Source of the DNA: an uncultured Ectothiorhodospiraceae bacterium
GTDB taxonomy: Bacteria; Pseudomonadota; Gammaproteobacteria; Nevskiales; Oceanococcaceae
Direction of reading: 5' to 3'
Assembly (NCBI GenBank): GCA_937141935.1
Contig: CAKZQS010000042.1
Coordinates: forward strand, 1-64,000
Length of the DNA stretch: 64,000 nt
Within the stretch, counting starts at the first letter, position 1. Each line of letters opens with the position of its first letter. A program made the translations under genes and the position numbers. Under the pieces are notes generated by a model, which saw nothing but the letters and a program-made list of their open reading frames with translations, ran no database searches and was not told where the DNA came from. Below are positions 1-64,000 of the stretch, one piece after another.

Positions 1-480
1 CTCGCGCGGCGGGCGGCCCGCGCCCGGCCCGCGCCGGCCCGGCGGCTCGCCATCGCCCGCGGCCTCCGGCGCCCGAGGGCGCGGTTCACCCTCGCGGCGG
101 GGCGCGCCATCGCGATCCGCGCGTTCGCCATAGCCGCGCGGCCCGCCGGGGCCCATGCCGCCGTGGGCTTGCTCGCCGCCCGGTGCCGGCCCGCTGCCCG
201 GTGCCGGCCCGCCGCGCTCGCGTGGCCCGCGGGCGCGTGGCAGCGGCAGGTGCATCTGTGGCCAGCGGTAGGCCTCCCGCAGCACGCCGCGCCAGTCGCC
301 GCCTTGCGCATAGGCCTGCTGCAGTTCGGCGCCCAGGGCGCGCGCGGCCTCGTCGCGGCTCGCCTGCTGGTAGTCGCGAAAGCTGCTTTGGGTCAGCGAC
401 TGCAACAGCAGCAGCGCCAGCAAGGCCACGCCGCCGACGGTCAGCCCGCTGATCAAAAACAGCTTGGTGCGCAGGTTCAT
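1..480 (-). CDS. Membrane sensor protein, probably histidine kinase N-terminus (partial)
   Basis: This reading frame starts at position 480 and is still open at the window edge, so only about 160 residues are visible. Residues 1-8 are a short positive stretch (MNLRTKLF), followed by one membrane helix at about 7-27 (LFLISGLTVGGVALLALLLL). The next part contains GGDWRGVL, similar to the sensor region after the first membrane helix of BaeS/CpxA-type histidine kinases. From about residue 75 it becomes a long Gly/Pro/Arg-rich low-complexity stretch. The kinase core would lie outside the window, so the assignment rests on the N-terminal pattern only. It is divergent from the gene at 610. Other single-pass sensors or chemoreceptors remain possible. 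Confidence 0.5.
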   Translation of the reverse strand, partial: MNLRTKLFLISGLTVGGVALLALLLLQSLTQSSFRDYQQASRDEAARALGAELQQAYAQGGDWRGVLREAYRWPQMHLPLPRARGPRERGGPAPGSGPAPGGEQAHGGMGPGGPRGYGERADRDGAPRREGEPRPRAPEAAGDGEPPGRRGPGAGRPPRE

Positions 481-609
481 GGCGGCAGCTTAGCGGCCGC
501 AACTGCGATTCCACAGGCTCCACAACCAATCTCCACATTGCCTCCAGATTCGCTCCCTAAGCTGGACCCCGACACTTGAGGACAGGCCCACGACGGCCGG
601 GAGTGAGGA

Positions 610-852
610 ATGCACCAGGAAATCTTTTTGCCGCCGCATGCGTTTGCCGCCCTGCTGGAGGCGACCGCCCAGGCCTGGGCCGAGGCCGAGCCCGAGCCGA
701 CGCTGCCCTACCTGCCGGCCATCGACGAGCACACCCCGCCGCCGCGGCCGCGGCGCCGGCCCCAGGCGCTGCGCGTCAGCGCCGCGGTGAAGGCCTGCGT
801 GCCCAAGGAGCACCCGCTGCACGCCCACCTGATGATTGCCGAGGCGGCCTGA
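610..852 (+). CDS. Small protein of unknown function (80 aa)
   Basis: I do not recognise this 80-residue protein. It starts with ATG after a good ribosome binding site (GTGAGGA, about 3 nt upstream). It has an acidic N-terminal half, a short Pro/Arg-rich linker (PPPRPRRRP) and a more conserved-looking C-terminus with VKACVPKEHPLHAHL. There is no signal peptide or membrane helix. Its stop codon overlaps the ATG of the next gene (TGATG), so the two are probably translated together. No function can be assigned. Confidence 0.5.
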   Translation: MHQEIFLPPHAFAALLEATAQAWAEAEPEPTLPYLPAIDEHTPPPRPRRRPQALRVSAAVKACVPKEHPLHAHLMIAEAA

Positions 853-1205
853 TGAGCCGGCGCGTCGCCGCGGTGCTGGTGGCGATGGGTGGCACTCTCA
901 TTGCCGGCACCGGAATCGGCATGGGCAGCGCCATCGCCTGCCCCGGCCCCTCGGCCGGGGGCGCCGGCGCCGACTCGACGGCGCCGCAGCTGGCACGGGC
1001 GACCGCGGGCCCACCGCCGCTGGCGCTGGCGGCCTGCAGCGGCCGCGCCGTCGAGCAGGAATGCACGACCACCGGGCGGCACGGCGAGGCCTTATCGGGC
1101 TACTGCCGCGCGGTGCCGGAGCAGCTGTTGGCCTGCGTGCCCAGCGGGCGCCATGGGCGTCGGGGCGCCGGCCCGAAGGGTCACGCGGAGCGGGGCGGCG
1201 GTTAG
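852..1205 (+). CDS. Small exported protein of unknown function (117 aa)
   Basis: The ATG overlaps the stop codon of the preceding gene, which supports this start and translational coupling. Residues 1-29 form a signal peptide or membrane anchor (MSRRVAAVLVAMGG, then a Gly/Ala/Ile-rich stretch). The mature part is Ala/Gly-rich with five cysteines in all, including one right at the end of the hydrophobic stretch. The C-terminus is basic and Gly-rich. The cysteines suggest an oxidised periplasmic protein, but no family was recognised. Confidence 0.45.
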   Translation: MSRRVAAVLVAMGGTLIAGTGIGMGSAIACPGPSAGGAGADSTAPQLARATAGPPPLALAACSGRAVEQECTTTGRHGEALSGYCRAVPEQLLACVPSGRHGRRGAGPKGHAERGGG

Positions 1206-1246
1206 GCACTGAGCGGCGGCGGCACGGAGCGCGCCCGTGCCAGGCC

Positions 1247-2818
1247 TCAGGGCCGGATGATCAGCCCGCCGCCCTCGTCCTCTTCGTCGGCCTCGGCCTC
1301 GCCCTCGGCGGCGGCCCGCACCAGCGCGCCGGATTCGTCGCGCGTTTCCAGGTGCACCGGGTAGCTCCACAGGCTTTGCAGGTGGTCGAGCACGGCGTTG
1401 ACCTCCTGGCTCAGCGGGCGGCCGCGCCGCTGGTAATGGGTCAGCGTCAGGCTGCGGTCGCCGCGCAGGTCGAAGTCGGTGACCTGGATGTCCGGCACCA
1501 TCGATTCGCGGGCGTACTGCCGCGCCAGCAGCGTGCGCAGCCGGCGGTAGCCCTCCTCGTTGTGGATGGCGTCGATCGACACGAACTCCGGGTCGTCGCT
1601 GTGATCGGCCACCGCGAACAGGTGCAGCTCGCGAATCAGCCGCGGCGACAGGAACTGGGCGATGAAGGATTCGTCCTTGAACTGGCGCATGGCGAAGTCC
1701 AGCACGCGCTGCCAGTCGCCACCGGCGATGTCGGGGAAGAAATGCCGGTCCTCGCGGGTGGGCTCCTCACAGATGCGCCGCAGTTCACGGAACATGCCAA
1801 AGCCCAGCGCATAGGGGTTGATGCCGGAGTAGCCGGGGTGGTCAAAGCCGGGCTGGAAGACCACGTTGGTATGGCTGGCCAGAATCTCCATCAGGCAGCC
1901 ATCGGCCACCTGGCCCTCGTCGTAGAGGGCGTTGAGCAGGGTGTAGTGCCAGAAGCTGGCCCAGCCCTCGTTCATCACCTTGGTCTGGCCCTGCGGGTAG
2001 AAATACTGCGCCAGCTTGCGCACGATGCGGATCAGCTCGCGCTGCCAGGGCTCCAGCGCCGGCGCGTGCTTCTCGATGAAATACAGCAGGTTCTCCTGCG
2101 GCTCTTCGGGGACGCGACGGCCGCGGCGCGCGCGTTCGGGCACCTCGCGCTGGCGCCGCGCGGGCAGCGTGCGCCAGATGTCGTCGAAGTTTTTCCAGTC
2201 GTGCTGCGCGCGCTCGGCCAGGCGCTGGGCCTCGGCCTCGGCCGACAGCGGCCGCGGGTGGTGGTACCGGTCCACGCCGTGGTGCATCAGCGCATGCGCG
2301 GCATCCAGGATGGCCTCGACGGCCTGCGGGCCGTGGCGGTCTTCGCACTCCAGCACATAGCGCCGGGCGAAGACCATGTAGTCGATGATGGCGTCGGCCT
2401 GGGTCCACTGCCGGAAGAGGTAATTGCCCTTGAAGAAGCTGTTGTGGCCATAGGCCGCATGGGCAATAACCAGCGCCTGCATCGCCAGCGTGTTTTCCTC
2501 CATCAGGTAGCTGATGCAGGGGTTGGAGTTGATGACGATCTCGTAGGCCAGCCCGGCATGGCCGCGCTTGTAGGCCTGCTCGTGGCGGATGAAGGCCTTG
2601 CCAAAGCTCCAGTGCGGGTAGTGGATCGGCAGGCCCAGCGAGGCATAGGCGTCGAGCATCTGCTCGGAGGCGATGACCTCGATCTGGTTGGGGTACACAT
2701 CCAGGCCAAAGCGGTTGCAGGCCGTTTCGCGCACGGCCAGGTCGATCTGCTCCAGGCGCGGGAAGGTCCAGTCGGAGCCGGCAATCAGCGGCTCGCCGGG
2801 GGCTTTGCGGGCACTCAT
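1247..2818 (-). CDS. SpoVR family protein (YcgB-like)
   Basis: This 523-residue protein belongs to the SpoVR/YcgB family: it opens with the typical DWTFPRLEQIDLAVRE region and contains the conserved HYPHWSFGKAF and EIVINSNPCISYLMEENT blocks. E. coli YcgB is of similar length. The family is linked to stationary-phase and nutrient-stress physiology, and in Bacillus to spore cortex formation, but its biochemical role is not established. The ATG overlaps the stop codon of the YeaH gene (ATGA), so the two form an operon with YeaH first. The C-terminus is acidic (EADEEDEGGG). Confidence 0.93.
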   Translation of the reverse strand: MSARKAPGEPLIAGSDWTFPRLEQIDLAVRETACNRFGLDVYPNQIEVIASEQMLDAYASLGLPIHYPHWSFGKAFIRHEQAYKRGHAGLAYEIVINSNPCISYLMEENTLAMQALVIAHAAYGHNSFFKGNYLFRQWTQADAIIDYMVFARRYVLECEDRHGPQAVEAILDAAHALMHHGVDRYHHPRPLSAEAEAQRLAERAQHDWKNFDDIWRTLPARRQREVPERARRGRRVPEEPQENLLYFIEKHAPALEPWQRELIRIVRKLAQYFYPQGQTKVMNEGWASFWHYTLLNALYDEGQVADGCLMEILASHTNVVFQPGFDHPGYSGINPYALGFGMFRELRRICEEPTREDRHFFPDIAGGDWQRVLDFAMRQFKDESFIAQFLSPRLIRELHLFAVADHSDDPEFVSIDAIHNEEGYRRLRTLLARQYARESMVPDIQVTDFDLRGDRSLTLTHYQRRGRPLSQEVNAVLDHLQSLWSYPVHLETRDESGALVRAAAEGEAEADEEDEGGGLIIRP

Positions 2819-4041
2819 GCCTGCGCCTTGCCGGTCTCGCGTGCGAACAGGGTCCGCAGCACCGGGTAGATCTCGTTGCGGTGGCAGGCCTGGGCCATCG
2901 CGAAGGCCGGGTGGCTGATGCGCGCATAGGCGCCGGCCAGCGCGCTGGTGCGGCCGGAGGCATTGCCGACCTCCAGGTAGGCGAAATAGCGCAGGCGCGG
3001 CAGCAGCGCCTCCAGCGCGGCGCGGCTTTTCTCGATGTCGGCGCCAAAGGCATCGCCATCGCTGGCCTGCGCGGCGTACAGGTTCCAGCCGTCGCTGTAG
3101 CGCTCCTCGATGACTTCGCTCAAGAGCTTGAGCGCCGAATAGACCACCGTGCCGCCGGACTTGCGGTCGTGGAAGAAGGTGTCCTCGTCGACCTCCTCGG
3201 CATCCGAGGTGTGGCGGATGAACACGATCTCGACGGCCTCGTATTTGCGACTCAGGAACAGGTAGAGCAGCGTGAAGAAACGCTTGGCCAGATCCTTGCG
3301 CTGCTCGTCCATCGAGGCCGACACGTCCATCAGGCAGAACATCACGGCCCGGGTCACCGGCTCGGGGCGCATGGCCTTGTTGACGAAGCGCAGGTCGAAA
3401 TCGTCGACCCAGGGCACGGCCGCCAGGCGCCGCTCCAGCACCTCGATCTCGGCCTGCGGCGCGCCGGCCTCGCGCGCCTCGGCCAGCGCGCGCTCCAGCG
3501 GGGCCTTCAATGCGATGCGCCGCGCCAGCGCATTGCGCAGCGAGCGCAGTACGGCCAGGTTCGAGGGCGTGCCGGAGGTGGTGTAGCCGGCCCGCCGCGG
3601 GCGCAGCTCGGTAAGTTGGCCCACCTGGGTGCGGGCCAGGCGCGGCAGCTCGAGGTCGTCGAAGAAGAGCTGCATGAACTCCTCGCGCGACAGTGTGAAC
3701 AGGAATTCATCCATGCTCTCGCCGCCTTCGCCGGGCTCGCCCTCGCCATCCCCCTGGCCCTGCTCGCGCGGCCGCGGCAGCTTGTCGCCGGCCTGAAACT
3801 CGCGGTTGCCGGGGTGCACGATCTCGCGATCGCCGCCCTGACCAAAGGAGAACTGCGGCTCGCCGATGTCGCGCGAGGGCAGCCGCACCTTGGCGCCGCG
3901 CTCGAAGTCGCGGATGCGCCGCTGGCTGACCACCTCGTCCAGCGAACGGCGGATCTGCGCCTTGTAGCGGCGCAGAAAGCGGGCGCGGTTGGCCGTGCTT
4001 TTGTGCCGGTCGTTCAGGCGCCGGTCGATGAAGATGCTCAT
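2815..4041 (-). CDS. YeaH/DUF444 family VWA-domain protein
   Basis: This 408-residue protein matches the YeaH (DUF444) family. The start at 4041 gives the conserved N-terminus MSIFIDRRLNDRHKS; the frame continues upstream but without family similarity. Residues of roughly 60-115 are charged and Gly-rich. The C-terminal half has a von Willebrand A-like fold with the MIDAS-type motif DVSASMDEQRKDLAKRFF, expected to bind a divalent metal. In enterobacteria yeaH is co-expressed with the kinase gene yeaG (PrkA) under stress and nitrogen starvation. Here the PrkA gene lies upstream on the same strand, 369 nt away, and SpoVR is fused translationally downstream by a 4-nt overlap. Confidence 0.93.
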   Translation of the reverse strand: MSIFIDRRLNDRHKSTANRARFLRRYKAQIRRSLDEVVSQRRIRDFERGAKVRLPSRDIGEPQFSFGQGGDREIVHPGNREFQAGDKLPRPREQGQGDGEGEPGEGGESMDEFLFTLSREEFMQLFFDDLELPRLARTQVGQLTELRPRRAGYTTSGTPSNLAVLRSLRNALARRIALKAPLERALAEAREAGAPQAEIEVLERRLAAVPWVDDFDLRFVNKAMRPEPVTRAVMFCLMDVSASMDEQRKDLAKRFFTLLYLFLSRKYEAVEIVFIRHTSDAEEVDEDTFFHDRKSGGTVVYSALKLLSEVIEERYSDGWNLYAAQASDGDAFGADIEKSRAALEALLPRLRYFAYLEVGNASGRTSALAGAYARISHPAFAMAQACHRNEIYPVLRTLFARETGKAQA

Positions 4042-4113
4042 GCCGCCCCCCCAATCATTCGCGACCGCGCGGGAGAGGCGGCAGGCAGAGCGAATCGGAC
4101 CATTGGCGCGCGG

Positions 4114-4290
4114 GCGCCGGGTGCTGGGCCGGGGAACACGGTCGCGCGTGCTTCGTCCGTCCTCCGGGGCTTTTCGACGCGGCGTCCTGCCGCGACGAAA
4201 AGGGGCGGGCATCCATGCCCACCCCCCTGCGGGCCTAATCCTCCGGCCGGCCGCGCGCTCCCTACAGTTCCCCAACCCAGCACCCGGCGC
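4114..4290. repeat. Nested inverted-repeat element between YeaH and PrkA genes
   Basis: The 369-nt gap 4042-4410 holds no credible gene but is highly structured. Two 24-nt arms at 4114-4137 and 4267-4290 are inverted copies matching at 22 of 24 positions (GCGCCGGGTGCTGGG at the outer ends). Inside them, CTTTTCGACGCGG (4170-4182) pairs with CCGCGACGAAAAG (4190-4202) apart from one mismatch, and GGGCAT at 4207-4212 pairs with ATGCCC at 4215-4220. The layout fits either a folded RNA in the YeaH leader or a small non-autonomous mobile element. I see nothing recognisable in the rest of the gap. Confidence 0.7.
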
Positions 4291-4410
4291 GGACACCGCA
4301 GTGCGCGTTGGACGGCGCGGGCGCCCGTTGAGGGGCCTGCCTTGCGGGCCGCCAGCTCCGGGTGGGGGTCGTGCCCCTGTTGCTCATCCCTGAACATGCT
4401 GGGGCCGCCT

Positions 4411-6333
4411 TCAGGAGGACTTGCGAACGCGCAGGTACCACTCGCAGAGCAGGCGCACCTGCTTTTCGGTGTAGCCCTTCTCGACCATGCGGGCCACGAA
4501 GCTTTCGTGCTTGCTGGCCTCGTCGGCCGTGGCCTTGGCGTTGAAGGAGATCACCGGCAGCAGCTCCTCGGTGGAGCTGAACATCTTCTTCTCGATCACC
4601 TCGCGCAGCTTTTCGTAGCTGGTCCAGTGCGGGTTGCGGCCCTCGTTGTTGGCCCGGGCCCGCAGCACGAAGTTGACGATCTCGTTGCGGAAATCCTTGG
4701 GGTTGGCAATGCCGGCGGGCTTTTCGATCTTCTCCAGCTCCTCGTTGAGCTGCTTGCGGTCGAAGATGGCGCCGGTATCCGGGTCGCGGTAGTCCTCGTC
4801 CTGGATCCAGTAGTCGGCGAAGGTGACGTAGCGGTCGAAGATGTTCTGGCCGTACTCGGAGTAGCTCTCCAGGTAGGCGGTCTGGATCTCCTTGCCGATG
4901 AACTCGGCGTATTTATTGGCCAGGTGGCCCTTGATGTAGTCCAGCCACTGGCGCTGGGTGTCCTCGGGCAGGTGCTCACGCAGGATGCGCTGCTCGAGGA
5001 TGTACATCAGGTGCACCGGGTTGGCGGCCACCTCTTCGGGGTCGTAATTGAAGGTGGCCGAGAGCACCTTGAAGGCGAAGCGGGTGGAGGAGCCGCTCAT
5101 GCCCTCGTCGACCCCGGCAAAGTCGCGGTATTCCTGAATCGACTTGGCCGAGGGCTCGGTGTCCTTGAGGTTTTCGCCGTCGTAGACCCGCATCTTGGTC
5201 ACGATGGCCGAGTTCTCGGGCTCCTGCAGTCGGGTCAGCACGCTCCACTGCGCCAGCATGTTCAGCGTGCCGGGGGCGCAGGGCGCCTCGGCCAGCGAGC
5301 TTTGCCGCAGCAGCTTGGCGTAGATCTTCTCCTCCTCGGAGACGCGCAGGCAGTAGGGCACCTTGACGATGTAGACGCGGTCCAGGAAAGCCTCGTTGTG
5401 GCGGTTGTTGCGAAAGCTCTGCCACTCCGATTCGTTGCTGTGCGCCAGCACCACGCCCTGGAAGGGGATGGCGCCCAGGCCCTCGGTGCCCTTGTAGTTG
5501 CCTTCCTGGGTGGCCGTCAGCAGCGGATGCAGCATCTTGATCGGCGCCTTGAACATCTCCACGAACTCGAGCAGGCCCTGGTTGGCCAGGCACAGCCCGC
5601 CGGAGTAGGCATAGGCGTCGGGGTCGTGCTGCGCATGCTGCTCCAGCTTGCGGATGTCGACCTTGCCGACCAGCGCGGAGATGTCCTGGTTGTTCTCGTC
5701 GCCGGGCTCGGTCTTGGCGATGGCCACCTGGCGCAGCACGCTGGGCTGCAGGCGCACCACCTTGAACTGCGACAGATCGCCGCCGTATTCGTCCAGCCGC
5801 TTCACCGCCCAGGGCGAGGCGATGCCGCCGAGCACCCGCGCGGGGATGCCGTATTCCTCATACAGCGCCGGCCCGTCGCGCTCGGGGTGGAACAGGCCCA
5901 GCGGCGATTCGTTGATCGGCGAGCCCTGCAGCGCATAGACCGGGTGCAGCTCCATCAGGGCCTTGAGCCGCTCGGCCAGCGAGCTTTTGCCGCCGCCCAC
6001 CGGGCCCAGCAGGTACAGGATCTGCTTGCGCTCCTCCAGGCCCTGCGCGGCGTGGCGGAAGTAGGCCACGATCTGCTCGATGACATCTTCCAGCCCGTAA
6101 AACTCGGCAAAGGCCGGGTAGCGGCGGATCACGCGGTTGGAGAAGATGCGCGACAGCCGCGGCTCGTGGCGGGTGTCGACGCTTTGCGGCTCGCCGATGG
6201 CCGCCAGCATGCGTTCGGCCGGGGTGGCCCAGGCCAGCGGGTCCTCGCGGCACAGGGCGAGGTAGTCCTCCAGGGACATTTCCTCTTCCTGGCGGGACTG
6301 GAACTGTTCGCGATAGCTGGCGAGCAATGACAT
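4411..6333 (-). CDS. prkA: PrkA family serine protein kinase (YeaG-like)
   Basis: This 640-residue protein matches PrkA/YeaG in length and sequence. The start at 6333 follows a strong ribosome binding site (AAGGAG, about 8 nt upstream) and gives [12 protein letters not shown]. The N-terminal two thirds are an AAA-type PrkA domain with the Walker A motif [19 protein letters not shown] near residue 105. The C-terminal part carries the PrkA kinase-like domain. The family phosphorylates serine in cytoplasmic proteins and supports stress and stationary-phase adaptation. YeaH and SpoVR genes follow on the same strand, the usual partners. It is divergent from groES. Confidence 0.94.
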
Positions 6334-6473
6334 TGCGCGGTCTCCTTGCTTGTAGTGGCCCGGCCCGCGGCATCCCGCCGCCGGCGGTGTATGGCTATGA
6401 CAGCAGCGAGCAAGGGACGTGCCGCGCTGGCGGCAAAAAATTGGCCCCGATCGCAAAAAAAATTGCCCGGCCT

Positions 6474-6501
6474 CTTGAAAGGTCCCCCCATGTCCCCAAC
6501 C
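6474..6501 (+). promoter_or_regulatory. Candidate sigma-32 heat-shock promoter of groES-groEL
   Basis: CTTGAAA at 6474-6480 is a perfect sigma-32 -35 element, followed after 13 nt by CCCCAACCT from 6494, close to the CCCCATNT -10 consensus. It lies about 110 nt upstream of groES and ends right where the CIRCE operator begins. Confidence 0.65.
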
Positions 6502-6528
6502 TTGGCACTCGCAACCGGGGAGTGCCAA
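6502..6528 (+). promoter_or_regulatory. CIRCE operator (HrcA binding site)
   Basis: TTGGCACTC at 6502-6510 and GAGTGCCAA at 6520-6528 are perfect 9-nt inverted repeats with a 9-nt spacer, the exact CIRCE layout; the usual outer TTA/TAA is TTG/CAA here. HrcA repressor binds CIRCE in front of groESL operons. No hrcA gene lies in this window. Confidence 0.92.
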
Positions 6529-6612
6529 AGCTCGCCGGCCGTACCTGTGGTCCGCGTCGCATCGCGACGGGGGCCTTGGATGCTTTCGATTCAATCATTG
6601 GGAGATCAAACA

Positions 6613-6900
6613 ATGAGCCTGCGTCCTCTGCACGATCGCGTGATCGTCAAGCGCCTGGAAGAAGAAACGACTTCGCCCGGCGGCATCGTTATTCCGGATA
6701 CCGCGGCCGAAAAGCCCTCGCGTGGCGAGATCGTCGCTGTCGGCACCGGCAAGCAGCTCGACGACGGCAAGGTCCGCGAGCTGGCCGTGAAGGCTGGTGA
6801 CACCGTGCTCTTCGGCAAGTACTCCGGCACCGAGGTCAAGGTGGATGGCCAGGAACTGCTGGTGATGCGCGAAGACGACATCATGGCGGTCGTTGAATAA
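6613..6900 (+). CDS. groES: Co-chaperonin GroES
   Basis: This 95-residue protein is GroES: it begins [14 protein letters not shown] and carries the mobile-loop region [14 protein letters not shown] and the C-terminal strand [15 protein letters not shown]. It forms the heptameric lid of the GroEL folding chamber in the cytoplasm. A GGGAG ribosome binding site lies about 8 nt before the ATG. It is the first gene of the operon under the sigma-32-like promoter and CIRCE, with groEL downstream after an unusually long 204-nt gap. Confidence 0.98.
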
Positions 6901-6973
6901 AGCGGGCCGCCGCTCGGGCCGGCCACGCGCCGGCGCGGGCTGAAAGCCGCCGCTTCTTCGTTGGCTCGCTGGA

Positions 6974-6990
6974 CCATAGCGCTGCTATGG
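6974..6990. other. Perfect palindrome in the groES-groEL spacer
   Basis: CCATAGC (6974-6980) and GCTATGG (6984-6990) form a perfect 7-bp hairpin with a 3-nt loop in the 204-nt groES-groEL spacer. There is no T-tract after it, so it is not a standard terminator. It may be an RNA processing or stability element. Confidence 0.5.
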
Positions 6991-7101
6991 CCTGCGCTCG
7001 CCGCCTCGAATCGACGACTTTCCGCTCCGCGCCGATCACGCGTCCGACCCGACCGCCGACCCGTCGGGTCCGCATTTTTAGATTTTCAGAAGAAGGATTG
7101 A

Positions 7102-8742
<1,641 letters not shown>

Positions 8743-8800
8743 AGCCGCGCGTCACCGTTGCGGTGACCGCAGGGGCTGCCACGCCCCAAGCTGCCAAGGG

Positions 8801-8832
8801 CCCCGGTGAGGCAACTCACCGGGGCTTTTTTT
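8801..8832 (+). terminator. Rho-independent terminator of groESL
   Basis: CCCCGGTGAG (8801-8810) pairs perfectly with CTCACCGGGG (8815-8824) over a GCAA tetraloop and is followed by a run of seven T after one C. Confidence 0.95.
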
Positions 8833-8914
8833 GTGGCCGGCGGGCAGGGGCTGTCACCGGCGCTTTGCACCGGCCCGGTATCATCCGCGGCCAGATATCG
8901 CGCAAGGGAGCGCC

Positions 8915-9793
8915 ATGCTCGTCCACCCGGGCTTTGACCCCGTCGCCCTGTCGCTGGGGCCGCTGCAGATTCACTGGTACGGCCTGTCCTACCTCGCCGG
9001 CTTTTACCTGGCCTGGTGGCTGGCGGTGCGCCGCACCCGGCTGGCGCATGTGGCCCGCCAGGGCTGGAACCGCGACCAGGTGGGCGATCTGGTCTTTTAT
9101 ACGGTGCTTGGCGTCATTGCTGGCGGCCGCATTGGCTATGTGCTCTTTTACAACTTCGAGCGCTTCGCGGCCGACCCCATCTACCTGGTGCAGGTGTGGA
9201 AGGGGGGCATGAGTTTTCACGGCGGCCTGCTGGGCGTGCTGGTGGCCATGGCCTTTTTTGCCCGCAAGCATCGCTACCACTGGTGGCAGGTCACCGACTT
9301 TCTGGCCGTCGTGGTGCCCGCGGGGCTGCTGACCGGCCGACTGGGCAACTTCATCAATGCCGAGCTCTATGGCCGCGTGACCGACATGCCCTGGGGCATG
9401 GTCTTCCCGCAGGCCGGCCCGGAGCCGCGCCACCCCTCGCAGCTGTACGAGGCGGCGCTGGAGGGCGTGGTGATGCTGCTCGTGCTGCACTGGTTCGCGG
9501 CCAAGCCGCGGCCGATGATGGCGACCTCGGGGTTGTTCCTGTTGCTGTACGGCAGCTTTCGCACATTCGTGGAGTTCTTCCGCACGCCGGACGCGCACAT
9601 CGGCTTTCTGGCCTTCGACTGGCTGACGATGGGCATGCTGCTCAGCGCGCCGATGATTGTGGCCGGTGCGCTGATCATGTTGCTGGCCTACCGCCGCAAC
9701 CAGCTGCCGCCCGATGCCGCGGCGGCGGTGCCGGAAAAGTCGGCCAAGTCGGCCAAGTCGGCCAAGCGCGCCCAGCGCGCGAAGGGGGCTTGA
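8915..9793 (+). CDS. lgt: Prolipoprotein diacylglyceryl transferase
   Basis: This 292-residue inner-membrane enzyme transfers diacylglycerol from phosphatidylglycerol to the lipobox cysteine of prelipoproteins, the first step of lipoprotein maturation. It shows the family motifs [18 protein letters not shown] (essential His) and [14 protein letters not shown], and about seven membrane helices. The ATG at 8915 is chosen because AAGGGAG lies 5 nt upstream and [11 protein letters not shown] fits the family start. The C-terminus has an extra Lys/Ala-rich tail made by a small tandem repeat. thyA follows after 1 nt, so the two are co-transcribed. Several lipoprotein substrates are encoded in this window. 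Confidence 0.97.
9737..9763 (+). repeat. Three tandem 9-nt repeats in lgt
   Basis: AAGTCGGCC occurs three times in a row and encodes KSA-KSA-KSA in the basic C-terminal tail of Lgt. This is a coding microsatellite that could vary in length between strains. Confidence 0.85.
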
Positions 9794-9794
9794 G

Positions 9795-10586
9795 ATGCGC
9801 GCCTACCTGGACCTGATGCAGAAGGTGCTGGACGAGGGCAGCGACAAGGCCGACCGCACCGGTACCGGCACGCGCTCGATCTTCGGCGCGCAGATGCGCT
9901 TTGATCTGGGCGCCGGCTTCCCGCTCGTCACCACCAAAAAGCTGCACCTGCGCTCGATCATCCACGAGCTGCTGTGGTTTTTGTCGGGCGACACCAACAT
10001 CGCGTATTTGAAGGCCAACGGCGTCTCGATCTGGGACGAGTGGGCCGACGAGAACGGCAACCTCGGCCCCGTGTACGGTAGCCAGTGGCGCAGCTGGCCC
10101 GATTACAACGGCGGCCAGATCGATCAGATCGAGGCCCTGCTGGACGGGCTGCGCCACAACCCCGACTCGCGCCGGCATATCGTTTCGGCCTGGAACGTGG
10201 GGCTGGTCGAGCAGATGGCGCTGCCGCCCTGCCACCTGCTGTTCCAGTTCTACGTGGCCGACGGGCGGCTGTCCTGCCAGCTGTACCAGCGCTCCTGCGA
10301 TCTGTTTTTGGGCGTGCCCTTCAACATCGCCAGCTACGCGCTGCTGACCCACATGGTGGCGCAACAGGTCGACCTGGCGCCGGGCGACTTTGTCTGGACC
10401 GGCGGCGATGTGCACCTGTACAGCAACCACCTTGAGCAGGCGCGCACGCAGCTGGCGCGCGAGCCACGCCCCTTGCCGCGGCTGCTGCTGAACAAGGCGC
10501 CCGACCTCTACAGCTACCGCTTCGAGGACATCGCCATCGAGGGCTACGACCCGCACCCGCATATCAAGGCGCCGGTGGCGGTTTAG
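9795..10586 (+). CDS. thyA: Thymidylate synthase
   Basis: This 263-residue enzyme makes dTMP from dUMP with methylene-tetrahydrofolate. It has the family start [15 protein letters not shown], the phosphate-binding Arg in [12 protein letters not shown], the FLSGDTNI and [16 protein letters not shown] blocks, the catalytic cysteine in [12 protein letters not shown] and the C-terminal PHIKAPVAV. The length equals that of E. coli ThyA to within one residue. It follows lgt directly, as in many gammaproteobacteria, and converges on the lipoprotein gene at 10602. Confidence 0.98.
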
Positions 10587-10601
10587 GGCGGACCCGCAGG
10601 C

Positions 10602-11906
10602 TCAGGCGCGCGGGCTCAGCTCGGCCAGGCGGGCCTCCCAGGTGGCGTTCAGGGCCGGGTCAACGCTGAGCTTGAGCGCGCGGCGCAGGTTCAGCCTCGC
10701 CGCGCGGCGCTCGCCCAGTTGCCATTGCACCTCGGCCAGCGTGGCGTAGAACATCGCTTCGCGCGGTTGCAGCCGCAGCGCCTCCAGGACCGGGTCCAGC
10801 GCCTGCCGCGCGCGGCCCGCGTGCAGGGCGCGCAGGGCGCGCTCGTGGTGGTAATAGGGGTTGCGCGCCTGCACGCGGTCCAGCTCGGCCTGCATCAGTC
10901 CCGCCTGCGCGTACTGCCGCTGTGCGCGATACAGGTTCAGCAGGTTCTGCCGCGCGGCCGTGGTGCGCGGCGCGCGTTCCAGGGCCGCCAGCCAGGCGGA
11001 CTCGGCCGCGGCCGCAACGCCGGCACGCCGGTACAGCACGCCCAGGTTGACCCAGGGCGCGGCCGCCTGGGCTTCGGTCTCGATCGCCAGCCGCAGGCGG
11101 GCGAAGGCCTCGCGCATGTCGCCGCGCTGCAGCGACTCGGCCGCGAGGTTGTTGTAGTGCAGCGCGCGGGCGTGCGCATCGCTGATGATCCGCCGCGGGT
11201 AGCTGCGGTTGCCCAGGTCCGGGTTGAAATCGACCTCCAGCTTCTGCCCGCCGCGGGTCACGATCAGCGCATTCACGTGGCGGTATTGCAGCAGCAGGTC
11301 GCCCGCCTGCTCGGAGAGCACGGGCACATCCACCAGCTGGTAGCGGGCCGACAGCCCCAGGCCGCGGGTCAGCGCGATGGTCAGGTGGGTGAAGGACAGG
11401 CAGTTGCCACGGCCGCTGTGAAAGGTGTGGCTCGCGCTGTGGGTGTCGCGCGCCGCGTAGTCGATCTCCAGCCGCCCGGCGTAGCGCAGCTCGCGCAGCA
11501 GCGCCTGCAGCCGCGCGCGCTCGTCGGCATGCGGGCGCGTGATGACGCGGTGCAGGAAATCGTCCATCGCGGCGTCGCTGGCCAGCAGGTCGCGGGGCAG
11601 GTCGGCGGCGGCCGCCGGGGGGCGCGTGAACAGCAGGCGGCCCGAGACCAGCGTGGCTTCGTCCACCCCGCCCAGCGTGGCGGTCGGTGCCGGGGGCAGG
11701 GTGCTGCAGGCCGGCAGCAGCAGGGCCAGCACCAGAAGCAACAGGATGACGCCACGCCACGCCGAAGCGCTGGGGCCGCGTTTCGAGCGGCGCAGGGCGC
11801 CAGGGGCGGACAACAGAGGGAAGGCTGGCCCCCGCAGGGGGCGCCGAGGGTGGCGGTGGGCAGGGCCCGCGGTGGGCGCCTGTCGCCGCGGCGGCGTTGC
11901 AGGCAT
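10602..11906 (-). CDS. Transglutaminase-like TPR lipoprotein
   Basis: This 434-residue protein has a lipobox (LLLPACST, Cys67) after a hydrophobic stretch at about 53-64, so it is probably a membrane-anchored lipoprotein. The start at 11906 has a strong ribosome binding site (GAGGAGGAG), but it gives an unusually long basic N-region of 50 residues; a TTG codon 31 codons in is an alternative. The middle has a transglutaminase-like catalytic set: Cys in RGNCLSFTHLT, His in YRHVNALIV and Asp in LEVDFNPDLG. The C-terminal part, from about residue 235, consists of TPR-like helix pairs. The substrate is unknown. It is divergent from the ferredoxin gene, with only 64 nt between starts. Confidence 0.8.
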   Translation of the reverse strand: MPATPPRRQAPTAGPAHRHPRRPLRGPAFPLLSAPGALRRSKRGPSASAWRGVILLLLVLALLLPACSTLPPAPTATLGGVDEATLVSGRLLFTRPPAAAADLPRDLLASDAAMDDFLHRVITRPHADERARLQALLRELRYAGRLEIDYAARDTHSASHTFHSGRGNCLSFTHLTIALTRGLGLSARYQLVDVPVLSEQAGDLLLQYRHVNALIVTRGGQKLEVDFNPDLGNRSYPRRIISDAHARALHYNNLAAESLQRGDMREAFARLRLAIETEAQAAAPWVNLGVLYRRAGVAAAAESAWLAALERAPRTTAARQNLLNLYRAQRQYAQAGLMQAELDRVQARNPYYHHERALRALHAGRARQALDPVLEALRLQPREAMFYATLAEVQWQLGERRAARLNLRRALKLSVDPALNATWEARLAELSPRA

Positions 11907-11970
11907 CGCACTCCTCCTCGCCGGGGCAGCCGCACCCCGGCCGGCAAGCCCAGTATGCTCCCATCCCGAG

Positions 11971-12381
11971 ATGGCGGCGAGTCCCACACCCCCGAAGCCC
12001 CGCGGCTGCTGGCCCCGGTTCTGGTCCTGGCTCCGTCGGCGGCCCGCTCGGGCCGCCGCCGCGGCGCCGGCCGGCGCCGTGCATGCCGTGCGCCTGGAGC
12101 CCAGCGGGCGTGTCTTGCGCGTGGCCGCGGGGCAAAGCGTGCTGGAGGCCGCGCTGGCGGCCGGGCTGCCTTTCCCGCACCAGTGCAAGGCCGCCATGTG
12201 CCGCAGCTGCCGCTGCACGCTGCAGGCCGGCCGCATTGCCAGCCGCAAGCCCCAGCACCCGCCACTGAGCCTGGACGAGCAGGCCCAGGGGCTGATCCTG
12301 GCCTGCCAGACCGAGCCGCGCAGCGACCTGGTCATTGCCGTCGAAGCGCGCGGCAACCGCCCGATACCCCCGGCCCCCTGA
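11971..12381 (+). CDS. [2Fe-2S] ferredoxin-type protein
   Basis: This 136-residue protein has a basic, Trp/Arg-rich N-terminal extension of about 38 residues and then a plant-type [2Fe-2S] ferredoxin domain. The ligands are Cys72, Cys77, Cys80 (HQCKAAMCRSCRC, C-x4-C-x2-C) and Cys112 (LACQTEP), the normal spacing. It would carry electrons to an unknown oxygenase or reductase. The N-terminal extension could be membrane-interacting, but no clear helix is seen. Its start lies 64 nt from the divergent lipoprotein gene; the WYL regulator gene follows after 22 nt. Confidence 0.85.
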   Translation: MAASPTPPKPRGCWPRFWSWLRRRPARAAAAAPAGAVHAVRLEPSGRVLRVAAGQSVLEAALAAGLPFPHQCKAAMCRSCRCTLQAGRIASRKPQHPPLSLDEQAQGLILACQTEPRSDLVIAVEARGNRPIPPAP

Positions 12382-12403
12382 ACCACCGACCCACGAGCCG
12401 ACC

Positions 12404-13366
12404 ATGGACAAGTTCGACCGCATCTACGAGCTGCACCGGTTGTTTTCCGGCCGCCGCGTGCCGATCTCGATGGAAGAGATCATGCAGCGCATGGAATGCT
12501 CGCGGGCCACGGCCAAGCGCGGTATCGAAACGCTGCGCGACCAGCTCAACGCCCCGCTGGTCTACGACCGCGAACGCAACGGCTACCTCTACGCGGCGGG
12601 GCAGGATGCCTGGGAGCTGCCGGGCTTGTGGCTGACCAGCCGCGAGCTGGTGGCGATGCTGGCGGCAATCAAGTTTCTGGGCGAATCGGGGCAGGGCATG
12701 GTCAGCGAGATGCTGCGGCCCTTCCGGCAAAAGCTGGAGCAGATCCTGGCGGGCAAGTACACCGGCGCCGGTGAGCTGATTCGTCGCGTGCGCATCCTGT
12801 CGATGAACGCCCGCCCGCAAGGCGACTGGTTCCACATCGTGGCCGAGGGGCTGGCCCGGCGCCGGCAGGTGGCCATGCATTACCACGACCGGGCCCGCGA
12901 CCAGCACTCCGAGCGCACCGTCTCGCCGCAGCGCCTGGTGCACTACCGCGATGTCTGGTACCTGGACGCCTGGTGCCACAGCCGCCAGGGGCTGCGCACC
13001 TTCTCGCTGGATCGCATCAGCCACGCCCGGGTGGTCGAAGAGCCGGCGCGGGATGTGGGCGAGGCCCAGCTCGACGCCGAGCTGGCCGCCAGCTACGGCA
13101 TCTTTTCCGGCGCCCCGCAGGCCACCGCGGATCTGGTGTTCAGCGCGCGCGCGGCACGCTGGGTGCGCAGCGAAACCTGGCATCGCGACCAGCAGGGCGA
13201 GGACCTGGACGACGGCCGCTACCGCCTGCAGGTGCCTTACGGCCAGCCCACGGAGTTGCTGCGCGACATCCTGCGCTTTGGCGCCGATGTGGAGGTGCGC
13301 GGGCCGCAGGCCCTGCGCGCGGCGCTACGCGAGGAGCTCGCGGCCACGCTGCACCAGTACGACTAG
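12404..13366 (+). CDS. WYL-domain transcriptional regulator
   Basis: This 320-residue protein has an N-terminal HTH_11-type helix-turn-helix (residues about 3-60, MDKFDRIYELHRLFSGRR and CSRATAKRGIETLRDQL) and a WYL ligand-binding domain in the middle (VSPQRLVHYRDVWYLDAWCH, then RTFSLDRI). The C-terminal WCX-like extension is present (ADLVFSARAARWVRSETWH). Such proteins sense nucleotides or nucleic acid and repress or activate nearby genes. The ATG at 12404 gives the conserved MDKFDRIYELHRL start. It follows the ferredoxin gene closely, but its target is unknown. Confidence 0.9.
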   Translation: MDKFDRIYELHRLFSGRRVPISMEEIMQRMECSRATAKRGIETLRDQLNAPLVYDRERNGYLYAAGQDAWELPGLWLTSRELVAMLAAIKFLGESGQGMVSEMLRPFRQKLEQILAGKYTGAGELIRRVRILSMNARPQGDWFHIVAEGLARRRQVAMHYHDRARDQHSERTVSPQRLVHYRDVWYLDAWCHSRQGLRTFSLDRISHARVVEEPARDVGEAQLDAELAASYGIFSGAPQATADLVFSARAARWVRSETWHRDQQGEDLDDGRYRLQVPYGQPTELLRDILRFGADVEVRGPQALRAALREELAATLHQYD

Positions 13367-13493
13367 GGTTACCCACGGCGCCACCGCGCCATCACCCCCA
13401 CGACATTACCCCCGCAACATCACCCCCGCGCCGTAGCCCCTCTGAGCTGTGGCAGCCGTCTGCCGCGGCCGGGACCGGGGCCGCCGTCGGCGC

Positions 13494-15128
13494 TCAGGCC
13501 GCCTGGGCGGCCGCGGCCGTCGCCGGCGACGCGCCCTGGTCTTCCAGAATCATCCTCGCCGCCTTCTCACCGATCACCATGCAGGGCGCGTTGGTGTTGC
13601 CGTGCGGTACCGTGGGCATGATCGAGGCATCGGCGATGCGCAGCCCGTCGATGCCGTGCACGCGCAGGCGCGCATCCACCACGGCCAGCTCGTCGCCGCC
13701 CATGCGGCAGCTGCCCACCGGGTGGTAAACGGTCTCGGCATTGCGGCGGATCGCGGCGTCGATCTCTTCGTCGCTCTGCACCTTGGGGCCGGGGAAGATC
13801 TCCTCGCCCCGGTGCGGCGCGAAGGCCGGCTGGCCGATGATCTTGCGCACCAGCTTGATGCCGGCGCGCAGCTTGGCGATGTCGTTGGGATGGCTCAGGT
13901 ACATGGGGTCGATGGCCGGGTCGGCCAGCGGGTCGGCGCTGGCCAGGCTGATGCGGCCGCGGCTTTCCGGCTCCAGATCGCAAACGTGGATCGAGAAGCC
14001 ATAGCCATAGCGCAGCACGCGGGCATGGTCCTCCAGCCGCGAGGGCACGAAATGGAACTGCAGGTCGGGCACGGCCTTGTCCGGCGCCGAGCGGGCGAAG
14101 CCCCCGGCCTCGGCGGCGTTGGAGGCGAACATGCCGCGGCCGGAGAGCATGTAGCGGGTCAGTTCGCTCAGCGTTTTGGGCACCGCGCTCAGCGCCAGGC
14201 CCACGGACGCGTGGGTCTTGCAGTGGTAGCTGAGGATGTAGTCCAGGTGGTCCTGCAGGTTGCGGCCGACGCCGGGCAGGGCGTGCACGACGTCGATGCC
14301 GTGCGGGGTCAGGTCCTCGGGGTCGCCAATGCCGGAGAGCTGCAGGATCTGCGGGGTGTTGATGGCGCCGGCGGCCAGCACCACCTCGCGGCTGGCACGC
14401 AGCAGCTCGCCCTCGCCGCCGCCCTTGGGCGGGCACAGCTGCACGCCCACGGCGCGGCCGTCTTCCACCACCACCCGCGCCACCTGGGCGCCGGTGCGGA
14501 TCGTCAGGTTGGGCCGCGACAGCACCGGCCGCAAAAAGGCCACCGCGGCGCTGCAGCGCTTGCCCTGCTTTTGCGTGACCTGGAAGGGGCCCACGCCCTC
14601 CAGCTCGGCGCCATTGAAATCGGTGTTCAGGGGTAGGCCGGCCTGCTGCCCGGCCTCGACCCACAGGCGGCTGAGCAGGTTGGGCTCGGCCACGTCGGCC
14701 ACGTTCAGCTCGCCCTGCGTGCCGTGGTAGGCATCCTTCAGGCGCTCGTTGGCCTCGTGCGCGCGAAACAGCGGCAGCAGCTCCTCGTAGCTCCAGCCCT
14801 CGTTGCCCAGCGCCGCCCAGTGGTCGTAGTCGCAGGCGTGGCCGCGCATGTAGACCATGGCGTTGATGCTGGAGGAGCCGCCCAGGGTCTTGCCGCGCGG
14901 GCAGTACATCGGCCGCTCGTCGCAGGCGGCCTGCGGCACCGTATCGAAGCCCCAGTTGCGGGCATTCTTGCGGATCAGGCCGATCACGCCAAAGGGCATG
15001 TGCACCAGCGCCGAGTTGTCGGCGGGCCCGGCTTCCAGCAGCAGCACCTTGTGGCCGGGGTCGGCGCTGAGCCGGTTGGCCAGCACGCAGCCCGCGCTGC
15101 CCGCGCCAATAATGATGGTGTCGTACAT
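13494..15128 (-). CDS. GMC family FAD-dependent oxidoreductase (choline/alcohol dehydrogenase-like)
   Basis: This 544-residue flavoprotein belongs to the glucose-methanol-choline family. It starts with the FAD-binding motif YDTIIIGAGSAGCVLANRLS, has the PROSITE-type signature PRGKTLGGSSSINAMVYMRG, and near the C-terminus the active-site region YHPVGSCRMG. Members oxidise alcohols to aldehydes with FAD; AlkJ and BetA are relatives. Substrate cannot be decided from sequence; an aliphatic alcohol is plausible given the fatty-acid genes elsewhere in the window. It is transcribed away from the polysaccharide locus and has no obvious operon partner. Confidence 0.92.
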   Translation of the reverse strand: MYDTIIIGAGSAGCVLANRLSADPGHKVLLLEAGPADNSALVHMPFGVIGLIRKNARNWGFDTVPQAACDERPMYCPRGKTLGGSSSINAMVYMRGHACDYDHWAALGNEGWSYEELLPLFRAHEANERLKDAYHGTQGELNVADVAEPNLLSRLWVEAGQQAGLPLNTDFNGAELEGVGPFQVTQKQGKRCSAAVAFLRPVLSRPNLTIRTGAQVARVVVEDGRAVGVQLCPPKGGGEGELLRASREVVLAAGAINTPQILQLSGIGDPEDLTPHGIDVVHALPGVGRNLQDHLDYILSYHCKTHASVGLALSAVPKTLSELTRYMLSGRGMFASNAAEAGGFARSAPDKAVPDLQFHFVPSRLEDHARVLRYGYGFSIHVCDLEPESRGRISLASADPLADPAIDPMYLSHPNDIAKLRAGIKLVRKIIGQPAFAPHRGEEIFPGPKVQSDEEIDAAIRRNAETVYHPVGSCRMGGDELAVVDARLRVHGIDGLRIADASIMPTVPHGNTNAPCMVIGEKAARMILEDQGASPATAAAAQAA

Positions 15129-15221
15129 CGCAGCCGTCCTGTCTCACTCCTGCCCGGCAGGCTAGCAGAAGGCCCCGGCCCGGCATACGCCCCGCGCGCG
15201 GGCGCTCAATTAAACTGGACG

Positions 15222-15268
15222 GGCTCGCGCATCGCCCCGAGTTGGGGCGCCGGATGCGGGAGCGAGCC
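15222..15268 (+). other. Bulged stem-loop in the polysaccharide operon leader
   Basis: GGCTCGC, GCATC and GCCCC (15222-15238) pair in order with GGGGC, GATGC and GCGAGCC (15244-15268), giving 17 perfect base pairs with two 4-nt bulges only on the 3' side (GCCG and GGGA) and a GAGTT loop. It lies 68 nt upstream of the first sugar-nucleotide gene, in the 208-nt divergent region, and has no T-tract. A regulatory leader RNA is possible. Confidence 0.6.
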
Positions 15269-15336
15269 GCGAGGCGCGTGACCTTGGTCCATGGGGGTGG
15301 CCAGCACGCGCGCACTTCCCTTGAAATAGGCGAATC

Positions 15337-16359
15337 ATGAACATCCTGCTGACCGGGCACGCCGGCTTTATCGGCTATCACACCGCCAGGGCCCTGCTGG
15401 CGCGTGGCGACAGCGTCGTGGGCGTGGACATCGTCAACGACTACTACGACCCCGCGCTCAAGCGCGCCCGGCTGGAGCGCCTGGCGCAGATGCCGCTGGC
15501 CGCCGGGCAGCACTACGCCAGCCACGAGATCGACATCGCCGACGCGCCGGCGCTGCGCGAGCTCTTCGCCGCGCAGCGCTTCGACCGGGTGATCCACCTG
15601 GCCGCACAGGCCGGCGTGCGCCATTCGCTGAGCCACCCGGAGGACTACACCCGGGCCAATGTCGACGGCACGCTGAACATTCTGGAGGGCTGCCGCCACC
15701 ACGAGGTGGCGCACCTGACCTACGCCAGCACCAGCAGCGTGTACGGCGCCAACACGGCGATGCCCTTCTCGGAGCACCACGGGGTGAACCACCCGCTGGC
15801 GATTTATGCCGCCACCAAGCGCTGCTGCGAGCTGATGGCGCATTCCTATTCGCACCTGTACCGGCTGCCCACCACCGGCCTGCGCTTTTTCACCGTGTAC
15901 GGCCCCTGGGGCCGCCCGGACATGGCGCTGTTCCTGTTTACCCGCAACATCCTCGCGGGCAAGCCGATCCAGGTCTTCAACCATGGGCAGCACACGCGCG
16001 ATTTCACCTATGTGGATGACATCGTCGAGGGCGTGATCCGTGCCTCCGACCAGATCGCCGCGCCCAACCCCGACTGGGACCCGGCCCAGCCCGACCCGGC
16101 CAGCAGCAACGCGCCCTGGCGGCTGTTCAATATCGGCAACAACCAGCCCGTGCAGCTGATGGACTACATCGGCGCCATTGAAGAGGCGCTGGGCCGCAAG
16201 GCCGAGCTGGAGCTGCTGCCGCTGCAGCCCGGGGATGTGCCGGACACCTATGCCGATGCCAGCGAACTCGACCGCGCCGTGGGCTACAAGCCGGCCACGC
16301 CGGTGAGCGAGGGCGTGGCCCGCTTCGTGTCCTGGTACCGCGAGTATTACGACTGCTAA
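15337..16359 (+). CDS. UDP-glucuronate 4-epimerase
   Basis: This 340-residue short-chain dehydrogenase-type epimerase starts with the NAD motif [18 protein letters not shown] and has [20 protein letters not shown], a hallmark of the CapI/LpsL/WbnF UDP-glucuronate 4-epimerases. The catalytic elements are STSSVYG and the YAATK (YxxxK) pair. It interconverts UDP-glucuronate and UDP-galacturonate for capsule or exopolysaccharide synthesis. The His in place of the usual small residue in GxAGFIG is slightly unusual. It is the first gene of the locus; the UDP-sugar dehydrogenase gene follows after 22 nt. Confidence 0.92.
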
Positions 16360-16381
16360 CGCACCCTTGTAAGGAAGCCTG

Positions 16382-17668
16382 ATGCCTGCCGCACTGCCTG
16401 CACTCGACGACATCCGCATCGCCGTCATCGGCCTGGGCTACGTGGGCCTGCCGCTGGCCGTGGAGTTCGGCAAGCGGCGCCCGGTGGTCGGCTTTGACAT
16501 CAAGCCGGCGCGCATCGAGGAGCTCAAGGCCGGCCGCGACAGCACGCTGGAGGTGGAGCCCGCCGAGCTGGAGCAGGCCGAGCGCCTGCAGTTCACGACC
16601 GACCTCGAGGCGCTGCGCAGCTGCAACGTCTACATCGTCACCGTGCCCACGCCGATTGACGAGCACCGCCGCCCGGACCTGGGCCCGCTGAGCGCGGCCA
16701 GCCACAGCGTCGCGCAGGTGCTCTCGCGCGGCGACATCGTGATCTACGAGTCCACCGTGTACCCCGGCGCCACCGAGGAGGACTGCGTGCCGGTGCTGGA
16801 GCAGGGCTCCGGGCTGCGCTTCAACGAGGACTTCTACTGCGGCTACAGCCCCGAGCGCATCAACCCGGGCGACCGCCAGCACCGCATCACCAGCATCAAG
16901 AAGGTCACCGCCGGCTCCACGCCGGAGGCGGCCGAGCTGATCGACGCGCTGTACGCCAGCATCATCACCGCCGGCACGCACCTGGCGCCGAGCATCCGCG
17001 TGGCCGAGGCCGCCAAGGTCATCGAGAACACGCAGCGCGACGTGAACATCGCGCTGGTCAACGAGCTGGCGCTGATCTTCAACCGCCTGGGCATCGACAC
17101 CGAGGATGTGCTGACCGCTGCCGGCACCAAGTGGAATTTTTTGCCCTTCAAGCCCGGGCTGGTCGGCGGCCACTGCATTGGCGTGGACCCCTACTACCTG
17201 ACCCACAAGGCGCAGTCGATTGGCTACCACCCGGAGATCATCCTGGCTGGCCGGCGGCTGAATGACGCGATGGGCAGCTACGTGGCCAGCCGGCTGGTCA
17301 AGGCCATGCTGCAGCGCAAGATCACCGTCAACGGCGCCCGCGTGCTGGTGATGGGGCTGACCTTCAAGGAAAACTGCCCCGACCTGCGCAACACCAAGAT
17401 CACCGACATCATCCGCGAGCTGGAGGACTACAACATCGCCGTGGATGTCTGCGACCCGATGGCCAATGCCGACGAGGCCGCCGAGCACCTGGGCGTGCGC
17501 CTGAGCGAGCCCGAGCCCGGCGCCTACGATGCCATCGTGCTGGCCGTGGGCCACCGCCAGTTCGCCGAATTGGGCGAGGCGGGCATTCGCCGCCTGGGGC
17601 GCGAGGGGCATGTGATCTTTGACCTCAAGCACCTGCTGCCGCGCGAGGCGGCGGAGCTGCGGCTGTGA
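16382..17668 (+). CDS. UDP-sugar 6-dehydrogenase, TviB/WbpO-like
   Basis: This 428-residue NAD-dependent enzyme matches the nucleotide-sugar dehydrogenases of the TviB/WbpO type, which oxidise UDP-N-acetyl-hexosamines to the uronic acids; the UDP-glucose type is less similar. Visible features are [17 protein letters not shown] (NAD binding), the [10 protein letters not shown] block and the active-site region [20 protein letters not shown] with the catalytic Cys. The C-terminal third has [16 protein letters not shown]. It is preceded by the UDP-glucuronate epimerase gene, and its stop overlaps the GTG of galE (GTGA). Confidence 0.92.
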
Positions 17669-18687
17669 GCGCGGCCCCCGTCCTGGTCACCGGCGGCGCC
17701 GGCTACATCGGCAGCCACACCACGCTGTGCCTGCTGCAGGCCGGTTTCGACGTGTTGGTGCTCGACAACCTCAGCAATTCCAGCCCCGAATCGCTGCGCC
17801 GCGTCGCGGAACTCGCCGGCCGCGCGCCCGTGTTCGTCGAAGCCGACCTGCGCGACCGCCAGGCGCTGGAGAACGTGTTTTCCCACTACCGGCCCGCCTC
17901 GGTGGTGCATTTCGCCGGCCTCAAGGCCGTGGGCGAGTCGGTAGAGCAGCCGCTGCGCTATTACGAGAACAACGTGCAGGGCAGCCTGGCGCTGTTCGAA
18001 GCCATGCAGGCGCATGACTGCGCGCAGCTGGTCTTCAGCTCCAGCGCCACGGTCTATGGCGACCCCGAGTCGCTGCCCATCGACGAGTCCGAGTCGATCA
18101 AGCCCACCAACCCCTACGGCCAGACCAAGGCCATGATCGAGCGCATCATCCTCGACTGGGGCCAGGCCTGGCCGGCGCTGCGCGGGCTGCTGCTGCGCTA
18201 TTTCAACCCGGTGGGCGCCCACCCCAGCGGGCGCATCGGCGAGGACCCGCAGGGCATCCCCAACAACCTGGTGCCCTTCATCTCCCAGGTGGCCGTGGGC
18301 CGGCGCGAGGCGCTGCAGATTTTTGGCAGCGACTGGCCCACGCCCGACGGCACCGGCGTGCGCGACTACATCCACGTCATGGACCTGGCCGAAGGGCATT
18401 TGGCCGCCTTGCGGGCACTGGACGGGCTTAACGGCGTGCAGCCGGTGAACCTGGGCACGGGGCAGGGCACCTCGGTGCGCGAGATGGTCGACCAGTTCGC
18501 CCGCGCCAGCAGCCGCGAGATCCCCGTGGTGGAGGCGCCGCGCCGCGCCGGCGACATTGCCACCTGCTATGCCGACCCCGGCCACGCCGCACAGCTGTTG
18601 AACTGGCGTGCCCGCCGCGGGGTGGACGAGATGTGCGCCGACACCTGGCGCTGGCAGCGCGACAACCCGCAGGGCTTCAAAATCTAG
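17665..18687 (+). CDS. galE: UDP-glucose 4-epimerase
   Basis: This 340-residue protein is GalE-like: [19 protein letters not shown], the catalytic SSSATVYG and YGQTK (YxxxK), and [19 protein letters not shown]. It interconverts UDP-glucose and UDP-galactose, or the N-acetyl forms. The start is GTG, overlapping the previous stop by 4 nt, so the three sugar-nucleotide genes form a coupled operon. It completes the precursor supply of the locus. Confidence 0.94.
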
Positions 18688-18858
18688 GCCGAAGCCGCCA
18701 CCGCCGCGGATTTTCGCGCTTTCGATAGCTTGGCAGCCAGCCTCAAAAAAAACAGGTGCGTTGCATCACGCATCGCGCTATGCTCAGGAAGGAGGTCTCA
18801 TATCCGCGGCGTGGGGTCGACGAGTGGGGCGTACAGAGGTCAAGCGGAGTAACCGGCA

Positions 18859-19725
18859 ATGAAGAAACAGTTCGTGATGGGGGCGGCTGTCGCCGTCGTA
18901 GCCGCTCTGGCGGCCTGCAGCAAGAGCGAAATCCCCCGCGAAGGCGACGGGGATGGCGGTGATTTCCGCAACATGAAGCTCTTCATGTCGCTCGGTGCCG
19001 TGTTTGGCGCCTCCTGCAACGTCATCGGTGACAGCGGTGCGGTGCTGGTCGCCGGCGTTCTCAGCAACGCGGATGGCTCCGTGGATGTTGGCAGTGTTGA
19101 GACCGACGAATTTCCGATCGTCGTGATCTGCAGTGGTGGCGCCTACTGGGATGAAGCCCTGGGCCAAAACGTGCCCTTGGATCCGGACGATACCGTCAGC
19201 TCGCTGGTTCCGGATGTGGCCACGCTGGACGGGCTGGGCGGCAACGTCGCGGTAACGCCGCTGACCGACCTGGCCGCGTCGCTTTACCAGTCGCTGCCCG
19301 TGGGCGACCGTGACGCAACCTCCGCCGCTGCGGCGCTCGATTCGATCCTCGACGCCATCGCCCCGGATCTGGCCGCCGACGGCAACGATCTGCTGACGCC
19401 GCCCGAGGTCGTTAACGAGGACGATCAGGATATCGACGGCTCGGATTTTGCGGCCGAGTACGCGGCCTACCTGGCTGGTCTGGCGGGGTCGGCGAACGAG
19501 CAAGGTCAGAACGCGATCCAGGCGCTGCGCGACTTGCGGCAGGACCTGCTGGGTGAGAACAACGACCTTGAGAACAGCAGCACGCTGCTGAGCCGCATCG
19601 TCGCGCGCGCGCGGACCTTCGTGCAGAACAATGCAGCGCTCTCGCAGCGGCTCAGCAACGACAGCTCCGGTGATGGCGTCGTGGACGATCCGGGCGGCGA
19701 CACCGGGCTCGGCGGCGGCACCTGA
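18859..19725 (+). CDS. Lipoprotein of unknown function
   Basis: This 288-residue protein begins with a textbook lipoprotein signal (MKKQFVMGAAVAVVAALAAC, lipidated Cys20) and Ser at +2, which predicts sorting to the outer membrane. The mature part is acidic, with a Gly/Asp-rich start (GDGDGGD), VTPLTDLAASL in the middle, and a C-terminal Gly/Asp tail. No family was recognised, but similar lipoproteins with a C-terminal low-complexity tail are common in gammaproteobacteria. It ends at a strong terminator and sits between the sugar genes and the export genes. Confidence 0.75.
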   Translation: MKKQFVMGAAVAVVAALAACSKSEIPREGDGDGGDFRNMKLFMSLGAVFGASCNVIGDSGAVLVAGVLSNADGSVDVGSVETDEFPIVVICSGGAYWDEALGQNVPLDPDDTVSSLVPDVATLDGLGGNVAVTPLTDLAASLYQSLPVGDRDATSAAAALDSILDAIAPDLAADGNDLLTPPEVVNEDDQDIDGSDFAAEYAAYLAGLAGSANEQGQNAIQALRDLRQDLLGENNDLENSSTLLSRIVARARTFVQNNAALSQRLSNDSSGDGVVDDPGGDTGLGGGT

Positions 19726-19765
19726 GTTCACGGGGCGTTTGAGCCCGGATTTCTAGCACTACTAA

Positions 19766-19796
19766 GCGCCAGCCCCTGCGGCTGGCGCGGTTTTTT
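19766..19796 (+). terminator. Rho-independent terminator
   Basis: GCGCCAGCC (19766-19774) pairs perfectly with GGCTGGCGC (19780-19788) and is followed by GG and six T. It closes the lipoprotein gene. The T-tract ends only 2 nt before the ATG of the next gene. Confidence 0.93.
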
Positions 19797-19798
19797 CT

Positions 19799-21583
19799 AT
19801 GCCTTTGCAATTCGCTGCGCCCGGCCTCGTTGCAGGCGCACTGGCCCTCTCCGGGGGCGGAACAGGGCTGCTGAGCGTGCCCGACGCCGGGCTGCTGGCG
19901 CCCGATACCGTCGAGTTTCAGCACAGCAACGGCATCCTGCCGGTGGAGGGCCCCCGGGGGCCCGCGGCCAACCCGATTTTCCGCCGCGCGCAGACCTCCG
20001 ATCGTGCGCTCAACGACCACATCCAGTTCGCCGTACTCCCGCGCACCGAGTTCGGGGTGCGCTTGTCGAGCTGGTATGAAGAGGGCACCGGCGAGCGGCA
20101 GCTCAATGACCTCTCCGGCCATGTCAAATGGCAGGCCTGGAACGGGGCGCGCCTGCGCGTGGCCATCGGCGCCCGCGACTTCGCCGGCGAGGCCGAAGCC
20201 TATGCCCCGGCACAGTTCGCCGTGGCCGATTTGCGTGGCGACTGGTGGCAGCTTGTGGCCGGCTTTGGCCGCAGCGATGTGAACAATACCGCCCTGGACG
20301 GGCCCTTTGGCGGGCTGCGCGTCGCGCCGCGGCGTTGGCTGGACCTGATGGTCGATCACGACGGCGTTGCCACCAACTTTGGCGCGCGCCTGCATGCGCA
20401 GGCCGGGCGCTTTGGCGCGTATGTGCAGGCGCATGGCAGCAGCTACGAAGAGCAGGACTTCGTGTGGGCCGCCGGCCTGCGTTATCGCATCGGCGACGAC
20501 AGCCGCCGGGTACCGCGCGACCTGGAGCCGCGCGCCGCGCAGCCACGTGTCGTGGGCGAGCCCCTGGCGGTCGAGTTCCTCCAGTTTCGCGGCGGTGCCG
20601 ACGCTCTCGCAGAGCGCGTGGGAGCACAGGCGCAGGCGGACAGCCGCTGTGTGCCCTTGCTGGCGCGGGCGCAGCAGGTGCCGCTGCTGCGCGCGCAGTG
20701 CGGCGAGCAGCCGGTGAACCTGCGCTGGCAGACCAGCTGGTCCGCACTGGCCGGTGGTGCCGAAGCCTGGCGACCGCTGCACTTGCGCATCGAGCCCAGC
20801 GCGCGCTACGCCATAGGTACCGAATATGGCCGCGCCGACTACGCCTGGGCGGTGCGCGGCTCGCTGGAGTACCACACGCCGGTGGGGCTGGGCGGTTATG
20901 CCGCCTGGGATATCCCCGCGGGCAATTCGGACGAGTACGGCGAGGGTGGGGTGTTTTTCCGCAGCCGTTACGAGTCCGGCAGCTTCGAGCAGGCCTTGCA
21001 GTTCACCTGGCATGCGCTGCCCGGCACCTTCGTGCAGGCCAGTGCAGGCCGCAGCACGCTGCAGGCGCGCGACCTGGACTTTCGTCGCGCCGAAGTGGCC
21101 AGCATGCTGTTTGGCGGCCGTCTGGCGCTGAGCTACAGCCACACCAGCCTCGATACCGAGCTGCCGCGCGTCACGGATAGCCAGTCGCTGTTCCGCGCCT
21201 TCGCCTGGCTCGCGGCCCCGGGCTACGCACTGGAGTACACCCGGGGCGAGCACCTCTTTGGCGATACCGGGCAGCGCGTGGAGCTGTTCCGCTACATCGG
21301 CCGCACGCGGCTGGGCATCTACCTCAAGGATGGCGAGGAGCAGCGTGCGCTGGGCATGACCGTGTCCGTGCCCTTGACCCCGGCGCGCGCCTGGGGCAAC
21401 CGTTGGCTGCGCGCCAGCGGCACGGCGCATTTTTCGCCGAACCTGGAAACGCAGATCGACACCGGGTCGCGCGGCAACAACCTGCGGCCGAATTTCCTGC
21501 AAAGTTTCACCCCGCAGCGCAGCCTGATCGAGGATGTGCTGGACCAGTGGCGCTACAGCCCTCACTACATCAGCCGACGTTGA
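19799..21583 (+). CDS. YjbH-domain outer-membrane protein
   Basis: This 594-residue protein matches the YjbH family of exopolysaccharide-associated outer-membrane proteins, predicted beta-barrels rich in alternating aromatic strands. Residues 1-20 look like a short signal sequence lacking a positive start (MPLQFAAPGLVAGALALSGG). Typical blocks are LLSVPDAGLLAPDTVEFQ near the N-terminus and repeated strand patterns such as RYIGRTRLGIYLKDG near the C-terminus, ending in RYSPHYISRR. The start is uncertain because the ATG lies 2 nt after a terminator and has no ribosome binding site. Wza follows after 4 nt, supporting a role in polymer export. Confidence 0.8.
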   Translation: MPLQFAAPGLVAGALALSGGGTGLLSVPDAGLLAPDTVEFQHSNGILPVEGPRGPAANPIFRRAQTSDRALNDHIQFAVLPRTEFGVRLSSWYEEGTGERQLNDLSGHVKWQAWNGARLRVAIGARDFAGEAEAYAPAQFAVADLRGDWWQLVAGFGRSDVNNTALDGPFGGLRVAPRRWLDLMVDHDGVATNFGARLHAQAGRFGAYVQAHGSSYEEQDFVWAAGLRYRIGDDSRRVPRDLEPRAAQPRVVGEPLAVEFLQFRGGADALAERVGAQAQADSRCVPLLARAQQVPLLRAQCGEQPVNLRWQTSWSALAGGAEAWRPLHLRIEPSARYAIGTEYGRADYAWAVRGSLEYHTPVGLGGYAAWDIPAGNSDEYGEGGVFFRSRYESGSFEQALQFTWHALPGTFVQASAGRSTLQARDLDFRRAEVASMLFGGRLALSYSHTSLDTELPRVTDSQSLFRAFAWLAAPGYALEYTRGEHLFGDTGQRVELFRYIGRTRLGIYLKDGEEQRALGMTVSVPLTPARAWGNRWLRASGTAHFSPNLETQIDTGSRGNNLRPNFLQSFTPQRSLIEDVLDQWRYSPHYISRR

Positions 21584-21587
21584 ATCC

Positions 21588-22682
21588 ATGAAGCAAGCTG
21601 CCCGAAACCTGGCCCCGGCCCTCAGCGCCCTGTTGCTCAGCGCCTGCGCGTTGGCACCCGGCATGTACGCCGGCGACCTTGAGCGGGGGGCTACGGTCGT
21701 CGCCCGCGACCCCGCCACCGGCCGCGGTGTACCGGTCAACGTGGTGCCGCTGAGCGCGGCGCAGTTGCAGTCGGACGTGGCCGCCACGGGCGAGATGCCG
21801 CCGCGCGCGACGCCCTCGGCCTACAAGCTGGGGCCGGGTGACGTGGTGTCGATCACGGTCTGGGAACACCCCGAGCTGACCATCCCGCAAGGTGAATTTC
21901 GGTCCGCCGACGCCGCGGGCAACCTGATCGACTCCTCCGGGGCCTTGTACTACCCCTATTGCGGGCTGATCCAGGCCGCCGGCCTGACCCGTGCGCAACT
22001 GCGGGCGGATTTGCAGAATTGCCTGACGGCGGTGATCCGCCGGCCGCAGGTGGATGTCCGCATCATCCAGTTCCGCAGCCAGCGCGTGCACGTGGGCGGC
22101 GCCGTGGCGCAGCCCGGGGCCGTGCCGCTGAACGACGTGCCCGTGTATCTGAGCGATGCCATCGCCGGGGCCGGCGGCGTGACCCCGCAGGCGAACCCGC
22201 GCTTCGTGACATTGAGCCGGGATGGGCGCAGCTACACCATGGACATGCAGCAGTACGCCCGCAGCGGCGATGAGGCGCTAAACCCGCTGCTGCGCCCAGG
22301 CGACACCGTGTATGTCAGCTATGAGGACGAGCGCCGCGTGGCGGTGCTGGGTGAGGTGCTGGTGCCGCAGGTGCTGCCGCTGGACGAGGGCCTGCACAAC
22401 CTGGCCGACGCACTGGCCGCCGCGCGCGGCCTGAACCCGGCGTCCGCCGAGCCCCAGCGCATCCTGGTGTTGCGCGCCGAGCAGGCCGAAAACACCGTGT
22501 ACTGGCTGCGCGCAAATAACCCGCTGGAGCTTGCGGCCGCGCAGCAGTTCCGTCTTGCGCCGGGCGACGTCATATACGTCGATCAGACCGGGCTCACGCG
22601 CTGGAACAAGGTCATCAGCCAGATGCTGCCGGGTGCCATCACCAGTATCGGGAACACCGCCGCCATCAGCAGCACGCGCTAG
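21588..22682 (+). CDS. wza: Wza-type outer-membrane polysaccharide export lipoprotein
   Basis: This 364-residue protein is an OPX-family exporter. It has a lipoprotein signal with Cys20 (LLLSACALAPG), the polysaccharide-export domain start YKLGPGDVVSITVWEHPELT, and two SLBB-type domains (RVHVGGAVAQPGAVPL and VAVLGEVLVPQVLPL). Wza forms the octameric channel through the outer membrane. The length fits the family. It lies 4 nt after the YjbH-like gene and 9 nt before the Wzc kinase gene, the usual order. Confidence 0.95.
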   Translation: MKQAARNLAPALSALLLSACALAPGMYAGDLERGATVVARDPATGRGVPVNVVPLSAAQLQSDVAATGEMPPRATPSAYKLGPGDVVSITVWEHPELTIPQGEFRSADAAGNLIDSSGALYYPYCGLIQAAGLTRAQLRADLQNCLTAVIRRPQVDVRIIQFRSQRVHVGGAVAQPGAVPLNDVPVYLSDAIAGAGGVTPQANPRFVTLSRDGRSYTMDMQQYARSGDEALNPLLRPGDTVYVSYEDERRVAVLGEVLVPQVLPLDEGLHNLADALAAARGLNPASAEPQRILVLRAEQAENTVYWLRANNPLELAAAQQFRLAPGDVIYVDQTGLTRWNKVISQMLPGAITSIGNTAAISSTR

Positions 22683-22691
22683 GATCACCGC

Positions 22692-24914
22692 ATGAGCGCA
22701 CCGCAACCGCTCGGCGGGCCGGTCGAGTACGCCCGCGACGATGTCGATCTCGGCGAGCTGCTGGATATCCTGCTGGAGGGCAAGTGGCTGATTCTGGCCG
22801 CCACGCTGCTGACCCTGCTGCTGGGGTTGGTCTACGCCGTGCTGGCCACGCCGATCTACGAGGCCGATGCGTTGGTCCAGCTGGAGGGGGAGTCCAGCAG
22901 CCTGGGCGCCGTGTTCGGCGAAATGGGCGATGTGCTCAGCGAATCCTCCGAGGCGACCGCCGAAATCGAGCTGATCAAGAGCCGGCTGGTGCTGGGGCGC
23001 ACGATCGAGCAGCTCGAGCTCGATACCGTAGCCCGGCCGGTCTACTTCCCGCTGATCGGCCAGGGGGTCGCCCGGCTCGCCGCCCGCGACGTTGGCCCGG
23101 CCAAACTCCTGACGCAGTTCTTCATTGGCCCCTACGCCCAGGGTGAGGAGGACATCACGCTGGGCCGTTTCGAAGTGCCGGACGGGCGCCTGGGCGAAAG
23201 CTTTTACCTGCAGGCCGGCGAAACCGAGGGCAGCTACGCGCTGTGGCTGAACGAAGAGGAATCGGTTGTTGGCCGCGTGGGCGAAACGTTGCGCGTTGAG
23301 GGGCGCGACATCGTCATTCAGGTGCAAAGCCTGCGCTCGCCGCCCGGCCACCGGTTTGAGGTCAAGCGCCGCGACATGCTGAGCGCGATTGCCAGCCTCC
23401 GCGAGAACCTGAGCGTGGCCGAGAAGGGCAAGGACAGCGGCATTATCAGCCTGCGCCTGCAGCACCCGGATCCGGAGCGGGCGCAGCGCATCCTCAATGC
23501 CATTGCCAACAACTACCTGCGGCAGAACGTCGAGCGCAAGGGCGAGGAGGCCGAACAAACGCTGAAGTACCTGCAGCAGCAGCTGCCGGCGCTGCGCGCC
23601 CGGCTGGAGGCCTCCGAGGTGCAGCTCAACGCCTACCGCACCCGCCAGGGCAGTGCCGACCTGCTGCAGGAAACCCAGCTGTTGCTGCGCCAGAGTGCCG
23701 AGCTTGAGGCCCTGCGGCTGACCCTGGCGCAGGAGCGCGAGCAGCTGCTGCAGCGCTTTCAGCCGGGCCACCCCAGCGTGCAGGCGCTGGACGCCCAGTT
23801 GCGCGACCTCGAGCAGAACCGCACCGGGCTGGAGTCCGAGATCCGCGACCTGCCGGAAACCCAGCAGGAGCTGCTGCGGCTGACCCGCGACGTCCAGGTG
23901 AACACCGAGCTGTACACCTCCCTGCTGAACAGCGCGCAGCAGCTCGAGGTAGCGAAGGCGGGCACGGTGGGCACCGTGCGTATCGTCGATTACGCCGGTC
24001 GTCCGCGCGAGCCGGTCAAGCCCAAGCGCAAGCTGATTCTGATGCTGTCGCTGATGCTGGGGGCCTTCCTGGGCCTGGCCGCCGTGTTCGTGCGGCGGGC
24101 GCTGTTCTCCACCATCGATGATCCGCAGAGCTTCGAGGCCCATTTCGGCCTGCCCGTGTTCGCCAATATTCCGATCAGCAAGGTCCAGAAGACCATGTTC
24201 GGCAAGGTCAACCAACTGGCGCCGGGCCTGCATACCCTGCAGCGGCGTACGGCGGACGACCCGGCGCTGGAGGCGCTCAAGAGCCTGCGCACCGCCTTGC
24301 ACTTCGGCATGCACGAGGCCCAGAACAACATCGTGCTGATCACCGGGCCGCGGCCCGGGCTGGGCAAGAGCTTCGTGGCCGCCAACCTGGCCTCAACGAT
24401 CGCGTCGGCGGGCAAGTCGGCCGTGGTTGTGGACGGCGATATGCGGCGCGGCACCGTGCACACCTACGCCGGCATCAAGCGCAAGCCGGGTCTGAGCGAT
24501 GTGCTCAGCGAGCGTGCGACGCTGGACGAGGCCCTGCGCCCCACCGAGCAGGAGGGGCTGATGGTCTTGCCCACCGGCACGCTGCCGCCCAACCCCAGCG
24601 AGTTGCTGTCGACACCCGTGTTCCACGAGCTGCTGCAGGAACTGCGCACCCGCTTTGACGTTGTCTTGATCGACAGTCCACCAAATTTGGCCGTGGCGGA
24701 CGCCAATATCCTCGCGCAGATCGCTGGCACCACCTTGCTGGTACTGCGTGCGGATTTGCACCCGCCTCGCGAGGTGGCCGAGTCCATCAAGCGGCTGAAG
24801 ATGGTGGGCGCGAATGTCCGCGGGGCCATCTTCAACATGGTGCGTTATCAGGCCCGCCGCTACGGCTATGGGCGCTATAACTACCACTACGGCTATGGAA
24901 AGGCGAAAAGTTGA
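22692..24914 (+). CDS. wzc: Wzc-type polysaccharide co-polymerase and tyrosine kinase
   Basis: This 740-residue inner-membrane protein has an N-terminal Wzz domain with a membrane helix (WLILAATLLTLLLGLVYAVL), a long periplasmic coiled-coil region, a second helix (LILMLSLMLGAFLGLAAVFV), and a cytoplasmic BY-kinase domain. The latter shows Walker A GPRPGLGKS (Lys559), Walker A' VVVDGDMRRG and Walker B VLIDSPP. The C-terminus is a tyrosine cluster (ARRYGYGRYNYHYGYGKAKS), the autophosphorylation tail. Phosphorylation cycles of this tail control chain length and export through Wza. Confidence 0.96.
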   Translation: MSAPQPLGGPVEYARDDVDLGELLDILLEGKWLILAATLLTLLLGLVYAVLATPIYEADALVQLEGESSSLGAVFGEMGDVLSESSEATAEIELIKSRLVLGRTIEQLELDTVARPVYFPLIGQGVARLAARDVGPAKLLTQFFIGPYAQGEEDITLGRFEVPDGRLGESFYLQAGETEGSYALWLNEEESVVGRVGETLRVEGRDIVIQVQSLRSPPGHRFEVKRRDMLSAIASLRENLSVAEKGKDSGIISLRLQHPDPERAQRILNAIANNYLRQNVERKGEEAEQTLKYLQQQLPALRARLEASEVQLNAYRTRQGSADLLQETQLLLRQSAELEALRLTLAQEREQLLQRFQPGHPSVQALDAQLRDLEQNRTGLESEIRDLPETQQELLRLTRDVQVNTELYTSLLNSAQQLEVAKAGTVGTVRIVDYAGRPREPVKPKRKLILMLSLMLGAFLGLAAVFVRRALFSTIDDPQSFEAHFGLPVFANIPISKVQKTMFGKVNQLAPGLHTLQRRTADDPALEALKSLRTALHFGMHEAQNNIVLITGPRPGLGKSFVAANLASTIASAGKSAVVVDGDMRRGTVHTYAGIKRKPGLSDVLSERATLDEALRPTEQEGLMVLPTGTLPPNPSELLSTPVFHELLQELRTRFDVVLIDSPPNLAVADANILAQIAGTTLLVLRADLHPPREVAESIKRLKMVGANVRGAIFNMVRYQARRYGYGRYNYHYGYGKAKS

Positions 24915-25008
24915 CGTAAGCTAGGGCCAGACCACGGTTTGGTGGGTCGGGACCGGGACACGTGGACCGGTACAAAATCGAATAAACGCGGCTGGGGGGC
25001 CGGCGCGC

Positions 25009-25767
25009 ATGGATACGATCCGGAGCCTCGATACAGGCGAGGCGGTGAGTCGGACGGATGCGGGAATTCTGGCGCTGGCGCTGGAGTCCCCCGTGATGCA
25101 GCAGGCGGAGGGCCTGCATGCCGACGTTCCTACCTATGACACCGCGCCCTTCTGGCGGCCCTACGATGGACTCAAGCGCGGCTTGGACATCGTGGGTAGC
25201 GCCTTGTTGATCCTGCTGTTTCTGCCGGTTTTTATCGTCATACCGCTGGTCTTGATGACGCAGGGTGGCGCGCCGGTGTACCGGCAGTTGCGCGTGGGCC
25301 GCGGCGGGCGCATGTACACCATGTTCAAGTTCCGCACGATGGTTCGGGATGCCGACAAGGTGCTGGGCGATTATTTGCGCGACCACCCGTCCGCGGCCGA
25401 GGAATGGACCAGCTTCCAGAAGCTGCATGACGACCCGCGAATCACGCGCTTTGGCATGTTCCTGCGCCGCACCAGCCTGGACGAGCTGCCGCAGTTCTTC
25501 AACGTGCTGCTGGGCGACATGAGCCTGGTGGGCCCGCGGCCCTTGTTTATCCCGCAAAAAGCGCATTTCGGGCGGCAACTTCCGGCCATCCTGGCCTGTC
25601 GCCCGGGCATCAGCGGCCTGTGGCAGGTCAGCGGCCGCAGCGATCTGACCTTTGCCGAGCGTGTCCCGCTCGACGTCTATTACGTCAAGCGCCGGAGCCT
25701 GTGGCTGGATCTGCGCATTATCGTTTTGACGCCCCTGGCCATGTTCGTACGCCGCGACGGCGTTTGA
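25009..25767 (+). CDS. Undecaprenyl-phosphate sugar phosphotransferase (WbaP/WcaJ catalytic type)
   Basis: This 252-residue protein is a bacterial sugar transferase. It attaches the first sugar-1-phosphate to undecaprenyl phosphate in the inner membrane. It has only the catalytic half of WbaP: one membrane hairpin (DIVGSALLILLFLPVFIVI), FKFRTM, the RRTSLDELPQFFNVLLGDMS block, LVGPRPL, and PGISGLWQVSGRSDLTFAERV. The acidic 45-residue N-terminal extension is unusual. The gene is separated from wzc by 94 nt, so it may have its own promoter. Confidence 0.93.
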   Translation: MDTIRSLDTGEAVSRTDAGILALALESPVMQQAEGLHADVPTYDTAPFWRPYDGLKRGLDIVGSALLILLFLPVFIVIPLVLMTQGGAPVYRQLRVGRGGRMYTMFKFRTMVRDADKVLGDYLRDHPSAAEEWTSFQKLHDDPRITRFGMFLRRTSLDELPQFFNVLLGDMSLVGPRPLFIPQKAHFGRQLPAILACRPGISGLWQVSGRSDLTFAERVPLDVYYVKRRSLWLDLRIIVLTPLAMFVRRDGV

Positions 25768-25831
25768 GCCGCCGCGTCAAGGTTTATCCGATCGCCTAGT
25801 TGACCTGCGTGGGCGGGTCCGCACCGCCCCT

Positions 25832-26659
25832 ATGAGCCAGCAGCAGCCAGACTTCGTGATCGTGGGGGCCATGAAGGCCGGGACGACCTCGCTCTATGCC
25901 GAGCTGGCACGCCACCCCGGCGTTTTTCTGCCCGCCGACAAGGAGCCGGAGACGCTGGTGAGCTGCGGCGATGACCTTGCCCGTGTTCGCGCCGATTACG
26001 CCTCCCTGTACGCGCCGGCCGCCGCGGGGCAGTTGTGTGGTGAGGCCTCGACGGCCTACACCAAACGCCCGCAACACGAAGACGTGGCCCAGCGTGCCCT
26101 CGCCTTGTGCGAGGGTCGGCTTAAGGTCATTTATCTGCGCCGCGAGCCCATAGGCCGCATGGTGAGCCAGTACTGGCACGAGCAGGGCCGCGGCGAGCAG
26201 CCCAAGGCCCTGGCCGAGGCCCTGCTGACGGACCCCCGCTACGTCGACTACAGCCGCTACGACTGGCAGATTGCCCCCTGGAAGGCGGCCTTCGGTTCGT
26301 CGCAGGTCCTGGAGCTTGAATTCGAGGCGCTGGTGGCCGAACGCGAGGCCACGCTGCGCCGGGTGGCCCGTTTTCTGGATATCGACCCGGAGCCGCTGCT
26401 CGCGGCGCCCGCGGCGCGAGCCAATGTCAGCGCCGGCAAGCCCACGCCGCGCGGTTGGCTGCGCCGTGTCATCGAATCGCGCTGGTACCGGCGCCAGGTC
26501 AAATCGCGCCTGCCTCAGGGTGTGCGCGAGCGGTTGAAGCATTGGTTGAGCCCCAAGGCGCGGGTGCGGCAGATCGAGTTGGACGACGCGACGCGGCAGA
26601 CGCTGTTGCAACGGCTGGCACAGGCGCCGGCGTCCGCCACGGCGGCGCAGTCGCCATGA
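25832..26659 (+). CDS. Sulfotransferase (first of four)
   Basis: This 275-residue cytoplasmic enzyme is a PAPS-dependent sulfotransferase. It has the 5'-phosphosulfate-binding loop VIVGAMKAGTTSLY (Lys15), the 3'-phosphate-binding strand KVIYLRREPIGRMVSQYWHE, and FEALVAEREATLRRVARFLDI. The substrate is probably a sugar in the polymer made by this locus, since the flanking genes are polysaccharide genes. Its stop overlaps the start of the flippase gene by 4 nt. Heparan-sulfotransferase-like family members share this layout. Confidence 0.9.
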   Translation: MSQQQPDFVIVGAMKAGTTSLYAELARHPGVFLPADKEPETLVSCGDDLARVRADYASLYAPAAAGQLCGEASTAYTKRPQHEDVAQRALALCEGRLKVIYLRREPIGRMVSQYWHEQGRGEQPKALAEALLTDPRYVDYSRYDWQIAPWKAAFGSSQVLELEFEALVAEREATLRRVARFLDIDPEPLLAAPAARANVSAGKPTPRGWLRRVIESRWYRRQVKSRLPQGVRERLKHWLSPKARVRQIELDDATRQTLLQRLAQAPASATAAQSP

Positions 26660-27891
26660 GGCGGCGGCTGCTCGGCGCCTTTGGCGCAGGCCTGCTGTCG
26701 CGCTTGCTGCAGTTTGCTGTTGCGGTCCTGCTGGCACGGGCAATCGGCCCCGAGGGCTTTGGCGCCTTTGTCTTTGCAACAGGGGCGGCCTTGGTCGGGG
26801 CCCAGCTGGCAGGCCTGGGCTGGCCGATGCTGTCGCAAAAGCACATCGCCGGTATGCGTGGCACCGGCGAACAGCGCGGCTTGCGCGAGCTGGCCGGGAG
26901 TGCGGAGCTGACCCTCTTGCTCAGCGCCTGCTTGCTGGCCGTGCTGCTGGCCGCGGTCAGCCTGTCCCTGGCCGACACGGCCCTGCGCAGTGGGTTGCTC
27001 GCGACCGCTGGCCTGCTGCCGCTGGTGGCCTGGCGCAAGCTGCGCCGGCAGCAGTTGCTGGGGCTGTCGCGCCCCGCGCTGGGGCTGAGTGTGGACGATG
27101 TGCTGCCGCCCACACTGGTGCTGTTGGCCGTGGCTCTGGGCCTGGCCGGCGGTGCGGGCTCGGCGCTGTTCGCCTATGGGGCAGGCAGCATGCTGGCGGT
27201 GGTGCTGGGCAGCGTCGTGCTCTTGCGCGCGATTGGACGCCCGCGGCTGGCGCCGTGGTCGCGCTGGCGGTCGTGGAGTGGCGAAGCGCTGCCCATGATG
27301 CTTGGCGGCCTCAGCAAGGTCGCGCTGGCCCGTGCCGATGTGCTGTTGCTCGCCCCGCTGGCGTCCCTGGCCGAGGTCGGGCTGTACGGCGTGGCCTACC
27401 GCCTGACCTATCTCTTTACCTTCCCGCAGGTCATTGTGGGCGCGGTGTACGGGCCCCGCATTGCCGCCGCGCACGCGCGCCGGAACTGGCGGCAGCGGCA
27501 GCGCCTGCAGGCCACGGCCTACCGCTTCGCCCTGCTCAGCGTCGTTCCGCTGGCCATCGCCTTGGTGTGGCTGCGCGAGCCTGTGCTCGGGCAGCTCTTT
27601 GGCGAGCCCTATCGGGAGGCAGCCGCCGTGCTGGCTGTTCTGTGCCTGGCGCAGACATTGGGGGCGCTCGCTGTGCCTTTGGGGAACTACCTGTTGATGA
27701 CCGGCGGGGAGGTGCGATATTCGCAGCTGAACACCATTGCCGCGGTGATCAATGTCGGTCTGAACCTCGCGCTGATTCCGCGTTTCGGGGCGCTGGGCGC
27801 CGCGCTGGCCCTGACGGTATGCAACGCGGGCGTATGGTGCGCCGAGTGGCTACTGGTTCGTCATTCACACCGGCGTGCCGAATCCTCATGA
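26656..27891 (+). CDS. Wzx-like polysaccharide flippase
   Basis: This 411-residue protein is a polytopic inner-membrane protein of the MATE/MVF-like polysaccharide transport family, with about 11-12 membrane helices and the family start LLSRLLQFAVAVLLARAIGPEGFG. It probably flips the undecaprenyl-linked repeat unit to the periplasm. A typical late motif is NVGLNLALIPRFGALGAALA. The ATG overlaps the previous stop (ATGA), and the next gene overlaps its own stop by 4 nt, so translation is coupled. Confidence 0.9.
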   Translation: MRRRLLGAFGAGLLSRLLQFAVAVLLARAIGPEGFGAFVFATGAALVGAQLAGLGWPMLSQKHIAGMRGTGEQRGLRELAGSAELTLLLSACLLAVLLAAVSLSLADTALRSGLLATAGLLPLVAWRKLRRQQLLGLSRPALGLSVDDVLPPTLVLLAVALGLAGGAGSALFAYGAGSMLAVVLGSVVLLRAIGRPRLAPWSRWRSWSGEALPMMLGGLSKVALARADVLLLAPLASLAEVGLYGVAYRLTYLFTFPQVIVGAVYGPRIAAAHARRNWRQRQRLQATAYRFALLSVVPLAIALVWLREPVLGQLFGEPYREAAAVLAVLCLAQTLGALAVPLGNYLLMTGGEVRYSQLNTIAAVINVGLNLALIPRFGALGAALALTVCNAGVWCAEWLLVRHSHRRAESS

Positions 27892-28967
27892 GCAGCGTGC
27901 CCCCGCCTCCGAAGTGGTTGTTCGCAGGCCCGCTGCCGCCACCCGTGCACGGGCAGGCGATTGCCACCTCCCGGCTGCAACAGGCCTTGACCCCGCATCT
28001 GCGGCTTGAGGTGCTGGATACCGCCGCCGGCGGTCGCGGCGCCTGGCCGCGTATTGGGGCGCACTGGGCGTTGCTGCGCCGCTGCCTGGAGCGGCGCGGC
28101 GTTCGCCTCTACCTGTCGCTCAACGCAAACGCGGGGATGGTGCTCAGCGTGGTCATCGCGATTGCGGTGTTGCTCCGTGGTGGACGTGTGGTGCTGCACC
28201 ACCACAGCTTTGCGCATATTCGCCGGGCCCGGATGATCCTGCGTCCGCTGGGCCTTGCGGCGGAGCGGGTGTTGCACCTCACGCAGTGCCCCCGGATGGG
28301 CGCGCTGCTCCAGGCCCAATACGGTGGCTGGCGCTGCGCAAGCCTGCACAACGCAGCCTTGGTCGATCCCGCCCTGCGCCAGTTGCCGCTGCGCGGCGCC
28401 GGGCCAAAGCTGGTGCTGGGCCACCTTGCGAACTTGTCCGAGGAGAAGGGCCTAACACGAGCCCTGCAGGCCTTTGTCGCCTTGCGCGACGCCGGCTATG
28501 ACGCGCAGCTTTTGCTCGCAGGACCTGCGGTGGATGAACACGCACAGGGCGTCCTGCGCCAGGCCTGCTCCGCGCACCCGGAGCACGTGCGCTGGATGGG
28601 GCCGCTGAATGTCGAGGGCAAGCGAGAGTTCTTCGCGGCCATCGACGTTTTTTTGTTCCCGAGCCTGTACCGCAACGAGACGCAGGGAATCGTGAACCTT
28701 GAGGCGATGGCTGCCGGCGTGCCGGTCATCGCAATCGATCAGTGCTGCGTGGGTGCCGACATCGGTCAGGATGGTGGCGCGGCGGTCGCGAATGCGGATG
28801 AATTTGATGCCGCGCTTCTGCACTTCGCCGCGGCTTTGCGGCAAGATTCCCAGGAGGCTGCGGCGCGTGCACGCCGGCGCTTCGATGAGCTGTTGGTGCA
28901 GGCCGACGAAGATCTGCAGGCCTTGTTGCGTGTGATGGGCGCGGCCGACTTACACGAGGATTGCTGA
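27888..28967 (+). CDS. Glycosyltransferase family 4 protein
   Basis: This 359-residue enzyme is a GT-B fold glycosyltransferase: N-terminal GPLPPPVHGQAIATSRLQQ and a C-terminal GT1/GT4 domain with NLSEEKGLTRALQAF and the E-x7-E motif ETQGIVNLEAMAAGVPVIA. It adds one sugar of the repeat unit at the cytoplasmic face. The start ATG overlaps the stop of the flippase gene. Donor and acceptor cannot be told from sequence. Confidence 0.9.
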   Translation: MSSVPPPPKWLFAGPLPPPVHGQAIATSRLQQALTPHLRLEVLDTAAGGRGAWPRIGAHWALLRRCLERRGVRLYLSLNANAGMVLSVVIAIAVLLRGGRVVLHHHSFAHIRRARMILRPLGLAAERVLHLTQCPRMGALLQAQYGGWRCASLHNAALVDPALRQLPLRGAGPKLVLGHLANLSEEKGLTRALQAFVALRDAGYDAQLLLAGPAVDEHAQGVLRQACSAHPEHVRWMGPLNVEGKREFFAAIDVFLFPSLYRNETQGIVNLEAMAAGVPVIAIDQCCVGADIGQDGGAAVANADEFDAALLHFAAALRQDSQEAAARARRRFDELLVQADEDLQALLRVMGAADLHEDC

Positions 28968-28970
28968 GCC

Positions 28971-29864
28971 ATGTTTGTCCAGAGTCGGCGACTGCGTGCC
29001 GCGGCCCTGCCGCTGCTCGCGCTGAAGTCGCGACTGACCCACCGCGATCACGGGCCGCGAATCCTGGTGGTGTCGATGCCCAAGAGCGGAACGCACCTGG
29101 TCACCGGCCTGCTGCACCAGATTCCCGGGGTCAGCCTGGGCTATAGCCACCTGACGCTGCCGCAGTGCTATGCATCGCGAGAGGGCGGGTCGGGCATTGC
29201 GCCGCGACTGGACGTCATCGCGCGTGAGTTGGCGAGGCTGCGTGGCGGGCAAGCGGCGTCGTGTCACTTCCCCTACGACACCGAACTCGACACATGGCTG
29301 CACGAGAATGAGGTCCGGGTCATATTCGTGGCCCGTGACCCACGCGAAGTCCTGATCAGCCAGGTCAATTACGTGCTGCACCTGGAGCGCCATCCGCTGC
29401 ACGAAGCGATTCGCTCGCGCCTGACCACGACCGAAGAGCGTCTGCGATTTTTCCTGCATGGCCAGGACGACCTGGAGGAATGGCGTGACCCGGGCGCTGG
29501 CCCTTACCTGCAGAATCGTATGCCTTCGCTGTGCGAACGCGCGCAAGACTATAGCGGGTGGTTCACGGCTCGCAGCTCGCTATCACTCGATTTCTCGGAG
29601 CTTGTCGGTGCGCAGGGCGGTGGCGAACAGTCGCAACGCCTGGCGGCGCTGGAACGCATCGCCAATTTCGTCGATAAGCCCTTGTCGGAGCGCGCGCTGC
29701 AGAAAGTTTCGGCGGAGGCCGAGCAGGCTTTCAGTCCAACGAAATTTCGAGGTCAAACAGGTGGGTGGTCGCGGGGTATTTCAAGCGAGCTGGCTTCGGA
29801 AATCGACGCCGCCATCGCTCCGCTGAGCTGCGTTCCGGGGTGGGCCGCGGTGATTAAAGACTGA
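28971..29864 (+). CDS. Sulfotransferase (second of four)
   Basis: This 297-residue protein has the classic PAPS-binding loop VVSMPKSGTHLVTGLLHQ (Lys38) and the 3'-phosphate strand VIFVARDPREVLISQVNYV, followed by SLDFSELVG. This is closer to the eukaryotic cytosolic-type (Sulfotransfer_1) pattern than the first copy. It sits 3 nt after the glycosyltransferase gene. The polymer or a lipid-linked precursor is the likely substrate. Confidence 0.88.
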   Translation: MFVQSRRLRAAALPLLALKSRLTHRDHGPRILVVSMPKSGTHLVTGLLHQIPGVSLGYSHLTLPQCYASREGGSGIAPRLDVIARELARLRGGQAASCHFPYDTELDTWLHENEVRVIFVARDPREVLISQVNYVLHLERHPLHEAIRSRLTTTEERLRFFLHGQDDLEEWRDPGAGPYLQNRMPSLCERAQDYSGWFTARSSLSLDFSELVGAQGGGEQSQRLAALERIANFVDKPLSERALQKVSAEAEQAFSPTKFRGQTGGWSRGISSELASEIDAAIAPLSCVPGWAAVIKD

Positions 29865-29871
29865 CCCTGCA

Positions 29872-31164
29872 ATGAGAATAGGCAGGTCGCTCGCAAATCT
29901 GGCTGCGCTCGGGGCACTGTCTACAGCGCCATTGGTTTGGGTGCGCCCGCCAGCCCTCGGGGGCGCATCGTTGTTGATTGTATTCCTTGGTTTGCTCCTG
30001 GTTGCAACGATACTGCGCTACTCCTCTGTACTAGCGTTGCTAAGGGAGTGGCCGCACGCCGCGCTCTCTGTTGCTGCCTTCATTCTGGCCGCGGCGATGA
30101 GTCAATTGCACTCTCCACCCGCATATACGGTTTCTGATGTATTGCGTCAGGGCTTTTACGCGTGTGCGATGCTCGCTATGGCGGTCTGGTTTGCTGGCGC
30201 CAAAGAACACGAATTGGGGCGGGCTGCGTACGTCGCCCCGGTGTCTGTGGCTCTGGTGGTGCTGTTTTTTCTCGCGGGAGGGGCTACCGGTGGGTTGAAT
30301 CTTGCCGCCGTGCTGTGGAGGGGCGTGCAGGCTGCCGATCCGCAGATCATTCAGCACGGTGTTTTTAGGGCTGTATTCGCCGTCACATCCGAGGACGCTC
30401 AGACGAATTGGCGCCATCACATGGTGTCTGGTCTGCTACTCGGCGCGTTTGTGTCGCTGATGCTCCGCTCCTATCTCTTTTCGCGGATCGGTCGTTTGGT
30501 GAGCGCAATTGGCGTGCTGTGCTGCGTGTTGCTGGTCGTCCTTTCGCTAAGCCGCGCCATCATGGTTGCGGCGGCGCTAGCATTAGTAGTGGTGATGTGC
30601 GGGCTTCTGATCGCACGGAGCGGTCAGCGCGCGCGTCTATTGGCGCTGGGGGGGGCGGCACTTTGCGCGGGCGCGCTGCTGCTGACGCCCTTGGGCGATC
30701 TCGTGGCGGCACGCTTCTTCGCTCAGGATCAGAGCGCTTCCTACGAGGCGCGATTTGAAACGCTTGCCGCTGGCGCAGCGCTGATCGAGAAAAACCTTTT
30801 GGTCGGAGGTGCCGCGACCTATGAGCGTGATATGCACAACGTGGTCCTGCAGCACTGGATCGGCTTTGGCCTCATTGGGCTTTTGGCGGCGCTCAACTTT
30901 GTCTTGCTAATCATCCTGGTCGCATCTCGCTTGTTCATCCTCGCTGTGGTGAAGGCGGGCCGGGCGAATACCGCTTTGTTGTTAGCGTCCGCACTTCTGG
31001 CACTGCCATTCGTGCGGGCATTCACGGCGGGCGGTGGCCTTGGCGGAGCAGAGTGGCTCTGTATTGGCGTTAGCATTGGAGTGCTGACGCGATCCACACC
31101 CAAGAGTGGTCAACCTTTGTACCCCGGATTGGATGTGAAACCCTCGGGCGGAACGGCGCGATGA
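29872..31164 (+). CDS. Wzy/WaaL-like O-antigen polymerase or ligase
   Basis: This 430-residue polytopic inner-membrane protein has about 10-12 helices. A large soluble loop (about residues 160-190) contains VTSEDAQTNWRHHMVSGLL, and LSLSRAIMVAAALALVV is a typical Wzy_C/WaaL helix. It probably polymerises the undecaprenyl-linked repeat units (Wzy) or ligates the chain. Base composition is visibly lower in GC than in the neighbours, as often seen for polymerase genes. The next gene overlaps its stop by 4 nt. Confidence 0.82.
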   Translation: MRIGRSLANLAALGALSTAPLVWVRPPALGGASLLIVFLGLLLVATILRYSSVLALLREWPHAALSVAAFILAAAMSQLHSPPAYTVSDVLRQGFYACAMLAMAVWFAGAKEHELGRAAYVAPVSVALVVLFFLAGGATGGLNLAAVLWRGVQAADPQIIQHGVFRAVFAVTSEDAQTNWRHHMVSGLLLGAFVSLMLRSYLFSRIGRLVSAIGVLCCVLLVVLSLSRAIMVAAALALVVVMCGLLIARSGQRARLLALGGAALCAGALLLTPLGDLVAARFFAQDQSASYEARFETLAAGAALIEKNLLVGGAATYERDMHNVVLQHWIGFGLIGLLAALNFVLLIILVASRLFILAVVKAGRANTALLLASALLALPFVRAFTAGGGLGGAEWLCIGVSIGVLTRSTPKSGQPLYPGLDVKPSGGTAR

Positions 31165-31856
31165 GCATGGTGTCGTTGAAACACCACCCGACGGTCTTTC
31201 GTTTATTAGCGCCGAGGCGGGAAAGGGCGCCTTACGAGAGACGAGTGATTCGTCCGCTTGACGATACCCTGATTGAGGGCTTTCCACGGTCCGCAAATAC
31301 CTACGCCGTCGAAGCTTTTCGGCTGCTGCAGAACCGCCAATGTGCCATTGGCAATCACTTTCACAATCCGGCGCAGTTCGCACTTGCGGAGCGCTATGGA
31401 CTGCCGGCGATGTTGCTGCTGCGCGAGCCCGAAGGTGCCGTGGTGTCGTTCGCGGCTTATCAGGCCACGGGCGTACGGCCCGCCTTGCAGGCCTACATCC
31501 GCTTCCACGCGCCCTTGCTGCGGCGTATGCGCAGCTTCGTTGTGGCCCCTTTTGAGGAGGTCACCAGCGACTTTTCCCGCAGCATTGCGCGGCTCAACGC
31601 CTGCTTTGGCTGCGACTTCGCCCATCGCCCGCTGAGCGATGCCGACGACGCGCAGATTCGCGAGGCCATCCACGCCAAGCGGGCGCGCATTGCGGCGGCC
31701 CGGGGCCAGCTGCCGGCTGCGACACTGACGCTGCCCAGCGCGGACAAGGCCGATCAGCAGGAGCGCCTGCGCACGCAGTATTCCCAGGCACCGGCGGCGC
31801 TGCGCGAGCAAGCCCAAGTGCTGCATGCGCGGCTGCATGAGTCGGCGCGTGACTGA
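31161..31856 (+). CDS. Sulfotransferase-like protein (third of four)
   Basis: This 231-residue protein is shorter than most sulfotransferases. It has a P-loop-like sequence IEGFPRSANTYAVEAF (residues 38-53) in the place of the PAPS loop and MLLLREPEGAVVSFAAYQ as the 3'-phosphate strand. Lys is replaced by Arg43 in the loop, a pattern found in some bacterial members. The C-terminal part is helical and charged. It is coupled to both neighbours by overlapping stop and start codons. Activity is less certain than for the other three copies. Confidence 0.75.
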   Translation: MSMVSLKHHPTVFRLLAPRRERAPYERRVIRPLDDTLIEGFPRSANTYAVEAFRLLQNRQCAIGNHFHNPAQFALAERYGLPAMLLLREPEGAVVSFAAYQATGVRPALQAYIRFHAPLLRRMRSFVVAPFEEVTSDFSRSIARLNACFGCDFAHRPLSDADDAQIREAIHAKRARIAAARGQLPAATLTLPSADKADQQERLRTQYSQAPAALREQAQVLHARLHESARD

Positions 31857-32772
31857 GCTGCTGTACATCGGCGGCGTGGGGCGCAGCGGCTCGACGGTGC
31901 TCGAGATGCTGCTGCACCGCAGTGGCCATTTTCGGGCCCTGGGTGAGGTGGCGATCATCGACTCGCCGACCATTGCCGAAGACCCGCTCTGCTCCTGCGG
32001 CGAGCGATTCAGCCGCTGCCCCTACTGGAGCTGTGTTCTGGCCTCCGACCGCCTGGCACCGCAGCAGCGCGAGCAGGGCGTGGCGGCGCTGCGTCGGCAC
32101 TACCGCCTGCGCCATTACCTGCCGCGGCTGCTGTGGCCGCGCATGGGCGCGAGCGCGCCGGCCGAGCTTGCGCGTGCCCGTCAGTACCTGGCCCGGCTGT
32201 ATGCGGCGGCGGCGGCCTGCGCCCCGGGTGAGCGACTGCTGGACGGCAGCAAGCATCCGGCCCGCGCGCTGGCGCTGGCGCAAACGCCTGGCCTGCAACT
32301 GTGGGTGCTGCATCTGGTGCGTGACCCCCGGGCGGTGGTGCACTCCTGGGCTAATCCCAAGTACAACCCGGGCCTGGGGCGGCCCATGCGGCGCTACTCA
32401 CTGCTGGTCGCCAGCGGCAAGTGGCTGCTGGAGAACCTGCTGACTGAGCTGTTGCGCTGGCGCGGCTGCGCGGTGATGCGGCTACGTTATGAAGACCTCG
32501 TGAACCAGGATGCAGCGGCACTTGCGCGCCTGGCGCACTTTGTTGGCCTGGACGAAGGTGCCTTGCGGATGGCGCTGGGCGCCGAACCGGGTGCGGCTGT
32601 GCGAAGCGGGGATTACCACAGCCTTGCCGGTAACCCCATCCGCTTCGGCGACCAAGCGCTCGCGTTGCGCCGCGACGAGCGCTTTCGCACCGCGATGCCG
32701 CCCTGGCGCCGGCTCGTGGTGTTGCTGCTGACCGCGCCGCTGGCGCTGCGCTATGGCTACCTGCGGCCGTGA
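31837..32772 (+). CDS. Sulfotransferase (fourth of four)
   Basis: This 311-residue protein has the loop YIGGVGRSGSTVLEMLLH, a cysteine cluster DPLCSCGERFSRCPYWSC typical of one bacterial sulfotransferase group, and VLHLVRDPRAVVHSWANPK as the 3'-phosphate strand, then LRYEDLVNQ. ATG codons at 31825 and 31837 and a GTG at 31849 are all possible starts; none has a good ribosome binding site, and I chose 31837. It overlaps the previous gene by 20 nt, and the next gene starts within its stop codon. Confidence 0.88.
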   Translation: MSRRVTELLYIGGVGRSGSTVLEMLLHRSGHFRALGEVAIIDSPTIAEDPLCSCGERFSRCPYWSCVLASDRLAPQQREQGVAALRRHYRLRHYLPRLLWPRMGASAPAELARARQYLARLYAAAAACAPGERLLDGSKHPARALALAQTPGLQLWVLHLVRDPRAVVHSWANPKYNPGLGRPMRRYSLLVASGKWLLENLLTELLRWRGCAVMRLRYEDLVNQDAAALARLAHFVGLDEGALRMALGAEPGAAVRSGDYHSLAGNPIRFGDQALALRRDERFRTAMPPWRRLVVLLLTAPLALRYGYLRP

Positions 32773-34034
32773 GGATTCTGCTGCACAGCATCAACTACGC
32801 GCCCGAGCCTACGGGCATCGGCAAGTTCAGTGGTGAAATGGCGCGCTGGTTGCGCGGCCGCGGGCATCAGGTGCGCGTGCTCAGTACCCACCCCAACTAC
32901 CCGGCGCCGCCCGCCAATTACGCGCATGCCACATGGGCCTTTCACCGGGTCTGCGAGGACGGATTGCCGGTCTGGCGCGCGCCGGTCCTTGGGGGCCGCA
33001 GGCATGGGGGCCTGGGTCGCCTGCTGCAGGCCTTCAGCTTCGCCCTGACCTCGCTGCCGGTCATGTTGCGTCTGGCTTTCTGGCGTCCGGAGATTGTCAT
33101 CGCCGTGGTGCCGACGCTGGCCGGCATTCCCGCCGCCTGGCTGGCGGCCCGCCTGGGTCGCGGCAAGCTGTGGCTGCATGTGCAGGATCTGGAGGTGGAC
33201 GCGGCTTTTGACCTGGGGCTGCTGCGCTCCCCGCGCCTGCGCCGGGTGGCCGAGGGGGTCGAAGCTGCCTTGCTGCGCCGTGCCGACGGTGTGTCATCGA
33301 TATCCGGTGCCATGTGTGCTCGCCTGCAGGCCAAGCTGGGGCCGCAGCGATCGGTGGCCCTGATTCCCAATTGGGTGGATGCCCAGGCCGTGCAGCCCCT
33401 GCGGGCGGTCAGCGTCTACCGCGCCGAGCTGGGGCTGCCCGCCAATGCCCGGGTGCTGCAATATTCAGGGGCGCTCAGCGTCAAGCAGGGCGTGCACATG
33501 CTGGCCGAGCTGGCCCGGCATCTGGACGCGGACCCGGAGCTCTGGTGCATCTTTGCCGGCGAAGGGCCGATGCGCGACTGGCTGGCGCGGCGTTGCGCCG
33601 GCCTGCCGCGCACCCGGGTGCTGCCCCTGCAGCCGCGCGAGCGCCTGTCCGAGTGGCTGGGTCTGGCCGATATTCACCTGCTACCGCAGCAGGCCGAGGC
33701 GGCGGATCTGGTGATGCCCTCAAAGCTCACCGGCATGTTTGCCAGCGCCCGCCCGGTGCTGTGCACCGCCTTGCCCGGCACCGAACTGGCCCGCGTGATT
33801 GATGGTCGCGGTGTTCGGGTGCCGCCGGGGGATGCGGTCGCGCTTGCCGCGGCGGCGCGTGCCCTGCTGGCCGACCCGGCGCGCGGCCAGGCGCTGGGGC
33901 AGGCGGGGCGCGAATACGCCCTTGAGCAACTCAATCAGGAGACGATCCTTGCCGATCTGGAAAGCCGCTTCGCCGCGCTGTGCCGCACGAATGCCAGTGT
34001 CCCCACCTCAGGAAGCGGCGCCGGTGGGGCCTGA
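32769..34034 (+). CDS. WcaI-type glycosyltransferase (GT4)
   Basis: This 421-residue protein resembles WcaI, the colanic-acid type fucosyl/GT4 transferase: MRILLHSINYAPEPTGIGKF at the N-terminus, the VLSTHPNYPAP block, and the C-terminal nucleotide-sugar domain with YSGALSVKQGVHMLAEL. It starts with GTG, overlapping the previous stop (GTGA). It transfers a sugar during repeat-unit assembly in the cytoplasm; the donor is unknown. Confidence 0.9.
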   Translation: MRILLHSINYAPEPTGIGKFSGEMARWLRGRGHQVRVLSTHPNYPAPPANYAHATWAFHRVCEDGLPVWRAPVLGGRRHGGLGRLLQAFSFALTSLPVMLRLAFWRPEIVIAVVPTLAGIPAAWLAARLGRGKLWLHVQDLEVDAAFDLGLLRSPRLRRVAEGVEAALLRRADGVSSISGAMCARLQAKLGPQRSVALIPNWVDAQAVQPLRAVSVYRAELGLPANARVLQYSGALSVKQGVHMLAELARHLDADPELWCIFAGEGPMRDWLARRCAGLPRTRVLPLQPRERLSEWLGLADIHLLPQQAEAADLVMPSKLTGMFASARPVLCTALPGTELARVIDGRGVRVPPGDAVALAAAARALLADPARGQALGQAGREYALEQLNQETILADLESRFAALCRTNASVPTSGSGAGGA

Positions 34035-35889
34035 GGCACCGTCGTGGCCGGCGCCTGCCGGGCTCACGCGGCGGGAGCTGCTGCGTGCCGGTAGCGCCAT
34101 GCTCGGGCCGGTGCTGCTGCTCCCCGTGCCCCTGCGCGCGGCCATCGACAATCATGAGCCGGAGCAATCAGCCACGGTAGGCGCGCAGTTCAATGCGGAC
34201 TGGGTCCAGGTCCATACCCGACTGGACCCCAACGTCGATCCGGCCGAGCGCTTCCTGGGCTGGGGCGCCAAGATGCAGGCCCTCGGCGTGCAGACCTATG
34301 TGCGGCAAATCAAGACCGCAGGCGAGCCCTGCTGGTGGCGTAGCGCGGTGGGCGCCTCCGCTTCGGAAGGCATACACCGGTTGTTGCAGAAGGTGCTGGA
34401 CGACGCGCGGGCGCGCGAGCAGAACCTGATTGGCTATTACCGCCACATGGAGGACCTGTGGGTAGTCAGCGAACACCCGGAGTGGCTGTGTCGTGATGAG
34501 AACGGGCAAAGCGTTCCCAGCGCCCGCGGCACCAATATCTGTCTCAACTCCCCTTATCGCGATTTTCTACTGACCCGCTTCGCCGAGGCCCGCAACCTCG
34601 GCGTGAGCGGCATCTACCTGGACGCGAACCACATGCCCCCCGAGGGCTGCTGGTGTCGCTGGTGCCAGGAGCGTGCCGATGGGCTGCCCAAGCCGGAGCG
34701 GCGCAGCGAGCAGGATCCGGCACGGCGGCAGGCGCGGGCCCTGGTGGCGGATACGGTGGCCGACTTTCTGACCGCGGCGGCGGAGGTTGTTGAGGGTCGC
34801 GCGGGGCAGGGCGTGCTGGTGGCCAGCGTGCACCGCTTGCCGACGCTGGCGAGCTGCAGCCTGGACGCGCGCGCACTGGCCTCCTCGCCGAGCCCGAAAA
34901 CCGAGTTCTTGGCGCCGCTGCGCGTGGACAGTCGCGTGCGCAAGACCTGGTGGCCTGCGGTGCAGGATGCCGGCGTCGACGCCGATGCCCTGCAGTCACT
35001 GGGCTGGGCGCTGAGCCGTGATTTGGGCGGGGGGCGGCCGGCGCACGTCTGGTTGCCGCATTGGGGCGAGGGCCGCGAGCTGCTGAGTGCGGCCGTCGGC
35101 ATCCTGGCGCACGGCTGCGTGGCCAACATCGATGTCGACGCGCGGCGCTACGGCCCGGCCACCGAAAAGGCGCTGGGCGACACCTTGCCCCAGCTGCGGC
35201 GCTACGCGAGGCTGCTGCAGGGCGCCCGCCGCCTTGACGAACACGCCCTGTTGATACCCGATGCGGTGCTCGCGCCGCATTGTGACGAGGCCACCTTGAC
35301 CGCCGCGGCGGCGGTCGCGGCGCGCTACCAGGCGCTGCTGCGCGCGGGCCAGCCACTGCGCTTGTATTCCGAGTCGCAGCTCGCTGCCGGTACTCAGCCT
35401 GGGTTGCGGCTGCACACGCCGGCGGCGGCACTGCTGCAGCAGGCCAGCCGCGATCGCTTGCGTAGGCTGCAGCGGCAGGGGCTGGAGATCAGCGACCCGG
35501 CGCATGCGATTCCCGACGTGGACATCGCGGGTATCGGCGTGCGGCTGCCGACGGGCTGGCAATCGCACTGGTACGCCCACGGAAGCGGGGAGCTTCGGGA
35601 GCTGCGTCTGCTGCTGACGCCGGCTTTTCTGGCGGCGGCGATACCCGGCGCGCGGCGCCCGCCGGAGTGGTCGGCCGTGGGGCAGGCACGCGCCTGGAAG
35701 GCGGAGCGGGGCGACGCGGCCGAGGCGGGGGCCGCCGTCGTGCGTATCCAGGGGAGCGCGGGCCGGCTGCGGGAAACCATTGTTGCAGCCGGCGCGGGCG
35801 CGCCGGAATGGCGGTCGAACGGGGGCAGCCGGGAGGCGCGGATCGCGCCGGCCGAAGGCCCCGTATTGCTACGGATTGCCGCGGCCTAG
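34024..35889 (+). CDS. Tat-exported glycosidase-like (TIM-barrel) protein
   Basis: This 621-residue protein probably acts in the periplasm: the Tat-type signal TRRELLRAGSAM lies near the N-terminus. The GTG at 34024 is chosen because AGGAAG lies 8 nt upstream and the overlap with the previous gene is 11 nt; an ATG at 33991 without a ribosome binding site would add 11 residues. The body looks like a TIM-barrel of the hypothetical glycosyl hydrolase (GHL6-like) or alpha-amylase-like type, with YLDANHMPPEGCWCRWCQ, a Cys-x-Cys-x2-Cys set. Function is likely cleavage or editing of the polymer. No catalytic pair was identified with confidence. Confidence 0.65.
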   Translation: MGPEAPSWPAPAGLTRRELLRAGSAMLGPVLLLPVPLRAAIDNHEPEQSATVGAQFNADWVQVHTRLDPNVDPAERFLGWGAKMQALGVQTYVRQIKTAGEPCWWRSAVGASASEGIHRLLQKVLDDARAREQNLIGYYRHMEDLWVVSEHPEWLCRDENGQSVPSARGTNICLNSPYRDFLLTRFAEARNLGVSGIYLDANHMPPEGCWCRWCQERADGLPKPERRSEQDPARRQARALVADTVADFLTAAAEVVEGRAGQGVLVASVHRLPTLASCSLDARALASSPSPKTEFLAPLRVDSRVRKTWWPAVQDAGVDADALQSLGWALSRDLGGGRPAHVWLPHWGEGRELLSAAVGILAHGCVANIDVDARRYGPATEKALGDTLPQLRRYARLLQGARRLDEHALLIPDAVLAPHCDEATLTAAAAVAARYQALLRAGQPLRLYSESQLAAGTQPGLRLHTPAAALLQQASRDRLRRLQRQGLEISDPAHAIPDVDIAGIGVRLPTGWQSHWYAHGSGELRELRLLLTPAFLAAAIPGARRPPEWSAVGQARAWKAERGDAAEAGAAVVRIQGSAGRLRETIVAAGAGAPEWRSNGGSREARIAPAEGPVLLRIAAA

Positions 35890-36006
35890 GGCAAGGGGTG
35901 CTCGGTATGCTGGACGTCGCGCCAACCGGGTGGCGGCGACCGCTTGCCGGCCCGCGTCCCGCTGCGTAACCTGCCAGCGTGAGTCGGGTCGGCGGGAGCC
36001 AACAAC

Positions 36007-36834
36007 GTGAACCAGTTTGCCTTTCTGCGCGCGGCCGCTGTCGCCGCGCTCTCGTTGGGTCTCGCGCAGCCGCTGGCGGCGCAGGAAGCCCTGTCCGTCA
36101 TCGCCAATGGCAATGTCGGGGTCGGTGTCGATATGCCGCAGGCCTCCTTGCACCTGCAGCGCACCGATGGCACCGCGAATCTGCTTGTCGAGGAAGCCAG
36201 CGGCGCTGCGGCACCCCGCCAGCTGATGCGGCTCGTGAACAATGGTGACCCGAGCTTTGTCCTTCAAGATGCGAGTAGTGGCAATGAAACCGAGTTTCGG
36301 CTTCTTGGTGCAGGTGATTCCTTCTCTGTCAATCACGTCGGAACGGGCGGGGCGGAGTTCCGGCTGACGAGAGCGGGGACAATGATTGTCGGGCCCGGCG
36401 GAACTTCCAACCTTGTGCTGAATGCTGCGGGTAACCTCACGATTTCCGGCACGCTCTCGCAAAACTCCGACGTCAACGCCAAGCACGAGATCACTCCGGT
36501 GCAGCAGTCCGAGGTGCTGGACAAGGTCCTGAGCCTGCCGATTACCACCTGGGTCTATCGGGCGGATGAGGCGGGCTCCCGCCACCTGGGTCCCATGGCG
36601 CAGGATTTCCACGCGGCCTTCGGCCTGGGTGGGAACCCGACCAAGCTGGCGCCGGGTGACATGGCCGGCGTGGCCCTTGCGGCGATCCAGGCGCAGCAGC
36701 AAAAAATCGACACGCTGCAGGCTCGCAATGCCGAGCTGGAGGCGGAGTTGCAGGCGCTGCGGGAGGCCGTGACGACCTTGGGAGCCGGGCTGCAGAAGCT
36801 GCAGCACGCCTCCTGGACCGCGAGCGCCCAGTGA
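36007..36834 (+). CDS. Secreted protein with S74 intramolecular chaperone domain
   Basis: This 275-residue protein starts with GTG after GGGAG and has a signal peptide (residues 1-25, ending LAAQ). Residues of about 30-150 form repeats of small beta units resembling phage tail-spike stems. The C-terminal half is a peptidase S74 (tail-fibre) chaperone domain: SDVNAKHEITPVQ, where self-cleavage would occur just before Ser, and GPMAQDFHAAFG. A coiled-coil tail follows (about 220-265). S74 domains trimerise beta-helical fibres and then cut themselves off. It is followed by two more exported proteins, the first in TGATG overlap. No phage gene is near. Confidence 0.82.
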   Translation: MNQFAFLRAAAVAALSLGLAQPLAAQEALSVIANGNVGVGVDMPQASLHLQRTDGTANLLVEEASGAAAPRQLMRLVNNGDPSFVLQDASSGNETEFRLLGAGDSFSVNHVGTGGAEFRLTRAGTMIVGPGGTSNLVLNAAGNLTISGTLSQNSDVNAKHEITPVQQSEVLDKVLSLPITTWVYRADEAGSRHLGPMAQDFHAAFGLGGNPTKLAPGDMAGVALAAIQAQQQKIDTLQARNAELEAELQALREAVTTLGAGLQKLQHASWTASAQ

Positions 36835-37373
36835 TGCGGCGCCAGGGCGCCCTGCGGGCCCTGTGCGCGCTGCTGCTGGCCCTGGTGGCCACGGGCGCGA
36901 GCGCGCAGGACGATGCAGCCTTGACGCTGCGCATCTGGGGCGGCGGCATGCCGCCCGGCAGCGAGATGACCATTGCCTGGACGCCCGGCCAGGGCCTGCG
37001 TGTGCAGCCGCCGGCCTTCTGGCGTGACGCCGCGCCCAGCGAGCACAGCTTGAGCCTGGCGCAAGTGGCCGAGTTGCAGGCCCTCGCCCTGGCGCCTCTG
37101 CTGCAGAACCTCGACGCCCAGGCGGAGATGGATGCGCTGTCGGCGAGCCAGGCCGAGGTGGGCCCCGGCGGCACGCTCTATTACAGCTCCGACCCCCACT
37201 GGATCGAGTTGACCATTGGCCCCTCGCTGGCCGGCGGCGTGGCGCGCACCATCCGCTTGCGTGGCCTTGACGAAGCCGTGCGTCGGGCCACGGGCGGGGG
37301 CGGACTGCCCGCGCTGAAACAGCTAGTCGACCGCATCTATCTGCTGGCGCTGCAGGCGCGGGGTGTGCAGTGA
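36834..37373 (+). CDS. Exported protein of unknown function (179 aa)
   Basis: This 179-residue protein has a clear signal peptide ([19 protein letters not shown], ending ATGASA) and a mature part with a beta-rich stretch ([20 protein letters not shown]) followed by helices. No family was recognised. Its ATG overlaps the stop of the S74 gene (TGATG), and its own stop overlaps the GTG of the metalloprotease gene (GTGA), so the three are co-translated and may form one surface complex. Confidence 0.6.
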
Positions 37374-39721
37374 TCGCTGCACGGCCGCTGCGCTGGGCGC
37401 TGCCCCTGCTCGTGGGCTGCGCTGCCACGCCGCTCGCGCATGCGGGGGCCTATGTCTTTGCCGAGAACAACGGCGTCAACATCATCACCCACCCGCAGGG
37501 CTACTTTGGCAGCGGCGGGGTGGTCAACGTCGAGGTCTGCGTGAACCCCGCCTCGAGCAGCGCCACAAGCCTGGAACAGTCCACGCGCAATATCGTGGCT
37601 ACCTTCAACCGCATGATTCCGGACGTGGGCAACCTGCGCACCGGCCTGATTGGCGGCGGTGAGGTGGACTGGGAATCGGTGACCTTGCACGAGGTTGGCC
37701 ATTGCCTGGGCCTGGCGCACCCCAACCTGGCCTCGGAGTCGGGCCTCAGTGACCCGGACCGCAATTACACCAAGACCCGCCTCGGGGCCAACGGCAGCTA
37801 CGACCTGGGTATCGGCAGCGATGGCGTGCGCGGCTCGGCGGACGACCTGCGCGGCGACGACGAGAACCTGCACTGGTTCGCGCGGGCTGATAACGACCCC
37901 TTCACCCTGCTCAACGTGCCCAGCTTCGACGCCCTGGGTTATTCCCGCCTGCTGGGCGAGCTGCCGGGCAGCGATGCCTTTCCCGCCAATGGGGATCGCA
38001 GTGTGGCGCCACTCTACGGCGCCGCGAATACCGAGGCGGTGATGCAGCAGGGCAGCTTTGGCGGCGAGCTGCAGCGCACGCTGACCGCCGATGATGTGGG
38101 CACCCTGCGCCTGGCCATGTCCGGGCTGGATGAGGTCGAGGGCACGGCCGACGATTACACCGTGGCGCTGACCTACGGCGGCGTGAAGTCAGGTTGCGAT
38201 ATCAACATCACGCATGACCCGACCTACGGCGGGTTCGCGGTGTGCAACCTCAACGGCAGCTTTCTCAGCGCCACCCACGTGCGCATCACGAGCGCCGAGA
38301 TCAGTGTCAACCCCAACTTCAACTGGGTCTTCAGCACGACCGACAACGACCTGAACGGCCTCAGCGGGCAGGTCTGGCTCGATGCGGACGGCAACGGCAT
38401 CCGCGGCGCCGAAGCCGCGGCGGCTTCCGTCACGGTGACTTTGTACCCCTCCGGGGACCCGCAGCGCAGTTTTGCCAGCACACAGACCGCGGTCGATGGC
38501 AGCTACAGCTTTGCCAACGTGCCGGACGGCACGCACATCCTGGAAGTCACCCCGGGCGAAAGCTGGCAGGCGCTGACGCTGGCGGACCAGGGCGCCGATG
38601 ACGGCGTGGACAGTGATGTGGCCGCCGGCGACGGGCGCAATACCAGCGCCTACTACGACGGCAGCAGCATCGTGCTCGATGCCGGCCTGATCAGCCTGGC
38701 CGACTTTGGCGACGCGCCGGCCTCCTACCCGACGCTGCTTGCCGCCAATGGGGCGCTGCATGCCGGCAATGGCAGCCTGACGCTGGGCAGCAATTTCGAC
38801 ACCGAGTTCGATGGCCAGCCCACGGCACAGGCCGACGGCGACGAGGGCGTGGGCACGCTGGACGATGACGGCGTGAGCTTTGGCGGCAACCTCAGCGTGG
38901 GCGAGTCCCGCTCGCTGACGGTCACCGCGTCGGCGGCCGCGCTGCTCGATGCCTGGGTGGATTTCAATGCCGATGGCGACTGGGAGGATGCCGGCGAACA
39001 GGTCTTTGCCAGCCGGGCCGTCGTCGGCGGCGCGAATGCGCTGGCCTTCACGGTGCCCGCGGGCGCTACGGCCGGCAGCACCTACGGCCGTTTTCGCCTG
39101 AGCTCGGCCGGCGGCCTGGCACCGGGCGGCGCCGCCGCGGATGGCGAGGTGGAGGATTACCTGCTGACGATTGAGGCGGGGGCCGACGCCGATGGTGACA
39201 GCGTGCCCGACGACGAGGACAACTGCCCGGCCGTCAGCAATGCGGATCAGACCGATACCGATGCCGACACGCTGGGTGATGCCTGCGACCCCGATGACGA
39301 CAACGACGGCATGACCGACGCTTACGAGACCGACAACGGTCTGAATCCGCTGGACGACAGCGATGCCGGCGGCGACGCCGATGGCGACGGGCTGACCAAC
39401 CTGGAGGAAGCCCAGGCCGGCACCCGGGCCGACACCGTGGACTCCGATGCTGATGGGCTGCATGACGGGCTGGACAACGCCCCGGCCGTGGCCTCCAACC
39501 TGTGCAGCGGTGCGGCCGCCAGCCTCGGCGGGCAAACCGTCGCCAGCGGCAGCATCGCCCAGTGCGGCGCCAGCGCCTCGGTCCGGCTGCTCAGTACGCT
39601 GGTGGTTGAGAGTGGTGGCACGCTGGAGGTGCTGAGCCCGGTGCTACGCTTTGACCCCGGCTCGGGTCTGCCCGCCGGCGCCCTGCTGCAGGTGCGAGCC
39701 CTGGATCCCTCCCAACCCTGA
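37370..39721 (+). CDS. Secreted matrixin-like metalloprotease with SdrD-B, GEVED and TSP3 regions
   Basis: This 783-residue protein starts at a GTG overlapping the previous stop and has a signal peptide (residues 1-25). Residues 107-117 are [11 protein letters not shown], the HExxHxxGxxH zinc site of metzincin/matrixin proteases, which lies in [11 protein letters not shown]. The middle has an SdrD B-like domain ([15 protein letters not shown]) and a GEVED-type domain ([17 protein letters not shown], then [12 protein letters not shown]). The C-terminal part has thrombospondin type 3 calcium-binding repeats ([15 protein letters not shown]). It is probably an extracellular calcium-dependent enzyme. 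There is no obvious sorting signal at the C-terminus. Confidence 0.85.
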
Positions 39722-39746
39722 GGCCGACTGGCCCGAGATCGTTGCG

Positions 39747-40421
39747 ATGAAAGCCCAACTCAAGGCGGCACGCCGCCGCATGGCGTTGCTGTTCATGTCC
39801 CGCGAGGCCCGGCGCCACGCCCTGGTGGGCCCGCCGCAGCTGTGGGAAATGAAGCGCAAGTTCCAGATCGACTACCTGCGCGCCCAGGGCCTGCGCCCCG
39901 AGCATGTTTTGCTGGATATCGGCTGCGGCACGCTGCGGGGGGGCATCCCGCTCATCGACTACCTGCAGCCCGGTCACTACCACGGCGTGGAGACCCGCGC
40001 CGAGGTGCTCGACGAAGGGCGGCGTGAACTCCAAGAAGCGGGCCTGAGCGGCAAGGCGCCCGTGCTCTGGGTCAGCGAGGACCTGGGCGGGGAAGAGCGG
40101 GAACACCGCTACAACTGGGCCTGGGCCTTCTCGGTGCTGATCCACATGCCCGACGCCGTGGCCGAGGGCACGCTCAGTTTCCTGGGTCGCCACCTCGTGG
40201 ACGATGGGCAATTCCACGCCAATGTGAACCTGGGCGAGCGCCGCGAAGGCAACTGGCAGGGCTTTCCCGTGGTCTGGCGCAGCCTCGATTTCTACCGCGA
40301 CATGGCTGCGCGCCATGGTCTGCAGGTCGAGGATGTAGGCAGCCTGCACGCGCTGGGGCACCGCTCCGGCGCCGAGTCGCAGGATGAGCAACGCATGCTG
40401 CGCTTCTGGCGCGCGGGCTGA
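39747..40421 (+). CDS. SAM-dependent methyltransferase (class I)
   Basis: This 224-residue cytoplasmic protein has the SAM-binding motif I LLDIGCGTLRGGIPLIDYL and a Rossmann-type methyltransferase layout. The start at 39747 is chosen because the upstream extension is low-quality and the frame opens far inside the previous gene. The methyl acceptor is unknown; it may be a sugar or a lipid carrier of the nearby polysaccharide locus. It ends just before a strong bidirectional terminator. Confidence 0.82.
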   Translation: MKAQLKAARRRMALLFMSREARRHALVGPPQLWEMKRKFQIDYLRAQGLRPEHVLLDIGCGTLRGGIPLIDYLQPGHYHGVETRAEVLDEGRRELQEAGLSGKAPVLWVSEDLGGEEREHRYNWAWAFSVLIHMPDAVAEGTLSFLGRHLVDDGQFHANVNLGERREGNWQGFPVVWRSLDFYRDMAARHGLQVEDVGSLHALGHRSGAESQDEQRMLRFWRAG

Positions 40422-40440
40422 AGCGCGGGCGCAGGCCCAA

Positions 40441-40468
40441 AAAAAAGCCCGCCGAAGCGGGCTTTTTT
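40441..40468. terminator. Bidirectional Rho-independent terminator
   Basis: AAAAAAGCCCGC (40441-40452) pairs perfectly with GCGGGCTTTTTT (40457-40468) over a CGAA tetraloop. It ends the methyltransferase gene on the plus strand and fadE on the minus strand. Confidence 0.95.
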
Positions 40469-40483
40469 ATGGCGCCGGGCCGA

Positions 40484-42727
40484 TCAGGCCGCGGCTTTCT
40501 GCAGCTCCGAAGCCGGCACCGCATCGCGGTAGAAGTCTTCCGGCTTGAAGACGTCGACCTCGATGGCCTCCATGCGCGCCGCGTGGGCGGTGCGCAGCTG
40601 GGTGGCCTCCTCGGCGGTGATGACCTGGGCGTCCAGCGCGGCGTCGATGGCGTCCTCAATGGGGCCGCGGGGCAGGGTGCGGGCCTTCATGGCGGCGACG
40701 ATCTTCGCGGCGGCCGGGCGGGCCTCGACGATCAGGCGGAAGCTGTGCAGCAGCTTGCCGGCGCCGGGGGCGTGCTCGGCCGGCACGAAGGTTTCGCGGG
40801 TCACGCGGGCCTGCTGCTCGGTCAGGCTCTGCACGCTGCGCGCGCAGGCCACGGCCGTGTCGTCGGCCACGCCGCGGCCCAGCGGGTTGGCGCGCAGCAG
40901 CAGGCTGGCGGGGCCGCGCAGCCAGGCACCGACCACGGGGGCGTCGAAGTTGGCGTAGATGCCCTCGAAGGCCTGCTGGATCTGGCCCAGCGCGTGCTCC
41001 AGCGCGTACTGCACCAGCGGCAGGTCTTCGGCCTTGCGGCCCTCGGCCTCATAACGGCGCAGCGTGGACAGGCCCAGCGTCATCCAGGTCAGCACATCGG
41101 CATAGCGGCCGGTCAGGTTGCCGCGGGCCTTGAGCTTGCTGCCCATGAAGAACATGGCCAGGTTGGTCAGCACCGAGAAACGCGTGCTGGCCCAGCCCAG
41201 GCGGCGGTAATAGGTGGCGGTGGGGCCGCCCACCGGGCTGCCGGCCGTCCAGCCGCGGGTCAGGTAGCGCACGGCGCTGCGGCCGATGTTCAGCACAAAG
41301 TGCCCCATCCAGCCCAGCAGGTTGCTGCGGAAGGCGGCCACGTCGTTGTTCTCGACCGCCGCCACGGTTTTCATCGCGTAGGGGTGGCAGCGGGTGGCAC
41401 CCTGGCCGAAGGTGATCAGCGTGCGGGTCATGATGTTGGCGCCCTCGACGGTGATGCCCACCGGCGAGGTGCAGTAGGCGGGGCCCACCACGTTGTTCGG
41501 GCCCTGCATCACGCCGCGGCCGGCGAAGACATCCATCGCATCGCGCACGACCTCGCGGCCCAGCTCGGTGGTGGAATACTTCAGCGCCGCCGACACCACG
41601 GGCGGGTGGATGCCGGCATCCAGCGCCGAGCAGCTGTACACCCGCGCGCCCTCCAGCATGTAGCTGATGGCGGCGATGTGGCCGACCTTGGCCTGCACGC
41701 CCTCCATCTCACCGATTTCGATGCCGAACTGCTGGCGCACCACCGAGTAGGCCCCGGTCAGCGCGGCCATGGCCTTGGCGCCGCCAATGGCGCCCGCAGG
41801 CAGCGAGATGGCCCGACCGCCGGCCAGCGCCTCCATCAGCATGCGCCAGCCTTCGCCCACGGCCTCGCGGCCGCCGATGACCTGGTCCAGCGTGGCCACC
41901 ACGTTCTCGCCCACGATCGGGCCGTTGAAGAAGGGCTCGCCGATGGGCTGATGGTGGTCGCCGTTATGCAGGCCGGGCGTGCCTTTTTCCAGCAGCACCA
42001 CGGTGATGCCCGGGTTCGCGCCACGGCCCAGCAGGTTCTCCGGGTCCACCACCTGGCAGGCCAGCGAGATCAGGTTGGCGACCGGCGCCAGCGTGATGTA
42101 GCGCTTGCGGAAGTTCAGCCGCAGCTTGATCTCGCCGTCCTCGTCGCGGAATACGCGGCCCTCGGCCTTGATCGAGGCGGCGTCCGAGCCCGCGGTGGGC
42201 TCGGTGAGGCCGAAGCAGGGCACATATTCGCCCGAGGCCAGCTTGGGCAGGTACTGCTGCTTTTGCTCGGGCGTGCCGTTCATTTCGATCAGCTCGGAGG
42301 CGCCAATCGAGTTGGGGATCACCACCAGTGGCGACAGCACGCCGGAGGCGGCCGAGACCTTGGCCATGACCGAGGAGCGGCCCAGCGCCGAGAAGCCCTT
42401 GCCGCCGAACTCCTTGGGCACGATCAGCCCAAAAAAGCCCTCGCGGCGCATGAAGGCCCACACCGTGTCGGGCACGCGGCGGGTCTCGCTGAGCTCGTAG
42501 GGCTTGACCATGCGCAGCAGCTCTTCCACCGGCCCATCCAGAAAGGCCTGCTCCTCGGCGGGCAACTGGTTGTAGGCCTGCTTGAGCATGCCGGCAAAGT
42601 CCGGGTTGCCGCCGAAGAACTCGCCGTCAATCCATACGTGTCCGGCATCCAGCGCCTGGCGCTCGGTGTCGGAAATCTTCGGCAGCATCCCGTTGCTGCG
42701 CATCGTCTTCATCAGGCTGGCAAACAT
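40484..42727 (-). CDS. fadE: Acyl-CoA dehydrogenase FadE
   Basis: This 747-residue flavoenzyme catalyses the first step of beta-oxidation, acyl-CoA to trans-2-enoyl-CoA. It has the acyl-CoA dehydrogenase regions FGLTEPTAGSDAASIKAEG, ITVEGANIMTRTLITFGQGA and the C-terminal FadE-specific (DUF1974) extension. The start at 42727 (MFASLMKTMRSNGMLPKIS) has GGAG about 7 nt upstream; an ATG at 42760 is also in frame. E. coli FadE is somewhat longer (814 residues). A 306-nt repeat-rich gap separates it from the fadB-like gene upstream. Confidence 0.95.
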   Translation of the reverse strand: MFASLMKTMRSNGMLPKISDTERQALDAGHVWIDGEFFGGNPDFAGMLKQAYNQLPAEEQAFLDGPVEELLRMVKPYELSETRRVPDTVWAFMRREGFFGLIVPKEFGGKGFSALGRSSVMAKVSAASGVLSPLVVIPNSIGASELIEMNGTPEQKQQYLPKLASGEYVPCFGLTEPTAGSDAASIKAEGRVFRDEDGEIKLRLNFRKRYITLAPVANLISLACQVVDPENLLGRGANPGITVVLLEKGTPGLHNGDHHQPIGEPFFNGPIVGENVVATLDQVIGGREAVGEGWRMLMEALAGGRAISLPAGAIGGAKAMAALTGAYSVVRQQFGIEIGEMEGVQAKVGHIAAISYMLEGARVYSCSALDAGIHPPVVSAALKYSTTELGREVVRDAMDVFAGRGVMQGPNNVVGPAYCTSPVGITVEGANIMTRTLITFGQGATRCHPYAMKTVAAVENNDVAAFRSNLLGWMGHFVLNIGRSAVRYLTRGWTAGSPVGGPTATYYRRLGWASTRFSVLTNLAMFFMGSKLKARGNLTGRYADVLTWMTLGLSTLRRYEAEGRKAEDLPLVQYALEHALGQIQQAFEGIYANFDAPVVGAWLRGPASLLLRANPLGRGVADDTAVACARSVQSLTEQQARVTRETFVPAEHAPGAGKLLHSFRLIVEARPAAAKIVAAMKARTLPRGPIEDAIDAALDAQVITAEEATQLRTAHAARMEAIEVDVFKPEDFYRDAVPASELQKAAA

Positions 42728-42824
42728 GTGTTGCTCCGGTGGGTGCCGCCCTCGAGGCATGGTGGCCGCGGGGGTGGTGTCAGTGCGGGTTGAAACCGCA
42801 GATCGTTGGATTCAATTTTTCAGA

Positions 42825-43022
42825 AACCACAGATTTCGCAGATTTCGCAGATTAAGAAAAGCCTTCCACATATGCTCACAGATTTGCACAGATAAAAATT
42901 TTAATAACAAGGACTTATCGGATTTAAGTCGGTATTAAAAAATCTGTGCAATCTGCGAAATCTGTGGTTAATCCTTCTTCAAGCGCCGCTCAAAATCTGT
43001 GTTCATCTGTGCCCATCTGTGG
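42825..43022. repeat. AT-rich inverted-repeat island of CACAGAT units
   Basis: The 306-nt gap 42728-43033 holds no gene but a visibly AT-rich island. AACCACAGATTTCGCAGATT (42825-42844) and its continuation to 42853 pair with 42941-42969, matching at 27 of 29 positions. More CACAGAT/ATCTGTG units occur at 42878-42892 and 42994-43021. Near the centre, GACTTA (42912-42917) and TAAGTC (42925-42930) form a small perfect hairpin. It differs strongly from surrounding coding DNA and resembles interspersed intergenic repeats. Confidence 0.8.
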
Positions 43023-43033
43023 AAACAGTCCTG

Positions 43034-45157
43034 TCAGAAGGTCTTACCGCTCGCGGCCATGTCCTTGAGCAGCTGGGGCGGGGTGAAGCGCTCGCCGTAT
43101 TTGTCGGCCAGCTCCTGGGCGCGTTCGACGAAGCGGGCGATGCCGGTGGCGTTGATGAACTGCAGCGTGCCGCCGCTCCAGGGCGCAAAGCCCCAGCCGA
43201 AGATCGACCCCACGTTGGCGTCATTGGTTTTCACGACCACGCCTTCTTCCACGCAGCGGGCCGTTTCGATGGCCTGGGCGTACAGCAGCCGGTCCTTCAT
43301 GTCCTGGGCGCTGATGTCGGTCTCGCGCTCCGGCCAGTGCTTGGCCAGGCCCTTCCACAGCGACTTCTTCTTGCCGTCGTAGTCATAAAAGCCCTTGCCG
43401 GCTTTTTTGCCCGGGCGGTCCAGCTCGTTGACCATCGTGTCGATGACCGCCAGGCCCGGGTGTACCGGCACCGGCTTGCCTTCGGCCTCCAGGTCCTTGC
43501 GGGTCTGCTCGGCCACATGCCAGCCCAGCGACAGCGAGACCTCGTCCTGCAGTGCCAGCGGCGGCATGGGCATGCCGGTGGCCTTGCCGGCCGCCTCGAT
43601 GCGCGTGGGCTGCACGCCCTCGCCCAGCATCGCGATGCCTTCCATCACATAGGTGCCGAACACGCGCGAGGTGTAAAAGCCGCGCGAGTCGTTGACGACG
43701 ATAGGCGTCTTGCCAATGGCCAGCACATAGTCGAAGGCGCGGGCCAGCGTTTCGTCGGAGGTCTGCTCGCCGACGATGATCTCGACCAGCGGCATCTTCT
43801 CGGCGGGCGAGAAGTAGTGCAGGCCGATGAACTTGCTGGCGTCCTTGCTGGCCTTGGCCAGCCCGGTGATCGGCAGCGTGGAGGTGTTGGAGGCGAACAC
43901 GCCGCCATCGGCCATCACCGCCTCGGTTTCCTGGGTGACGCGGGCCTTTAGCTCGCGGTCCTCGAAGACGGCCTCGATGATCAGATCGCAGCCTTCCAGG
44001 TCGGCCACCTGGTCGGTGGGGTGGATGCGGCCCAGCAGCTCGGCGCCCTTGTCCTTGCCCATCTTGCCGCGGCCCACCAGCTTGGAGACCACGCCCTCGG
44101 CGTAGGCATAGCCCTTGTCGGCGGCCTCCTGGCTGACGTCCTTCATCACCGTCTCGAAGCCGGCCTTGGCCGAGACATAGGCGATGCCGGCGCCCATCAT
44201 GCCCGCACCCAGCACGCCCACCTTGGTGAAGCGGCTCTGCGGTACGCCGGCGGGGCGCGAGGCGCCCTTCTTGATCTCGTTCAGGCCGTACCAGAAGGTG
44301 CCAATGGTGTTCTTGGCCACCTGGCTGACGACGAGGTTGGCGAAGTAGCGCGCCTCGATGTCCATGGCCGTGTCGATATCGACCAGGCAGCCCTCGAACA
44401 CGGCCGACATGATGTTTTGCGGGGCGGGGTAGAGGCCCTGCGTCTTGTCGCGCAGCATCGAGGGGGCGATGGCCAGCATCTGCACCACGGCGGGGTGCTT
44501 GGGGTCGCCGCCGGGGATCTTGAAGCCCTTCACGTCCCAGGGGTTGGCCGCCTTGGGGTTGTTGCGCGCCCAGGCGGTGGCCTGCGCCAGCATGTCCTCG
44601 CGGCTGTCGGCCACGGCGTCGATCCAGCCCTTGGCCTTGGCCGCGTCCACGCGCAGCTCCTTGCCCTCCATCAGGAAGGGCATGGCGTTTTGCAGGCCCA
44701 TCATGCGCGGCAGGCGCTGGGTGCCGCCGCCGCCGGGCAGCAGGCCGATCTTCACCTCGGGCAGGCCGAACTTGGCCTTGGGGTTGTTCAGCGCCACGCG
44801 GTGGTGGCAGGCCAGCGCCAGCTCCAGGCCACCGCCCAGCGCCGTGCCGGGCAGGGCGGCCACCACGGGCTTGCCGCAGGTCTCCAGCCGCCGGAACATC
44901 TGCTGCACCGCGCGCGAGGCCTCGTAGGCCTGAGCGGGGTCGGTGATCTGGGCGATCATGTCGATGTCGGCGCCGGCAATGAAGCTGTCCTTGCCGGAGG
45001 TGATGACCACGCCGGTGATGGCGTCGTCCGACTCGATGTCGTTGATGGCCTGGGCAAAGGGCTCGGTGAGCTGCTCGTTGAGCACGTTCATCGAGCGGCC
45101 TTCCATGTCGATGGTCAGGACCAGGATGCCGTCGTCGACGGTACGGGTAATGGCCAT
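43034..45157 (-). CDS. Fatty-acid oxidation multifunctional enzyme (enoyl-CoA hydratase / 3-hydroxyacyl-CoA dehydrogenase)
   Basis: This 707-residue protein is of the FadB/FadJ type. The N-terminal hydratase has IAGADIDMI, the oxyanion region [19 protein letters not shown] and the catalytic Glu in [20 protein letters not shown]. The dehydrogenase half begins [21 protein letters not shown] (NAD binding) and has [12 protein letters not shown] and [16 protein letters not shown] with the catalytic His. The length fits the alpha subunit. It lies 5 nt downstream of the thiolase gene; FadE is farther downstream, so all core steps are covered. Confidence 0.95.
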
Positions 45158-45162
45158 GGCGT

Positions 45163-46368
45163 TCAGACCCTCTCGATGATGGTGGCGATGCCCATGCCGC
45201 CGCCCACGCAGAGCGAGATCAGGGCCGTGTTCAGGTCGCGGCGCTCCAGCTCGTCGAGCACGGTGCCCAGGATGATGGCGCCGGTGGCCCCCAGCGGGTG
45301 GCCCATGGCAATGGCGCCGCCATTGACGTTGACCTTGTCCATGTCCAGCTCGAGGTCGCGCGCGGCACGCAGCACCACGGCGGCAAAGGCCTCGTTGATC
45401 TCGAAGAGGTCGATGTCAGCCACGTTCATGCCGGCCTTGGCCAGCGCCTTGCGGCTGGCCGGGGCGATGCCGGTGAGCATGATGGTCGGCTCGGAGCCGT
45501 CCACGGCGCAGGCGCGGATGCGGGCGCGGGGCTTGAGGCCCTGCGCCTGGCCGGCGGCCTCGCTGCCCACCAGCACCAGCGCAGCGCCGTCGACGATGCC
45601 CGAGCTGTTGCCGGCGTGGTGCACGTGGGTGATGCGGTCCAGCTGCGGGTATTTGCGCAGCGCGGTGGCATCAAAGCCCATGTCGCCAATGGTCTGGAAG
45701 GAGGGCTTGAGCTGGCCCAGCTTGTCCACGCTGGTTTCGCCGCGCACGGTCTCGTCGCGGTCCAGCACGGTGAGGCCATTAATGTCCTTCACCGGCACCA
45801 GCGACTTGGCGAAGCGGTTCTCGCTTTGCGCGAGCGCCGCCAGCTGTTGGCTGCGCACGGCGTAGCGGTCGACGGTTTCGCGGTCAAAGCCTTCCAGCGT
45901 CGCGATCAAATCGGCCGAGATGCCCTGCGGCACGAAGTCGGTGGCCGCGTTGACGGCCGGGTCCATCGCCCAGGCGCCGCCGTCGGAGCCCATCGGCCAG
46001 CGGCTCATCGATTCCACGCCGCCGCCCACGACCATGTCTTCCTGGCCGCTCATCACTTTCATGGCCGCCAGGTTCACCGACTCCAGGCCCGACGCGCAGA
46101 AGCGGCTCTGGGTCACGCCGGCCACCGACTGGTCCCAGCCGGAATAGAGCACGGCGGTGCGGGCGATGTCGGCGCCTTGCTCGCCAATCGGCGTCACGCA
46201 GCCCAGCACCACGTCGTCCACCTTGGCGGTGTCCAGATCGTTGCGCTCGCGCACGGCGTCAAACAGGTTTTTCAGCAGGTGGATCGGCGTGACCTGGTGC
46301 AGGCTGCCGTCCTTTTTGCCCTTGCCGCGCGGCGTGCGCACGGCGTCATAGATCAAGGCGTCCGTCAT
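45163..46368 (-). CDS. Acetyl-CoA acyltransferase (thiolase)
   Basis: This 401-residue enzyme performs the last step of beta-oxidation. It has the start [20 protein letters not shown], the nucleophilic cysteine in [18 protein letters not shown], and the conserved C-terminal [17 protein letters not shown] and CVGGGMGIA with the second catalytic Cys. The start at 46368 is preceded by GAGGT; the upstream extension of the frame is not thiolase-like. It is the first gene of the minus-strand fad operon and is divergent from the TetR gene. Confidence 0.95.
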
Positions 46369-46377
46369 GTTGACCTC

Positions 46378-46393
46378 GGTAATGGGAATTACC
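46378..46393. promoter_or_regulatory. Candidate TetR operator 1
   Basis: GGTAATGGGAATTACC is an inverted repeat (GGTAAT-N4-ATTACC) 9 nt upstream of the thiolase ATG. Its outer five bases and spacing match the second site at 46501-46516. Confidence 0.6.
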
Positions 46394-46500
46394 CGATGGG
46401 TCGGCACGGCTCCAGCCGGCCGAAATCGAGGTCTGCAACCTAGCCCATAATTTGAGCCTATGCAATGGGGTAATCGGCTATCGCCGCCGTTGGAGAAGCT

Positions 46501-46516
46501 GGTAACATCGCTTACC
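46501..46516. promoter_or_regulatory. Candidate TetR operator 2
   Basis: GGTAACATCGCTTACC repeats the GGTAA-N6-TTACC pattern of operator 1. It lies directly before the ATG chosen for the TetR gene; with one more base each side the arms become TGGTAA and TTACCA. Its position suggests autoregulation. Confidence 0.6.
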
Positions 46517-47137
46517 ATGACGCGCTCTCCTCGCTCCGCCGAGCCCTTTTGCCCGGCCCATCTGAACCCGGAAACCCGTGCCCGCGTCGAGCAGGCGGTG
46601 CTGGAGATCTTCTCCCGCCAGGAGTTCCACAAGGTCAGCCTGATGGACGTGGCCAAACAGGCGCGGGTCAGCCTGCAAACGCTGTACAAGTACTACGGCA
46701 GCAAGGAGTTCCTGCTGTTCGCCACGCTGGACAGCCTGTTCTCGGAGCTGGCGGCCCGGTTGATCGAGCACCTGCAGGGCATCGAGACCTTCGCCGACAA
46801 GCTGCGCAAGGTGATCTGGGTGATCTTCGACTTCTTCGAGGCCAAGCCGCGCGTGGCCCAGCTGGTGACCTCCTCGGTGTACCTGAACACCTGGGCGCGC
46901 ACCGACACCTTTCGCCAGCCCGAGCTGATGGGCGTGTTCCTGAAGGTGTTGCGGGAAGGGCGCGAGACCGGCGTGCTGACCGACGAGGTCGACGAGCTGG
47001 TGCTGCTGGATGTCATCGTCGGCATCATCACGCGGCGCATCACGATGAGCCTGTTTCGTGGCTCGCGCGAGCCGCTCACGGCGCAGACCGGGCCGATCTT
47101 TCGCATGATCTGGCGGGCGATTACGCCCCCGGCCTGA
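46517..47137 (+). CDS. TetR family transcriptional regulator
   Basis: This 206-residue protein has an N-terminal TetR helix-turn-helix ([29 protein letters not shown]... region, about residues 30-70), where [12 protein letters not shown] is the recognition helix. The C-terminal helical domain would bind an acyl-CoA or other effector. The start is uncertain: 46460 gives a 225-residue product and lies 8 nt after a CATAAT box, whereas 46517 places operator 2 in the leader. It is divergent from the thiolase operon, which it probably represses. Confidence 0.88.
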
Positions 47138-47156
47138 GGGCGCCCGCCGGCGCCCC

Positions 47157-47186
47157 TTGAAAAGCCCGGGTGCGCGGCGGCATAAT
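47157..47186 (+). promoter_or_regulatory. Candidate sigma-70 promoter of the rpsP operon
   Basis: TTGAAA (47157-47162) and CATAAT (47181-47186) are separated by 18 nt and lie about 50 nt upstream of rpsP. Confidence 0.65.
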
Positions 47187-47234
47187 TGCGGGTTTCCCGG
47201 GCTCGCCCGAGCCACACAGGACTAACAGCAGTAC

Positions 47235-47585
47235 ATGGTCAAGATTCGCCTGGCGCGTGGTGGCGCCAAGAAAAAGCCCTTCTATCACATCGTTGCGGCC
47301 GACATCCGCAACCGTCGCGATGGCCGCTCCATCGAGCGCCTGGGCTTTTGGAACCCCGTGGCTCGTGGCAAGGAAGAGACGCTGCGCGTCGACCTGGAGC
47401 GCGTCGATCACTGGCTGGCCAATGGCGCCGCGATGAGCGATCGCGTGTCGGCCCTGGTGCGCAACCTGCGCAAGCAGAAGGCCGCCGAGCCGGCTGCCCC
47501 GGTGGCCGAAGAGGCTGCGCCGGCTGCCGACAAGGCCGCTGAAAAGCCTGCCCCGGACGCCGCGGAAGAGGCCTCCGCTGAGTAA
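47235..47585 (+). CDS. rpsP: 30S ribosomal protein S16
   Basis: This 116-residue protein is ribosomal protein S16: [20 protein letters not shown], then [20 protein letters not shown]16 is an early-binding protein of the small subunit. It has an Ala/Glu/Pro-rich C-terminal extension of about 35 residues beyond the E. coli protein. It is the first gene of the rpsP-rimM-trmD-rplS operon, and the end of its coding region overlaps the proposed rimM start. Confidence 0.97.
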
Positions 47586-48111
47586 AGCGGGCGGCGCGCG
47601 CGAGGTCACCCTCGGGCGCATTCGCGGGGTTTTTGGTGTGCACGGCGCCGTGCGCGTCGAGAGTTACACCGACCCCGCCACCAACTTGCTCGAATATGCA
47701 CCCTGGCGCGTCGCCACGCGCGCCGGGGTGCGTTCGTTTGTGCCGCGCTCCGGGCGTTGGCAGGGCCCCGGGCTGGTGGTGGAACTGGGCACCGAGGACG
47801 GCGGGCTGATCGCCGACCGCGAGTCGGCCGCCGCGCTGATGGACGCCGATATCCGCGTGCCGCGCAGCGCCTTGCCGCCGCCGGCCCCGGGCGAGGTCTA
47901 CCTGTTTGACCTGATCGGCCTGCCGGTGCGTGGCGCCGACGGCCATGACTTCGGCACCGTCGAAAAGATCCTCGACAACGGCGTGCAGCCGGTGTTGCAG
48001 TGCGCCCCCGGCGGCGTGCTGATCCCCTTTGTGCGGGGCCCCATCGTGCTGGATACCGACCTGGAGGCCGGCGAGATCCGCCTGGCCTGGACGGCCGAGC
48101 ATGCGCTTTGA
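47578..48111 (+). CDS. rimM: Ribosome maturation factor RimM
   Basis: RimM binds S19 in the 30S head and helps late assembly. The family start [21 protein letters not shown] is visible from about 47611 on, but no ATG, GTG or TTG lies upstream in this frame. I propose a CTG start at 47578, overlapping the last 8 nt of rpsP with GAAGAGG about 6 nt before it, which gives a normal 177-residue protein. A GTG at 47638 is possible but would cut off the first beta strand and leave only 157 residues. The PRC-barrel half ([19 protein letters not shown]) is complete. Confidence 0.85.
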
Positions 48112-48859
48112 CCTGATCACGCTGTTCCCTGGCGTGGTCGGCGAGTTTGCCCGCCTGGGCGTGACCGGCGAAGCCTGCCGCCGTGGCCGCCTGGCTTTGC
48201 GGGCGCATGACCTGCGCGACTATGCCGGCCCCGGCCGGCGCCCCGACGACAGCCCCTATGGCGGCGGTGCCGGCATGCTGCTGCAGGCCGAGCCCGTGGC
48301 CGCCGCGGTCGAGGCCGCCCAGGCGCGCCGCGACGCCACGGCGGAGCCGGCTGATGACCTGCGGCGACCGGTGCTGGCGCTGGGCCCGCAGGGCGCGCCC
48401 TTCACCCAGGCCGACGCCGAGGCGCTGTGCGAGCGGGGCGGGGCGGTCATCGTCTGCGGGCGTTACGAGGGCTTGGACGAGCGCGCCCACGAGGCGGTCG
48501 TCGACGCCGAGTACTCGCTGGGCGATTTCATCCTGTCCGGCGCCGAGCTGCCGGCACTGTGCATCGTCGATGCCTGCGCCCGCCTGCTGCCGGGTGTACT
48601 GGGTGCGCAGGACGCGCTAGACTCCGAAAGCTTTGTTGACGATTCGCTCGAATTCCCGCAATATACGCGGCCTTCGCAGTGGCGGGGCCATCCCGTACCT
48701 GCGGTGTTGTTGTCCGGCGATCACGCCGCCATAGCCCGCTGGCGACGCCAGCAGGCCCTTGGCAGGACCTTCCTGCGGCGGCCGGATTTGCTCGACGAAG
48801 TCACCCTTTCCGAAGACGATCGCGCGCTGCTGCGGGCGTTCCTAGAATCAAAGAGTTGA
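48101..48859 (+). CDS. trmD: tRNA (guanine-N1)-methyltransferase TrmD
   Basis: This 252-residue SPOUT enzyme methylates G37 of tRNAs with a G at 36, preventing frameshifts. Signatures are [27 protein letters not shown], the knot region [14 protein letters not shown] and [17 protein letters not shown]. It overlaps rimM by 11 nt and is followed by rplS after 2 nt, the standard order. Confidence 0.97.
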
Positions 48860-48861
48860 AC

Positions 48862-49236
48862 ATGCACGCCTTGGTCCAGGCCCTCGAAGCCGAACAGATG
48901 CAGAAGCAGGTCCCGAGCTTTGCCCCGGGCGACACCGTTGTGGTGCAGGTCAAGGTGAAGGAAGGCGAGCGCGAGCGCCTGCAGGCCTTCGAAGGCGTGG
49001 TGATCGGCAAGCGTAACCGCGGCCTGAACTCCGCCTTCACCGTGCGCAAGATCAGCCACGGCGAGGGTGTGGAGCGCACCTTCCAGACCTACAGCCCGCT
49101 GGTCGACTCGATCGAAGTCAAGCGCCGCGGCAAGGTCCGTCGCGCCAAGCTGTACTTCCTGCGCGAGCGCCGCGGCAAGTCGGCCCGCATCAAGGAAAAG
49201 CTGGGTCACAAGGCGAACAAGGCCAAGGCCAAGTAA
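48862..49236 (+). CDS. rplS: 50S ribosomal protein L19
   Basis: This 124-residue protein is L19, located at the 30S-50S interface. It has [38 protein letters not shown] and the C-terminal [20 protein letters not shown]. The ATG gives the usual start; the C-terminus carries a short Lys/Ala extension. It ends the rpsP operon, closed by the terminator at 49277-49302. Confidence 0.97.
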
Positions 49237-49276
49237 GCCACCGACCCGCTCGGCGGGGCGCCCCGCGCTCCGCACC

Positions 49277-49302
49277 AAAACGCCCGCATTCGCGGGCGTT
49301 TT
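49277..49302. terminator. Rho-independent terminator of rpsP operon
   Basis: AAAACGCCCGC (49277-49287) pairs perfectly with GCGGGCGTTTT (49292-49302) over ATTC. The A and T runs make it usable in both directions. Confidence 0.93.
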
Positions 49303-49370
49303 GCGTTGGGGGAGCGGTGGTCGCCGTCGGTGCCGGCTGCGCTGCGCAAAGGCCCCGAACCGGCGCCAGT

Positions 49371-49435
49371 TTGCTCAGGCAGCAGCCGGCTCAGGCAGTG
49401 GCCGGCTCAGGCAGCAGGCGACTCAGGCCAAGGCC
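49371..49435. repeat. Four degenerate 16-17-nt tandem repeats
   Basis: CTCAGGCAG-containing units follow each other at 49371, 49388, 49404 and 49420. They lie in the intergenic stretch between rplS and the convergent VOC gene and are not coding as far as I can see. Confidence 0.7.
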
Positions 49436-49460
49436 TGCTTGGGCTCAGACCGGGTGGGTC

Positions 49461-50249
49461 TCAGCCCGGCGGCGGGTCGCTGTGGAGCAGCGCAATCAGG
49501 CAGCACACCGCGCCCTGCGGGTCGGCGATGAGGCACATGCGGCCGACGTCGGGGATGTCCATCGGGGCGAGATGCACCTGGCCGCCCAGTGCCGGCACCT
49601 GCGCCGCCGCGGCGTCGCAATCCTCGACCGTGAAATAGACTAGCCAGGCCGAGGGCGCGCCCGGAGCCGGCTGCGCCTGCATGCCGCCAATGCTGCGGCC
49701 GTCCAGCTGGATCGAGATGTACTCGCCACCGGGGCCGCCGGGCTCGGCCTGCAGCTCCCAGCCAAACAGGCCCTGGTAGAAGGGGCGGGCGGCGTCGAGA
49801 TCGACGCTGTTCAGCTCGGTCCAGCAGAAGGCGCCCGGTACATTGACCAGCGCGGCGCCGATGTTCTCACGCGGCTGCCACAGGGCAAGCACCGAGGCAT
49901 CCGGCGCCTGCACCACCGCCATGCGGCCCGCCTGCATCACCTCGAAAGGCTCGGCTACGAGCAGGCCACCGAGTTCCGCGGCCCGGGCGGCGCTGGCGTC
50001 CACATCGCCCACGGTGACGTAGCTGTTCCAGCGCGGGGGGCCGTGCTCGGGGCCGGCGCCGAAAAACATGCCGGCGACATCGTGGCCCCCGATCTGGGCC
50101 ATGGCATAGGTCTGGTCCGGCCCGGCGGGCTGGTCGACGTAGTCCCAGCCCAGCAGCGCGGCATAAAAGCGTTTGGCCGCGTCAACATCGCTGGTGGACA
50201 GGTCAACCCAGCTCGGCATGCCGGCGGGGTAGCGGGTCACGGTCTGCAT
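49461..50249 (-). CDS. VOC family protein with two glyoxalase-like domains
   Basis: This 262-residue cytoplasmic protein has two vicinal-oxygen-chelate (glyoxalase/bleomycin-resistance) modules: residues about 8-125 (PSWVDLSTSDVDAAKRFYAALLGWDY) and about 135-255 (FCWTELNSVDLDAARPFYQGLFGW). Such tandem proteins include hydroxylases, dioxygenases and antibiotic-binding proteins; the substrate is unknown. The gene is convergent with rplS and has no clear partner. Confidence 0.88.
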   Translation of the reverse strand: MQTVTRYPAGMPSWVDLSTSDVDAAKRFYAALLGWDYVDQPAGPDQTYAMAQIGGHDVAGMFFGAGPEHGPPRWNSYVTVGDVDASAARAAELGGLLVAEPFEVMQAGRMAVVQAPDASVLALWQPRENIGAALVNVPGAFCWTELNSVDLDAARPFYQGLFGWELQAEPGGPGGEYISIQLDGRSIGGMQAQPAPGAPSAWLVYFTVEDCDAAAAQVPALGGQVHLAPMDIPDVGRMCLIADPQGAVCCLIALLHSDPPPG

Positions 50250-50374
50250 CGTGGGCCTCCTGGCAGGGGCTATGCGCGCTAAAGGACGAGACGCAGCATA
50301 CGCCGGCCGGATGACGGCACGGTGGCAGCGGGGCGGCCCGGCCCGGCCCGGCGGCCAGACTTCTTGGCGCGCAC

Positions 50375-50404
50375 AAATAAAAACGCCCGCGCGAGGCGGG
50401 CGTT
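50375..50404 (-). terminator. Terminator of the DUF4331/lipoprotein operon
   Basis: On the minus strand, AACGCCCGC and GCGGGCGTT pair over CTCGC and are followed by a T-rich stretch. The core is identical to that of the terminator at 53382-53410. Confidence 0.85.
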
Positions 50405-50426
50405 GAGTTGCTGGGAGGGATAGGGG

Positions 50427-50651
50427 TCAGAGGCAGGCGCCAAATTCGCCGGAGCCGTCGAAGCTGCGACCGGTGACGGGTGCGGGCTCCTCGTTCTCGG
50501 GTCGGCGTTGGCACTGATCCAGAACCAGCTCGTTCAGGGCCTCACCGTTGCCGGGCGGCGGGTCGACGATGGGCCGGCCGTCATTGCTGTCGCAGCCGGC
50601 CAGCGCGAAGAGCGCCAGGGCCGCGGCAAGCAGGGGCGTGTGTTTAGGCAT
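50427..50651 (-). CDS. Small lipoprotein (74 aa)
   Basis: This 74-residue protein has a lipobox (FALAGC, Cys20) preceded by a normal signal peptide. Asp at +2 (CDSN) predicts that it stays in the inner membrane by Lol avoidance. The mature part is short, acidic and contains two further cysteines (DQCQRR and FGACL). It lies 11 nt downstream of the DUF4331 gene on the same strand and is probably its partner. Confidence 0.75.
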   Translation of the reverse strand: MPKHTPLLAAALALFALAGCDSNDGRPIVDPPPGNGEALNELVLDQCQRRPENEEPAPVTGRSFDGSGEFGACL

Positions 50652-50662
50652 GAGCGTCTCCC

Positions 50663-52327
50663 TTACTGCACGGGCGCGTTGGGCAACAGGCCGTTGCCGT
50701 TGCCACCGCCATTGCTCCCCGTGCCGGCACCGGCCAGCGGGGTCACGAGATAGGGGAAGTTGTTGCTGTACAGCGCCGTGTCCGGCAATGCCCCATCGGT
50801 CACGATGGCGCCCTGGTTGACGACGGTCGGCTCGCTGCCGCTGACGTCGCAGGTCTGCAGGTTGTTCGGGTTCTGTGCCGTGATGGCGCCCTCGGCCACC
50901 GTCAGCGCGATGTCGACGACGTCGTCGATCGGCCGGCGGCCGTTGGGGAAGCCGAAGAGGTCACAGTCCAGGAAGCCCAGCGAGGCCTGGCCGTTCAGCT
51001 GCGGCGGCGTGCTGCCCGGGAAGGCCGTGTTCAGACGCAGCATTTCACCCGGCGTGCCCGTACCGTCGGTCACGGCCTGCGGCTGGGTGAAGTTCGTCGG
51101 CTGGCCATTCACGTCGGTGCGAATGCCGGTCACGAAGGCCGCCACCAGGTCATCGCGGGGCGTGGCCGGCGCAGGCACATCGAACAGCGCTTCCACCAGC
51201 GCGGGCAGCGTGGGGTAGGCAACGAAGGTCGCGAACTGATTCAGGTCGGCCTGCGGCTCGCTGGCGTTGAACAGATCCTTCTTGTCCAGGCCAATCACCA
51301 CCTCGTTGACCAGCGGGCTGCCGAGGCGGGAGACCTGGGTCCAGGCACCGCCTTCGACGGCCGGGCCGGCCGAGCCGCCATCACTGCTGGGCTGCCGCGG
51401 CGCCGGGTTCAGCACCCGGGCCTGGCGCAGGCTGGCACTGGTCCAGCCGCCGATGACCGGCTCCGAACCATTGGTCAGGCACTCCACCGGCAGCTCCAGC
51501 GCCAGCGTGGTGATGTTCTTGTTGCCGATCACGTTCGTGCCGCCATCGCGGGCGCCGAGCGGGTCGATGTTGATGCGGTCGAACACGCCGCCCAGGTTGA
51601 CCACAAAACCTTCGCGCCGCTGACCGGCGAATACGCGGCCCGGCGTGGCGCAGCCCGGCACCGACACGTTGAACACGTGGTTGCCGGCGTAGGCCGGGTA
51701 GTCCGGGATGGTCTTGCTGCCGATGTTGTCGACCGGCTTGCGGAACAGCGTGGTGTCGGTGGCATCCGGCAGCGCGCCGTTTTCGCTGGCCGAGCCCAGG
51801 TTGGTGGCCGCGTCCGGCGTGGCATCGCTGCGGCGGTCGCCGCGCACCACCGTCAGCCGGTAGTTTTCGATGACGTTGAGGCCGGCGTTGTCGTTGATGC
51901 CCGGGCCTACGGCCGAGGCATTGCCGGCGGGGCCGACATTGGTCAGCGGAATGGTGACCGGGGCGCCGTCGGGGCCGATGGGCAGCGAGGCGGCACGGAA
52001 TTCGTTGTCGAAGCGGAACTGGAAGGTCAGGTCCTCTTCGGCGTCGCCATCGTTGTCGATATGGATCTCGTAGAGCGCCTCGGCATCCATCACGAAATAG
52101 TTCGGGCCGCCGTAGGCGTCTTGCAGCGGCTGGTAATTCGCCAGCAGGGTCACGAAGCCGTCGCGGCCCGCCTCGTAGCTACGGAACATGTAGAAATCGG
52201 TGCCGTCGACTTTCGGCTGCTCGGTGATGAAGGGGGCCTCCCGGTGACTGGAAGCCTGGGCGGCGAGACTGATCGCCCCCCCGGCCAGCATCATCGCCAG
52301 CGGTAGGGTTCGTAGGGATATCGTCAT
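50663..52327 (-). CDS. DUF4331 family exported protein
   Basis: This 554-residue protein has a signal peptide (residues 1-26) and the DUF4331 hallmark directly after it: SSHREAPFITEQPKVDGTDFYMFRS. The rest is a beta-rich fold with several NxxxD-type turns. The biochemical function of the family is unknown; members are exported and are often found with calcium or lipid related genes. The start at 52327 is supported by AAGGAC a few bases upstream. It precedes the small lipoprotein gene by 11 nt. Confidence 0.9.
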   Translation of the reverse strand: MTISLRTLPLAMMLAGGAISLAAQASSHREAPFITEQPKVDGTDFYMFRSYEAGRDGFVTLLANYQPLQDAYGGPNYFVMDAEALYEIHIDNDGDAEEDLTFQFRFDNEFRAASLPIGPDGAPVTIPLTNVGPAGNASAVGPGINDNAGLNVIENYRLTVVRGDRRSDATPDAATNLGSASENGALPDATDTTLFRKPVDNIGSKTIPDYPAYAGNHVFNVSVPGCATPGRVFAGQRREGFVVNLGGVFDRINIDPLGARDGGTNVIGNKNITTLALELPVECLTNGSEPVIGGWTSASLRQARVLNPAPRQPSSDGGSAGPAVEGGAWTQVSRLGSPLVNEVVIGLDKKDLFNASEPQADLNQFATFVAYPTLPALVEALFDVPAPATPRDDLVAAFVTGIRTDVNGQPTNFTQPQAVTDGTGTPGEMLRLNTAFPGSTPPQLNGQASLGFLDCDLFGFPNGRRPIDDVVDIALTVAEGAITAQNPNNLQTCDVSGSEPTVVNQGAIVTDGALPDTALYSNNFPYLVTPLAGAGTGSNGGGNGNGLLPNAPVQ

Positions 52328-52525
52328 CGCGGTGTCCTTAAGGGTTGGAGATCGAATGGCACGGCCGGGGCGACGCGATTGCGCGCCGCCCGTTTTGGGC
52401 TCGCACCTCATGTACGCAGCCACGGCGCCGTGCAGATGCGTGGGCACGACAAACGTCATGGTTTGCGCCCGTGAATCGCGCGGATCGCGGCGATCGGCGC
52501 TAGCCTGTGCGCCCTCGCTGCTGGA

Positions 52526-53374
52526 ATGCCCATGCGCCTGTTCGCCGTGCCGACCCCCTCGCCAGGCCCCTGGCCGACCCCGTTGCCGCCTCGGTTTCCG
52601 GCCCTGTTGCTGGCCCTCGTGCTGAGCCTGTCGCTCGCGCCTCCCGTGGCCGCGCACGACGTGTGGATCGAGTTGCCGGCGGTCCCCACCGGCGCCGCGC
52701 AGCCGGTGGAGCTGCGGGTGGGCGATGACCCGCCGGGCGAGTCCCTCGCGCGCAACCCGCGGCGGGTGCTGCGGTTCGAGGCGGTCACCGCCGACAGGGT
52801 CTTGCCCGTGCCGGGCCGGCCCGGGGGGCGGCCCGCCGGCCAGCTGCCGGCGGGCCTGAAGCCCTCCGATGCCGTGCTCTACGTGGCCACCCCCGCCTAC
52901 TCCGAACTCGCGGCAGAGCCCTTCGAGGCCTATTTGCGTGAGGAGGGCCTGGAGCCGGTCATCCGCGCGCGGGCCGAAGCCGGGGAGAGCGGTGCGCCCG
53001 GCCGCGAGTCCTATTCGCGCTCGCTGAAGGCCTTGCGTACGGGCAGTGCGGATTTCGGCCGGGTCTATGGCCTGCCGCTGGAGCTGGTGCCATTGAACAA
53101 CCCCTTCACCGGCGGCGAGCCGCTGCGCTTGCAGGCGCTGTGGCAGGGCGAACCCCTGGCCGGGCTGCTGCTGGAAGCCCGGCGCCGTGATGGCTCGGGG
53201 CCCGTGCAGCCGCAGCGTACCGACGCCCAGGGGCACGCCACCTTCGCGCTGGAGCCGGGCGCCTGGATGGTGGCTGGCGTGCACATGCAGCGCGCGGCGC
53301 AAGGGGTCCGCGGCGACTGGCACAGCGTGTGGACCACGCTGAGCTTCGACCGCCTGGCGGCAACACAGCCCTAA
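52526..53374 (+). CDS. DUF4198-like exported protein
   Basis: This 282-residue protein has a Pro-rich N-terminus, a signal-type hydrophobic stretch (ALLLALVLSLSLAPPVAA) and HDVWIELPAV right after the expected cleavage site, typical of the DUF4198 (CbiK/cobalt-uptake-like periplasmic) family. The C-terminal half is a repeated beta-sandwich with LEPGAWMVAGVHMQ. It may bind a metal ion at the N-terminal His of the mature chain. It is divergent from the DUF4331 gene. Confidence 0.8.
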   Translation: MPMRLFAVPTPSPGPWPTPLPPRFPALLLALVLSLSLAPPVAAHDVWIELPAVPTGAAQPVELRVGDDPPGESLARNPRRVLRFEAVTADRVLPVPGRPGGRPAGQLPAGLKPSDAVLYVATPAYSELAAEPFEAYLREEGLEPVIRARAEAGESGAPGRESYSRSLKALRTGSADFGRVYGLPLELVPLNNPFTGGEPLRLQALWQGEPLAGLLLEARRRDGSGPVQPQRTDAQGHATFALEPGAWMVAGVHMQRAAQGVRGDWHSVWTTLSFDRLAATQP

Positions 53375-53381
53375 CGCGCCC

Positions 53382-53410
53382 AAAAAAAAACGCCCGCGCG
53401 AGGCGGGCGT
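53382..53410 (-). terminator. Terminator of the M4 peptidase gene
   Basis: On the minus strand, CGCCCGC and GCGGGCG pair over CTCGC and are followed by nine T. It shares at least 26 identical bases with the terminator at 50375-50404. Confidence 0.9.
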
Positions 53411-53445
53411 TCGTTCCGCGGGGCCGCAGGCCCCGGCAATCGCTC

Positions 53446-56070
53446 TTAGCCGCGGCGCCGGCGCAGGCCGAGCAGCAGCAGGGCCGGCAGCAGCAGGCCG
53501 CCCAGCGCACCGCCGCGACCGCCGCCGGCCACGCGCGGGGCGTCATTGCCGCCGCCGCTATTGTCGCCGCCAACGTTGTCATCGCGGCTGCCGGTGGCGC
53601 AGTGGGCCACGGCCACGTCGTCGACATACCAGCCCAGGTTGCCGTTACAGCCATCCTGGCCAAACTCGAAGCGCAACTGCACGGTGTCGCCGGCGGTCAC
53701 GCCCAGCGCGGCTAGGTCGACGATGCTGGTGCCCCAGTTCGAAGAGGTCTCGCCCTCATCGGAGCCGGACCAGGCCGCTTCGCCGGCGATGGGGTTGGTG
53801 TTGCCGCCGCCGGTCAGGCCAACTGGGTCGGGCACGGGGGCCGCGGCGCCGGTTTCCAGCGTCATGTTGTAGCCGTTGAAGACAAAGGCCTCGGCCGGCA
53901 CCAGCGTGAAGTCGCCGCCGTTGATGCTGACCTTCAGGTTGCCGCCGTCGAACTCGGCCTCGGACTGCATCAGGTGGTCAAAGACGACCTTCGCGCCGCC
54001 GTCGACCACGGTGATGACCGGCGAGTCGAGCTGGAAGCTGGCCGAGATGTCCCCACCCGGGGCGCAGGAGCCGCCAAAGGTGTTGGGCATGAAGGCCGCA
54101 AAGCCGGTGTGCGGGGCGGGCAGGTCGGTCACGGCGCTCCAGGTCAGGTCCTCGGAGCTGTCGCCGGTGATGTTTTCGGTCACCGTCCACTCGGCCGGAA
54201 TGCCGCCCGACTCCCAGGTTTCCAGGTAATCGGTCACCGGGCTCTGGCCGGCCGGGCACAGCTCCGGCGTGCGAGCCTCGGGCTGCAGCAACGGCTGGTA
54301 GGCGCACTTGACGGCCGGGTTCTCGCGCATCTCGGTGGCCAGCATCGCGGCGGCCACGGCTGCGCAGGTCTGCGGCGTGATGGTGTCCGGCGAGGCATTG
54401 CCCAGCACGTCGTTCAGCGGCACGCCCTGCAGGTCCTGGCAGGACTGCTCCAGCGCGTCGGCATGCTGCGCGAAGTTGGTGCTGGGCACCTGGTAATTGA
54501 CCATCGCGTGGAAATAGATGTGTGCCGCGCGGGTCATGCCGATGGCGGGGATCTCGACGCCGTTGAACTCCTTGCCGTCGACCAGCATCGCAAAGGCGTG
54601 GTTGGGCACGCCGGAGTTGGTGTGCACGCCGCCGCCGTCACCGGCCTCGCAGTAGTAGTTGGGCGAGGTGATCACGCTGCCCGGCGAGGGGGTGCGCAGC
54701 ACCGGGATGCCCAGCACCGGCACATTGGCGCCGAAGTTGTCCGGGTCCCACATGTCGCGCAGCAGCAGGCCGGCGGCGGCCTCGCTCAGGTCCTCGCCCA
54801 GCACCCAGCGGCTGCCGCCGTTCTCGAAGTACTCGCCCTCGGTCAGCGTGACGCCCAGCGGGCCTTCCATGCCGTTCACCAGGTCGTACATCTCGCCGAA
54901 GATGTCCGAATAGGCCTCGTTCAGCGCGCCCGACTGGTACTGGTAGATCAGGCCGTGGGTGTACTCGGTGTAGGCATGGCTCCACTCGTGGCTGACGATG
55001 TCGTCGGCGTCAAAGCCCGGGCAGTAGTTGGTGGAGTCGCCGTTCCAATAGGCATTGGGGCAGGCGTCGTTGATCAGGTAGACGCTTTTTTGCACCTGCT
55101 GCTCGGGCGGCACCGCGCCCTCGTCATAGCCTTCGCGGCCAAACAGGTTGCGGTACAGCTCGTAGGTGCCGCCGGCAAAGATGTACAGGTTGTCGGCGGG
55201 GTTGCGCGGGGCGCGCGAGGTCGGGTCGGAGGCCTGGTCGCCCACCAGCGCCACGTCGGCCGGAGCCGTCGCGCTGCCTTCGGTATAAACCGCCGGCGTG
55301 TCCTGGTTGGGCGTGTAGATCTCGCGGTTCAGCAGCGTGTGGATCTCGTTGATGCGGTTGATAACGCCGCCGCGGCTGGCATCCAGGAACACCCGCTCGC
55401 GCACATCCCCGCGGGCGCTGCGCACCACCACCTCGCGGGCCAGGTAATCCGGGCCCGGCGTGCGCCGCAGCAGGCCGGCGCGGTAATACACGAGCTGGGC
55501 CGATTCGATGGCCAGCTCGGCCTGCGGGTAGCGCTTGGCCACGTCGCGCAGCGCGTCGGCGTCCAGCGCGGCGGTGCTTTGCGCAGGCAGGCGGGGCAGG
55601 GCCTGCAGGCCGTCCAGGAACACGCCGCTCAGGCCCCGGATGCCCTGGCCGTTCATGTGCACGACCAGGCGGCCGCCGAAGACGGGCAGCCCGCGCTGGC
55701 GCTGGTCCAGGTGCACGTGCGTGTTGCCGGCGCGGTCCACGCTGGTGCGTACCAGCGCGAGTTCGGTGCTGGCGTTGTCGACGCCGACGGCGGCGCCAAA
55801 CTGATCCAGGAAGCGCAGCGCGCGGTTCAGCGGGGCGGCACCGGCGTCGTCGACGCTGAGCGGGGCGCTGCCCAGCGCGCGCAGCAGCGTGTAGGCGCTG
55901 CTGGCGTCGCTGCGGTACTGCAGCGCGTTTTCGGTGTTGCCGCGCAGCGCGTCCAGCGCGGCGGCCGGGGTCGCAAAGGCGGTGGAACTGGCGTTGGCGC
56001 CGGCAGCCAGCAGGCAGCCCGCGATCAGAGCCGGTGCACGCAGGGCGCGCAGGTCTAGGGTGGCAATCAT
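53446..56070 (-). CDS. Secreted M4 (thermolysin-like) metallopeptidase with GlyGly-CTERM tail
   Basis: This 874-residue precursor has a signal peptide (about residues 1-26), an N-terminal FTP/PepSY propeptide region (to about residue 215), and an M4 peptidase domain. The zinc site is H361-E362-W-S-H365, followed after 19 residues by the third ligand E385 (GALNEAYSD), the exact M4 spacing. A further C-terminal domain precedes a Gly-rich stretch, one hydrophobic helix (GGLLLPALLLLG) and RRRR, a GlyGly-CTERM-like sorting signal processed by rhombosortase in gammaproteobacteria. The start is at 56070; the next 275 nt contain no gene. Confidence 0.9.
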   Translation of the reverse strand: MIATLDLRALRAPALIAGCLLAAGANASSTAFATPAAALDALRGNTENALQYRSDASSAYTLLRALGSAPLSVDDAGAAPLNRALRFLDQFGAAVGVDNASTELALVRTSVDRAGNTHVHLDQRQRGLPVFGGRLVVHMNGQGIRGLSGVFLDGLQALPRLPAQSTAALDADALRDVAKRYPQAELAIESAQLVYYRAGLLRRTPGPDYLAREVVVRSARGDVRERVFLDASRGGVINRINEIHTLLNREIYTPNQDTPAVYTEGSATAPADVALVGDQASDPTSRAPRNPADNLYIFAGGTYELYRNLFGREGYDEGAVPPEQQVQKSVYLINDACPNAYWNGDSTNYCPGFDADDIVSHEWSHAYTEYTHGLIYQYQSGALNEAYSDIFGEMYDLVNGMEGPLGVTLTEGEYFENGGSRWVLGEDLSEAAAGLLLRDMWDPDNFGANVPVLGIPVLRTPSPGSVITSPNYYCEAGDGGGVHTNSGVPNHAFAMLVDGKEFNGVEIPAIGMTRAAHIYFHAMVNYQVPSTNFAQHADALEQSCQDLQGVPLNDVLGNASPDTITPQTCAAVAAAMLATEMRENPAVKCAYQPLLQPEARTPELCPAGQSPVTDYLETWESGGIPAEWTVTENITGDSSEDLTWSAVTDLPAPHTGFAAFMPNTFGGSCAPGGDISASFQLDSPVITVVDGGAKVVFDHLMQSEAEFDGGNLKVSINGGDFTLVPAEAFVFNGYNMTLETGAAAPVPDPVGLTGGGNTNPIAGEAAWSGSDEGETSSNWGTSIVDLAALGVTAGDTVQLRFEFGQDGCNGNLGWYVDDVAVAHCATGSRDDNVGGDNSGGGNDAPRVAGGGRGGALGGLLLPALLLLGLRRRRG

Positions 56071-56285
56071 CAATGGTTCCAGTGGTGAGCCGGGCCGGCG
56101 GCGAAGGCCGGGGGGCTCGTGGCAGGGTGGTTCTCCATGAACACGGCGCGGTGTCGGCGATGGCGAGATGTCGCCACGGGACGGCCATGCGCGCCCCCAC
56201 GCAAAAATTGCGCCTGTTTTTTCCTCTCGCCGCGCACTGTACGTGGCGGCGGCGGGGGCCTCAAGCAAAAACTGTCGTAAATACG

Positions 56286-56314
56286 CTTGAAAAACAGCGG
56301 CCCCGCCCCGACAT
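56286..56314 (+). promoter_or_regulatory. Candidate sigma-32 promoter of htpG
   Basis: CTTGAAA (56286-56292) is followed after 13 nt by CCCCGACAT (56306-56314). The spacing is the same as at groES, and htpG begins 32 nt downstream. Confidence 0.6.
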
Positions 56315-56345
56315 CGCCCCGCTGAGCCCACGCACGCAGAGACCG

Positions 56346-58238
56346 ATGGCCGACAGCGCAACGCAGCAAACCCCCGAGACCCACGAGTTCCAGGCCGAGG
56401 TGCAGCAACTGCTGCACCTGATGATCCACTCGCTGTATTCGAACAAGGAAATCTTCCTGCGCGAGCTGATCAGCAATGCCTCCGACGCGGCCGACAAGCT
56501 GCGCTTCGAGGCGGTGCAGAACGACAGCCTGCTGGCCGACGACGCCGAGCTGAAGGTCGAGATCGACGTCGATGCCGACCAGCGCCAGCTGACCATCCGC
56601 GACAACGGCATTGGCATGAGCCGCGAGGAGCTGATCGACAACCTGGGCACCATTGCCCGCAGCGGCACGCGCAAGTACCTGGAGGCGTTGTCCGGCGACG
56701 CGGCCCGCGACTCCAACCTGATCGGCCAGTTCGGTGTGGGCTTTTACTCGGCCTTCATCGTGGCCGAGTCGGTCACCGTGCGCTCGCGCAAGGCCGGCAG
56801 CGACGAGGCCTGGGCCTGGACCAGCGAGGGCGCCGGCAGCTACACGCTGCAGCCGGTGGACAAGGCCGCCCGCGGCACCGAGGTGGTGCTGACGCTGCGC
56901 GAAGACGAGGACGAGTTCCTGCAGCGCCCGCGCCTGTCGCACATCGTCAAGACCTATTCCGACCACATCTCGCTGCCGATCCGCCTGCAGCAGGAGGGCG
57001 AGGGTGAGGACGCCGGCGGCTACGAAACCGTCAACAAGGGTACCGCGCTGTGGGCGCGCCCCAAGGGCGAGATCAGCGAGGAGGAATACAACGAGCTCTT
57101 CCACACGCTGGCCTGGGATGCCGGCGAGGCGCTGGGCTGGGCGCATAACAAGGTCGAGGGCAAGCTGGAATACACCAGCCTGCTGTTCATCCCCAGCAAG
57201 GCGCCCTTCGACCTGTATGACCGCGACAGCCGCCGGGGCCTGAAGCTCTACGTGCGCCGCGTGTTCATCATGGACGACGCCGAGAAGCTGCTGCCGAACT
57301 ACCTGCGTTTCGTGCGCGGCGTGATCGATTCCAACGACCTGCCGCTGAACGTCTCGCGCGAGATCCTGCAGTCCAACCGCGTGATCGAGCAGATCAAGGC
57401 CGCCTGCGTGAAGCGCGTGCTGAGCCTGATCGAGGGCTTTGCCAAGAACGAGCCCGAGAAGTTCGAGACCGTGCTGCGCGAGTTTGGGCCGGTGCTCAAG
57501 GAGGGCGTGGTCGAGGACCCCGACAACCGCGAGCAGATCCTGAAGATACTGCGTTTCGCCAGCACCAAGCACGCCGAGGCCGGCGTGCCCCAGGTGGCCC
57601 TGGCCGATTACGTGGAGCGCATGCCCGCTGGCCAGGACGCGATTTACTACCTGACCGCCGAGACCCGCAAGGCCGCGCTGTCCAGCCCGCACCTGGAGAT
57701 GTTCAAGGCCAAGGACGTCGAGGTGCTGCTGCTGACCGACCGCGTTGACGAGTGGATGGTCAATGCGATTCCGGAATTCATGGACAAGCCGCTGAAGTCC
57801 GTGGCCCGCGGCGACATCAAGCTCGACAGCATCGTGACCGACGAGGCCGCCCAGGCCGAGAAGGAGAAGGTGGCCGAAGGCTTCAAGGCCACCTGCGAGC
57901 GCCTGACCAGCGCCCTGGACGGGCGCGTGAAAGAGGTGCGCGTGTCCGAGCGCCTGACCGACTCCGCCGCCTGCCTGGTGGCGCCCGAGCACGCCATGAG
58001 CCGCCACCTCGAGCGCCTGCTGGCCCAGGCCGGCGAGAACGTGCCCGGCAGCGAGCCGATCCTGGAGGTCAACCCCCAACACGCCCTCATGCAGCGCCTG
58101 AAGGACACCCCCGCCGACGCGGACTTCGCCGAATACGCGATGCTGGTCTACGAGCAGGCCGTGCTGGCCGAAGGCGGCCAGCTCGAGGAGCCGGCGGCCT
58201 TTGTGGCGCGGGTGAACCGGCTGGCCTTCGGCGGCTAG
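56346..58238 (+). CDS. htpG: Molecular chaperone HtpG (Hsp90)
   Basis: This 630-residue dimeric ATPase is bacterial Hsp90. It has the GHKL ATP-binding motifs LISNASDAADKLRFEA, IRDNGIGMSREEL and GQFGVGFYSAFIVAE, and the middle-domain sequence GVIDSNDLPLNVSREILQ. It assists folding under stress in the cytoplasm. The length equals that of E. coli HtpG within a few residues. The ATG at 56346 gives MADSATQQTPETHEFQAEVQ. Confidence 0.97.
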   Translation: MADSATQQTPETHEFQAEVQQLLHLMIHSLYSNKEIFLRELISNASDAADKLRFEAVQNDSLLADDAELKVEIDVDADQRQLTIRDNGIGMSREELIDNLGTIARSGTRKYLEALSGDAARDSNLIGQFGVGFYSAFIVAESVTVRSRKAGSDEAWAWTSEGAGSYTLQPVDKAARGTEVVLTLREDEDEFLQRPRLSHIVKTYSDHISLPIRLQQEGEGEDAGGYETVNKGTALWARPKGEISEEEYNELFHTLAWDAGEALGWAHNKVEGKLEYTSLLFIPSKAPFDLYDRDSRRGLKLYVRRVFIMDDAEKLLPNYLRFVRGVIDSNDLPLNVSREILQSNRVIEQIKAACVKRVLSLIEGFAKNEPEKFETVLREFGPVLKEGVVEDPDNREQILKILRFASTKHAEAGVPQVALADYVERMPAGQDAIYYLTAETRKAALSSPHLEMFKAKDVEVLLLTDRVDEWMVNAIPEFMDKPLKSVARGDIKLDSIVTDEAAQAEKEKVAEGFKATCERLTSALDGRVKEVRVSERLTDSAACLVAPEHAMSRHLERLLAQAGENVPGSEPILEVNPQHALMQRLKDTPADADFAEYAMLVYEQAVLAEGGQLEEPAAFVARVNRLAFGG

Positions 58239-58259
58239 CCGCACGCTCGGAGAGCACCT

Positions 58260-58289
58260 GCGGGCGCGGCCTGTCGGCGCCGCGCCCGC
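58260..58289. other. Strong GC hairpin downstream of htpG
   Basis: GCGGGCGCGGC (58260-58270) pairs perfectly over 11 bp with GCCGCGCCCGC (58279-58289), loop of 8 nt. There is no T-tract, so it is either a stability element or a Rho-type end. Confidence 0.6.
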
Positions 58290-58406
58290 GCCCGTATAGC
58301 CCCAATCGAGTCGCTAATCTTGGGCTGTCGCCATTCTGCGACTTTGCTCAGCCGGCGCCCGTGCCGAGGTGTATGATCGGCATGGGGATAAGGGGAAGGA
58401 CCGGCC

Positions 58407-58430
58407 ATGATCGCGTCGCCGCTGCGATGA
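58407..58430 (+). CDS. Seven-codon leader ORF
   Basis: ATG-ATC-GCG-TCG-CCG-CTG-CGA-TGA encodes MIASPLR. It is preceded by the very strong ribosome binding site AAGGGGAAGGA (58390-58400) at 6 nt. Its TGA stop overlaps the ATG of the signalling kinase gene (ATGA at 58427-58430). Its role is inferred: coupling or attenuation of kinase translation. It may also be accidental. Confidence 0.45.
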   Translation: MIASPLR

Positions 58431-61400
58431 GCGCAGACCGTCCGGTAGCGTCTGCGACACCCGCGCAAAGTGGGGCTGGGCAAGCCAGCCGCTCCCGCGA
58501 CGCCGACGCCACGGTTGACGCCGAGCGCCGCCTCTCGGCCGTCGTTTTTCTCGATATGGTCGGCTACAGCCGACTCATGCAACTTAGCGAGGAGCAGGCT
58601 GAGGCGGCCGTACTCGAACTTTGGGGCATTGCGCGGCCCGCGCTGGCCGCGCGCCAGGGCGAGGAGGTTCGCCTCTTCGGCGACGGCATGCTCGCGATTT
58701 TCGACAGCGCGCTTAACGCCGTTCGCTTTTGCCTGAAGGTGCTGCACGAGCTGGCACAGCGCAACGCACGGCCCGACGTGGGCGAAAAACTCTTCGCGCG
58801 CGCGGGCGTGCATCTGGGTGACGTTGCGCGCCGGGATGGCGAAATCTATGGCGACGGCGTCAACATCGCGGCGAGGCTGGTCGGCGTGGCACCGCCGGGA
58901 GCCGCGGTCATCAGCGCGCATGTCCACGATCAGATTCGCAACGTGCTGGAGCATCCGGTGCGCAGCCTGGGCGTCAAGCGCTTGCACAACATCGCGCTGC
59001 CGCTGGAGCTGTTCTGCCTCGCGGGCCCGGACTGCGATTCCGCTGCCATCAGCGTGGCGGCGGAAACGACCGAGGCCCAGGCACGCATCTGGCACATCGC
59101 CAATGCGCGATTCGATGAACGGCGCCGCACGCTGCGTCTGAACGGCGATGACTTCGAGCTCGAGCCTGGGGCACACGCAGTCCTCCTTGCGTTGCTGAAC
59201 AATGCCGGCGAGACCGTGACCCACGAGGAGTTGCAGGAGGCCGTCGGCGATGGCGCGGGCTCGAGCGTTGCACGGCGCATCGCTCGTCTACGTGCCGCCC
59301 TGGGAGATTCGCGTCGGCAGAAAATCGTGTCCCAGCCCGGTGTGGGGTACCGCTTGGTTGAGCCTGTTCGCGTTGAGTCGGCACCCGAGCGGTTGCTGAC
59401 GCGATTTGATTTCTCGCCCGGCGACCACCCACCTCTACGTCCGCTGTGGCGCCTCGAACGGCTCCTGGGTCGCGGGGGGCAGGGCGAGGTCTGGCTGGCC
59501 CGGCACGCCAAAACCGGCGAGCTTCGGGTGTACAAGTTCGCCTTGGATAGCGACCGGCTCGGGTCGCTCAAGCGCGAAATTACCCTTTCGCGCCTGCTCA
59601 GCCGGATCGCGGATGCGCACTATTTCATTCGCGTACTCGACTGGAATCTCGAGCGCCCGCCATTTTTTCTGGAATGCACCTACGGCGGCCACTCCCTGCC
59701 CGAATGGGTTCGCGCGCGCGGTGGATTGGCAGCCACGCCCCTGCGCGAACGCATTGCCATCGTGGCCCAGGCGGCCGAGGCGCTGGCGGCGGCGCACTCC
59801 ATCGGTGTGCTCCACAAGGACCTGAAGCCGGACAATGTTCTGATTCGCGAGACGCCGGATCAGGCGCTTGAGGTTCGGCTTGCCGACTTTGGCAGTGGCG
59901 GGCTGGTTGATGCGCGCCGTCTTGCCGAAGCCGGCATCACGGACATGGGTTTCAGCCGTTCGGCCGTGCTGGACGAGCGCACGGCGGGTACCGCTGTCTA
60001 CTGCGCCCCGGAACGCTTCGCCGGGCACCTGGCCACCGTCCAGGCCGACGTCTATGCCCTCGGCGTCATGCTGTATCAGATTGTTGTCGGCGACCTGCGC
60101 AAGCCGCTGTCTATGGGCTGGGAAGCAGAAATCGACGACGAGCTTCTGCGCGAGGACATCGCCCTTGCCGCGCATGGCGATCCCGCGATGCGGCTGGCCG
60201 ACGTGGCGGATGTCGCCCGCCGCCTGCGCACTCTGCCGGAGCGCCATGCGCAGCGCCAAGAGCGGCATGCACAGCAACGACGTGCGGCGGCCGCAGCCCT
60301 CGCCGCGCAGGAGGCGAGTCGCGAACTCGCGATGTTGCGCACGCGCAGGCGCTTCAGCGTCGCATTTACCAGCGCCTTGCTACTCGGCTTGGGGCTGGCC
60401 TTGTACCAGCAGCAACGGGCGGAGCGCGCCGCCGAGCAAGCGGTAGCCTCTGCGCGCGAGGCCCAGGCCGTGGCGGACTTTCTCGCCCAGGATTTGTTCA
60501 CGTCTGTCGGGCAAGCACCGCTGCGGTCGCTGTCGATCAGCGCGCTGCTGGAGCGCGGTATCGAGAAGCTGGGCCAGCGTCATGAGCAGCTTCCGGTCGT
60601 GGGCGCGCAGCTCTATTACTCGCTTGGCAATGCGGCGCTGGCCGTGGAGAACCTCGCGCTGGCTGGTCACGCCTATGAGGAGGCCCTGCGCAACTACGAA
60701 AACGCCGGCCAACTTGGAACTGCGGCCGCCGTGCGCGTCGCGGCTCAGCTATTGAGAATTCAGGAGGGCGAGGGTGCCAAGTTGCCTGGTCGGCTGCCAC
60801 GTTTTCAGCAGGTCTTTGCCGAGGGTATCGCCCACCTGGGCGATGGCCAGGCCGACGTGCTGGCGCTGCAGCGTCAGTTGGCCGAGGCCCAGTGGACGCT
60901 GGGCCACTGGAAGCTTGCTGCCGAGCAGATGGAGTTGGTGTGGGCCCGCGCCGACGGCGCGCGTTCTGGCGCCGCTGACGTTTTTGATGGTGTGGAGAAT
61001 CGCCTTGCTTTGTTGTGGTTGCAGCTCGGTGAGTATCCGCGTGCGGAAGCTCTATTGCGCGGGAGATTGCGGGAGGCGCGCCAAAGTGGCCTACCGACCC
61101 TTCACGTCGCTGCCTTGCAGACAACTCTCGCGAGTCTCCTGACTGAGCTTGAGCAGTTTCTCGAAGCTGAGGCACTGCTGAGCTCGTCTTTGGAAGCGCT
61201 GCGAGACTGGGTGGCCGACGATAGCAGCTTCATGGTGCAGTCCGTCCTTGTTCATCAGGCATGGCTCCGCTTGAAGCAAGGCCGCACGTCCGAGGCCGTT
61301 AACCTGTTCCGTGGAGTATTGGAGGTTTTGAATTCAGAGCCGTTGCTAGCTCGCTCGGCGGTTGCCGGCGATATTCGCAGCCGGCTGGCACTCGCGTACT

Positions 61401-61789
61401 TTGCCACTGGGGAGCGAGCGGCTGCGGAGCGTGCGCTGCGGCACGCTCTCGACATCCAGGTCGAGTCCATGGGCGAAAAGTCGCCTCAGGCGCAAATAAG
61501 TCGTTGTTGGTTGGTCGACTTTCTGTTGGAACAAGGCATGACCGCAGAGGCCGAAACCACGTTGTCCAGAGTGGACCGGCGCAGTCTGGCCGCCATTGGG
61601 CCCGATCACCCCTACAGCGCTGAACTCGCCCGCGTGACCGCGCGGCTGCGGGCGGCGCAGGGACAGCGCGAGGATGCCGCCCGCTGGATGCGCGAAGCGA
61701 TCCGCATTTATGCGCTGCGCTATGACAATGATCACAGCGCGCTGCGAAACGCGCACGCAACACTGCAAGCCTACGGGGACGGGGGATAG
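58427..61789 (+). CDS. Membrane signalling protein: cyclase, winged helix, Ser/Thr kinase and TPR
   Basis: This 1120-residue protein has five parts. Residues 36-195 are a class III nucleotide cyclase (metal Asp43 in VVFLDMVGYS and Asp86 in LFGDG; Asn146 and Arg150 in GDGVNIAARL). Residues 220-315 are an OmpR/CadC-type winged helix (GVGYRLVEP at its end). Residues 342-606 are a Ser/Thr kinase: Gly loop LLGRGGQGEVWLARH, Lys370, HKDLKPDN with Asp465, DFG with Asp487, APE. A membrane helix follows at about 642-662 and then TPR-like repeats, probably periplasmic. The cyclase has Arg82 and Glu139 at positions normally Lys and Asp. The radical SAM gene follows after 5 nt. Confidence 0.88.
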   Translation: MSADRPVASATPAQSGAGQASRSRDADATVDAERRLSAVVFLDMVGYSRLMQLSEEQAEAAVLELWGIARPALAARQGEEVRLFGDGMLAIFDSALNAVRFCLKVLHELAQRNARPDVGEKLFARAGVHLGDVARRDGEIYGDGVNIAARLVGVAPPGAAVISAHVHDQIRNVLEHPVRSLGVKRLHNIALPLELFCLAGPDCDSAAISVAAETTEAQARIWHIANARFDERRRTLRLNGDDFELEPGAHAVLLALLNNAGETVTHEELQEAVGDGAGSSVARRIARLRAALGDSRRQKIVSQPGVGYRLVEPVRVESAPERLLTRFDFSPGDHPPLRPLWRLERLLGRGGQGEVWLARHAKTGELRVYKFALDSDRLGSLKREITLSRLLSRIADAHYFIRVLDWNLERPPFFLECTYGGHSLPEWVRARGGLAATPLRERIAIVAQAAEALAAAHSIGVLHKDLKPDNVLIRETPDQALEVRLADFGSGGLVDARRLAEAGITDMGFSRSAVLDERTAGTAVYCAPERFAGHLATVQADVYALGVMLYQIVVGDLRKPLSMGWEAEIDDELLREDIALAAHGDPAMRLADVADVARRLRTLPERHAQRQERHAQQRRAAAAALAAQEASRELAMLRTRRRFSVAFTSALLLGLGLALYQQQRAERAAEQAVASAREAQAVADFLAQDLFTSVGQAPLRSLSISALLERGIEKLGQRHEQLPVVGAQLYYSLGNAALAVENLALAGHAYEEALRNYENAGQLGTAAAVRVAAQLLRIQEGEGAKLPGRLPRFQQVFAEGIAHLGDGQADVLALQRQLAEAQWTLGHWKLAAEQMELVWARADGARSGAADVFDGVENRLALLWLQLGEYPRAEALLRGRLREARQSGLPTLHVAALQTTLASLLTELEQFLEAEALLSSSLEALRDWVADDSSFMVQSVLVHQAWLRLKQGRTSEAVNLFRGVLEVLNSEPLLARSAVAGDIRSRLALAYFATGERAAAERALRHALDIQVESMGEKSPQAQISRCWLVDFLLEQGMTAEAETTLSRVDRRSLAAIGPDHPYSAELARVTARLRAAQGQREDAARWMREAIRIYALRYDNDHSALRNAHATLQAYGDGG

Positions 61790-61794
61790 ACGCC

Positions 61795-62772
61795 ATGCAA
61801 ATCGGCTTCATGCTGACGGATCGCTGCAATATCAGCTGCGACCATTGCGACGCGAGCTGTGGCCCGGATAAGACTGGCCTTTTGCCCAGTCATGCCATCC
61901 AGCGCCTGATGCGTGAAGCATCCGGCGTGCAGTCGGCCAAGCCGCTGGAGATTTGCTTCAGTGGCGGCGAGCCCTTTCTGGATTTTCCGCGGCTCGAATC
62001 GCTGGTGCGTGCGGGGCAGGAGCTCGGTGCGACCGTAACCTGTGTCAGCAACGCCTCGTGGGCGAGTAGCGACGAGAAAGGCCTACGACTCCTGGGCCGG
62101 CTGCAGCGGGCCGGGCTGAGCGCGCTCGCGGTCAGCAGCAGTGGCTTTCACCAGCAGTTCGTGCCCCGCAGCCGGGTGGAGCGTGCGCTGCGCATTGCCC
62201 ACGAGTTCGGCATCCAGGCCCACCTGAAGCTGGTGTATCGCCGTTCCGAAGAGGACTCGGAGCTGGTGGACTGGGCGCGTTCGCTGCCGAACTGTCGTTT
62301 GCAGCGGATTCCGCTGATGCCCCACGTGCGCAAAGGACTGCATCTGCCGGACAGTGAGTTTCCCGCCCGCAATCAGGGGTCGGAAGGACGGTGCCCAGGA
62401 GCCTCGCTCAGCATTCGCGAAACTGGGGAGGCTTATATGTGCTGCACCCCAGGGGCATTTACCGATTTCCATTCCTTAGGCGATGCCACCGCAGTGCCTC
62501 TGGCGGAAATTCAGCGCGGCTTCGACTACGGCAGCGTGCAGCAGATACTGCGCCAACACGGGCCCAGCTATTTTCTCGATGCGATACGTGCGACCGGGCA
62601 TGCCGATCGCCTGCGCGAGGATTACGCCGGGCCCTGCGACCTCTGCACCCATATCGCTGGCGACCCCTGTCTGGCCGGCATCGCGAGAGATGTGGCTCGG
62701 CAAGAGGCACGCGGGCAGCTGGCGAAAGTGTTCGATGCGTTGGCCAGTCCAGCGCCTGTTCCGACGGCTTGA
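61795..62772 (+). CDS. Radical SAM peptide-modifying protein with twitch/SPASM-like region
   Basis: This 325-residue protein has the radical SAM motif C11-x3-C15-x2-C18 (TDRCNISCDHC) plus Cys22, and SGGEP. The C-terminal part has C200-x10-G211-x4-C216, the first element of SPASM/twitch domains, then Cys217 and C281-x2-C284-x7-C292. Such proteins hold a second iron-sulfur cluster and modify peptides: epimerisation, thioether or carbon-carbon crosslinks. The peptide gene lies 31 nt downstream, and the signalling kinase gene 5 nt upstream. Which reaction it performs cannot be read from sequence. Confidence 0.85.
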   Translation: MQIGFMLTDRCNISCDHCDASCGPDKTGLLPSHAIQRLMREASGVQSAKPLEICFSGGEPFLDFPRLESLVRAGQELGATVTCVSNASWASSDEKGLRLLGRLQRAGLSALAVSSSGFHQQFVPRSRVERALRIAHEFGIQAHLKLVYRRSEEDSELVDWARSLPNCRLQRIPLMPHVRKGLHLPDSEFPARNQGSEGRCPGASLSIRETGEAYMCCTPGAFTDFHSLGDATAVPLAEIQRGFDYGSVQQILRQHGPSYFLDAIRATGHADRLREDYAGPCDLCTHIAGDPCLAGIARDVARQEARGQLAKVFDALASPAPVPTA

Positions 62773-62803
62773 GCCGCCGTCCGAGGCTAGAGAGGAGTAC
62801 ACC

Positions 62804-63055
62804 GTGAACGAGATTGATATCCAAAAACTGCGCAAGGCGGCCGAAGACGAAGACTTCATGCGCCACCTTCTTGCCGACCCAGAGCAGGCGGCCGCGGGCC
62901 TTGGCATTCAGCTGCCACAGGAGGCGGTCGAGAGCCTGCGACAAGCGGCGAAGGATGTGATTTATCAGAGCAAGCTGCCAGACGAGTTCGAACTCTTCGT
63001 CATTAAACCCGTGTGGCTGAGCCATCCTTCGTCCATGCCTGGCGGCGATGACTGA
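62804..63055 (+). CDS. Candidate RiPP precursor peptide, NHLP/Nif11-like leader (83 aa)
   Basis: This 83-residue peptide starts with GTG after AGAGGAG (6 nt). Residues 8-50 match a helical leader of the NHLP/Nif11 type: LRKAAEDEDFMRHLLADPEQ, then GLGIQLPQEAVESL. Residues about 52-83 would be the core, with Tyr54, Phe62, Phe65, Trp71 and PVWLSHPSSMPGGDD at the end. There is no cysteine, which excludes thioether and thiazole products. No GG or GA cleavage motif is visible between leader and core. The stop overlaps the start of the serine hydrolase gene. It is assigned by context and leader pattern, without a database search. Confidence 0.72.
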   Translation: MNEIDIQKLRKAAEDEDFMRHLLADPEQAAAGLGIQLPQEAVESLRQAAKDVIYQSKLPDEFELFVIKPVWLSHPSSMPGGDD

Positions 63056-64000
63056 AGCCACGGTTCGCTCACTTCCTGCGGGGGTGTGCGAACTGCGCCG
63101 TGGGGCCCGACGTGGGTTGGGCGGCGCGCTGGTGGCGCTAAGCGTTGTGGCTGCATCCAACGTAGCTGCGGCGCCGCCCGTCTCCGCAAGCCCGATGGCG
63201 CACTTGACGATTCCCGGCGTGTCGCCGATACCGCTGACACCCTTGGCGCCGGCGGTCGGGACGCTCGAAGAATTCGTCACCAAGGTGATGCAAGCGCAGA
63301 TCACGAAGCACGGGGTGGTCGGCGCGGTGGTGGCGGTCGTCCATGATGGGGAGCTGTTGTTTGCAACCCCCTATGGCATGGCGGACTCGGCAAAGAAGGA
63401 GCTGGTCGATGCGGAGTCCACGCTGTTTCGACTGGGTTCGGTATCCAAGCTGTTCACCGCCACCGCGGTCATGCAACTGGTGGACCAGGACCTGTTGGAC
63501 CTGGATGCCGATGTGCGCCAATATCTGCCCACCGGCACGGTGCCGGTGCCGATGGAATTTGAGCCGCCGGTAACGCTCAAGAATCTGCTGACCCACACCA
63601 CCGGCTTCGAAGCCAATACGCTGGGTTATCTGCAAAAAAACCCTGCTCGAACGGGTGAGCCCTTCGGCGTGGTTCTGGCTGAGAACGCGCCCGCTCAGGT
63701 GCTGCCGCCGGTCACGGATTACGACGCTGCCCTGGGCGCGGCCTATAACAACTGGGCCATCGCGCTGGCCGGCTATGTGGTGCAGCAGGTCTCCGGCGTG
63801 CCCTTCGCGCAGTACATCGACGCGAACATTTTTGCACCCTTGGGTATGCAGCACAGCAGCTTTCGCGGCCCGCTGCCCGAGCGGTTGGCGACCAACCTGG
63901 CCACCGGCTATACGATGGATGAGCCACCCCAGCCGCGACCCTTCCAAAATTTTCAGGACATGATGCCGGCCGCCAGCCTGAGCTCCACCGGAGCCGATAT
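63048..64000 (+). CDS. Secreted beta-lactamase-fold serine hydrolase (partial)
   Basis: The frame is still open at the window end, so only the first 317 residues are seen. A signal peptide covers about residues 1-43 (RRGARRGLGG, then a hydrophobic stretch ending AAA). The catalytic set is S131-V-S-K134 (RLGSVSKLF) and Y233-N-N235 (the YxN motif), typical of class C beta-lactamases, esterases and D-aminopeptidases (PF00144 type). It overlaps the peptide gene by 8 nt, so it is made in fixed ratio to it and may process or degrade the peptide outside the cytoplasm. Confidence 0.88.
   Translation, partial: MTEATVRSLPAGVCELRRGARRGLGGALVALSVVAASNVAAAPPVSASPMAHLTIPGVSPIPLTPLAPAVGTLEEFVTKVMQAQITKHGVVGAVVAVVHDGELLFATPYGMADSAKKELVDAESTLFRLGSVSKLFTATAVMQLVDQDLLDLDADVRQYLPTGTVPVPMEFEPPVTLKNLLTHTTGFEANTLGYLQKNPARTGEPFGVVLAENAPAQVLPPVTDYDAALGAAYNNWAIALAGYVVQQVSGVPFAQYIDANIFAPLGMQHSSFRGPLPERLATNLATGYTMDEPPQPRPFQNFQDMMPAASLSSTGAD

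Follow-up and report, generated by a model that had tools for sequence, protein, structure and literature searches.

A putative kinase-coupled peptide operon with an EpeE-like radical SAM enzyme in a Nevskiales genome

Four adjacent genes at the end of the DNA analysed here (the window: 64,000 nucleotides, positions 1-64000 of contig C42 within a 3.57-Mb genome) probably form, with a likelihood that we put at roughly 55%, an epipeptide-like operon for a ribosomal peptide in a Gram-negative host, with a kinase coupling and a leader type of its own. The original prediction of a ribosomal-peptide system looks right in light of a conserved set of kinase, radical SAM and small genes, but its view that no named class matches is not supported: the radical SAM enzyme stands next to EpeE/YydG, and an NHLP precursor together with a large Ser/Thr kinase is known from Burkholderia (PMC2887384).

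Layout of the operon

The four genes, their domains and their motifs were placed as follows.

58427-61789, + strand: cyclase/winged-helix/Ser-Thr kinase/TPR protein, 1120 aa (Pfam; in-frame start)
58538-58936, + strand: class III cyclase domain, Guanylate_cyc, residues 38-170 (Pfam)
59150-59356, + strand: OmpR-type winged helix, Trans_reg_C, residues 242-310 (Pfam)
59453-60097, + strand: Ser/Thr kinase domain, Pkinase, residues 343-557 (Pfam)
about 60353-60406, + strand: candidate transmembrane (TM) segment, residues about 643-660 (hydropathy, borderline)
C-terminal part of the kinase protein, + strand: TPR region, to about residue 1107 (Pfam)
61795-62772, + strand: EpeE/YydG-like radical SAM protein, 325 aa (TIGR04078, PDB, predicted fold)
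61825-61848, + strand: radical SAM cluster motif CxxxCxxC (C11, C15, C18), invariant in five homologues
62440-62445, + strand: C216-C217, with C217 aligned to the EpeE hydrogen-donor Cys223 (alignment to 8ai1 and the C223A mutant chain 8ai3)
62635-62646, + strand: CDLC (C281, C284), putatively binding an auxiliary cluster together with C200 and C216, invariant in five homologues
62804-63055, + strand: putative precursor peptide, 83 aa, GTG start (NF038399 and TIGR03793, both under cut-off)
62975-63052, + strand: putative core LPDEFELFVIKPVWLSHPSSMPGGDD, following the leader match at a presumed boundary, with FV...WL as in YydF
63048-64000 in the window, to contig position 65108, + strand: S12 beta-lactamase-fold hydrolase, 686 aa (PF00144, E 4.9e-60)

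The tight coupling that had been claimed for these genes was borne out. All four lie on the + strand, with 5 nt between the kinase and radical SAM genes (61789/61795), 31 nt between the radical SAM and peptide genes (62772/62804) and an 8-nt overlap between the peptide and hydrolase genes (63048-63055); the end of the window cuts the hydrolase gene, which continues on the contig to 65108. The start first given for the kinase gene, 58407, was rejected because it lies in the wrong frame, which holds 19 stops. The in-frame ATG is at 58427, and a second in-frame ATG is found at 58373. An Rfam search near the operon returned no match, and a promoter and terminator scan gave no signal exceeding chance level. 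Across the cassette, third-position G+C ranges from 0.69-0.80, versus 0.94 in htpG, and a genome of the same genus (G065) keeps the M4 peptidase-htpG gene order without the cassette; together, these sequence comparisons suggest that the cassette was gained horizontally.

Elsewhere in the window, at 22692-32772, lie genes that are probably exopolysaccharide-related and sulfotransferase-like; in some of them third-position G+C falls below that of core genes, groEL and htpG among them. Just beyond the window, contig positions 74685-75773 (L004:16686-17774) encode a protein with curli-like repeats (NGSHNAATVDQVGS), whose gene lies downstream of one for a TonB-type receptor.

The radical SAM enzyme and the putative precursor

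Pfam places a radical SAM domain at residues 7-162 of the 325-aa protein, together with a weak SPASM match. Its best NCBIfam family is YydG (TIGR04078; E 6.1e-35, residues 6-287, nearly full length), and its score of 121 bits, where the cut-off is 300, makes the protein a relative outside the curated YydG family. When PDB sequences were searched, EpeE/YydG came first by a wide margin, both with the single sequence (E 2.7e-20) and with a profile (E 1.9e-37). An AlphaFold2 model was then generated from eight sequences (pLDDT 84.9), and structure comparison, alongside which Foldseek was also run, put EpeE at the top with a Z score of 26-27 over about 300 residues, followed by viperin at 17.8. By sequence and predicted fold, the enzyme belongs alongside the EpeE/YydG peptide epimerases. 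On the tree of radical SAM proteins, the five from Nevskiales group together in a single clade (93/94), which has a Chloroflexi-binned sequence as its neighbour and is separate from the EpeE clade.

The hydrogen-donor role of EpeE Cys223 has been reviewed (PMC8326336). We located this position with the help of mutant EpeE chains in the PDB, which allowed the window enzyme to be aligned at C217; EpeE Asp210 is replaced by Ser. The donor cysteine is missing in two of the five kinase-linked enzymes, where it is Ala in Solimonas (L006/L010) and Gly in Hydrocarboniphaga (L009/L013), both enzymes being otherwise well conserved. These replacements favour an alternative that we regard as rather doubtful, in which a ribosomal-peptide system uses the EpeE-like fold for another reaction, such as a cross-link or backbone cleavage, and epimerisation would be no more than one of several outcomes among the enzymes of the clade. 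The YydG score far under cut-off points the same way, as do the peptide breakage reported on mutation of the donor cysteine (PMC8326336) and the motif CAAxx[IVF]VxW, which is common to three otherwise divergent small proteins of other loci (0 in 20,000 shuffles of each) and whose cysteine the window peptide lacks. The window enzyme, however, retains the donor and cluster cysteines, and thioether links need a cysteine, of which the window peptide has none, excluding thioether (sacti-/ranthipeptide) chemistry for it.

The gene for this 83-aa peptide has GGAG 6 nt upstream of its GTG and a codon-position G+C of the coding type. Its leader-like residues 10-50 match the Os1348 family (NF038399; E 3.5e-8, 33.4 bits versus a cut-off of 40) and the NHLP family (TIGR03793; E 1.1e-6, 28.4 bits versus a cut-off of 50.9), so that the NHLP/Nif11-like leader described originally is real as a match to the Os1348/NHLP families but falls below their curated cut-offs. 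The C-terminal part, FELFVIKPVWLSHPSSMPGGDD, recalls the ...WYFVKSDKNRWIAGSAH of YydF in annotated epipeptide loci. A pattern covering both, FV-x(2,7)-W[ILV], was found in 0.25% of shuffles; since it was picked post hoc, with the window peptide and YydF already in view, the likeness to the YydF core is suggestive only. No YydF family match was found for the peptide in NCBIfam, and plasmid searches returned nothing matching it and only distant enzymes.

A further leader of this type was found on a Chloroflexi-binned contig of about 4 kb (L015), whose radical SAM protein is a more distant member (36-37% identity). Upstream of the radical SAM gene start at 2421, a gene at 1922-2152 encodes a 76-aa peptide that, with its start codon entered as M for the family search, scores 45.5 against NF038399 and so passes the cut-off of 40. 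No kinase was seen on these roughly 4 kb. It follows that enzymes near this branch have been paired with Os1348/NHLP leaders more than once.

Conservation in Nevskiales and the kinase protein

The radical SAM gene is rare, being found in 5 of the 85 genomes of the order (the window genome counted), with few relatives beyond Nevskiales and one gene of this EpeE-like kind per module-carrying genome. The homologues in the four other Nevskiales genomes show 34-45% identity, and the closest named carriers of the module, Solimonas, Nevskia and Hydrocarboniphaga, are placed in the same order and a different family, so that we regard the host as belonging to Nevskiales. Directly upstream of the radical SAM gene, a kinase of the same type is present at all four other loci, with a spacing of 6, 2 and -4 nt in three of them; the Nevskia MAG has a kinase frame that stops about 410 nt short, possibly through a frameshift. 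Downstream, counted from the stop codon of the radical SAM gene, the small genes of the five loci start at -3, +3, +3, +18 and +32 nt, +32 being the window locus. The neighbourhood comparison proposed in the original prediction thus found the small gene kept and the kinase paired with the radical SAM gene in 5/5 loci, and since both partners recur at 4/4 other loci, the kinase, radical SAM and peptide genes constitute a conserved module. A chance association of a widespread kinase paralogue with a solitary radical SAM gene and an open reading frame is highly improbable: such kinases are frequent in Nevskiales (up to 10 per genome), yet all five radical SAM genes, each the single such gene of its genome, follow a kinase gene and are themselves followed by a small gene, and the neighbourhood comparison already refutes coincidence. 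Heme peroxidase genes adjoin the small gene at three loci (L011:10865-12310, L012:11190-12308 and L013:11907-13415), the type being animal in L011 and, by similarity, in L012, and DyP in L013.

The small genes of the other four loci encode proteins of 111-140 aa with no precursor-family match, and across all five loci the identity between small proteins is 12-25%. Such strong divergence would suit a reading that we hold to be unlikely, namely that the small protein is a folded docking or regulatory partner and that the target of the radical SAM enzyme is some other protein, for instance the kinase protein or the hydrolase. It would also suit the absence of an exporter and the structure of Os1348 itself, a folded six-helix dimer (PMC7726476). 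Short peptides, however, are the substrates of EpeE-type enzymes, the radical SAM gene is always adjoined by a small gene, and L015 provides an independent NHLP-clan peptide.

The kinase protein is likely to have one membrane segment, which is borderline by hydropathy, the threshold of 1.6 not being reached. Its kinase motifs, namely the glycine loop, HKDLKPDN and DFG, appear intact in the sequence; in the cyclase domain, two candidate metal aspartates and VNIAAR are kept, and Arg replaces the usual Lys. Against the TOMM kinase/cyclase family (TIGR03903) the protein scores 58 bits, below the cut-off of 705.75. The Solimonas homologue has the winged helix and the kinase, with the cyclase absent from its best matches, and the homologues at the other three loci start at the winged helix. 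Because the homologous proteins are without it, the cyclase domain appears to be an extra of the window locus, and the phrase "driven by a membrane cyclase-kinase" was too strong. The secreted hydrolase had also been counted as a component; no homologue of it was found at the other four Nevskiales loci, and it was rejected as a core part. By these comparisons, neither the cyclase domain nor the hydrolase is part of the conserved module.

Paralogues of the kinase protein are present in each of eight genomes, at 1 to 10 per genome. All five radical-SAM-linked kinases fall within one 7-member clade (99/99) of the 26 paralogues. Mapping the linkage label on the kinase tree needs three changes, and 17/500 shuffles were equally good, so that linked kinases cluster, if imperfectly. 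No description of the winged-helix/kinase/TPR protein family was found in the open-access literature. One kinase of the linked clade lacks a neighbouring radical SAM gene; it is followed by a gene for a 176-aa protein that belongs to no known family (L105:5164-5694). On contig C40 of the window genome (L107:3230-8220), a second kinase paralogue is followed, 165 nt downstream, by a different S12-type hydrolase with a lipoprotein-like N-terminus.

Comparison with known systems and a possible mechanism

The epipeptide loci epeXEPAB/yydFGHIJ of Bacillus subtilis and other Firmicutes (PMC7026026, PMC8326336) share with the window an EpeE/YydG-type radical SAM enzyme with donor cysteine, a short hydrophobic core with FV...W[IL] and a membrane-linked hydrolase gene. 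The window locus differs from them in its leader, which is Os1348/NHLP-like and not that of YydF, in its kinase/winged-helix/TPR protein, in having an S12 hydrolase in place of the YydH protease, in its Gram-negative host and separate enzyme clade, and, by gene content compared with annotated YydF loci, in being without an ABC transporter. Proteusins with PoyD/OspD-type epimerases (PMC8326336) likewise combine an NHLP-type leader and a radical SAM enzyme, with D-residues proposed, whereas the window has an EpeE-type enzyme and a short leader under the NHLP cut-off and lacks the other proteusin enzymes. The Os1348 cluster of Pseudomonas sp. Os17 (PMC7726476) has a leader/small protein of the same family and similar length (85 aa), but acetyltransferase, peptidase-like and dehydrogenase-like genes, with no radical SAM or kinase gene reported. 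In the NHLP-TOMM clusters of Burkholderia (PMC2887384), an NHLP-type precursor adjoins a large Ser/Thr kinase, and TIGR03903 proteins join kinase and cyclase domains in one chain as in the window; there, TOMM heterocyclisation enzymes stand where the window has a radical SAM enzyme. In open-access text, we found no description of a kinase combined with an EpeE-like radical SAM enzyme and a peptide.

Other YydG-related enzymes were seen next to peptide genes. On L113, a leader-like peptide gene (910-1428; no NCBIfam match) with an Ala-rich repeated core (SSVADIATDAA) is followed by a YydG-related radical SAM gene (1432-2508) and a second SPASM-like protein; YydG-related radical SAM proteins thus occur in other Proteobacteria, with relatives in L112, L114 and a Tropicibacter plasmid (L061). 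A 76-aa peptide ending ALVKVTKIVVEI (L115:1185-1415), also with no NCBIfam match, is encoded 10 nt ahead of a YydG-like radical SAM gene.

The hydrolase of the window has a complete set of motifs, SVSK 131 (SxxK), YNN 233 (YxN) and HLG 376 (HxG), and hydropathy indicates an N-terminus of the signal type and, at the C-terminus, 3-4 TM helices. Its relatives in the PDB, many of them beta-lactamases and esterases, include an alkaline D-peptidase and ClbP. It resembles ClbP and other membrane-anchored S12 peptidases (PMC9889268) in the order of a periplasmic S12 domain and C-terminal TM helices. ClbP-type D-Asn prodrug peptidases, however, carry Ser/Thr at ClbP position 188 (PMC9889268), where the hydrolase has Asn (YNN). 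Because this specificity position differs, the reading as a ClbP-type D-Asn peptidase was rejected, and any D-residue preference of the hydrolase is a guess.

If the operon is epipeptide-like, its kinase/winged-helix/TPR protein would sense a signal via the TPR part and control the operon, and the Os1348/NHLP-type leader of the 83-aa precursor would act as the recognition element. By analogy with EpeE, the enzyme would act on at least one V/I/L residue of the core FELFVIKPVWLSHP, removing its C-alpha hydrogen, and Cys217 would donate a hydrogen to the opposite face, yielding D-residues. More speculatively, the S12 hydrolase, with its catalytic domain outside the cytoplasm and its C-terminal helices as anchor, might trim the peptide or protect the producer. 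The operon contains no exporter, and a search of the genome for a C39 peptidase transporter found none. The sub-threshold family scores, the loss of the donor cysteine in 2/5 enzymes and the missing exporter argue against the epipeptide-kind reading. A bolder idea, which we consider decidedly unlikely, is a self-contained Gram-negative D-peptide circuit encoded by a single operon and made up of a membrane sensor/kinase/DNA-binding regulator in one protein, a peptide, an EpeE-like enzyme that would introduce its D-residues and a hydrolase acting on the peptide, in which the peptide would be the regulator's own signal and not an exported antibiotic.

If the reading as an operon of the epipeptide kind is true, a kinase-coupled NHLP-leader branch in Gammaproteobacteria would widen the epipeptide class, whose clusters as named in PMC8326336 and PMC7026026 come from Firmicutes, and would provide an alternative leader for installing D-residues. 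The Solimonas and Hydrocarboniphaga enzymes are natural variants without the donor cysteine and bear on whether this cysteine makes EpeE an epimerase. The module would also, if so, be a first starting point for understanding the large winged-helix/kinase/TPR protein family.

Follow-up and report, generated by a model that had tools for sequence, protein, structure and literature searches.

The question raised by this locus is what a radical SAM enzyme might do to the small, cysteine-free peptide encoded directly after it, and what part the adjoining genes could have. The window, that is, the whole stretch of 64,000 nucleotides that was analysed, carries the genes concerned close to its end and on the forward strand. 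We consider that they probably constitute a RiPP-like cluster, with a peptide bearing an NHLP-type leader, an EpeE-like epimerase, an adjoining S12 hydrolase, and a kinase-TPR protein in charge of control. The cluster seems to bring together a leader like that of the proteusins, an epimerase of epipeptide type and a putative D-peptidase, all placed behind a kinase-TPR gene, and such a pairing of leader, epimerase and hydrolase would be unusual. This reading is built on open reading frames, homologies, folds, conserved residues and gene neighborhoods, and the chemistry is offered as a proposal.

The precursor peptide gene (62804..63055, + strand) encodes 83 amino acids from a GTG start to a TGA stop, and a ribosome-binding site AGGAG (62793..62797, +), read directly from the sequence, lies 6 nt ahead of the GTG. 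The gene sits between the radical SAM gene, which ends 31 nt before it, and a serine hydrolase gene. An NHLP/Os1348-like leader would span approximately residues 3-50 and the tail approximately residues 51-83, with no cysteine in any of the 83 positions. Residues 52-83 include Tyr54, Phe62, Phe65, Trp71, four Ser and four Pro. The first-pass annotation had described a Cys-free reading frame with an aromatic and proline-rich core at this place, and the frame, the AGGAG site and the composition bear this out.

The N-terminal half of the peptide resembles the leaders of NHLP-clan precursors. Residues 10-50 matched the NCBIfam model NF038399 (Os1348 NHLP clan) with 33.4 bits (E 3.5e-8; curated cut-off 40), residues 3-41 matched TIGR03793 (NHLP leader) with 28.4 bits (E 1.1e-6; curated cut-off 50.9), and Pfam PF14407 gave 25.8 bits for a cut-off of 48. 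These matches indicate that the reading frame is more than a chance one; since the scores are significant yet all of them fall under the curated cut-offs, the peptide counts as a candidate, not a proven, member of the clan. The peptide was found in one of the 274 genomes of its class, namely its own, and is thus close to a singleton, so that any comparison of leader and core rests on very few relatives. Within the order, NF038399 reached E 0.001 or better in 6 of 85 genomes, that of the window included, at seven places besides the window's own, and no match in these 85 genomes exceeded the cut-off.

One well-matched partner for comparison comes from locus L015, which is a contig of 4 kb attributed to a Chloroflexi MAG. 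There, an Os1348 peptide that scores 45.5 bits with NF038399, above the cut-off of 40, precedes a radical SAM gene whose product is 36% identical to the window enzyme; a cyclic-nucleotide-binding gene follows the radical SAM gene, and a CHASE2/cyclase gene is located on the opposite strand. The alignment score of the leader halves of the window and L015 peptides was equalled by 3 of 5000 shuffles, compared with 1643 of 5000 for the tails. Related RiPP precursors are expected to share the leader and to differ in the tail, and these few data, from a single well-matched pair, are consistent with this. An alignment of homologues in search of a conserved leader and a variable core had been proposed as a check, and to this extent its outcome is favorable. 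In addition, an hhalign comparison of the L062-L064 peptide profile with the window/L015 pair gave an E of 4.4e-4 and a probability of 34%, in the leader region only. At L064, two related NHLP-like small ORFs (L064:3520-4002 and 6307-6840) flank one EpeE-like gene.

The earlier suggestion that the terminal WLSHPSSMPGGDD could be a conserved tail has to be abandoned, as the L015 peptide lacks it and it was found nowhere else. A leader common to all the sister ORFs was also considered and was not demonstrated for L009-L012: 157 (L009), 482 (L010), 698 (L011) and 243 (L012) of 1000 shuffles aligned to the window peptide as well as the real small ORFs did, and the profile of the L010-L012 ORFs gave an E of 0.076 with it, that is, no detectable homology. 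The small ORFs of L010-L012 have a CAAxxxVxW motif in common near their C-termini, which means that the tails of that branch are conserved and contain a cysteine; these ORFs (L010:8507-8842, L011:7961-8317 and L012:8505-8843) possibly represent a different RiPP-like family.

On the other side of the peptide gene lies a predicted membrane S12 serine hydrolase of 686 aa (PF00144; 63048..64000, +, continuing beyond the window, with codons up to contig position 65105 and the gene's end at 65108), recognized by Pfam and hydropathy. Its ATG overlaps the end of the peptide gene by 8 nt, with ATGACTGA holding both the peptide stop and this ATG, which suggests that the two genes are coupled; alternatively, the gene might start at a GTG located further in. 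The match to PF00144 reached 204 bits, and the motifs SxxK, YxN and HxG are invariant in four of four proteins of the family, the first two being S131xxK134 and Y233xN235 in the window protein. Hydropathy indicates an N-terminal hydrophobic (signal) segment and three C-terminal hydrophobic segments, against four helices in the predicted model, which is of low confidence (pLDDT 58). A PBP-related beta-lactamase (2qmi) heads the list of 69 PDB sequences matched at E 1e-10 or better. The D-acting enzymes on this list are alkaline D-peptidase, DD-carboxypeptidases and ClbP, and the others include esterases and many class C beta-lactamases. Membrane enzymes of this type frequently cleave at D-residues.

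A realistic possibility, though not the one to which we incline, is that this hydrolase has nothing to do with the peptide and forms, together with a TonB-dependent receptor, a separate peptide-uptake module that merely adjoins the cluster. Of the four hydrolase loci examined, three (L083, L084 and the window contig) have the receptor gene next to the hydrolase, and at the four sister loci of the radical SAM gene no hydrolase was seen next to it. Against this stand the overlap of the hydrolase ATG with the peptide gene and the rarity of the gene family, which at E 1e-40 is present in 4 of 85 genomes of the order and absent from the one other member of the genus. It should be noted that this alternative concerns the hydrolase step alone and is compatible with epimerisation of the peptide. 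Two of the three other hydrolase loci contain a DAO-family gene: in L084 it closely matches D-arginine dehydrogenase (E 6e-90) and is accompanied by a D-aminoacylase-like gene (E 2.2e-68), and in L083 it matches PF01266 and is accompanied by genes for an M19 dipeptidase and a Rid protein. Beside the third, L085, no D-amino-acid genes were found. The genes downstream of the window hydrolase are on the opposite strand.

The radical SAM gene (61795..62772, +) encodes an enzyme of 325 aa distantly related to EpeE/YydG, a putative peptide epimerase according to TIGR04078, the PDB entries of EpeE and Foldseek. Its residues 11-18, CNISCDHC (61825..61848, +), follow the pattern CxxxCxxC, the radical SAM cluster motif. 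The best NCBIfam model was TIGR04078 (YydG, radical SAM peptide epimerase), with 121.2 bits and an E of 6.1e-35, a score that falls short of the YydG equivalog (cut-off 300). The next family model, viperin-like, scored 43 bits, and none of the 24 other models listed, out of 46, exceeded that value; with the exception of the general radical SAM domain, the enzyme scores under the curated family cut-offs. The best sequence matches in the PDB were EpeE/YydG chains (E 1.9e-20). An AlphaFold2 model built from six relatives (pLDDT 85.2) was compared by Foldseek, and in this predicted fold the nine best matches were all EpeE chains, with TM values of 0.77-0.79, followed by viperin with 0.55.

When the EpeE residues are numbered after the mutants D210A and C223A, which appear in PDB titles, Cys217 of the window enzyme (codon 62443..62445, +) aligns with Cys223 and Ser204 with Asp210. 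According to excerpts of PMC5682303, Cys223 of EpeE returns a hydrogen to the C-alpha radical; the donor cysteine is printed as Cys 233 in a passage of PMC5808125. Annotated YydG proteins of Macrococcus have Glu and not Asp at the 210 position, so this position is not invariant; as the alignment stands, Ser204 is a real departure. The position of Cys223 is occupied by Cys in four of the six aligned enzymes, the window's included (L013 was left out of this alignment and taken into the tree). In the other two it is Ala, in L009, the nearest relative of the window enzyme (L009:6085-7113, - strand), or Gly, in L012 (L012:7504-8502, + strand). These two enzymes possibly catalyze another reaction, and their lack of the donor cysteine means that the chemistry may differ within the branch, which may hold more than one.

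These observations bear on the possibility that the enzyme does not epimerise the peptide and instead forms a carbon-carbon bond, an ether or another crosslink or change on the aromatic and proline-containing core, which we regard as unlikely. In its favor, the core contains Tyr, two Phe and Trp, the position of Asp210 is not kept, the two close relatives devoid of the donor cysteine make the branch less than uniformly EpeE-like, and the CAAxxxVxW motif of the L010-L012 ORFs might be a different target. On the other hand, no crosslinking maturase came near EpeE/YydG (121 bits with TIGR04078 versus at most 43 with the 24 other models listed of the 46), only EpeE chains appear among the nine best structural matches, the window enzyme keeps the donor cysteine, and the gene that comes next encodes a hydrolase related to D-peptidases. 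Epimerisation is favored as the likely product because the enzyme is EpeE/YydG-like, in its sequence as well as in its predicted fold. Epimerisation and carbon-carbon or ether crosslinks had all been put forward at first as plausible radical SAM products; what stands is that a RiPP-like precursor adjoins a radical SAM enzyme and that epimerisation is the probable modification, while the crosslinks gained no positive evidence.

At E 1e-10 the radical SAM enzyme was found in 5 of 85 genomes of the order, the window's among them, and at E 1e-25 in 7 of 398 genomes in a wider draw of the phylum. In the class of the L015 genome the count was 1 of 29, and in that of G411 it was 3 of 48. From a list of 42 loci, five close ones (four already known from the order) and five distant ones (L019-L023) were inspected. 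In the tree, the window enzyme groups with that of Solimonas (98/94), then with the three other members of the order (96/94) and then with L015 (85/91). Search of viral contigs gave six loci with just weak partial matches of 177-423 nt, and among plasmids three records were matched, two of them being annotated YydG clusters.

The gene order is recurrent: in all five loci of the order a winged-helix/kinase/TPR gene is located directly before the radical SAM gene, being split over two frames in L011, and a small ORF of 83-140 aa is located directly after it. In L062, L063 and L064 the small ORFs are directly ahead of the enzyme gene. Altogether, an adjacent small ORF on the same strand was present in nine of nine strong loci (the window, L009-L012, L015 and L062-L064; the more distant enzymes of L065-L067 are not counted), as called by a simple gene picker without a control for chance ORFs.

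The gene that precedes the radical SAM gene in the window, separated from it by 5 nt, encodes a protein with class III nucleotide cyclase, winged-helix, protein kinase and TPR regions (58427..61789, +; Pfam and kinase motifs), for which the ATG at 58427 is one candidate start. Its presence directly upstream in five of five loci of the order, together with the great differences among the small ORFs of these loci, could suggest that the peptide has a regulatory or structural role as a small protein, or serves the kinase-TPR protein as a ligand modified for signalling, and is not the precursor of a natural product. We hold this to be quite unlikely, as the leader matches RiPP precursor models and the kinase family also occurs apart from such peptides: it gave 25 matches in eight genomes, of which eight in G294 and nine in G282, and the paralogues examined mostly adjoin other genes. 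For this last reason, the idea of the kinase as a RiPP-specific partner is also weakened.

Several of the repeated winged-helix/kinase/TPR genes of genome G294 (L090, L091, L094 and L095) are located beside genes for large secreted proteins. In L094 a 176-aa ORF (L094:7164-7694) lies right after the kinase-TPR gene; it begins like a leader and ends with a stretch that contains Cys, its coding score is low and no Pfam match was found for it. Cyclase and cyclic-nucleotide-binding genes recur near the clusters (window 58427-59100, L015:2-1597, L015:3486-4061 and L008:5510-6217), hinting at control by cyclic nucleotides.

Finally, it is hardly credible that the peptide ORF is open merely by chance in GC-rich DNA, for although the peptide has no close homologue and its frame stays open upstream as far as 62483, the upstream part overlaps with the radical SAM gene and shows GC1/2/3 values of 0.53/0.67/0.75 against 0.72/0.34/0.70 in the peptide, whose coding-like base pattern, ribosome-binding site and NF038399 match (E 3.5e-8) speak for a real gene.

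Among known systems, the epipeptides YydF-YydG/EpeX-EpeE of Bacillus subtilis and of Macrococcus plasmids (L076, L077) have in common with the window cluster an EpeE/YydG-type radical SAM enzyme that possesses the donor cysteine, together with a small precursor encoded beside it. In contrast, the window precursor is not YydF-like, and instead of the EpeP peptidase and the EpeAB ABC transporter there are the kinase-TPR protein and the S12 hydrolase. Since the precursor core, the peptidase and the ABC transporter are missing, the cluster, judged by its gene content, falls outside the definition of an epipeptide system. An apparent FV.K..W likeness of the core to YydF was rejected, as 1519 of 2000 shuffles were as good as its local score of 14 (reference, Macrococcus YydF). 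The proteusins, with their RRE-bearing PoyD/OspD epimerases, are comparable in the resemblance of the leader to the NHLP clan and in that a radical SAM enzyme is presumed to epimerise the core; they differ in that the window leader is shorter and below the cut-off, and in that the enzyme is EpeE-type by its best NCBIfam model and fold. To call the window peptide a proteusin would go beyond these data. The Os1348/Franean1_4349 peptides of the NHLP clan (NF038399, PF14407) share with it the match of residues 10-50 to NF038399, and the L015 peptide, which passes that cut-off, also stands beside a related radical SAM gene; the window peptide remains under the cut-offs and its tail is unlike that of L015.

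The hydrolase resembles the membrane S12 D-amino peptidases of ClbP type in its S12 motifs, its N-terminal signal segment and its predicted C-terminal membrane segments. The D-Asn pocket of ClbP is formed by Glu92, Ser188 and Asn331, according to a passage of PMC9889268; the window hydrolase differs in having Arg128 for Glu92 and Asn235 for Ser188, as placed by SxxK and YxN. All in all, the window system is best called one that would work like an epimerised RiPP, with a new combination of an EpeE-type enzyme and an NHLP-like precursor. In the literature searched we found no such system. Excerpts of PMC8326336, PMC7026026 and PMC5682303 describe EpeE-type epimerases from Firmicutes, and the present cluster suggests that these enzymes also act on NHLP-like precursors in Gram-negative bacteria. 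A review states that the enzymes of two epimerised RiPP classes are unrelated, yet the epimerised residues line up (PMC8326336); if EpeE-type enzymes act on NHLP-like precursors, the two classes would be linked.

Taken as an epimerised RiPP system, the cluster could operate as follows. The kinase-TPR protein, given its position, would regulate expression of the cluster, and in the 83-aa product a helical leader of NHLP type would precede the C-terminal core, which is free of Cys. By analogy with EpeE, the enzyme would produce a 5'-deoxyadenosyl radical and abstract the C-alpha hydrogen from at least one core residue, and Cys217 would return a hydrogen on the other face, giving a D-residue. The likeliest target region may be the hydrophobic stretch LFVIKPVWL (residues 64-72). 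The membrane-anchored S12 hydrolase, probably co-translated, would then act on the peptide with the D-residue, either by a maturation cut or by self-protective degradation; this step is the weakest one, suggested by the hydrolase's family and topology and by the D-amino-acid catabolic genes next to two of its relatives. Antibiosis as the role of the product is a guess, by analogy with the epipeptides.

A bolder and rather doubtful idea is that the EpeE-type epimerase sets the D-residue as an address label for the adjacent membrane S12 D-peptidase, in such a way that epimerisation would license maturation or self-protective destruction, as a ribosomal counterpart of the nonribosomal D-Asn prodrug logic. 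If the hydrolase acts on the product, this would be a simple two-gene system for the control of peptide processing by D-residues.

With respect to export, no exporter gene was seen next to the cluster. The C39 peptidase is the usual transporter domain that cuts NHLP leaders, and no match to it was found in the genome, whose assembly is rated 98% complete, leaving leader removal by another enzyme as a possibility. Beyond the window, at about 71.7-79.8 kb of the same contig C42 (L008:9726-17774), inspection by eye revealed secreted repeat proteins and a lipoprotein that looks CsgG-type, possibly a curli-like operon.
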